Shown here: in pieces, positions 1-20,465 of the stretch | How the letters are laid out: each line of letters begins with the position of its first letter | Position numbering within the stretch: position 1 is the stretch's first letter | Virus record (IMG/VR): IMGVR_UViG_3300008012_000261 | Span: 1 to 20,465 of that record | Reading direction: 5' to 3' (one strand) | From: a virus | Length of the DNA stretch: 20,465 nt | Notes under the pieces: generated by a model | What the model was told of the DNA's origin: nothing | Seen by the model: the letters and a program-made list of their open reading frames with translations, nothing else | The model's database searches: none | Program-made: the position numbers and the translations under genes

Positions 1-549
1 ACCAGGAGCAGGAAGTCCAGCAATAATCTGTTGAGGAATAGGCACTGCTTCTGTTATCTGAATACACTCATTGCCTACGAGTCTGTATTCAGTAACCTTC
101 TTTCGGAAACCTTCTACATATGTCCCAACAGGTTCCTTTGCTTCCTGTGCTGGTGTGGGGCAATCTACCTTGGCAGTAGTAGGTGGTGCTGCCTGGGGTA
201 CTTCTACTTGTCCTGGTGGTTCTGGTTTCTCTGGTCTTCTTGTATCTACACCAGCAGGATAAGTAGGAACTATCTGTTCAGGTTCAAAGTTAATAGGATT
301 AAATGATGGCATATTTCCATCACAATATGTCACCAAACCTCTCTGGTCATCTTCACCAACTGTGTTTGATTTGTTATTAGATTCGTGAGCTTCTACACAT
401 CCAGGAATATCAACAACAGGCACACCAATATTTACTGTCACTGGCGGCGCGGTAAACTGATAAACAACTGGTGGTTCGAAGATATTAACAGGAGGGATAT
501 CTAACTCACGAATTCCAACACCCACGGGTAGGACTTCCTTGATCTCCAT
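1..549 (-). CDS. Proline-rich putative virion protein (3' end cut by window edge)
   Basis: This is an open frame of 183 codons from ATG at 549 to the window edge with no stop, so the C-terminus is missing. The visible protein is rich in Pro and Val near the N-terminus (DIPPVNIFEPPVV), then has GCVEA, a TYCDGNMPSFNP segment and a Pro/Glu-rich linker around residues 100-145. The layout resembles proline-rich proteins that I recall as common in T4-like cyanophages and usually called virion structural; that is memory, not a search result. The start overlaps the upstream stop as TGATG, which implies translational coupling to the 36-aa gene. No signal peptide or membrane segment is visible. The exact role (tail or baseplate accessory, fibre-associated) cannot be told from this fragment. 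Confidence 0.75.
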   Translation of the reverse strand, partial: MEIKEVLPVGVGIRELDIPPVNIFEPPVVYQFTAPPVTVNIGVPVVDIPGCVEAHESNNKSNTVGEDDQRGLVTYCDGNMPSFNPINFEPEQIVPTYPAGVDTRRPEKPEPPGQVEVPQAAPPTTAKVDCPTPAQEAKEPVGTYVEGFRKKVTEYRLVGNECIQITEAVPIPQQIIAGLPAPG

Positions 550-659
550 CAGTCATCGTTGAATAAATTAGAAATCGCAGTGAATACTGAATGAAAAGCA
601 ACGTACAGAAAGAACTTTCCTTCCGCATCTCTATCTTTTTTTCTTCTCGTAGTAGTCAT
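549..659 (-). CDS. 36-aa small protein with hydrophobic C-terminal half
   Basis: ATG at 659 follows the TGA of the 78-aa gene by one base (TGATATG), and its own TGA overlaps the next ATG (TGATG). The protein has a basic N-terminus (MTTTRRKKDRD) and a hydrophobic or amphipathic stretch at about residues 15-32 (FFLYVAFHSVFTAISNLF), so it may be membrane-bound or lie along a membrane. The tight stop/start packing on both sides is the main evidence that it is translated. A longer in-frame version starting at 755 would lie largely inside the 78-aa gene and is less likely. I do not recognise a family. It belongs to a run of small hydrophobic proteins that precede the proline-rich protein. Confidence 0.6.
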   Translation of the reverse strand: MTTTRRKKDRDAEGKFFLYVAFHSVFTAISNLFNDD

Positions 660-660
660 A

Positions 661-897
661 TCACATTCCAGGTAGCACACCACCAGTTGCTTTGGGTAGT
701 TCAGGTGGTTTAGGCATAGAAGAATCAAGCATACCTGGGAGGGCATTGCTGACACCTTCTACAGCAGCTTTAGTAACTTTATCGATAGCACCTTCTACAA
801 GGGCATCTTTTTGTGTATACAAATAAGCACCCCCACCGAGGACTGCCAGTGAGGTCAGTCCCGATAGGAGTGCGATGATGTTAATAATCTTTTGCAT
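661..897 (-). CDS. 78-aa single-pass membrane protein
   Basis: The N-terminus is a clear hydrophobic anchor (residues 2-25, MQKIINIIALLSGLTSLAVL with a GGG turn). An amphipathic helix follows (QKDALVEGAIDKVTKAAVEG), then a Pro/Gly-rich tail (MPKPPELPKATGG). ATG at 897 is chosen because an earlier in-frame start at 924 would deepen the overlap with the upstream gene. From 897 the overlap is 17 nt. The protein probably sits in the inner membrane with the helix and tail on one side. I recall similar short proteins in cyanophage genomes but no assigned function. Holin-like or virion-assembly roles are possible but unsupported. Confidence 0.75.
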   Translation of the reverse strand: MQKIINIIALLSGLTSLAVLGGGAYLYTQKDALVEGAIDKVTKAAVEGVSNALPGMLDSSMPKPPELPKATGGVLPGM

Positions 898-1198
898 CTT
901 TCTTTGGTTCAATAGCAGAGACAACCTCTGGTTCTTTCTTCGCTACTGCTTTGACATTATTACCACCACCTGCTTTAGCAGGAGACAGTCCAAAGGCAGC
1001 TAAAGATCCAGAGAACACGGATGCGATAAATGTGGGATCAAAATCAAGAATCTTTTGACCGTTAGGAAGTCTTACGTAACTGAACGTGAGGAGAGAAGCA
1101 GACCATATAAGTACAACAACTTTCACCAGATTACCAAGGACTTCACTTTTATCTTCATCGTGGTCTTGCTTCTCTACTGCTGGTTTTGAATCAGACAT
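881..1198 (-). CDS. 105-aa membrane protein
   Basis: A charged N-terminus (residues 1-20) precedes a strong hydrophobic segment at about 22-42 (LVKVVVLIWSASLLTFSYV) and a weaker one at about 55-75. The tail is Lys/Glu-rich. The ATG at 1198 lies just downstream of a hairpin-embedded late-promoter motif (1208-1233), so this gene probably opens a late transcript that also carries the 78-aa, 36-aa and proline-rich genes. No purine-rich Shine-Dalgarno is visible before the ATG. The family is not recognised. Neighbouring structure suggests a membrane-associated late function. Confidence 0.78.
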   Translation of the reverse strand: MSDSKPAVEKQDHDEDKSEVLGNLVKVVVLIWSASLLTFSYVRLPNGQKILDFDPTFIASVFSGSLAAFGLSPAKAGGGNNVKAVAKKEPEVVSAIEPKKDAKDY

Positions 1199-1207
1199 AA
1201 TAGAGAG

Positions 1208-1233
1208 TCAAGGCATAGTTATTTATTCCTTGA
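1208..1233 (-). promoter_or_regulatory. T4-type late promoter motif inside a 6-bp hairpin
   Basis: On the minus strand, TCAAGG (1233-1228) and CCTTGA (1213-1208) form a perfect inverted repeat around a 14-nt loop, AATAAATAACTATG. AATAAATA matches the T4 late promoter TATAAATA at seven of eight bases. With T4 spacing, transcription would begin near 1214, just before the 3' arm. The stop codon of the peptidase gene is the TAA inside this motif. The promoter function is inferred from the motif and its position 5' of the 1198 gene. Confidence 0.6.
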
Positions 1234-1888
1234 TGAATCCTTCTTTCTTCAACCACTCACGAGTAAGTGGTGTCAGTTCATAATCCGTCCACATTGTACC
1301 GCGAGCACAAGACTCAAGTGCTTCCATAGTCATATTTTCTGTGCGCCCAGCCCAACCTGCTTCTGCTTCCCAGGGCACAGCAGACTTGGGATAAGTGCGT
1401 TCTGCCATGGTGCGCCACAGCATAGGAACATCTTCCTCATTATGAATGATAGCAATCATACTATTTTTAATAGTACCTGCCATGCAATCTTGTGCAGCGT
1501 GCCACCCCTCATGTCTCATGACACTCATGAGAACACCAGGATCATCCATATATTTTTTATTAAGAAAGAAGTTATTACCTACAGTATGATACACACCACG
1601 GTGACCATGAGGAAAATACTTCTGATCGGCTAGAAACACCTTAACTCCGACCTGCTCAAGGGCAACGAGCATTCGGTTGAATTCAAGAGTAACTGAAGTA
1701 AACTCATCAGTATTATCATACTGACTAGAAACATCCAGAAGACTAAAGACTTGTTCGACTCCATCGGTACACTCGCGCAACAACATGCACCCCAAGGAAT
1801 CCATAGTATTATAACCCTTTGTAGGTTTCGCTTCTACAGGCATTACAATCGCTACTGCAGCAAGTGCAGCAAATAATTTTTTGATCAT
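1223..1888 (-). CDS. Exported zincin-like metallopeptidase candidate
   Basis: The 221-aa product begins with a textbook signal peptide: MIKK, a hydrophobic core at residues 5-17, and a likely signal peptidase I site after VEA at residue 20. Residues 126-130 are HEGWH, a match to the HExxH zinc-binding and catalytic motif, within a predicted helix. Glu174 or Glu176 in WEAEAGW could be the third zinc ligand, as in gluzincins. Cysteines at 34, 40, 135 and 194 could form disulfides outside the cytoplasm. Without the late promoter it would be silent until late infection; the motif at 1900-1923 lies directly upstream. Possible roles are envelope or surface-protein processing at lysis or entry. It could also be an inactive relative; there is no substrate evidence. 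Confidence 0.75.
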   Translation of the reverse strand: MIKKLFAALAAVAIVMPVEAKPTKGYNTMDSLGCMLLRECTDGVEQVFSLLDVSSQYDNTDEFTSVTLEFNRMLVALEQVGVKVFLADQKYFPHGHRGVYHTVGNNFFLNKKYMDDPGVLMSVMRHEGWHAAQDCMAGTIKNSMIAIIHNEEDVPMLWRTMAERTYPKSAVPWEAEAGWAGRTENMTMEALESCARGTMWTDYELTPLTREWLKKEGFIKE

Positions 1889-1899
1889 AAATTCATCTC

Positions 1900-1923
1900 A
1901 ATGAATAATTATTTATCTTCATT
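1900..1923 (-). promoter_or_regulatory. T4-type late promoter motif inside a 6-bp hairpin
   Basis: Minus strand AATGAA (1923-1918) and TTCATT (1905-1900) are a perfect inverted repeat around the 12-nt loop GATAAATAATTA. GATAAATA differs from TATAAATA at one base. The T4-like start site would fall near 1904, inside the 3' arm. It lies 12 nt upstream of the peptidase ATG. The motif contains the stop of the 47-aa gene (GAT AAA TAA). Confidence 0.6.
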
Positions 1924-2052
1924 ATACCAGAAGTCTTCCCAGTCTTCTTCGTTAGCTTCGTAGATAGGACATGGTTCTTCAAATAACACATCCATCTTCA
2001 TGCGATGTGCCTTCTCTGCAAGTTTTTTTAAGTCTTCAGTATCTAAACTCAT
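1909..2052 (-). CDS. 47-aa acidic small protein
   Basis: This short frame runs from ATG at 2052 to the TAA at 1909-1911. The N-terminal half is helical in character (LKKLAEKAHRMKMDVLF), and the C-terminal half is strongly acidic and Trp-rich (EEDWEDFWYNEDK). It overlaps the 53-aa gene upstream by 17 nt and its last codons double as a late-promoter motif. There is no recognisable family. An acidic, aromatic tail of this kind could bind a protein partner or mimic nucleic acid, but that is speculation. The packing and clean overlap support it as a real gene. Confidence 0.6.
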   Translation of the reverse strand: MSLDTEDLKKLAEKAHRMKMDVLFEEPCPIYEANEEDWEDFWYNEDK

Positions 2053-2197
2053 TTAAAATATCCAGTACCTTATTGAGTGTATAATGAGCCCCTTCGTGCC
2101 ACTTATCACTCTTCTCATCATGACTATTATAGAGTTCGTGCTTTAACTGGTAAACCTTATGCTCTACGTCAATCTTTGTCAGTTGTGATCTAGGCAT
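2036..2197 (-). CDS. 53-aa conserved-looking small protein
   Basis: ATG at 2197 opens a 53-codon frame ending in TGA at 2036-2038. The protein is charged and predicted helical, with VEHKVYQLKHELYN and WHEGAHYTLNKVLDILNEF. I recall similar sequences as short hypothetical proteins in T4-like cyanophages. The late-promoter hairpin at 2210-2232 lies 12 nt upstream of the start, and no Shine-Dalgarno is visible. It overlaps the 47-aa gene by 17 nt. No function can be assigned; the His residues in WHEGAH do not match HExxH. Confidence 0.65.
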   Translation of the reverse strand: MPRSQLTKIDVEHKVYQLKHELYNSHDEKSDKWHEGAHYTLNKVLDILNEFRY

Positions 2198-2209
2198 ATA
2201 CAAAAACAG

Positions 2210-2232
2210 GCATCGAACTATTTATCCGATGC
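2210..2232 (-). promoter_or_regulatory. T4-type late promoter motif inside a 6-bp hairpin
   Basis: Minus strand GCATCG (2232-2227) and CGATGC (2215-2210) are a perfect inverted repeat around the 11-nt loop GATAAATAGTT. GATAAATA differs from TATAAATA at one base. The T4-like start would be near 2213, within the 3' arm. The upstream nuclease gene ends in the motif as GAT AAA TAG. Confidence 0.6.
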
Positions 2233-2577
2233 TTCCTGATTGTCTTTGTTTCCAAACAAAGCAATGAAATATTCTGCGTCTACAACTACAAGTGGTTTCT
2301 TTCTATTCTTTTTCATGACAACGATGGGTTCATAGTCACCACAATTAGCACAAGCTTGTTCGTATGCATCCCATACATTGAGACGCTCTACGTTTTTACA
2401 CTCAATACTATGAGGAAACTTCTGTCTGGCAGCACGAGCCATGATGAGATCTTCACCACCTGCGCCCATAGATCGAGACTCAATGTCCTCTGGATGGACA
2501 TCAAGAATCTCGATCAACATTTCACGAACCCACTTCTGTAAGTTCCTGCCTTTTGCTTTAGCACTACTAGCCTTCAT
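2218..2577 (-). CDS. PD-(D/E)XK-type endonuclease, possible Holliday junction resolvase-like
   Basis: The 119-aa protein has a basic N-terminal helix (KAKGRNLQKWVREML), then GAGGEDL and, after a short loop, IECKN. The D...ExK spacing (Asp in GGEDL, Glu and Lys in ECK) fits the PD-(D/E)XK nuclease core, as in VSR-like, Hjc-like and other small phage nucleases. A following helix (NVWDAYEQACANCG) and the strand PIVVMKKN are consistent with that fold. ATG at 2577 is preferred over an in-frame GTG at 2583. It overlaps the 53-aa gene upstream by 11 nt. A role in recombination or DNA processing is plausible beside UvsX-dependent replication; substrate specificity cannot be read from the sequence. 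Confidence 0.7.
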   Translation of the reverse strand: MKASSAKAKGRNLQKWVREMLIEILDVHPEDIESRSMGAGGEDLIMARAARQKFPHSIECKNVERLNVWDAYEQACANCGDYEPIVVMKKNRKKPLVVVDAEYFIALFGNKDNQEASDK

Positions 2578-2728
2578 AACCACGGATCTGGTATTTGAAC
2601 TTCATCGCTTGGAGAAACCAAGCATCCGTCAGACACTTGGGTCCGTGAAGTAGAACCTGTACCTGTTTCTCTGGTAGAGTTGGATCCTGTAGTGCTCTCT
2701 TTTTCCACTCTGGAAGTTCGTTTGTCAT
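2567..2728 (-). CDS. 53-aa small protein
   Basis: ATG at 2728 is preceded by a good Shine-Dalgarno-like AGGTGG five nt upstream, and the frame ends in TAG at 2567-2569. The protein starts MTNELPEWKKRALQDP, with a Pro-rich turn (LPEKQ) and GPKCLTDAWFLQAM near the end, so it is soluble and probably helical. It overlaps the nuclease start by 11 nt, indicating coupled translation. The family is not recognised. It may be a small partner of the nuclease, but only adjacency suggests this. Confidence 0.65.
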   Translation of the reverse strand: MTNELPEWKKRALQDPTLPEKQVQVLLHGPKCLTDAWFLQAMKFKYQIRGYEG

Positions 2729-2749
2729 GCAACCACCTGTATATAAAGT

Positions 2750-2980
2750 TCATTCTTCCATCTCTTCTGGAGCAGGAATGTATTCACCCTTCAGTAACTT
2801 CATCCAATTGACACTATTGGGTGGAATGTCATTTGCCCAAAGGAATGCTTGGATAGTTTTAATAAACTCATCTTCATTCATCCTGTTCCACCAGTAAACT
2901 GGTTTCTGAACAGGATTTCTTTTCTCCATTTGAGCAAGATAATTACCAATCGCAGGATTGGTTTGTTGTCTCATTGCCAT
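2750..2980 (-). CDS. 76-aa hypothetical protein
   Basis: ATG at 2980 is followed by a second Met two codons later. AGGA seven nt upstream (inside the end of the dioxygenase gene) can serve as Shine-Dalgarno. The protein contains an aromatic run (PVYWWNRM) followed by an acidic, helical segment (NEDEFIKTIQAFLWAND) and an acidic tail (PAPEEMEE). It is soluble with no transmembrane segment. I do not recognise it. It lies 2 nt after the dioxygenase gene and was probably co-transcribed with the nucleotide-metabolism block, although a weak late motif (CTAAATA, 3009-3003) sits just upstream. Confidence 0.68.
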   Translation of the reverse strand: MAMRQQTNPAIGNYLAQMEKRNPVQKPVYWWNRMNEDEFIKTIQAFLWANDIPPNSVNWMKLLKGEYIPAPEEMEE

Positions 2981-2982
2981 AA

Positions 2983-3015
2983 TTAAATCCTACTGTTGTC
3001 AATATTTAGATTTAA
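2983..3015 (-). promoter_or_regulatory. Weak late-promoter-like CTAAATA with flanking inverted repeat
   Basis: CTAAATA (3009-3003) lies in the last codons of the dioxygenase gene, 23 nt upstream of the 2980 start. TTAAATC (3015-3009) and GATTTAA (2989-2983) are a 7-bp inverted repeat around a 19-nt loop. It resembles the stronger hairpin-embedded promoters nearby, but the arm overlaps the motif and the region is AT-rich, so chance is possible. Confidence 0.3.
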
Positions 3016-3525
3016 AGAAATTTTAAATCCAGTTGATGGATTGGAACTAGCATGTCTAATCATGCCATCAAAAACAACTGCGGTGTTTGCTTTTGGTGTG
3101 AATCTATGGATAATATTATCATCCTTGTCAAACCAATAGGTATCACCATCGTTATCATTTACATAGTATAAAAGAACTGTGTGTTTAGTTGCTCTATCTA
3201 TGTGAATATTATTATGTTTTGCCTCTGTTTTTATAGGAAGATACAGTCCTAGACGAACTCTTTGCAAAAGTCTTTTGTCTAGTTTAGCTGTATCTAAAAG
3301 AGTTAGGAAGATCAGTTCAAATTTGTTAGACAAGTATGTGTCTTGAAATTTTGTTTCTGATTCACAAATTGTTCTAGAGAACGATGGATTTTTATTTTCT
3401 ATATAAGCGTTGGAATAAGCAGAGTCTTGATTAAAGAACCATGAAAAATCTTTTCCCTCAACTATTTCCTTGAACCACTTGTGCTGCCCGAAAGGCAGCA
3501 CATCATTATATTCAACGAAATTCAC
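2983..3525 (-). CDS. 2-oxoglutarate/Fe(II)-dependent dioxygenase
   Basis: The 180-aa protein carries the double-stranded beta-helix iron triad: H108-x-D110 (in NIHIDRA) and H158 (in IRHASS), with Lys168 in GFKISL in the place of the usual 2-oxoglutarate-binding Arg/Lys. Between them are the strands HTVLLYYV, DTYWFD and TAVVFDG, typical of the prolyl-hydroxylase-like branch. Such enzymes are frequent in marine T4-like cyanophages, with no firm substrate (protein, nucleobase or small molecule). The start is GTG at 3525, overlapping the nrdB stop as GTGA, with GGA eight nt upstream. Placement after nrdA and nrdB suggests expression with nucleotide metabolism. A strong hairpin falls in codons 9-15. 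Confidence 0.82.
   Translation of the reverse strand: MNFVEYNDVLPFGQHKWFKEIVEGKDFSWFFNQDSAYSNAYIENKNPSFSRTICESETKFQDTYLSNKFELIFLTLLDTAKLDKRLLQRVRLGLYLPIKTEAKHNNIHIDRATKHTVLLYYVNDNDGDTYWFDKDDNIIHRFTPKANTAVVFDGMIRHASSNPSTGFKISLNLNIDNSRI
3481..3501 (-). repeat. Perfect 8-bp stem-loop near the 5' end of the dioxygenase gene
   Basis: Minus strand GTGCTGCC (3501-3494), loop TTTCG, GGCAGCAC (3488-3481). It is GC-rich compared with its surroundings and begins 24 nt after the GTG start. No T-run follows, so it is not a standard intrinsic terminator. It could slow ribosomes, stabilise the processed nrd transcript end, or be a coincidence of the codons V-L-P-F-G-Q-H. Confidence 0.55.
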
Positions 3526-4652
3526 AATTTAAATCCAGCAAACGTACTTTCACTAACGTCCTGTTTGATACCACCGATGACATAAGACTCAACCTCTGTC
3601 TCCTGCGGTGCTACTTGCATAGACTTGGAATTGAGCCAGTGCTCTGTCCATGGTAGAGGGTTATTGTTTGCTGGGACATCGAAGATCGGTTTTAATCCGA
3701 TTGACTTCATTCTTCTGTTCGCAACCCACTCGACATACTTGGAAAGAAGTTTATCATTCAGTCCGATCATGCTACCATCTTTGAACAGATACTCTGCCCA
3801 GTTCTTCTCTTCCTCCACACACTGTTTGAACATCTCAATGATGTTCTCCTCTTCCTCCTTGGCAATCTCACGCATATCAGGATCATCACCTTCCAACCAC
3901 TTCTTGATAATGTTCTGGGTGATAGTCATGTGCTGCGACTCATCGCGAGCAATCAGTCCGATGATCTTTGCATTGCCTTCCATCATCTTCAGTTCACCAA
4001 AAGCGAAAGAACACGCAAAGGAAACATAGAAACGAATACCCTCAAGGATATAGACGTTGACTACAGCACGGTAGAGTTTACGTTTGAGTTCCTTGAGTTC
4101 CCATTGTGCAGAATCAACCTGCTCTAATGCCTGTTCCCAACGATTGCCAGCACCCCACTCCTGCGATGCTTGTAAGAACTCATCGTATGCTGCTGTAACA
4201 CTCTTGGCTCTCTCCAGAATACGATCATCATCAACGATGGTATCCAGTACCTCTGTTGGATCTGGGTATACGTTCTTGATGATGTATGTGTAGGAGCGAC
4301 TATGAATCATCTCCATAGTCTGCCAGATGTTCATGGCACCCTCAAGTTCAGGTAATGAACAGAAAGGACTAAAAGCCATCCCAGGACCACGCCCTTGTAC
4401 AGAATCCAGGAGGATCTGGTACTTAAGGTTAGCAGTGAAAATGTGCTTTTGCTCGGGGCGAAGTGTTTGATAGTCTGCACGATCTTTTTGTAGTGACACC
4501 TCCTCTGGTCTCCAAAAATAACCCAGTTGTGTCTGGGTTAGTTTATCAAAGACTGGATATTTAAACTGATCATATCTTTGGACCCCAAGAGGAGCACCAA
4601 AGAACATTTTTTGCTTGGTGGTATCAACCTTGTTCGTATTGAACACAGTCAT
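3522..4652 (-). CDS. nrdB: Ribonucleotide reductase class Ia, small subunit
   Basis: The 376-aa product houses the di-iron centre and tyrosyl radical that NrdA uses to reduce ribonucleotides. LPELEG and the EMIHSRSY segment give a Glu, Glu-xx-His and the radical Tyr with the same spacing as E. coli E115/H118/Y122. EGIRFYVSFACSFAFGE and ARDESQHM supply the second helix pair with Glu, Glu and His ligands. Length fits T4 NrdB (about 388 aa). The ATG at 4652 (MTVFNTNKVD) is preferred. An in-frame GTG at 4700 overlaps the nrdA end and would add a 16-residue extension that I do not expect in the family. A GTGA overlap links it to the dioxygenase. Confidence 0.95.
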   Translation of the reverse strand: MTVFNTNKVDTTKQKMFFGAPLGVQRYDQFKYPVFDKLTQTQLGYFWRPEEVSLQKDRADYQTLRPEQKHIFTANLKYQILLDSVQGRGPGMAFSPFCSLPELEGAMNIWQTMEMIHSRSYTYIIKNVYPDPTEVLDTIVDDDRILERAKSVTAAYDEFLQASQEWGAGNRWEQALEQVDSAQWELKELKRKLYRAVVNVYILEGIRFYVSFACSFAFGELKMMEGNAKIIGLIARDESQHMTITQNIIKKWLEGDDPDMREIAKEEEENIIEMFKQCVEEEKNWAEYLFKDGSMIGLNDKLLSKYVEWVANRRMKSIGLKPIFDVPANNNPLPWTEHWLNSKSMQVAPQETEVESYVIGGIKQDVSESTFAGFKL

Positions 4653-4680
4653 ACCTGATGGTCTCTTGGGTTCCGTCACT

Positions 4681-6990
4681 CTAAATCGCGCAACTGTCAC
4701 AAGCTTCCTCCTCGGTGTCTAGAATTTTATTTAATAGGTCTTCGATAGATTGTTTCTCTTCTTTTGGTTCCTCTACTTCATCGCTCTTATTGTCGTAGGT
4801 GTTCTGGTAGTAAGATGTCTTCCAACCATACTTATATGTATTCAAAAAGTCACCCGCCATTACGGACACTGGGACTTCATTGTTGGGGTAGTTCTCTGGA
4901 TTGTAAGACCAGTTTCCACTGATGGCTTGGTCGAAGAACTTTTGCATGACTGCGACCACGTTGATATAGCCGCTATTATTAGGCATGTCCCACAGTAAAG
5001 TATAATTATTTTTGAGAGTGTTGAACTGCGGTACAATCTGTTTAAGGGGTCCCTTCTTGCTCTTTTTAACGGACAAGTATCCGCGAGGTGGTTCGATTCC
5101 ATTGGTTGCATTTGACACAACGGAACTGCTCTCCGAAGGCATTTGTGCGGACAGTGTGCTGTGTCGTAGTCCATGTTCGACGATGCTGGATCGTAAAGTC
5201 TCCCAATCATAATTGTACTCTGGGTTCACCAGTTCATCTACGTCTTTCTTGTATGTATCAATTGGCAGAATACCGTCTGCATACTTGGTGCGATCAAAGT
5301 AACCACACTTTCCTTTTTCGATAGCAATCTGATTAGATGCTTTCAGAAGATTGTATTGGAAAGACTCTGTAAGGGCATGTACTTTCTTAAGTGCTTCAGG
5401 ATCGTCATAGGATACGCCCTGCTTGGCGAGGTAATGGGCAAGACCGATATACCCAACCCCAAGAGACCTGCGGTTGATTGTAGACGCTTCTGCTGCCTTT
5501 ACAGGGTACTGTTGGTAATCAATCAATTCCTCAAGACCGCGAACAGCCAGATCACACAGCTCTTCCATATCATCCAGAGACTTTAGTTTGCCTACGTTGA
5601 CAGCAGACAAAATACACAGAGCAATCTCACCTTCGCCATCAATATGCTGAAGAGGATCTGTAGGCAGGGTGATCTCCTGGCACAGATTGCTCATGTTCAC
5701 CTTGTCCTTGAAGGAAGAGTGACTGTTGCAGTGGTCGATGTTCATCAGATACATCCGACCAGTCTCTGCTCGCTCCTTCAGGAGGTCCAGAATGAGTGCT
5801 TGAGCTTTGATAGTTTTCTTTGGAATCGATTCATCAGATTCATAGCGCGTATAGAGATCATCAAATTTGTCAGTGCCAAAAGCATTATAAAGACCTGGGA
5901 CATCGTGAGGTGAGAATAACGTGATGTCTCCATCCGTGATGAATCGCTCGTAGAAGAGTTTGGAGAGTTGGATTGAGTAGTCGAGTTTTCGGACACGGTT
6001 ATCTTCGCTTCCTTTGTTATTCTTTAGGACAATGATGTCTTGGATTTCTTGGTGCCAGATTGGGAAGTGGACAGTTGCGCTTCCGCCTCGAATGCCATTT
6101 TGAGTGCAGCATCTGACAGTGCTCTCAAACTTTTTGAGGAATGGAATAACACCCGTGTGCGCGACTTCTCCACCTCTGATCTTACTGTTGACGCCACGGA
6201 TTCTGCCTGCGTTGATACCGATGCCCGCCCTTTGTGCAACATATCTGCCGATAGCCATATCAGAACTAAAGATGCTATCGAGGGTGTCATCAGAATCAAC
6301 AAGAACACAGCTAGCAAATTGTCGAAGTGGAGTTCGCACTCCCGCCATGATAGGTGTGGGAATGTTGATTTTGTGCTTTGAGATTGCGTTGTAGTATCGT
6401 CTGACATAATCGAGTCTCGTAGACAAGGGGTATTCTGCGAAGAGAGTCAAGGCAATCATCATATACATGTACTGGGGAGTCTCATAGACATCTCCACCAC
6501 TACGATCCTGAACAAGATACTTGTCCACTACCTGGCGAAGACCAGCATAGGTAAACAGGTAGTCACGATCATGATCAATCCAACTATCAATCTTGATCCA
6601 ATCTTCATCGCTATACTTATCTAGGATTTCTTCATCGTAGACTTTATTAACTGTAGCATTATAAGCCGCGACATCAAAGACAGAAGGCATACCTTCCTTC
6701 CAAATGTTCTTGTGGAAAGTTTGCTTACGCAGACCGAACAGCAGCAGGCGAGCAGCGACGAACTGATAGTTAGGATGGTCCAGGTCGATCAGATCAGAAG
6801 CAGAACGAATCAGGATCTCTTGGATAGCCTCGGTGGTGATACCGTCATAGAACTGGATGCCCGAGTTCATTTCTACCTGCGATGCAGAGACACCACCAAG
6901 TCCCTTACATGCTTCATCGACCATCTTATGAATCTTATCCAAGTTGAGGGGTTCTTGTGAACCGTCTCGCTTTACAACATTGATGCTCAT
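4681..6990 (-). CDS. nrdA: Ribonucleotide reductase class Ia, large subunit
   Basis: The 769-aa product is the catalytic subunit that makes dNTPs for phage replication. It has an N-terminal ATP-cone-like region (VVKRDGSQEPLNLDKI), the active-site cysteine in FASCVLVDSDD, the radical segment SNLCQEITLPT (Asn-x-Cys-x-Glu as in E. coli N437/C439/E441), the second redox cysteine in ALCILSAVNVG, and NGIEPPRGYLS. The C-terminal CDSCAI carries the Cys pair reduced by thioredoxin or glutaredoxin. The ATG at 6990 overlaps the primase stop as ATGA and has GGAAAAAGG just upstream; the in-frame ATG at 7002 is less likely. It is followed after 28 nt by nrdB. Confidence 0.96.
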   Translation of the reverse strand: MSINVVKRDGSQEPLNLDKIHKMVDEACKGLGGVSASQVEMNSGIQFYDGITTEAIQEILIRSASDLIDLDHPNYQFVAARLLLFGLRKQTFHKNIWKEGMPSVFDVAAYNATVNKVYDEEILDKYSDEDWIKIDSWIDHDRDYLFTYAGLRQVVDKYLVQDRSGGDVYETPQYMYMMIALTLFAEYPLSTRLDYVRRYYNAISKHKINIPTPIMAGVRTPLRQFASCVLVDSDDTLDSIFSSDMAIGRYVAQRAGIGINAGRIRGVNSKIRGGEVAHTGVIPFLKKFESTVRCCTQNGIRGGSATVHFPIWHQEIQDIIVLKNNKGSEDNRVRKLDYSIQLSKLFYERFITDGDITLFSPHDVPGLYNAFGTDKFDDLYTRYESDESIPKKTIKAQALILDLLKERAETGRMYLMNIDHCNSHSSFKDKVNMSNLCQEITLPTDPLQHIDGEGEIALCILSAVNVGKLKSLDDMEELCDLAVRGLEELIDYQQYPVKAAEASTINRRSLGVGYIGLAHYLAKQGVSYDDPEALKKVHALTESFQYNLLKASNQIAIEKGKCGYFDRTKYADGILPIDTYKKDVDELVNPEYNYDWETLRSSIVEHGLRHSTLSAQMPSESSSVVSNATNGIEPPRGYLSVKKSKKGPLKQIVPQFNTLKNNYTLLWDMPNNSGYINVVAVMQKFFDQAISGNWSYNPENYPNNEVPVSVMAGDFLNTYKYGWKTSYYQNTYDNKSDEVEEPKEEKQSIEDLLNKILDTEEEACDSCAI

Positions 6991-7982
6991 ACCTTTTTCC
7001 ATTCGTTCAGTTTAAGAGTTGCTTCTAATCCTTGATATACATTGGATTCTACCACAGATTGAACGTCATGTCCATGAAGAACCATGTCATTGATGTCTTT
7101 CTGTGTGATTGATTTAGGCCAGATAACTACGGAGTTGCCTTGATTGATTGAGTTACGGATTCGGTTGACGATTTGTGGGTTTCGGGGTTCGTTATCATAA
7201 ACATAGCAGCAATCGCTAGCAAACCCACTAGGAAGTAGAACATCACTTCCGCACATAGCAATCGAATTGCGAATGAACGTTGAGTCGAAAGGACCTTCGC
7301 ATATGTATACTCTTTCATTAGTGTTTACCTTATCAAGACCAAAAAGTTTCGGTTGATTCTCGTCAAGAATAACCGTGATGTACCGTAGTTTCGTTGCTTT
7401 AGATAGTGACCTACCTTGAAAACCAAATAGTTTTTTGTCTGCTGTGTATAGAGGCAGAATAATACGTGGACTATCACCTCTCATGTCAGAGAAGGTTTCT
7501 TTCTGTTGATTGGTCCACTCCTTAAATTTAGGACAGTAAAAGAAGTAATCGAGATCTTTAATTTTTCGTTGCTCTAGATATTGCCTCGCCAGGTGAGAAG
7601 TATTTAGCTCCGAAATCTTTTGCAGTTTGATATCTTGTTCTGATTTCTTGAAGACTGGCTTCTTGAATTCAAACTTGGGTGATGCAGTTTGAGTATTCTT
7701 ACCAGTCAACCCCTCCCTATATCGTTCCAGGACATACTCATCGTAAAGAAGTTTGTTCTGATCCTTCAGGAAGTTAGTAAAAGTCCTACCTGCACCACAG
7801 TTGTGGCACTTGTAAACATAATCATTCTTCTTCTTAAACAGATACCCCCGTGCCTTGTCCTTACGCTTCTGGGAGTCACCACAGTATGGACAACGAAAGT
7901 TATACAGTCCTTCTTTCTTGCGTTCAAACCTCTGAAGAGAGGCAGAAACCATGCTGATATACTTTACGTCAAGATAGCTCAC
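6987..7982 (-). CDS. 61: DNA primase, T4 gp61-like
   Basis: This 331-aa DnaG-type primase makes RNA primers for lagging-strand synthesis with the gp41 helicase. The N-terminal zinc-binding domain has CPYC (residues 31-34) and KCHNC (C59 and C62). A TOPRIM-like core follows: a Glu motif in YICEGPFDS (about 227-234) and an acidic VYDNE motif (about 261-265). Length is close to T4 gp61 (342 aa). The start overlaps the upstream coiled-coil gene by 14 nt, and the stop overlaps nrdA by 4 nt. It is separated from gp43, uvsX and gp41 by about 7 kb of accessory and structural genes. Confidence 0.93.
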   Translation of the reverse strand: MSYLDVKYISMVSASLQRFERKKEGLYNFRCPYCGDSQKRKDKARGYLFKKKNDYVYKCHNCGAGRTFTNFLKDQNKLLYDEYVLERYREGLTGKNTQTASPKFEFKKPVFKKSEQDIKLQKISELNTSHLARQYLEQRKIKDLDYFFYCPKFKEWTNQQKETFSDMRGDSPRIILPLYTADKKLFGFQGRSLSKATKLRYITVILDENQPKLFGLDKVNTNERVYICEGPFDSTFIRNSIAMCGSDVLLPSGFASDCCYVYDNEPRNPQIVNRIRNSINQGNSVVIWPKSITQKDINDMVLHGHDVQSVVESNVYQGLEATLKLNEWKKV

Positions 7983-8403
7983 GGACCATAGGATTCACTG
8001 ATCCCATGATACCACTGGTTTGTATGTTAGTCAAGGGTCTTAACATAGGTCCAACCACTTGTCCAACCGCCACAAGAGTGGCAAGCACAGCACCTGCACC
8101 GACCACAAACTTCTGATTCGCATCAACCTTCTTTTGAATTCTATCAATTCTATCGTGCAAGATATTATGATTTTTTTCCTCTTGCTTTTTCATCTCCTCA
8201 ATCATTTTAATGATGAGTTGATCCGATCTTTCGTTATCATCTAGGCGATTCTCATGACGCTCTAATACAATGGCAATTTTGTTGCTATTGTCAGAGATAG
8301 TTGTTACCGCTCTCTCAAGCTTGTCAAGCATCTCTTTAGAGAGATCTTCATAAATTCCCAGTTTACTTTCCAAAACTGCTAGTTTACCAAGACCAAAGGC
8401 CAT
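7969..8403 (-). CDS. 144-aa coiled-coil protein with one membrane segment
   Basis: Residues 10-97 are heptad-rich and charged (MLDKLERAVTTISDN, MIEEMKKQEEKNHN, RIDRIQKKVDANQ), which predicts a long coiled coil. Residues 99-120 form one hydrophobic helix (VVGAGAVLATLVAVGQVVG), followed by a short tail. This layout is like XhlA-type hemolysin/holin accessory proteins, with the coiled coil in the cytoplasm and a C-terminal anchor, but the likeness is architectural only. The start has the strongest Shine-Dalgarno in the window (GAGGAG four nt before ATG 8403). It overlaps the primase start by 14 nt, so it may couple into the replication block. Confidence 0.8.
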   Translation of the reverse strand: MAFGLGKLAVLESKLGIYEDLSKEMLDKLERAVTTISDNSNKIAIVLERHENRLDDNERSDQLIIKMIEEMKKQEEKNHNILHDRIDRIQKKVDANQKFVVGAGAVLATLVAVGQVVGPMLRPLTNIQTSGIMGSVNPMVRELS

Positions 8404-8407
8404 GTCG

Positions 8408-8413
8408 CTCCTC
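8408..8413 (-). promoter_or_regulatory. Strong ribosome-binding site GAGGAG
   Basis: GAGGAG sits four nt upstream of ATG 8403 in a 12-nt gap. Most other starts here have weak or no Shine-Dalgarno, so the 144-aa membrane protein is probably translated at a high rate. Confidence 0.7.
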
Positions 8414-8415
8414 TA

Positions 8416-9135
8416 TCAAACGTTGCGGATAGCAAAGTCAAGAGCAGATTGATAAGTAGCAGCGTCTTTGTTCAGCATGTAGCGGAACTGGGTCTGTTGC
8501 TCATCAGGCAGCTGTGCATAACAAGCAGCGATACGCTTCGCTGAAAAATTGTCCAGGTTCTGTTGCGATCCATCACCAAAGGTGATCTTGGCGAATGATG
8601 CTTCTCCTGTTGGGTTGAGTTCCGAGGTTGCAACTTCTAATGCAACTTCCAGAGCGTCCATTTGTGCAGTATTTTCAGTAATCATGTTAGTAGTCACTTC
8701 AGTTTCTTCTTTCTTAAGTTTCTTTGTTTGATCAGATGCTTTCTTTTTGAAGTCTGCCATACGAGCCTTCATAAGAACGTCCATTTCTTTCGTCTTGGAC
8801 TGCATCTTCTTCTTTGCTTCGTCGCGCTTCTTCTGCAGATCTTTAGCACGGTTCAGTTTTTTCATCTGACCGATCTGCTTCTGCGCTCTCTCGGTCTCCG
8901 AGGGTGCAGCTTCAGAAATAGTTTTTTCTAGTTCTTCTTTCATTTTCTTACGGGACTGTATACGAGAGAGCATAGATTTTGCACCCTTGGTGCGACCATC
9001 TACCTTATCTTGATTTGCTTTTTTATAGCGACGATGTGATCTAGGATTGACAAATACAAAAGCAGGTGGGATCTGCAGACCAGCACCATTGCCTGCCATC
9101 ATTTCATTCAAATTAGGTTTAGTTCCTTCAGACAT
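8416..9135 (-). CDS. 239-aa lysine-rich coiled-coil protein
   Basis: Residues 30-150 are dominated by Lys, Glu and Gln in a heptad-like pattern (RKKMKEELEKTISEA, RAKDLQKKRDEAKKKM, KARMADFKKKASDQ), so a long helical or coiled-coil rod is likely. Before it is a neutral N-terminal segment with PPAFVFVNPRSHRRYKK; after it a compact C-terminal domain (FAKITFGDGSQQN, CYAQLPDEQQTQFRYML). No enzyme motif is visible. The organisation could suit a scaffold or a nucleic-acid-binding structural protein. ATG at 9135 lies within the end of the 118-aa gene (28-nt overlap). I recognise it only as a cyanophage-type hypothetical. Confidence 0.82.
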   Translation of the reverse strand: MSEGTKPNLNEMMAGNGAGLQIPPAFVFVNPRSHRRYKKANQDKVDGRTKGAKSMLSRIQSRKKMKEELEKTISEAAPSETERAQKQIGQMKKLNRAKDLQKKRDEAKKKMQSKTKEMDVLMKARMADFKKKASDQTKKLKKEETEVTTNMITENTAQMDALEVALEVATSELNPTGEASFAKITFGDGSQQNLDNFSAKRIAACYAQLPDEQQTQFRYMLNKDAATYQSALDFAIRNV

Positions 9136-9464
9136 TCTTGATCAACTTCTTCGTTTAAAGATTCAGGTAGACGATTAAGTACAAGCATAAATGCTTTTAG
9201 TGCTGGCCAGTGTGTCGCCTCTATCTTATAGAAGAGTAGAGGCGTAGCAGCATCATCAAATACATTATACATCACAATGACATGATTTAATATAAGATGA
9301 GTCTTCAATTCGCCATGAGTTTCATAGCGACGAAACAACCTTTTGATGTACTTAATCTTATTTAGATCTTTCTTAAAGTCATCAAAGGTAACAGAATTAG
9401 GATTATTATAATGTTTAATAGCAAACATTACCCAGTTGTCTGGGGTCAACTCATCAAATAGCAT
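9108..9464 (-). CDS. 118-aa conserved T4-like cyanophage hypothetical
   Basis: The sequence starts MLFDELTPDNWVMFAIKHY and continues with IKYIKRLFRRYETHG, LKTHLILNHVIVMYNVFDD and ATPLLFYKIE. I recall this pattern (a small helical protein with a basic patch followed by LILNH) from many marine T4-like phages, where it has no experimentally known function. It is soluble with no signal peptide. ATG at 9464 starts 7 nt after the stop of the Ig-domain protein, with no clear Shine-Dalgarno. It probably shares the late transcript driven from 10086-10093. Confidence 0.82.
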   Translation of the reverse strand: MLFDELTPDNWVMFAIKHYNNPNSVTFDDFKKDLNKIKYIKRLFRRYETHGELKTHLILNHVIVMYNVFDDAATPLLFYKIEATHWPALKAFMLVLNRLPESLNEEVDQECLKELNLI

Positions 9465-9471
9465 TTACTCA

Positions 9472-10053
9472 TCAAGCAACGGTGAGCAGAGCAGCATCAG
9501 AGGTGACATCAGCACCACCAACAACAGAGATGACTACACGATACTGATAAGTATCAAATCCTGTAGCATCAGAGATGTCAAGGGTTGCACCAGTAGCACC
9601 ACTGTATACTCCGCCATCTACGACATTAACAAATCCAAGTCCTTGATCTTCTTGCCACTGGAAGGATAGTGTTCCACCTGCTGGGCGGGATACCGCAGCA
9701 ACAACAAACTGTGCGGGATCACCAGTCAATACAGAAGCAGCTTGTGGTTGGTTATCAATAGTGATAGCGAAGTCTGCTGCGATTGCGTCGTCTGGTTGAG
9801 TCTCGTTAGAGTTGAGATCAGGATTAGCGATGGTTACAAGATGCTCTGCCTTATGACGGACGTTACCTTCGCCATCAGTATAGGTGTAGTATGACCACCA
9901 ACCAGGGGCATTGATACCACGATCCTTGTTCTCTTTCAAGGCCGCTTCTTGGTTATCTACAAATACAATAGTTTTTGCTTGAGCAGATGCTGCAATACCG
10001 CGACTTGCTTTCGTCACGTTGTCAGCACTGTCCGTTCTTCCGTATAAGGACAT
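9472..10053 (-). CDS. Virion structural protein with C-terminal Ig-like domain
   Basis: The 193-aa protein begins with SLYGRTDSADNVTKASRG, a conserved-looking N-terminal region that also has NAPGWWSYYTYTDGEGN at about residues 48-64. Residues 96-193 look like an Ig-like beta sandwich: alternating hydrophobic strands, the central LSFQWQEDQ strand, and YQYRVVISVV near the end before a terminal strand. Such Ig-like domains decorate phage virions (T4 Hoc and many cyanophage structural proteins) and are thought to bind surfaces weakly. A perfect TATAAATA lies upstream, directly after a terminator, so it opens a late unit. No cysteines are visible in the Ig domain, so no disulfide. Confidence 0.82.
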   Translation of the reverse strand: MSLYGRTDSADNVTKASRGIAASAQAKTIVFVDNQEAALKENKDRGINAPGWWSYYTYTDGEGNVRHKAEHLVTIANPDLNSNETQPDDAIAADFAITIDNQPQAASVLTGDPAQFVVAAVSRPAGGTLSFQWQEDQGLGFVNVVDGGVYSGATGATLDISDATGFDTYQYRVVISVVGGADVTSDAALLTVA

Positions 10054-10085
10054 GGTTTTTCCAGCGCGTTAATTTACCTAGTATA

Positions 10086-10093
10086 TATTTATA
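10086..10093 (-). promoter_or_regulatory. T4 late promoter TATAAATA
   Basis: TATAAATA is an exact match to the T4 late promoter, 33 nt upstream of ATG 10053 of the Ig-domain protein. It starts at the last T of a terminator's T-run, so upstream transcription stops and late transcription restarts at the same point. The untranslated leader then carries CTGGAAAAACC before the ATG. Confidence 0.75.
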
Positions 10094-10120
10094 AAAAATG
10101 GGAGAGGCGTACCTCTCCCA
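10093..10120 (-). terminator. Intrinsic terminator
   Basis: Minus strand TGGGAGAGG (10120-10112), four-base loop TACG, CCTCTCCCA (10107-10099), followed by TTTTTT (10098-10093). A 9-bp GC-rich stem with a T-run is a standard rho-independent terminator. It sits 6 nt after the stop of the 72-aa gene and ends the transcript coming from the accessory block. Confidence 0.88.
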
Positions 10121-10126
10121 ATATAT

Positions 10127-10345
10127 TCATTCACCTTCTGCAGGTGCTTCCTCTCTTGATTTAATAGCAGCGGAGACAACTTCTAGAAGTTGATCATCCA
10201 TATCGGTCTTCGTGAGTTTAACAGCTTTGCCTAGAATAACCAGACAAATGTCGATTAGTTTCTCACCTAGTTCTTCGTTATCGGGAATTTTAGATACTGC
10301 ATCAGAAATAATTTTTGATGCAAGTGGAAGTAGAAATGCAAGCAT
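10127..10345 (-). CDS. 72-aa small hydrophobic/amphipathic protein
   Basis: The start is placed at ATG 10345 (MLAFLLPLASKIISDAV). A longer in-frame version from 10414 would run back over the end of the upstream gene, its stop, the promoter and a hairpin, so it is less likely. The N-terminus is hydrophobic (residues 1-18), a second hydrophobic helix is ICLVILGKAVKL, and the end is acidic (REEAPAEGE). It may bind membranes or a virion surface. I recall short relatives in marine phages without a known role. It is followed directly by a terminator and preceded by a late-promoter motif with a 5' leader hairpin. Confidence 0.7.
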   Translation of the reverse strand: MLAFLLPLASKIISDAVSKIPDNEELGEKLIDICLVILGKAVKLTKTDMDDQLLEVVSAAIKSREEAPAEGE

Positions 10346-10353
10346 GATTTTAA

Positions 10354-10379
10354 GGGCATAATGTGCCCTATTATTTATT
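10354..10379 (-). promoter_or_regulatory. Late promoter motif followed by leader hairpin
   Basis: AATAAATA (10379-10372) includes the stop of the 84-codon frame (AAT AAA TAA). The predicted start near 10366 leads into GGGCA (10368-10364), loop CATTA, TGCCC (10358-10354), then TTAAAATC and ATG 10345. A GCATAA (10392-10387)/TTATGC (10361-10356) pairing would compete with this hairpin in read-through RNA, so early and late transcripts would fold differently. Confidence 0.55.
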
Positions 10380-10625
10380 CTTGTTCTTATGCTTCCACGC
10401 AGTAGCGTATGCAATACCCTCTTTATCTTTAGGATAGTTCTTCTTAATGTGCTTCACCATCCTTTCGTACTTCTTACCAGGAGGAGCGACTTCATCGAGT
10501 TCAACTGACTCTTTTTGCTGCTTCTTCACGGCACCGAGAACATACTTCTTATGCTTCTTTTTAGCAGAAGCATCTTCCGCTCCGTCTTTGATGTCAGGCA
10601 TCACTTCGACGGAAGCGGCTTTCAC
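10371..10625 (-). CDS. 84-codon frame: C-terminal module, probably reached by -1 frameshift
   Basis: The frame begins at GTG 10625, overlapping the stop of the 338-aa gene (GTGA), and contains no ATG before codon 9. It encodes a Lys-rich linker and the module APPGKKYERMVKHIKKNY then GIAYATAWKHK. I know this PPG-x-KYERMVKHIKK...AYATAWK module as a recurring C-terminal tail in marine phage structural-type proteins, which suggests it is the intended tail of the upstream protein. The junction has a dnaX-type slippery heptamer, an upstream GGGGAG and a downstream stem-loop. It may instead be initiated separately at GTG 10625 or ATG 10601, or the split could be a homopolymer sequencing error. The stop is part of a late-promoter motif. 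Confidence 0.72.
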   Translation of the reverse strand: MKAASVEVMPDIKDGAEDASAKKKHKKYVLGAVKKQQKESVELDEVAPPGKKYERMVKHIKKNYPKDKEGIAYATAWKHKNKNK

Positions 10626-10648
10626 TTTTTTTCTTCTTCAATCTCCCC
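10577..10648 (-). promoter_or_regulatory. Candidate programmed -1 ribosomal frameshift signal
   Basis: In 5'-3' order on the minus strand: GGGGAG (10648-10643); an 11-nt spacer; A AAA AAG in the zero frame of the 338-aa gene (10631-10625); the zero-frame stop TGA (10624-10622); a 6-nt spacer; and a stem CCGCTTCCGTC (10618-10608) with GACGGAGCGG (10586-10577). That stem is 10 bp with one bulged T. The loop holds an inner TGATG/CATCA stem. Heptamer, upstream Shine-Dalgarno and 3' stem match the E. coli dnaX arrangement. Slipping back one base reads GTG AAA GCC and enters the 84-codon frame, giving a 422-aa product. Confidence 0.72.
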
Positions 10649-11638
10649 ACGAAGCTCTGCCTGCTCCTTCATCTTCTTTTTGGTGTTGATGATCTTGGAG
10701 ACTTTCTTGCGGCGAGCAAGTAGATACTTGTCGGACTTGTCATGATCACCGTCATTGTCAACGTCCTTGTCTTCCTTGCCTACAGGATCAAGTTTCTTCT
10801 CACCAAGAACTTCTCTGTTCTTTGCGTCGTTAACAACGTGCTCATGAACTTCACTGATCATGATCTCAAGGTCTTCTACAGGTACATTATGGAGAATTGT
10901 GGTCTCTCTCATAATATCATAGTGAGTTACTGTTCCATCCTCAAGCATGGTGTGCTCACCAGGGATGACAGTGTACTCAAGACCTTCTTTCTTGACTTTC
11001 TTTGCACAGTTGTGCTTCTTAACCATCTTGCCAGACTTGGGGTCCTTCTCAAAGTATTCCTTAACGCAGTTATCAACACGCTTGCCACCCTTCATCTTGG
11101 TGCCCATCTGCTTATAACCTTTCCAGCAAGCCTTGCCGTCAAGTCCTTTCTTTTTCTCCATGATATAAGTCTCACCATTGAGTTCAAACTCAACAGTTTC
11201 CTTCTTCATAGCAGCCTTATCTTTCTTCTCACACTTGGAGCACCCTTTTCCTCCACAATAAGAGCAGGCTTCCTCACGGGCAACCACCTTCGTGGTGTCT
11301 TTAATTTCAGATCCGTGAGATTGTTTGATACCTGTACCAGCACGAAGATTGGGAGCAGGATCAGGCGCACCAGAGTTTGTTTTGGGATCTTTTGTAGAGA
11401 AATCATCTGCTTTCGCCTCCTTTCCTGCAAGGGATGGGATTGATGTAGAAGAATCAGCACCGCCTGCAGGACCAGGAGTTGGAAGTTCTTTCTTTTCTGG
11501 TGCTGGGATTGTAGTAGCCTCTTTAATTGTGGACTGTTGGAATCCTTCTCCACCCATCCACTTACCATAAGCTTCGATTAGTGCCTGTGAGTAGGCATCA
11601 TTATGTTGCACACTATTGACTGGTTTTTGTCTTTCCAT
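10622..11638 (-). CDS. 338-aa modular protein, zero-frame product of a likely frameshift gene
   Basis: The N-terminal 120 residues are Pro/Ser/Lys-rich and probably disordered. Residues 125-136 (CSYCGGKGCSKC) are a DnaJ-like zinc-binding cluster with two CxxC pairs. Residues 171-191 hold the CWKGYKQMGTKMKGGK module, which I recall from marine phage structural-type proteins. Residues 292-303 (DVDNDGDHDKSD) form an EF-hand-like calcium loop with D at positions 1, 3, 5 and 9 and Gly at 6. The tail is basic and ends GEIEEEKK on the slippery run. ATG at 11638 overlaps the 92-aa gene by 26 nt. The role is unknown; multi-domain, metal-binding and virion- or scaffold-associated is the best inference. 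Confidence 0.82.
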   Translation of the reverse strand: MERQKPVNSVQHNDAYSQALIEAYGKWMGGEGFQQSTIKEATTIPAPEKKELPTPGPAGGADSSTSIPSLAGKEAKADDFSTKDPKTNSGAPDPAPNLRAGTGIKQSHGSEIKDTTKVVAREEACSYCGGKGCSKCEKKDKAAMKKETVEFELNGETYIMEKKKGLDGKACWKGYKQMGTKMKGGKRVDNCVKEYFEKDPKSGKMVKKHNCAKKVKKEGLEYTVIPGEHTMLEDGTVTHYDIMRETTILHNVPVEDLEIMISEVHEHVVNDAKNREVLGEKKLDPVGKEDKDVDNDGDHDKSDKYLLARRKKVSKIINTKKKMKEQAELRGEIEEEKK

Positions 11639-11891
11639 TGTTGAAAATACTACTACTTTTCCTTTCTTTATTTATAGTGTCCGTCACGTTAACGTGCCGC
11701 ACATCCTTAATCCACGCACGAAACATGTCTCCAGACTCGGTAATTGCGATGACGTAGTTGACACCAGCACGATGAATCGTGCCTTTCTCACCAGTAATAG
11801 ACGACATGATAACATCACCCTCCACAAAGACATCACCTTGTCTATGTTGCTGACGCAGTGCTTCTTCGCGCAGTGTCTTGAAATTTTTCAT
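11613..11891 (-). CDS. 92-aa small protein with SH3-like barrel character
   Basis: The protein starts MKNFKTLREEALRQQHRQGD and then has a beta-rich centre (GDVIMSSITGEKGTIHRAG, NYVIAITESGDMFRAWI) and a basic tail. The short strand-turn pattern suggests a KOW/SH3-like barrel; this is inferred from the sequence pattern only. I recall close relatives as hypothetical or structural proteins in T4-like cyanophages. ATG at 11891 overlaps the nucleotidyltransferase stop as ATGA. The last third contains a TATAAATA late motif in the coding sequence (T-I-N-K), so the 338-aa gene can be driven separately. Confidence 0.8.
   Translation of the reverse strand: MKNFKTLREEALRQQHRQGDVFVEGDVIMSSITGEKGTIHRAGVNYVIAITESGDMFRAWIKDVRHVNVTDTINKERKSSSIFNNGKTKTSQ
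11669..11676 (-). promoter_or_regulatory. T4 late promoter TATAAATA inside the 92-aa gene
   Basis: An exact TATAAATA lies in the coding sequence of the 92-aa gene, 30 nt upstream of ATG 11638 of the 338-aa modular gene. Spacing and direction fit a late promoter for that gene. A GAAAGG run follows, then the ATG after a further 20 nt or so. Confidence 0.6.
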
Positions 11892-12451
11892 TTATAGTTG
11901 TCTGGCAAATTACTCTTAATCTCTGCCATAAGTGCCCTACAATCCTTCTCCGATAACGCTTTAGGTATACCCTGGCGGAATGTTTTGAAGTCGTTGGCCG
12001 CAGCAGCACGTCTCATTTTAGTACCCGAGATAGCAAAAGTGTCTCCGTCAGCATCTCTGCTGCCCGAAGACTCAATGCGGATACTTCTAAAGGAGTAATC
12101 CTTACCATTATATTTATGGAGGAACTGCATGGCATTAACTCTATCAGAACCCACCAAGAATACTACATCATCATACCCAGCGAGCATGAGTTCTTGTAAG
12201 ATTGCAACAGGTTGTTTGGGTCCCGAAAATATTTTACCACGATGTTGCGGAAACATCAAGTTCATGTAGTGCAATTTACGATCAGGAGGTAAAGGGTTAT
12301 TACCTTTAGCATCAACAGACTGTGAGATGTAGATGCGATAGTCATGCTGACCAGCAGCACGTTTCACGCCATTGAAGTTATCTTCATGACCTGTTGTAGG
12401 TGGTTGGAACCTACCAAATGTGAAGTAACATACCTTTCCTTCTAACGCCAT
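11888..12451 (-). CDS. Cytidylyltransferase-superfamily nucleotidyltransferase (NMNAT-like)
   Basis: The 187-aa protein has GRFQPPTTGH at residues 13-22, the (H/T)xGH nucleotide-binding motif, and ISGTKMR at 141-147, the ISxTxxR motif that holds the triphosphate. Between them LVGSDR (99-104) matches the phosphate loop seen in NMN and other adenylyltransferases. Together these indicate a phosphotransfer of NMP from an NTP to a substrate, either NMN/nicotinate mononucleotide or a sugar or lipid phosphate. In the NAD case it could maintain the phage NAD pool. It overlaps the ligase-like gene by 10 nt and the 92-aa gene by 4 nt. The substrate cannot be told from sequence. Confidence 0.83.
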   Translation of the reverse strand: MALEGKVCYFTFGRFQPPTTGHEDNFNGVKRAAGQHDYRIYISQSVDAKGNNPLPPDRKLHYMNLMFPQHRGKIFSGPKQPVAILQELMLAGYDDVVFLVGSDRVNAMQFLHKYNGKDYSFRSIRIESSGSRDADGDTFAISGTKMRRAAAANDFKTFRQGIPKALSEKDCRALMAEIKSNLPDNYK

Positions 12452-13635
12452 TTCTTCTCGATAGTAAAATTATTGTACGCGAACTCAAGACGGTTAACAA
12501 ACTTGATCATACTACCGTCTTTATGCATAACATATCCTTCAGGACTGGTTACCTTATAACCTTTATCTGTTTGAACAAATGTCTTGAAAGTTTCAAGGTG
12601 ATCTAATTTATCTATAACCATTTGTTTGATAGCCTGCAACTCTTTATAGAGTGCAATCATCGTCTTGAAACTGTATACGTTATCTAATAGGTAATTTTCA
12701 CTCTGATATACCAAGTTTCTTTTCTTTGTAAGAGTAGCAACTGTCTTTATCTTGGACAGTTCCTTTGTCATCTTGGCGTGGTAGAAGTTTACCAGTTCAT
12801 TTATGGTCTCATCGACATTTGTGATGGCTCTCGCATTTTTAATTTCCGAATTAAAGAACTGCTTGAGGGAGGAAGATATGTGGAGTTTTTTCTCTCCTGT
12901 ATTGCCAAAATTATCCACCAACTGATCCAAAAAAGGACCAGCAAGAACACACATGCGTTCAATTTTCTGAACATGGTTATCAAAGGTACGGAGTTCTGCT
13001 GTAGAAAATCCCACTCTATCCATAGGTGTGTCGTTTTTTACAACCAATACGTTACTATTACCTTCTACTTTTGCACCTGCCATGGCCTGCATATTTTCTA
13101 ATGCAGTACCAGTGTAGTGAGTGTGAAATACTACCCCAATTTTAGCAGTGTTTGCAGCTTTGCCAATGGGATGATCAACTGGTATACCATATGTAATGGT
13201 ATTAGGGCGGAATGTATACAACTCCTCACCGTCTACAGTTTCTTTCTTTAAATCTGTGGTGAATAGCAAGTCTCCCTGCACCACACCTTTGATACCTAAT
13301 TGACTAAAATATTTTAGAGCAAACTTTAGTTTCTCTGCTAGATCTCCTTGATACCATTCATCAATACTCTCCTCGGTGAAGCAGATCTTTGGTTCTGTTT
13401 TGTTAAAAACTGACTTTGTTCCTACAAAGAACATCTCTGTCAGCGGTTCTACACCACAAACAACTGAAGGCGCACCATCCCACTTGGTCTGCATGAATCC
13501 GCTGCTCTCTTGCTTGCCCAGCATCTTGCGAAGTTCTTTCAAGAATGAAACTGCTGCCATACACCCCTCGGTGCCGTAGTTCAGCATCTCATCTTCCAAG
13601 TGTTCTAGGTGTTTGAGTTGTTTAATGTTTGCCAT
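12442..13635 (-). CDS. Ligase-like covalent nucleotidyltransferase
   Basis: The 397-aa protein has KWDGAPSVV at residues 51-59. This KxDG fits motif I of ATP-dependent DNA/RNA ligases and capping enzymes, where the Lys is adenylated. FFVGTKSVFNK at 69-79 is a candidate further nucleotide-binding segment, GVVQGDLLF (117-125) has the character of motif IV, and GVVFHTHYTG (167-176) may be a later motif. The C-terminal 200 residues are helical. RNA or DNA end joining, or modification of another molecule, is possible. I recall this family in T4-like marine phages as uncharacterised. Start TAATG overlaps the 433-aa gene by 1 nt. Confidence 0.75.
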   Translation of the reverse strand: MANIKQLKHLEHLEDEMLNYGTEGCMAAVSFLKELRKMLGKQESSGFMQTKWDGAPSVVCGVEPLTEMFFVGTKSVFNKTEPKICFTEESIDEWYQGDLAEKLKFALKYFSQLGIKGVVQGDLLFTTDLKKETVDGEELYTFRPNTITYGIPVDHPIGKAANTAKIGVVFHTHYTGTALENMQAMAGAKVEGNSNVLVVKNDTPMDRVGFSTAELRTFDNHVQKIERMCVLAGPFLDQLVDNFGNTGEKKLHISSSLKQFFNSEIKNARAITNVDETINELVNFYHAKMTKELSKIKTVATLTKKRNLVYQSENYLLDNVYSFKTMIALYKELQAIKQMVIDKLDHLETFKTFVQTDKGYKVTSPEGYVMHKDGSMIKFVNRLEFAYNNFTIEKKWR

Positions 13636-14936
13636 TACGCCAGCAGATAGTTTACCGTTCCTTGACTAGCATCAATGTTGCTGGTAGATGCCTTTGAACC
13701 AGAAAAACTCAAGTTCATCTGTGCAGCTTTACTCATCCTGAAATACACTTCTCCCTTCAAGAACTTACTATCATCCAAGTTTGCTTGATAGAAATCCTTT
13801 CCAGCGATCAATCTCTTTGCTTCGTTTAGAGATGTGGTATCTTTATTTAATCTGTCTGCTATACCCCTTGATAGAATAGCGGTCAGTGATTTACCGCCCT
13901 TTTTGCCGTTGGTGATCAGCACTTGAGCCGATGACTCTGTACCATCACCACCAGATTTGACATACTGCAGTGCCTTGAGCAGGACAGGAGCATGTTCAGC
14001 AGGTTTTCCTGCCTTAAATGCCTTGAAAACATCGTATGGTGCGTTGGTATCCACGCCTAGAATCTGCTTGATTCCATACTGATATACTATCTCCTTTCCC
14101 TTGCGCGTGGGGTCACCGCCGACCGCTTCCGCAGCTGACACAAGGTCTTTCAAAACACAGTCTGGCAGACTACTCTTGTACTTTATAGCAACTGGAATGA
14201 TGTTAGCCCAGACAGATGCCAGAGCACCTCTACCATACTTGGATGAGATGGGAACCTGGGTTCCATCTTCTGCTAAAAACAGCGAGTCAACACCAGCAAA
14301 CTGTGGATCATCAGGTACTAAAAAGCACTTATTATTTTTAGGAAGAATGTTTTGAGATAGGTGTCCCTGTGCTGCGTTGGACATACCAATATATCCCACC
14401 AACATCTCACCAACATAGGTTCCTAGTTGTTTTTTGATACCATCTACTACTGCTTTGGACCATGTGAAATTGTAGTTGCCATCCAGATTACTCATGAAGT
14501 AATCCACAACTTGTTCGGTTACATAGTCAGGCACCGATGGTTCATTTTCCAGTCCATGTATAACTGATGTAGCAATCTGTTCTGGTGTAGTAAAACATTT
14601 ACACTTTACATCAGGTATGCCCAGGATAGAGGGCACAATTTCATTGCTACCTTTTGATATAAGTTTCGTTGCTTCGATCTGCATCCTGACATTTGTCTTA
14701 CCAGGCTTGTCGATGCAGTCGATATGGAGTTCACTACTGTTATTACCCCAACTTATTTGCAGTTTGGTATTGTACTGGTCGCCGCCGAACACAGTGATAG
14801 GTGTTCCGTGCGCTAGTTTCACGCCAGAGGCAGTGGTATTTTTTGTTTCAGTTGCCTTACTGTTGGCCTTAACAAAAGTATCAACGGTCCTACCTTTGAA
14901 GTAGTGCTCCCATTTTACTCTACCAGTCTTTGCCAT
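13635..14936 (-). CDS. 433-aa protein, weak PD-(D/E)XK-like pattern
   Basis: No well-known family is recognised. The N-terminal 110 residues are rich in beta-type segments (GTPITVFGGDQYN, ELHIDCIDKPG). In the middle, GEMLVGYIG (about 176-184), GVDSLFLAEDG (215-225) and PISSKYGRG (229-237) resemble the Glu helix, Asp strand and xxK strand of a PD-(D/E)XK nuclease, with Ser replacing the usual Glu/Asp before the Lys. This is a hypothesis. The C-terminal part has a Gly/Lys-rich loop (NGKKGGKS) and basic helices. It begins the accessory operon and its stop overlaps the ligase-like gene by 1 nt. The start lies 8 nt after a GGGGAGG Shine-Dalgarno embedded in a hairpin. Confidence 0.8.
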   Translation of the reverse strand: MAKTGRVKWEHYFKGRTVDTFVKANSKATETKNTTASGVKLAHGTPITVFGGDQYNTKLQISWGNNSSELHIDCIDKPGKTNVRMQIEATKLISKGSNEIVPSILGIPDVKCKCFTTPEQIATSVIHGLENEPSVPDYVTEQVVDYFMSNLDGNYNFTWSKAVVDGIKKQLGTYVGEMLVGYIGMSNAAQGHLSQNILPKNNKCFLVPDDPQFAGVDSLFLAEDGTQVPISSKYGRGALASVWANIIPVAIKYKSSLPDCVLKDLVSAAEAVGGDPTRKGKEIVYQYGIKQILGVDTNAPYDVFKAFKAGKPAEHAPVLLKALQYVKSGGDGTESSAQVLITNGKKGGKSLTAILSRGIADRLNKDTTSLNEAKRLIAGKDFYQANLDDSKFLKGEVYFRMSKAAQMNLSFSGSKASTSNIDASQGTVNYLLA

Positions 14937-14967
14937 AAAAAAATCCTCCCCTATTATTTAGAGGAGG
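14937..14967 (-). terminator. Dual-use hairpin: terminator, late promoter loop and sequestered RBS
   Basis: Minus strand CCTCCTC (14967-14961), loop TAAATAATA, GGGGAGG (14951-14945), then A and seven Ts (14943-14937), directly before ATG 14936. The 7-bp stem (one G-U) plus T-run is an intrinsic terminator for the tRNA side. CTAAATA (14961-14955) fits a cyanophage late promoter, with the start near 14949. GGGGAGG is the Shine-Dalgarno of the 433-aa gene. Read-through RNA would hide the RBS; late RNA would lack the 5' arm. Confidence 0.72.
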
Positions 14968-14973
14968 TATAAA

Positions 14974-15058
14974 CGGAAGGGGTGGGATTCGAACCCACGG
15001 AAGCTCTCACTTCGCTAGTTTTCAAGACTAGAGCCTTAAACCACTCGACCACCCTTCC
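14974..15058 (-). tRNA. tRNA-Ser(UGA)
   Basis: An 85-nt cloverleaf reads on the minus strand. Acceptor GGAAGGG pairs with CCCTTCC; the D arm is GTCGAGTGGTTTAAGGC. The anticodon stem CTAGT/ACTAG closes the loop CTTGAAA, giving anticodon TGA (15024-15022). A long variable arm (class II, as in tRNA-Ser) precedes the T arm GTGGG-TTCGAAT-CCCAC. The discriminator is G, as in serine tRNAs. CCA is not encoded, so the host CCA-adding enzyme would be needed. It reads UCA and other UCN codons. Its 5' 31 nt overlap the end of a 69-aa ORF. Confidence 0.95.
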
Positions 15059-15237
15059 TTGTATTGGAATGCTCCAGACAAATCGAAGAGCATTCTATGT
15101 TTTTCAGTGAGCACATAATACCCACAAATGTCCTTGCCATTATCTTCCCATCCGTAACCCAGGACACGCTCACCCGTGATGTCATGTTTTCTGTTGCTGT
15201 TCAGGTAGTGTCCGTAGCGTTCGTGGAGGTTGATCAT
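15028..15237 (-). CDS. 69-aa small protein that ends inside the tRNA gene
   Basis: This frame from ATG 15237 encodes a soluble, aromatic-rich protein (NLHERYGHYLNSNRKHD, GYGWEDNGKDICGYYVL, MLFDLSGAFQY). The last ten codons (EGWSSGLRL and stop) are read from the acceptor, D and anticodon-stem part of tRNA-Ser. The TAG stop is in the CTAG of the anticodon stem. No Shine-Dalgarno is visible; a hairpin covers the start. It may be a real gene whose stop was lost to the inserted or overlapping tRNA, or a fortuitous frame. I favour real from the ordinary amino-acid composition, but do not recognise the family. Confidence 0.55.
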   Translation of the reverse strand: MINLHERYGHYLNSNRKHDITGERVLGYGWEDNGKDICGYYVLTEKHRMLFDLSGAFQYKEGWSSGLRL

Positions 15238-15280
15238 GTGGTGGTTGCTGCTATATATATTTTATCAGGAAACCACCACA
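15237..15280 (-). promoter_or_regulatory. 10-bp inverted repeat around TATATATA, covering a start codon
   Basis: Minus strand TGTGGTGGTT (15280-15271) and AACCACCACA (15246-15237) are a perfect 10-bp repeat around a 24-nt loop that contains GATAAAATATATATAG. The last base of the 3' arm is the A of the ATG at 15237. TATATATA is a possible late or host-type -10 element. The stem would hide the initiation region in read-through RNA from mazG. It may be an operator or a read-through-dependent switch. Confidence 0.5.
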
Positions 15281-15303
15281 AAACAAGGTCTTTTAATTAT
15301 TTT

Positions 15304-15708
15304 TTAACGATCGTCCTCCGCACGGTGCTCCGAGTAGTAGATGTCAAATGATCCGCCAGGATAACGCTTCTCAAGTTTCTTGATATTAGTCTCAATGACT
15401 TCCTCAAAGGACACGCCAAGTGCTTGAGTTGCTTGTGCTACGTACCAGAGAAGATCCCCCAACTCAATAATGAGATGCTCTCGATTATCGTCGTTCCAAG
15501 GCTTACCTTGGAAGACCATCTTCTTAATGATCTCAAGGAACTCACCACCTTCAGCATTAATACCAACACCAGCAGTGAGAAGTCGTTCAATATTGGCACC
15601 TTTAGAATCAAGTTCGACAAGGCGATCAGAAAGCGCAACAAAATCAGTAGAAGCGTCGGAGGTAACTGCATCTACAAACTCTTCGTAGCGAGAGAAATTA
15701 ATGGTCAT
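15304..15708 (-). CDS. mazG: MazG-type nucleotide pyrophosphohydrolase
   Basis: The 134-aa protein carries the MazG metal-binding pattern: E53-GG-E56 (in NAEGGEFLEI) and E82-LG-D85 (in IELGDLLWY), which bind Mg and the substrate nucleotide. Helices before and after fit an all-alpha NTP-PPase fold, and the length is typical of phage MazG. It hydrolyses nucleoside triphosphates, and in cyanophages has been linked to dNTP recycling and to (p)ppGpp-related effects on the host; the preferred substrate of this one is unknown. ATG at 15708 overlaps the gp41 stop by 4 nt (ATGA), so it is read with the helicase. Confidence 0.9.
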   Translation of the reverse strand: MTINFSRYEEFVDAVTSDASTDFVALSDRLVELDSKGANIERLLTAGVGINAEGGEFLEIIKKMVFQGKPWNDDNREHLIIELGDLLWYVAQATQALGVSFEEVIETNIKKLEKRYPGGSFDIYYSEHRAEDDR

Positions 15709-17096
15709 ATAACGAATTGGGAAAATTTATCGAGTCGTGATTGTTTGGTTGAGATCTCCTCAAGTGCTTCGTAGGTTTCATCTTCTGGTTCAGAAGTTAG
15801 GTCGCCTTCGGAGTCATCAACATTATACAGCTTCATCTTCGCCCTGTCAATACCCACAGTGAAGCGGCGATAATAGGCAGCATCGTTGTATCGGTTCTTG
15901 AGCTGCTTGATCATGATACGACCAGACTGCTCTAGCTCTTCCGTTGATATAAGAGCAAGCATAAGGTCAGCAGTAGCAGGCAAACCAAAACTTTCAGAAG
16001 TGTCAGTAAGGTCCACATCACTATTGCCATATCCACTACGAGTAGTTTGGGTAGCAGTAACAATAGGAAGATCATGCTCAACAGCAAGACCACGAAGTTC
16101 TTCAGCGATTGCCTTGACATAAGTATAGGAGTTCACAATGTGTCCTTTATATCGAGATGAAGCACAGATATTCAGATAGTCAACAAAAATAATGTTGGGT
16201 CTGAAGTCTTTTTTGAGAGAAAGATCATTCAAAAGAGATTTGAAGTGACCTGTGTGTGCTGCAGCAGTAGGATACTCTTTGATGATCAGCTTACCTTGAG
16301 ACTTCCTACCAATCTCATTGACACGGTTCTTGAAGATGTCTTCAGGAATAGAACCAATCTCCTGAATGTTGACGTTGAGAAGGTTAGCGTCAATACGTTC
16401 AGCAATCTTTTCTTCTGCCATCTCCATTGTGATATACAGCACATTATACCCAATGGATAGGCATGAAGCTGCCATGTGACACATGAACAAAGACTTACCA
16501 ACACCTGTACCAGCAAGAGCAACGTTGAGTGTCTTGTTAGGTAGACCACCTTTGGTTACCAGATTCAGTTTGTCAATATCAAACGGGATCTTGTGCTCCT
16601 CAAGGTGATAATAGTCGTAGCGTTCTGCTACATTTTGTACGTAGTCGTGTCCGATGTGTTCGTTGAAAGATACTGCCAGGGCCTCTTGGAGTATGCCTGG
16701 TATCGCGTCCTTTGATACTTCCTTATCGCCTCCTTCTGCGATCTTGATAGACCGTAAGATGGCGTTGTAGACTGCTCGTTCTTGGCACCATTTTTCTGTG
16801 GCGTCAGTGAGCCACTTGGTGTCAACCCATTCGTCTGTGAAGGCGTTGATCTGTTGAACAGACGTTTGATAAGTTTCTTCAGTGAGGTCATTTCTCTGTT
16901 GCAATTGTAAGATTAGCACTTCCTTTGTAGGGAACTTATCATATTTCCCAGCAAAGTCTTGAATCTCATCAAAGATAACCTGTTGATGCTGGTCCTGAAA
17001 GTATTCTTTCTTTAGGAAGGGAACTACCTTACGAAAGTAGTCTTCACTGCATATCAGATTTCTTAAGATGGTTTGCTCAAGACTCTCCGTCATCAT
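15705..17096 (-). CDS. 41: Replicative DNA helicase, T4 gp41-like
   Basis: The 463-aa DnaB/RecA-fold helicase unwinds the fork and works with gp61 primase. The N-terminal domain is helical (residues 1-130). Walker A is AGTGVGKS at 195-202, a helicase-type EMA motif lies at 225-227, Walker B is NIIFVDYLN at 301-309, and PIVTATQT carries a sensor-type Gln-Thr. A basic [16 protein letters not shown] follows. Length fits T4 gp41 (475 aa). The start (two ATGs in tandem, 17096) overlaps uvsX by 20 nt, and the end overlaps mazG by 4 nt. Confidence 0.95.
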
Positions 17097-18108
17097 CTGC
17101 TCCGTACAAAAATTCGCGTTGTGCTTGTTTATCTAGTTTGGCAAGAATCTCTTCAGTAAAGTATGATTCAGGGTCCTTTAGGATTGCCTTTGCATACACT
17201 TTCTTGCCGTCAATCTCGTAGCGACCAGCAGTGTTTTTCCACAGTCCTGCTCGCTCTCCTAATTCAAGGAGTCCATAGTGTCTCTCAAGTCCACGCTCAT
17301 CAAAGAACAGACGTGTCTCAATTTTTGATCCCTCACGGGTCAGACGAGACTTTTTAGCCTCGCATTTGACAATGTTTCCGACGAGATCCGTTCCATCTTT
17401 TTCCTTTCTCTTTCCGAGATATACGATTGTGCTAGCAGAATACTTGAGTCCACTGCCTCCCCCCATTTCTTTTGTAGGGACATAAGAACCGACGACATCA
17501 TAGGTGTGATTGGTAACTAACATAGGTATATTAGCCTTACCAAGTTTCAAAGTAAGGATTCTGAAACAAGACTTGATAAGTTGTGCCTTGGTCATGTCGC
17601 GAACGTTCTTGTCGTTCGACGCATCCTCAACCTCTTTGTTGGTGGCTAGCATACCAAGAGAGTCTAACACAAACATCAGTGGTTTGCGATCCTCTTTCGG
17701 TTGTTCCACATATTTGTCAATAATCCTGACCGCCTGGGTCCTGAACTCTTCCACTGTATTTACAGGAAAGATTACCATGCGCTTGGAGTCGATGCCACGA
17801 CTCTCAATCATCTGCTTACTAATGGCAGACTCGGTTTCAAAATATAATACGCCAGCATCAGGATCAAGATCAAGGAAATTACGAACGACAGAAAGACAAA
17901 AGAAAGTCTTTCCTGTGCCGCTCTCTCCTGCCAAAGCCGTAATCTTATTTGAGGGAATACCCCCAAACAGGCTTCCAGAAACCAGGGCATTAAAGATGTA
18001 ACTACCAGTATCAACGAAACTTTCAACGTCACCAGCAGCAATGCCATCAGATGCAAGAGAAGCAAACTCATTTTTGCTATCCTTAATTACTTGCGATAGA
18101 AAATCCAT
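17077..18108 (-). CDS. uvsX: UvsX RecA-like recombinase
   Basis: The 343-aa protein pairs homologous strands for recombination-dependent replication and repair. Walker A is GESGTGKT at 61-68. A Glu-containing FETES (90-94) serves the hydrolysis role, Walker B is LMFVLDS at 144-150, and loops for DNA binding ([22 protein letters not shown]) follow. A C-terminal acidic stretch DDDGES is like T4 UvsX, where it is thought to modulate filament and protein contacts. T4 UvsX is 391 aa, so this one is a little shorter at the C-terminus. It starts 1 nt after the polymerase stop and overlaps gp41 by 20 nt. Confidence 0.95.
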
Positions 18109-18109
18109 A

Positions 18110-20465
18110 TTAAAAGAATGATAGAAGTGATACTGTTTTCTTACTGCTCCAACCGATACAGTTTAACACATTCTTGAGAGGTTCATAGAACGACTTGTCG
18201 AACTGCAAGTTGTAATCAATGTATTTTTCTACATTGAACTCGGTAGGGATGCGACCCATGAATGAGATTACATTCTCACCAATGGGATTTGGTTCTTTCA
18301 AGTACAAGAACTTGATCTTTTCACCTTCCTGTATTTTAGCATACTTATGCTCTACCTTATGCTTTTTCACATAATGATTATAGAGCAAGGCACCACGAAC
18401 ATGGATAGGAGTTCCCTTGTTATAGATGTCAGTGTGACTACGATACTTGTCCAGATTGTTGACACCACGAGGGAAAGCAATGTCTGCATACTCTTGCTTG
18501 CGAGTGTCAGTCTTTACCTTGTCGATGTACTCAAGAACATCATCATTAGAACCATTGATGATAATCTTGTATGCCTCTTTGAGTTTGTTGCGGAAGAATG
18601 CAGGAGTGGATGAACGTGCCGTCTCCATGCCACAGATTTTCATCTTGGATTCGGAGTAACGAACACCCTCGCTGTCCCAGACGTTGAGGATATAGCGTTT
18701 CTTGGCAGTCCAGATGCCCTTGGAAGCAATGTTCTCCCGCTTCATCTTCATCTTCTGTTCGTATGCCCGAACATAAGTGGCGAGCTCTTGGTAAGAACTT
18801 TCAATAAACTTTTCAAATTCCACCTGACACACCTTGTCAAGGAACCCAACAATGATTTCATCATTTGTCTCTCGTCCCTTGAATACAGCCTCGACCAAAG
18901 GACCGAGGTTAAGATACATAGAATCGGTATCGCAAGCAATAACGTAATCAACATCATTAGTCTTCAAAATCTTGTTTAGATATGCATTGGTTTTATTACT
19001 GATCCAACGGATAGACAACTGACCTGACGTTGTAATCGCTTCTGCAATCTCCAGACGGTAGTATCGGAAGTGTTCGTTACCGATAGCACCATAAGCGGAG
19101 TTGAGTTGGATCTTCCTTGCCATCTGAATGTTGTTACAGCGAGAGATTTCTTTCTGCAACTCGACGGTAGGAGTATTCTCATACTGCTGCTTGGCAGCAA
19201 GCATCTTCTTCTTGTAGATGGTACGTTCTTGGTAGATTTTGTCCATCAATTCAGGCAAGAAACCACGAAATGTGGTGTCGTAGTATGTGCCGTTTGCACA
19301 CACAGTCTTGCCATCGAGATCACTCAAATCAATCTCCTGATTCAGGAGTCTTTCGACGTTAGCCGAAGGGTGCTTAACTGGTAACAACGTCTCTGGCGAG
19401 AGGTTGTATTGCATAATGAGGTGAGGGTATAGGGAGTTGAGGTCAAAACTGACCACCCAGTCATAAATCCCTGGAATAGGTTCTTTGACATACGCACCAG
19501 CATATTTGTTGTCCTTTGTGCTTTGATGTTTAGGAGGAATAGCAATGTTGCGACGTGCAAGATACACGTAGATGATGTTATCCCACATGCGGACCTGTGA
19601 ATACACGTCCTCAAAGTTTACCTTGGCATCATACGCCATGGTAATGGCAAGTTCAAGTAGCTTCATCTTGTCATCCAACCTGTCCACCAGGCGAACGTCA
19701 ATGATGTTATACTCTACAAACTTCTGCCAGTCATTATCATAGAACTCTTTGAAGGTATCATACTCACTGTGATCCAGTTTGTTCTGTCCCAGTTCTACAA
19801 AGGCAATGTGATCAAGACGATATGATTCCTGGTTGGTGTAAGTAAACTTACGATACAACTCAAGGTAATCAAGAGTAGCCACACCAGTAATGTCATAGGC
19901 AATGTTCTTCCTGCCTTTGATGTAGACTTCCCTGCAGAAAATATTCTTCCACGGAGATAGAAGTCTCGCCTCCTTCTCTCCTAGGATACGTTCAATGCGA
20001 CGGACGATATACGGAATATCGAACAACTGCACGTTCCATCCAGTGATAACGTCAGGGCAATTGCCAGACCACCAGTGAAGGAATGCCTTGAGCATACCCT
20101 CTTCCGTCTGGAAGTGCATGTAATGAACGTCCTTCTCGGTGTTCTTGAATGGACGTGTACCGAAGACAGAGATCTTACCAGTGTGGGAGTCTTTCAGCGA
20201 GATCAACAGGATCTCCTGGTCAGCCGACTCAATATCAGGGAATCCGTTCTCGGCACCTGTCTCAATATCAACAGTGAAGACACGAATCTGATTGATATCG
20301 TACTTCATCTCCTCTTCAGGATACTGATCAAAGATATATTGATTCAAGAAGCGTGTCTGTCCGCAGATCTCAAAGTCAGGGATCTCTTTATGTTCTTCAA
20401 TGAATTGCTTGGCATCTTTGATAGTGCCTTGCTGCACAGGGCGAACGTACTTACCGTCCAGTGTC
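18110..20465 (-). CDS. 43: DNA polymerase, family B, T4 gp43-like (5' end cut by window edge)
   Basis: The frame is open to position 20465 with no stop. An in-frame GTG at 20437 is not the true start, since codons [10 protein letters not shown] precede it. Exonuclease motifs are DIETGA (Exo I), [10 protein letters not shown] (Exo II) and [10 protein letters not shown] (Exo III). Polymerase motifs are [10 protein letters not shown] (A), [13 protein letters not shown] (B) and [10 protein letters not shown] (C), with TAKKRY downstream. The C-terminus ends in a short hydrophobic tail (KTVSLLSFF) that could contact the sliding clamp gp45. The product is the replicase with proofreading. About 785 residues are visible; most of the N-terminal 40-60 residues are missing. 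It ends 1 nt before uvsX. Confidence 0.96.

Follow-up and report, generated by a model that had tools for sequence, protein, structure and literature searches.

Candidate late promoters nested inside intrinsic terminators of T4-like cyanophages

In bacteriophage T4, genes e, soc, 49, I-TevI, I-TevII and segB have hairpins that mask the ribosome-binding site (RBS) in read-through RNA, and the late start of these genes removes the 5′ strand of the hairpin, according to passages in two T4 reviews (PMC3014915, PMC2988022). T4 late promoters carry TATAAATA at −13 to −6, as given in a passage of PMC1524935, and the gp55-type late promoters of cyanomyoviruses, NATAAATA in S-PM2, have the same motif upstream of late genes, as stated in part of PMC2984593. 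The cyanophage elements described here share with the T4 genes, as those review passages portray them, a late promoter in the region of the hairpin 5′ strand or loop, and with the intrinsic terminators of T4-like phages a stem with a U tract behind it, placed at an operon boundary. What sets the cyanophage hairpins apart from those of the T4 masked-RBS genes is a T run at their end, which makes them resemble intrinsic terminators; those at gene 13 and at site C (see below) also hide no Shine-Dalgarno. Unlike ordinary intrinsic terminators of T4-like phages, they hold a sense late promoter. The best reading takes them as the T4 e/49/I-Tev arrangement in a terminator-based form; no prior description of late promoters inside cyanophage terminators was found in the open-access literature searched.

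The window, that is, the whole stretch of DNA analysed, is a virus record of 20,465 bases, a fragment of a marine T4-like Synechococcus phage near S-CAM3. Over its first 12 kb it matches T4-like Synechococcus phages, S-CAM3 best (86% over 84% of the query). A preliminary description of the window had reported three perfect 6-bp inverted repeats around late motifs, here called sites A, B and C. All three are exact, with arms and loops as claimed; they lie on the minus strand, and nrdB and RusA-like genes stand on their upstream side in the direction of transcription. These sites and the other features of the window used below are as follows.

1208..1233, minus strand: site A, inverted repeat TCAAGG/CCTTGA with a 14-nt loop around AATAAATA; weak, without a T run
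1900..1923, minus strand: site B, inverted repeat AATGAA/TTCATT with a 12-nt loop around GATAAATA; very weak, 5′ arm coding
2195..2583, minus strand: span of the genes flanking site C; the phrog_566 gene, with its probable ATG at 2195-2197, starts downstream of the hairpin
2208..2234, minus strand: site C hairpin AAGCATCGGATAAATAGTTCGATGCCT holding a late promoter, then the tail GTTTTTGT; from the fold, a terminator scan and homologues
2219..2226, minus strand: site C late promoter motif GATAAATA, with a start predicted at about 2213, in the 3′ arm
2218-2583, minus strand: RusA-like resolvase gene, its 3′ end within the site C hairpin
10086..10120, minus strand: tandem arrangement, terminator at 10099-10120 with its T run leading into TATAAATA at 10086-10093
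13635..14936, minus strand: gene for a 433-aa protein, family not recognised, directly downstream of the element at 14945-14967
14945..14967, minus strand: nested element CCTCCTCTAAATAATAGGGGAGG, then ATTTTTTTATG; the 3′ arm closes with the Shine-Dalgarno GGAGG
14955..14961, minus strand: late motif CTAAATA of that second element, predicted start at about 14949
14974..15058, minus strand: tRNA-Ser (TGA), its 3′ end 6 nt ahead of the element at 14945-14967

The late starts had been placed in or next to the 3′ arm, and the predicted starts at 1214, 1904 and 2213 agree with this when the spacing in that passage of PMC1524935 is applied. Three of the 11 motifs scanned in the window have a perfect stem, with a binomial P of about 0.0005–0.001 that is uncorrected and concerns a spot picked by eye. 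The enrichment test that the preliminary description had proposed came out negative for perfect stems: those of at least 6 bp with a loop of at most 14 nt were seen at 13 of the 661 promoter-like motifs of 19 cyanophage genomes, against a swap expectation of 1.46%, and in nine cyanophage genomes plus T4 perfect stems of at least 6 bp stay at the flank-swap expectation. This background level is what chance would give, AT-rich promoters in crowded intergenic gaps occasionally overlapping inverted repeats, and the same reading is favoured by the abundance of terminators adjoining late promoters: one ends at most 40 nt upstream of the late motif at 52 of 764 sites, which makes this commoner than nesting. 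The window has such a case at 10086..10120, an ordinary terminator-then-promoter arrangement with the promoter outside the hairpin.

The three sites differ in strength. Site C folds at −13.8 kcal/mol (z −3.6) and is the sole outlier, next to −7.7 kcal/mol (z −1.5) at site A and −2.9 kcal/mol (z +0.3) at site B, and it alone of the three has a T run. At site A, the 3′ arm falls within a leader, GCCTT(G/A)CTC, that is found after late motifs in relatives that have no 5′ arm, and its GCCTTG is common to leaders whose upstream side has no CAAGG. At site B, a reading frame ends in the 5′ arm; the motif has been lost in S-CAM3 and is retained without the repeat in S-CAM1. Since the folds are weak and the promoter persists in distant relatives that have no such hairpin, both sites A and B are probably chance, and they probably stand outside the terminator-nested set. 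Because the pairing of site A is kept in four of the five close homologues inspected, and because the folds of site B in close homologues range from −1.8 to −7.1, with one of them (L217) folding better than the window, chance is likely here, not proven. The earlier picture of hairpins placed repeatedly in several consecutive genes thus gives way, as the weak hairpins A and B are missing in distant relatives.

The leader at site A is shared in its own right. GCCTT(G/A)CTC stands 4–5 nt after a late motif and ends shortly ahead of an ATG, in the window at 1198-1226 and also at S-H9-2 96649, Sf-CH11 158178, S-RSM4 14448 and S-WAM1 138087. A looser form, GCCT(T/C), follows 12 of 1438 scanned motifs, some of them of another kind. 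Other late leaders, at S-CAM1 160224 and S-RIM32 113627, open with a small stem shortly ahead of the ATG, and these stems differ by phage (CTAGT/ACTAG, GTTAG/CTAAC).

Site C, by its sequence, looks like an intrinsic terminator around a late promoter. The inverted repeat at 2210-2232 (minus strand; GCATCG/CGATGC, loop of 11 nt) forms a stem directly followed by GTTTTTG, and an independent terminator scan lists the site as well. The homologous hairpins came in five distinct sequences, each with a T run and with differing letters; their 5′ arms vary as widely as GCATCGGAT and AGGCTGTAGATA, and RNAfold gives −12.8 to −18.9 for four of them. The hairpin is at its place in only four full-length loci (93–99% identity) of 80 RusA-like loci, and the remaining loci, like most of the distant homologues, have the motif with no hairpin around it or no motif.

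A second element of this kind, at 14945-14967 between tRNA-Ser and the 433-aa gene, had been overlooked in the preliminary description. In the family of the 433-aa gene, 15 of 16 homologous loci reduce to eight distinct 48-nt sequences, all with such a hairpin. S-CAM3, S-CAM1 and S-RSM4 also carry the element, and in these three phages mazG is annotated a little upstream of the element. For the 433-aa protein (13635-14936), neither PHROG nor Pfam gave a match at E 0.001. It is conserved behind a nested promoter in viral loci.

At this element, the GGAGG that ends the 3′ arm lies 8 nt ahead of the ATG and is kept in homologues, so the hairpin covers the Shine-Dalgarno. This is what would be expected of a translational block of the T4 gene e type, in which the hairpin matters by hiding the RBS in read-through RNA and termination is incidental. 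The logic is described in passages of the T4 reviews (PMC2988022, PMC3014915), and the same scans recover the T4 sites ahead of e, 49 and I-TevII. At gene 13, however, the AGGTG ahead of the ATG, the predicted ribosome-binding region, falls outside the hairpin, and in the fold of S-PM2 gene 13 all sequence past the T run is unpaired. No Shine-Dalgarno was seen in the 3′ arm of site C, and a T run follows the hairpin in all three families, those of gene 13, the 433-aa gene and site C. Because of these T runs, and because two of the families hide no Shine-Dalgarno, termination explains the hairpins better than RBS masking, and we regard a purely translational block as unlikely. Masking of the RBS, as in T4 gene e, is predicted for the 14945-14967 type alone. 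The appeal to T4-like logic in the preliminary description is supported in general, with the T4 precedents recovered in the scans and with the qualification that most of the real cases look like intrinsic terminators. The contrast it had drawn between read-through RNA, which would keep the hairpin, and late RNA, which would lose its 5′ half, applies to site C and to 14945-14967.

The clearest case lies outside the window, in the nested element upstream of gene 13 (neck protein). A genome scan recovered elements of the type AAGTCCCTgCCTG-ATAAATA-CAGGtAGGGACTTTTTG upstream of gene 13 in S-PM2 (record LN828717, about 57240-57291), S-H9-2, S-RIM32 and Sf-CH11, and inspection of 18 isolate genomes showed the element in five, these four and S-RSM4. 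The rest of the 18 mostly have no motif upstream of gene 13, and the same is true of most gene 13 homologues in other genera. A degenerate pattern of the element has 63 exact matches in viral contigs, and each of them immediately precedes a gene 13 homologue. From 99 gene 13 loci found, 80 were kept and 79 used, giving 46 distinct upstream sequences, 33 of which form a stem of 10 pairs or longer (G-U allowed) around a loop that is exactly the 7-nt ATAAATA or CTAAATA. A scan of the geometry of the 46 assigned 34 to the nested class, 6 to a class with only the predicted start in the hairpin, 3 to the tandem arrangement and 3 to sequences without a terminator; one locus assigned to the start-in-hairpin class, L149, is actually nested around its second motif.

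Covariation in 22 distinct gene 13 sequences is strong: 97.6% of cells are paired versus 89.7 in shuffles, 26 cells are changed on both sides versus 10.1 ± 2.6, and the covariation score is 0.283 versus 0.139, each reached in 0 of 500 shuffles. Slid versions gave at most 59% paired and a score of 0.121. In one control, two of the five measures lay within the shuffles, namely pairs changed on both sides (375/500) and pair types (178/500). The covariation test refutes chance for gene 13. The hairpin rather than its letters is conserved at the boundaries of gene 13, the 433-aa gene and RusA-like/phrog_566 (site C). With this covariation, the retention of hairpins with different letters and the excess of nested sites over swaps given below all against it for site C and the gene 13 and 433-aa families, chance is quite improbable as a general explanation; it remains the preferred reading for sites A and B.

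A reading at the level of DNA was also weighed, in which the palindrome, as a cruciform or as a dyad to which a protein binds, would help the late polymerase to open a −10 element that the loop exposes. At gene 13 the 7-nt −10 element fills the loop exactly and the arms are near-perfect, and the early promoters of phage N4 are DNA hairpins, all of which would suit such a role. The T run, and the G-U pair that columns 9 and 25 form in 16 of 22 sequences, point instead to pairing in RNA, and most late promoters have no palindrome; we therefore hold this reading to be highly improbable.

Nesting was then placed in its genomic context by scanning for [AC]TAAATA in 19 cyanophage genomes, with genes taken from simple longest-ORF calls, which makes the promoter-like and in-gene classes approximate. 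Duplex energy alone (−9 or lower) gave 24 motifs versus 14.5 expected in the first nine genomes (3/200 swaps) and 21 versus 9.8 in ten hold-out genomes (0/200 swaps). This criterion was dropped because hold-out in-gene motifs showed an excess as well (25 versus 16.8, 4/200 swaps), and it was replaced by a strong stem plus a T run. Site C, 14945-14967 and gene 13 each have a stable hairpin with a T run immediately behind it, which sites A and B lack; a TATAAATA-like −10 motif (NATAAATA, CTAAATA) lies shortly upstream of the gene, as in T4-type late promoters.

With the stem and T run, 8 of 661 promoter-like sites in the 19 genomes are terminator-nested versus 0.72 expected (0/300 swaps), a comparison in which the swap test counts relatives more than once, since the nested sites belong to only three gene families in 7 of the 19 genomes and homologous sites are not independent. 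The in-gene motifs yielded 1 of 567 versus 0.43, the one being the S-CAM3 orthologue of site C miscalled as in-gene. The ten hold-out genomes yielded 2 of 352 versus 0.31 (reached in 10/300 swaps), both from S-RSM4, an excess that is weak taken alone; the stem-plus-T-run criterion had been chosen after the first nine genomes and took its final form after all 19. Unlike these elements, the usual gp55-type late promoters of cyanomyoviruses thus lie mostly outside hairpins.

Counted from the side of the terminators, 1268 terminator-like hairpins in the 19 genomes (450 of them intergenic) hold a sense motif in 9 cases and an antisense motif in 3, with a mean of about 0.5 for anagram motif controls; in the window, 2 of 11 such hairpins hold a motif. 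The predicted start falls within a terminator at 20 of 661 sites versus 4–8 at distant shifts. In 319 fetched loci (1.23 Mb) there are 34 distinct nested hairpins, all but one (L363) in the three families, so nesting is rare but conserved where present.

Terminators also stand in other relations to late motifs. At 18 sites in the 19 genomes, a complete terminator-like hairpin lies between the late motif and the next called gene, for example at Syn9 119410 and S-PM2 133171; these sites may reflect mis-called motifs, small unannotated genes or attenuators. The 18 late motifs run counter to the nested reading in its simple form. At ACG-2014b 164505 (upstream of the major head protein), Syn33 166792, S-CAM9 128672 and S-PM2 105626, the late motif abuts a terminator hairpin whose 5′ arm would fall between the −10 motif and the start, leaving the late RNA without most of it.

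We consider it likely that a small group of late promoters in T4-like cyanophages sits within intrinsic terminators, where the starts, the termination and the use of gp55 are what we infer. Polymerase arriving from upstream, that is, from the structural-gene operon at gene 13, tRNA-Ser at 14945-14967 and the RusA-like gene at site C, would make the full hairpin and terminate at the U tract. Polymerase with a gp55-type late sigma would start about 6 nt beyond the motif, within the 3′ arm; the start positions, which are predicted only, fit a late start beyond the 5′ arm, as described for T4 gene e. Because such a start would leave the 5′ arm out, the late RNA would escape termination at that hairpin and continue into the next gene. 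At 14945-14967, as at T4 gene e, read-through RNA would additionally have its Shine-Dalgarno hidden by the hairpin. Whether the palindrome as a whole acts as terminator and late promoter at once, kept by covariation at operon boundaries that stay fixed, with a late RNA immune to it and perhaps with extrusion of the −10 loop under negative supercoiling, is a more speculative form of the idea to which we give little credence. Most distant relatives of site C have either a motif with no hairpin or no motif at all, and most gene 13 homologues in other genera have no motif upstream, so the device is dispensable.

A few tens of bases would, in the nested arrangement, close one transcription unit and open the next. 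If this is true, the elements would be a compact switch between transcription units in dense phage genomes, and would carry the hairpin logic of T4 beyond translation to termination. Such nested elements would be missed or misjudged by annotation in which a promoter and a terminator are always two separate intervals.

What the first reader, a model, noticed from the sequence alone, without database searches (positions are those of the whole stretch)
10577..10648. A complete dnaX-type -1 frameshift signal joins two frames
The 338-aa gene ends GAA AAA AAG TGA. In its zero frame this contains A AAA AAG, the efficient bacterial -1 slippery heptamer, directly before the stop. GGGGAG lies 11 nt upstream (dnaX has a Shine-Dalgarno-like AGGGAG about 10 nt upstream). 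A 10-bp stem with one bulge starts 6 nt downstream and has an inner TGATG/CATCA stem in its loop. Slipping by -1 reads straight into the 84-codon frame. That frame lacks a good start and carries a module (PPG-x-KYERMVKHIKK...AYATAWK) that I know as a C-terminal tail in marine phage proteins. The predicted products are 338 and 422 aa, sharing metal-binding domains but differing in the tail. I do not know of this being described in a T4-like cyanophage.
Basis: partly seen in the sequence, partly recalled or inferred. Interest (0 to 1): 0.87.

Follow-up and report, generated by a model that had tools for sequence, protein, structure and literature searches.

The report
Conserved cyanophage −1 ribosomal frameshift signal
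A gene shared by many T4-like viruses of marine cyanobacteria ends in a conserved "slip one base back" signal, so some ribosomes should skip the stop and add a tail to the protein, whereas related viruses make the same tail as a separate protein.

Summary
On the minus strand the 338-codon gene ends GAA AAA AAG TGA. GGGGAG lies 11 nt before the in-frame A AAA AAG. A 10-bp stem with one bulge starts 6 nt after it (z −5.1). The −1 frame runs 84 more codons (422-aa fusion).

Homologues make programmed −1 frameshifting (PRF) the best reading. Of 101 distinct junctions from protein-based searches, 59 carry A AAA AAG just before the stop (5 of them one codon earlier), and 42 instead have an ATG start at the junction. 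None has neither; one has both. In 30 of the 59 the stop is TAA or TAG, which removes the overlapping GTG start. Fourteen have no ATG/GTG/TTG before the conserved VEVMP motif, yet that stretch evolves as −1-frame coding. The residue before KK varies (E/G/S) while its codon always ends in A. A Shine-Dalgarno-like element is present upstream in 57 of 59, and the stem shows compensatory changes.

The rival, GTGA stop-start coupling, is possible at this locus but cannot explain the TAA/TAG relatives. The mechanism is known (dnaX type); the gene family appears undescribed in the literature I could search. No efficiency or peptide data exist, and the protein's function is unknown.

The parts
10622..11638 (-). 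Zero-frame gene, 338 aa (PHROG 4359, function unknown); product of normal termination
10643..10648 (-). GGGGAG, Shine-Dalgarno-like stimulator 11 nt 5' of the slippery heptamer (17 nt from the GTG)
10625..10631 (-). A AAA AAG slippery heptamer in the zero frame
10622..10624 (-). zero-frame TGA stop, directly after the heptamer
10608..10618 (-). 5' arm of stimulatory stem (CCGCU-U-CCGUC), begins 6 nt after the heptamer
10589..10603 (-). inner hairpin UGAUG/CAUCA in the loop of the stem
10577..10586 (-). 3' arm of the stem (GACGGAGCGG)
10371..10625 (-). -1 frame, 84 codons: KKV-KAASVEVMPDIKDG... plus PPGKKYERMVKHIKK...AYATAWK tail; C-terminal extension of the predicted 422-aa fusion

Best explanation
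This is a programmed -1 ribosomal frameshift site built like that of E. coli dnaX. A translating ribosome reaches AAA AAG at the end of the 338-codon frame. The SD-like GGGGAG behind it and the stem-loop ahead of it hold the ribosome on the heptamer. The two lysyl-tRNAs re-pair from A AAA AAG to AAA AAA, and the ribosome reads GTG AAA GCC ... in the -1 frame instead of stopping at TGA. The result is two proteins with the same 338 residues: a short form, and a 422-aa form ending in the VEVMP.../KYERMVKHIKK tail. Shown here: the anatomy, its conservation, coding selection on the -1 frame where no start exists, and covariation of the stem. Inferred: that slippage occurs in infected cells, its efficiency, and that both forms are needed. 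The protein is unassigned; a role in or near the virion is only suggested by its neighbours.
For: Heptamer against start codon: 59 junctions with A AAA AAG versus 42 with a junction ATG; only one has both, none has neither. 30 of 59 have TAA or TAG stops, so no overlapping GTG; 14 have no ATG/GTG/TTG from the last -1-frame stop up to VEVMP. L110 has VEILP and no start in that stretch. The -1 frame is under coding selection there: pN/pS 0.66 before VEVMP and 0.41 over 16 codons, against 1.0-2.1 in the other frames. Residue before KK is E, G or S but its codon always ends in A. SD-like duplex of about -5 kcal/mol or better in 57 of 59, mode 10 nt upstream; weak (about -3) in most of the ATG class. 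Stem: 28 double-changed cells against 11.7 in shuffles (0/500), slid versions much lower. The signal persists in different upstream contexts (L179, L094). The Prochlorococcus SAG behind L179 shows one tRNA-Lys gene, UUU only, fitting the tRNA condition described for A_AAA_AAG (PMC5009743).
Against: No efficiency or peptide data. At this locus the TGA leaves a GTG start overlapping the stop. The stem is not conserved in the KKPVVEV clade, where folding is close to background and the SD sits about 7 nt away rather than 9-14. L119 and L094 have weak SDs. The A/B arrangement changes only once on the neighbour-gene tree, so locus counts are not independent events.
Confidence: 0.9

Rival explanations
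1. Stop-start translational coupling: the ribosome terminates at TGA and restarts at the overlapping GTG (GTGA), making the 84-codon frame as a separate protein, as relatives do with ATGA.
For: GTGA is present here and in 28 of 59 slip junctions. 42 more distant homologues have an ATG at the junction (ATGA or TAATG) and a normal MK[ST]FKQFREE start.
Against: 30 of 59 slip junctions have TAA/TAG and no overlapping start, yet keep the heptamer, the SD-like element and the -1 reading. 14 have no start before VEVMP although that stretch is under coding selection. The SD is 17 nt from the GTG. Coupling does not explain why AAA and the preceding A are invariant.
Confidence: 0.07
2. Transcriptional slippage: RNA polymerase adds one A in the A-run, so a fraction of mRNAs encode the fusion.
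For: The run is A7 in 54 of 59 junctions.
Against: Five junctions (L094, L105, L108, L119, L141) have only A6 with the in-frame heptamer kept. Slippage would not require the heptamer phase, an SD at about 10 nt or a covarying stem.
Confidence: 0.02
3. Sequencing or assembly error splitting one continuous gene.
For: A homopolymer run lies at the break.
Against: The same break is found in isolates from separate studies (S-PM2, S-CAM1, S-CAM3, Syn1, S-RIM32, S-RIM44, S-H9-2, Sf-CH11, Sf-FP1) and in many IMG/VR contigs.
Confidence: 0.01

Closest known systems
E. coli dnaX -1 frameshift signal
   Same: A_AAA_AAG heptamer, internal SD-like element upstream, about 10-bp stem-loop just downstream (PMC7282821, PMC5009743)
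   Different: In dnaX the shift gives the shorter product (own knowledge); here the zero frame stops at once and the shift adds a tail. Gene unrelated (no Pfam match).
Phage lambda gpG/gpGT-type tail assembly chaperone frameshift
   Same: A -1 shift near the end of a phage gene adds a C-terminal extension (PMC5009743)
   Different: No tail-chaperone family match; not beside a tape-measure gene. T4-like phages are reported to make chaperone forms without frameshifting (Vladimirov 2022, cited in PMC10885494).
ATGA-overlapping gene pair of S-RSM4, S-WAM2, S-H9-1, Sf-CH1b
   Same: Orthologous junction: same upstream C-terminal module, same VEVMP and KYERMVKHIKK modules downstream
   Different: Second frame has its own ATG and MKTFKQFREE N-terminus, and no slippery heptamer; two separate proteins expected.
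IS3-family A_AAA_AAG frameshift sites
   Same: Heptamer with upstream SD and downstream structure as stimulators (PMC4066793)
   Different: Transposase fusion, not a phage gene of this family.

Membership tests
dnaX-type (tripartite) bacterial -1 PRF signal | X_XXY_YYZ slippery heptamer in the zero frame | tested here: met
   A AAA AAG at 10631-10625; 59/59 of the non-ATG junction class
dnaX-type (tripartite) bacterial -1 PRF signal | SD-like element about 9-14 nt 5' of the shift site | tested here: met
   GGGGAG, 11 nt; conserved in 57/59, though about 7 nt in the KKPVVEV clade
dnaX-type (tripartite) bacterial -1 PRF signal | stem-loop a few nt 3' of the shift site | tested here: met
   10-bp stem 6 nt downstream, z -5.07; covariation in the clade; not conserved in the KKPVVEV clade
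dnaX-type (tripartite) bacterial -1 PRF signal | -1 frame downstream is translated | tested here: met
   Evolutionary evidence only: pN/pS below 1 in -1 frame, also where no start exists
dnaX-type (tripartite) bacterial -1 PRF signal | a single tRNA-Lys(UUU) reads both AAA and AAG in the host | tested here: inconclusive
   One Prochlorococcus SAG: one Lys tRNA gene, TTT; the window's host is unknown
dnaX-type (tripartite) bacterial -1 PRF signal | measured shift efficiency above background | not testable with these tools
   needs reporter or proteomics
DnaX protein family | sequence homology to DnaX | tested here: not met
   no Pfam match; PHROG 4359 unknown function
tail assembly chaperone G/GT | chaperone homology and place before the tape measure gene | tested here: not met
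   PHROG matches and neighbours: cytidyltransferase upstream, 'head protein' downstream
ATGA/GTGA translationally coupled pair | conserved start codon overlapping the stop | tested here: not met
   GTG present here but absent in 30/59 of the class
ATGA/GTGA translationally coupled pair | SD 5-9 nt before the start | tested here: not met
   17 nt to GTG

The most novel reading that the evidence does not exclude
At one gene boundary, T4-like cyanophages use two interchangeable solutions for the same pair of modules: stop-start coupling (separate proteins) in one lineage and programmed -1 frameshifting (a tail fused onto a fraction of copies) in the other. Chimeric junctions keep remnants of the separate gene's N-terminus (NEACGCDDK). 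The frameshift version has served as a socket on to which different tails (KYERMVKHIKK, DUF3008, others) were exchanged.
Probability: 0.6. Interest if true: 0.72.

Novelty: new member of a known kind. Interest (0 to 1): 0.62.

Why it matters
It adds a deeply conserved recoding site to an abundant family of marine viruses and predicts unannotated C-terminal extensions in well-studied isolates (S-PM2, Syn1, S-CAM1, S-CAM3, S-RIM32). It also offers a natural series in which the same two modules are expressed either by stop-start coupling or by frameshifting, so the reason for fusing the tail can be tested by comparing relatives.

Tried and rejected
Sequencing error: rejected (independent isolates). 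RNA polymerase slippage: A6 variants keep the heptamer. Rfam search of 10300-10800: no match. Pfam, NCBIfam and PDB sequence searches gave no function. A second terminal A AAA AAG TAA in S-CAM3 (gp030) was judged chance: its -1 extension runs past the gene with no sign of a conserved module. The genome-contig scan gave mostly unrelated loci plus L176 and L179. Literature searches for frameshifting in cyanophages found no report of this site; subscription papers are mostly not held.

Full report
OBSERVATION. On the minus strand of the window the 338-aa ORF (11638..10622) ends ...GGG GAG ATT GAA GAA GAA AAA AAG TGA. A AAA AAG is in the zero frame (10631-10625), directly before the stop. GGGGAG ends 11 nt upstream, and a stem begins 6 nt downstream. 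The -1 frame continues for 84 codons. One correction: that frame opens with GTG, overlapping the stop as GTGA, so it is not without a start.

HOMOLOGUES. tblastn and IMG/VR searches with the zero-frame protein (not with the heptamer) gave S-CAM3, S-PM2, S-CAM1, Syn1, S-RIM32, S-RIM44, S-H9-2, Sf-CH11, Sf-FP1 and many contigs. Their junctions fall into two classes. Class A has ATGA (or TAATG) and a normal MK[ST]FKQFREE start (S-RSM4, S-WAM2, S-H9-1, Sf-CH1b and others). Class B has A AAA AAG followed by TGA, TAA or TAG (or by CAA/CAG and then the stop), and a -1 frame reading K(K/A)...VEVMP. Among 101 distinct junctions there are 59 B and 42 A; one B also has a junction ATG, and no junction lacks both. 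L130, an ATGA junction with a chance heptamer one codon earlier, was left out of both counts.

WHY FRAMESHIFTING RATHER THAN RESTART. In class B the stop is TAA or TAG in 30 of 59, which removes the overlapping GTG. In 14 of these there is no ATG, GTG or TTG between the last -1-frame stop and VEVMP; examples are S-RIM32, L102 (NEACGCDDK through to VEIMP) and L119. L110 has VEILP and no start there at all. In no-start sequences the stretch between heptamer and VEVMP has pN/pS 0.66 in the -1 frame, against 1.83 and 2.09 in the other two (17 sequences); over 16 codons the -1 value is 0.41. These are pooled pairwise values from related sequences, so they show direction rather than a formal probability. 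That stretch therefore looks read as protein although nothing can start there. The residue before Lys-Lys varies (Glu, Gly, Ser), but its codon always ends in A, and the lysines are always AAA AAG. In S-CAM3 only 10 of 268 Lys-Lys pairs have that form.

STIMULATORS. An SD-like element that pairs with the 16S 3' end at about -5 kcal/mol or better lies upstream in 57 of 59 class B junctions, most often 10 nt away; class A has mostly weak ones. The published range for -1 stimulation is 9-14 nt (PMC5009743), and a wider 6-17 nt interval has been used as experimentally supported (PMC4066793). The distance to the GTG here is 17 nt, poor for initiation. The stem pairs in 89% of cells across 31 sequences, with 28 double-changed cells against 11.7 in shuffles (0 of 500), and slid versions are far lower. 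This holds for the window's clade. In the S-PM2/Syn1/S-H9-2 clade no such stem is conserved, and other members have different, unrelated stems at about the same place (e.g. L108, L049).

MECHANISM. The parts match tandem tRNA-Lys slippage as in dnaX, where A AAA AAG with a 10-bp hairpin shifts with 50-80% efficiency (PMC7282821). PMC5009743 discusses this heptamer in bacteria where one tRNA-Lys reads both codons. The Prochlorococcus single-cell genome behind L179 shows one Lys tRNA, anticodon UUU, among its 34 tRNA matches. The host of the window's phage is unknown. Predicted products are 338 and 422 aa. Whether slippage occurs, and how often, is not shown.

EVOLUTION. On a tree of the upstream neighbour (the 92-aa gene) the A/B state changes only once (unrooted, 42 rows). 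The counts above therefore show long maintenance, not many origins, and the Fisher p-value (9e-28) describes exclusivity, not independent events. Junctions such as L024, L034, L090, L102 and L119 keep NEACGCDDK or TEACECDDK, which looks like a remnant of the REECGCxDK N-terminus of the class A gene. In L094 the heptamer sits further upstream, after a KKAMGKKGKK end, with the THYD... module (zero-frame in the window) now in the -1 frame. L179 has yet another upstream context. Tails differ: KYERMVKHIKK, DUF3008 (PF11450), or short lysine-rich ends.

FUNCTION OF THE PROTEIN. Unknown (PHROG 4359). Its neighbours are a cytidyltransferase, whose cluster T4-GC190 was detected in the S-SM1 virion (PMC3037559), and a gene annotated 'head protein', so a virion role is a reasonable guess and no more. 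The fold prediction is too poor to use.

KNOWN OR NEW. The mechanism is known. I found no report of frameshifting at this site or in another T4-like cyanophage gene in the open-access library, and current annotations of these isolates call two genes or leave the tail out.

Noticed in passing
window 14974-15058 (-): A tRNA-Ser(UGA) gene; the related S-CAM3 carries tRNA-Ser(UGA) in the same part of its genome, near the cytidyltransferase block.
   Followed up: no
window 11613-11891 (-): 92-aa gene called 'ribonucleotide reductase alpha subunit' in many records and PHROG 4808; the window's RNR-like genes lie at 3522-7002, so the name looks like a propagated error.
   Followed up: no
L094 around 3258: In Marine virus AG-345-P14 an A AAA AAG TAG sits after a different protein end, with 168 codons open in the -1 frame that include a module which is zero-frame in the window.
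   Followed up: partly
L179 around 1674 onward: Contig of a Prochlorococcus single-cell genome (AG-418-C09) carries the same A AAA AAG TAG / VEIMP junction after another upstream module, with 202 codons in the -1 frame; probably a phage in the sorted cell.
   Followed up: partly
S-CAM3 193571-193882 (L385, L421): gp030 also ends in A AAA AAG TAA, but its -1 extension shows no conserved module; taken as chance.
   Followed up: yes
window 11888-12451 (-) and relatives: The cytidyltransferase gene is either about 80% or about 40% identical among otherwise close relatives, suggesting it is swapped by recombination.
   Followed up: no
L093 3272-3388: In Sf-FP1 the -1 tail (KKVKKPVVEIMPEIDDG...) is left unannotated.
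   Followed up: yes

Follow-up and report, generated by a model that had tools for sequence, protein, structure and literature searches.

A conserved hairpin joining a late-promoter motif, a Shine-Dalgarno sequence and a putative terminator before an exchangeable gene in T4-like cyanophages

Can one short hairpin at the border of a phage replication operon end one transcript, start another and decide whether the gene behind it is translated? The question is raised by a 20,465-base virus record (the window, by which we mean this whole stretch of DNA) whose relatives are T4-like cyanophages. On its minus strand, genes for a gp43-like DNA polymerase (18110..20437, phrog_262), a UvsX-like recombinase (17077..18108, phrog_97), a gp41-like replicative helicase (15705..17096, phrog_19) and a MazG-like pyrophosphatase (15304..15708, phrog_229) are followed by a tRNA-Ser(TGA) (14974..15058) and by the element studied here, downstream of which lie, co-directional with the replication genes, gene A (13635..14936, 433 aa), gene B (12442..13635, 397 aa) and a cytidylyltransferase-like gene (11888..12451, phrog_3041, E 2.5e-69). 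Gene A has no database family and is replaced by other genes in relatives. Gene B, its fixed downstream neighbour, is a DUF6267 gene (PF19782, E 3.6e-127; phrog_455) whose product contains KWDG and, further on, GVVQGDLL, which, read by eye, we take to recall nucleotidyl-transferase or ligase motifs. An earlier first-pass annotation of the window had placed the element exactly between replication genes and an accessory operon, and these gene assignments bear this out.

As read from its letters, the element demonstrably places the Shine-Dalgarno (SD) sequence of gene A in its 3' arm, a late motif across its 5' arm and loop, and a T-run after the stem. The hairpin, CCTCCTCTA-AATAA-TAGGGGAGG (14945..14967, minus strand), has nine pairs and emerged both from fold prediction and from a terminator scan, in which it is among the best-paired hairpins listed for the window. 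Its 5' arm, CCTCCTCTA at 14967-14959, begins 6 nt beyond the tRNA and pairs with TAGGGGAGG at 14953-14945 around the loop AATAA (14958-14954); the stem is followed by one A (14944), seven Ts (14943-14937) and the ATG of gene A (14936). The predicted fold has a free energy of -13.8 kcal/mol (z -3.56), and none of 200 shuffled sequences folded as well. A G+C stem followed by a T-run is the make-up of an intrinsic terminator, with one A intervening in the window, and the T7 tract (14937..14943) would serve both as the putative terminator tail and as the spacer between SD and ATG. The SD, GGAGGA at 14944..14949, has its GGAGG inside the 3' arm and ends 7 nt before the ATG. The T4-type late-promoter motif, TCTAAATA, occupies 14955..14962, and the CTAAATA within it (14961-14955) straddles the inner 5' arm and the loop. 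The first-pass annotation had described a GC stem with seven Ts, a CTAAATA in the loop and a 3' arm acting as SD; the stem, the T-run and the SD were all recovered, while the A separates stem from T-run and the CTA of the motif belongs to the 5' arm.

In T4 the late box lies one helical turn upstream of the start, its first bases being numbered -13/-12 in the available part of PMC2988020. Applying the T4 spacing, by which the start lies 6 nt downstream of the box's last A, puts the motif at -13 to -6 and the predicted late start at 14949. Such a start, which agrees with the position near 14949 proposed earlier, would leave the entire 5' arm out of the RNA but keep GGAGG in it, and in fold predictions the mean unpaired probability of the SD is 0.001 in long RNA and 0.47 in the predicted late RNA.

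CTAAATA alone occurs four times in the window against 2.7 expected, which is not significant; the window has two hairpins that enclose [AC]TAAATA and are followed by a T-rich tail, where 60 shuffles gave a mean of 0.017. A chance origin of the element is ruled out by the shuffles and this combined-motif count, together with the control leaders and the single copy per genome given below. A sigma70 promoter scan of the window found no minus-strand site at the element, and in an Rfam search the tRNA alone passed its gathering score, the hairpin matching no curated family. A plasmid search gave one weak match (Spiroplasma, E 0.9), which was taken as chance. The second composite hairpin of the window, at 2232-2210 on the minus strand, has the late motif GCATCGGATAAATAGTTCGATGC inside and a T-rich tail, and has no SD; it precedes the ATG at 2197 and overlaps the stop of a RusA-like resolvase gene. 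Relatives keep its motif with quite different arms (S-CAM3, L233, is an example), the motif being present in 42 of 66 distinct relatives and enclosed by at least five pairs in 27 by a loose test. A further site, 10120-10086 on the minus strand, has an ordinary terminator hairpin and directly after it TATAAATA, before a head protein gene, terminator and late motif standing there in tandem and not fused.

A candidate T4-type late box resembling NATAAATA is present at the element and in relatives, and a late sigma factor is annotated in one of them, S-CAM3. Over 100 kb of S-CAM3, ATAAATA occurs 31 times in sense and once in antisense orientation, while the window's minor form, CTAAATA, is the rarer late form with 8 and 2; the corresponding counts are 6 and 11 for GTAAATA and 7 and 9 for TTAAATA. 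The motif lies at most 70 nt before 15 of 27 late genes and 3 of 23 others in S-CAM3, on late and early gene lists hand-picked from the annotation, and two of the three non-late genes that have it are gene A and a head protein gene.

How widely is the composite kept? In a hairpin-independent sample, drawn by a gene B search as the best 80 of 423 relatives and thus made up of near relatives, a complete gene A start was found at 72 loci (the eight without it were dropped), and the late motif precedes gene A at all 72, the SD is paired at 70, and the motif lies within the SD-pairing hairpin at 69. As controls we used 196 other SD-bearing leaders from the same loci, of which 42 have the late motif, 76 have a paired SD and none has the composite. 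The three exceptions are a locus with no SD hairpin (L177), one that has lost the arm (L184) and one whose SD lies in a different hairpin, which the late RNA would retain (L203). The composite pattern is also present exactly once in each of 11 complete named cyanophage genomes, from seven named genera and one unclassified phage (S-CAM3, ACG-2014e, i and j, S-CAM4, Sf-CH1b, Syn1, S-RIM44, S-H9-1, S-WAM2 and S-CAM1), in which a reversed control pattern does not occur. Scanning viral contigs for the hairpin pattern returned at least 120 stretches, and the start of gene B is visible on the same stretch at 75 of the 119 pattern-scan loci examined. Among relatives of the window's gene A itself, hairpin, CTAAATA and SD are kept at all 15 loci with a gene start, in two contexts, either after tRNA-Ser or after other genes without an adjoining tRNA; in S-CAM3 the element is kept after the tRNA with a different gene behind it. 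The idea that three functions meet in one element, as first annotated, is strengthened insofar as all the parts are conserved together in relatives, the functions themselves remaining putative. The tie to the tRNA gene, from which the RNA to be terminated had been supposed to arrive, proved not to be essential, and a tRNA-specific terminator is ruled out, since several relatives without a tRNA at the site keep the element.

At a greater distance the picture changes. None of ten more distant records examined has the composite, and eight of them keep only the late motif before gene A or B: as CTAAATA in syn9, P-HM2, S-RIM44 isolate Np and DLP6, and as ATAAATA in P-SSM3, Sf-CH1a, S-8S53 and, before gene B, S-CRM01. 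The other two, S-CAM9 and S-SKS1, have no late motif at the place. Neither SD nor hairpin is found before gene A in syn9, P-HM2 and P-SSM3, where the late motif is kept; S-8S53 has AATAAATA and then a different hairpin, without SD, and T8 directly before the ATG; and in S-CRM01 an annotated terminator stands by itself ahead of AATAAATA. From this comparison, the late motif is widespread, terminators at this border appear to have arisen repeatedly, and the fused form is confined to one group, so that the composite hairpin is, among the phages compared, an addition of one phage group.

Two isolates of one phage species, S-RIM44 (L144 and L227), differ: W2_10_0709 carries the hairpin together with a gene A of one family, and Np_42_0711 has no hairpin, no SD and a gene A start resembling another family. 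In another phage group, L035 (1177-1199, minus), L039 and L124 have in common a leader with a composite of the form CCTCC..CTAAATA..GGAGG and TTTTATG, and the gene that it precedes is HNH or endonuclease VII-like. The same design with CTTTTTAATG precedes a gene of 54-55 aa with no assigned family in L020, L028, L074 and L076; a PHROG search with the L028 protein gave no match.

Stem pairs were counted in register by script in 31 distinct elements, all taken from gene-B loci. The larger sets of 105 distinct leaders and 75 distinct elements mix gene-B loci with loci chosen by hairpin pattern; L110 and the three loci that account for the misses in 69 of 72 were excluded from the pair counts of the 75. 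The outer four pairs do not vary, the first four bases of the 5' arm are unchanged in all 31 elements, and the SD partner CCTC is invariant. Pair 4 is C-G in 28 elements, T-G in two and T-A in one, pair 5 is C-G in 22, T-G in six and mismatched in three, and the pairs beyond 5 vary together with the loop. A search for compensatory changes, suggested in the first-pass annotation, gave a divided answer, in that the stem is kept in relatives but only one full double change was found in its core (L189). Such scarcity is what one would expect of a stem whose 3' arm is held fixed by its role as SD. We know of no task for the 5' arm except pairing, and its invariance is therefore a stronger structural argument than compensation.

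The spacer between SD and ATG reaches a T fraction of at least 0.7 in 102 of the 105 distinct leaders, compared with 4 of 159 control genes, which supports the terminator, since a terminator needs a T-run and translation does not. The distance from TAAATA to GGAGG is at least 5 nt in all 75 distinct elements (pattern-chosen loci included), so that the predicted late start never removes the SD core; in all 105 leaders it lies 0 to 4 nt ahead of the first G of GGAGG. Across these leaders the median unpaired probability of the SD is 0.000 in read-through RNA and 0.43 in predicted late RNA, and the SD is the freer in the latter in 103 of 105. The release is only partial, the unpaired probability in predicted late RNA exceeding 0.5 for 42 of the 105.

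The first reading of the window could not reveal that a constant switch is followed by different genes in different phages. Across 163 loci we found 122 distinct gene A proteins, which form eight single-linkage families and 17 clusters at 40% identity. The 72 gene-B loci hold 11 of these clusters, and every one of the 11 has at least one locus with the hairpin. One identical 43-nt leader serves four gene A clusters (L156; L161; L154 and L133; L188 and L187), and other identical leaders serve three or two. Between the window and S-CAM3 the leader is 93% identical, gene B 80% and gene A 62%, the last being background, and the DNA match stops at 14928, nine bases into gene A. On a gene B tree of 118 sequences, the gene A cluster, with 17 states, changes 29 times against a shuffled mean of 80.6, indicating frequent exchange and yet that A and B are not independent; the short or long form of the hairpin changes 8 times against a shuffled mean of 29.7. 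Both hairpin forms are found with 8 of the 17 gene A clusters. At the level of sequence comparison, then, the composite is shown to stay at one genome address while the gene behind it is exchanged.

Several of the families in this slot look like restriction-enzyme-type nucleases. Pfam returned no family above its cut-off for gene A proteins, and four gene A clusters match a PADLOC type II restriction-enzyme profile with E 3e-5 to 3e-11. The model of another family, F0 (28 sequences, pLDDT 76), gave no Foldseek match at E <= 0.001; a second-look structural aligner placed restriction enzymes in its first four rows (HinP1I with Z 9.1 over 211 residues, HinP1I again with 8.0, MspI with 7.1 and SwaI with 5.5), values to be read with the aligner's own note that Z near 8 can be unspecific. 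The F0 model thus has the predicted core fold of a restriction endonuclease of the PD-(D/E)XK type. A conserved D and S-x-K are common to F0, F1, F2 and F3, and F4 shows such a pair among others. The window's own gene A has a conserved D217 and S231-S-K233, and this D...SxK pattern is the one lead by which a nuclease is suggested there; its model (pLDDT 45) was too poor for a structure search, and a sequence search of solved structures with the gene A proteins of the window and of S-CAM3 gave nothing convincing.

The mechanism to which these features point is known from T4. For T4 genes e, soc, 49 and I-TevI, for segB and for Aeh1 mobE, the reviews PMC3014915 and PMC2988022 describe a long RNA that hides the SD and a late RNA that starts inside the structure and frees it, and for I-TevI, I-TevII, I-TevIII, segB and Aeh1 mobE PMC2988022 describes an SD masked until a late promoter yields a shorter RNA; in these sources such hairpin-switched genes are late genes inside early or middle transcripts. 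We folded the T4 e leader: its arms enclose TATAAATA, its 3' arm contains AGGAGG, TATT stands where the cyanophage leader has the T-run, and the predicted unpaired probability of the SD was 0.001 in the long and about 0.3 in the late RNA. The cyanophage element resembles it in having the late promoter between the arms and the SD in the 3' arm, hidden in long RNA and predicted to be freer in late RNA, but has a T-run before the ATG and another gene behind it; and while the T4 e leader is, as far as seen, not a gene-exchange site, the cyanophage element is. By prediction it behaves as a T4-type masking hairpin, the SD being paired in RNA started upstream and the late RNA losing the 5' arm and keeping the SD. 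The homing-endonuclease hairpins of T4 and Aeh1 mobE are similar in that their nuclease genes lie in early or middle units with the SD masked until late; there, however, mobility belongs to the gene itself, which lies in an intron or between genes, whereas the cyanophage element is one fixed switch used by different gene families, several of them restriction-enzyme-like. A literature search that covered few subscription journals found no description of the cyanophage element. The novelty lies in the putative terminator built into the hairpin and in a switch that stays constant ahead of a gene that is exchanged.

The reading we consider probable is that of an early/late switch of T4 type with a terminator built into it. 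RNA arriving from the replication genes would form the hairpin, and would either terminate in the T-run or read through with the SD of gene A masked. Late in infection a gp55-type RNA polymerase would start near 14949, and the resulting RNA, without the 5' arm, would have neither terminator nor mask, so that gene A could be translated behind a leader of some 13 nt. The purpose may be to keep a gene product that is harmful early silent until late. This reading draws on the anatomy and fold, the conservation, the late-start geometry, the accessibility of the SD and the T-run, as well as on the sense-strand T-G pairs, the bias of the late motif, the gene exchange, the nuclease-like genes and the design of T4 e. 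Counting against it are the loss of the hairpin in L177 and L184, the different hairpin of L203, the ten distant records that lack the composite, the partial release of the SD, the single double change in the stem core, the A between stem and T-run in the window, and CTAAATA being the rarer late form in S-CAM3.

The terminator could be the superfluous part, the element being a translation switch that masks the SD as in T4 gene e, with weak or absent termination in the T-run. The nearly identical T4 e leader, which manages with TATT, and the A between stem and T-run in the window speak for this, but the T-rich spacers of 102 of 105 leaders against 4 of 159 control genes do not, nor do the SD-free hairpin with T8 of S-8S53 and the annotated terminator of S-CRM01 at the same junction, and we think it unlikely. 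Conversely, a terminator and a late promoter may have been fused and the pairing of the SD be a by-product without effect, as cyanophage genes can manage without an SD. Although syn9, P-HM2 and P-SSM3 keep the late motif with neither SD nor hairpin before gene A, and the window hairpin at 2232-2210 combines late motif and T-rich tail without an SD, the outer 3' arm of the element is in every case the SD, with the same partner, CCTC, in all 31 elements, a sequence for which a terminator has no need; this explanation strikes us as quite unlikely.

A recombination cassette, kept as a repeat since it enables exchange of gene A, would account for the identity of a 43-nt leader that precedes as many as four gene A clusters and for the 29 cluster changes on the gene B tree. 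The model for it would be the PeSL cassettes of RB49-type phages, which have early promoters and occur densely (Arbiol 2010 and Comeau 2014, as cited in the available part of PMC4503421), and which, as there described, likewise tie a promoter and a terminator stem-loop to gene exchange. The cyanophage element, unlike PeSLs as far as that source presents them, has a late-type motif between its arms, a single copy in 11 of 11 genomes and no sigma70 site listed, and identity with a PeSL is ruled out by the late-type motif and the one copy per genome. The same two properties make a recombination cassette very improbable, as do the many arm variants that keep pairing and the fact that exchange could equally use homology in the flanking genes. 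That the inverted repeat around the promoter motif is a palindromic DNA site for a protein, and not an RNA structure, we regard as extremely improbable: the T-G combinations (eight cells at pairs 4 and 5 among the 31 elements) break DNA symmetry and keep RNA pairing, and since they pair only in sense RNA they place the structure there, and the T-run stands on one side only.

If the element is the early/late switch that we favour, a switch of the T4 gene e type appears in cyanophages with a terminator added within the same 30 nt, and it is tied to a hypervariable gene slot in which the products of several families are restriction-enzyme-like. More tentatively, marine T4-like cyanophages may possess at the replication-operon border a fixed hairpin that acts as a "regulatory socket", behind which unrelated restriction-enzyme-like nuclease genes swap. 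It could be a safe harbour for early-lethal genes and their repeated exchange, because the switch would silence whatever stands behind it until late. In its available part, a review of T4-like phages (PMC2988022) leaves open why such switches precede late genes and whether their products are harmful early; through the cyanophage element this question would become testable, and the sequence of the element would also help to locate exchanged nuclease-like genes annotated as hypothetical.
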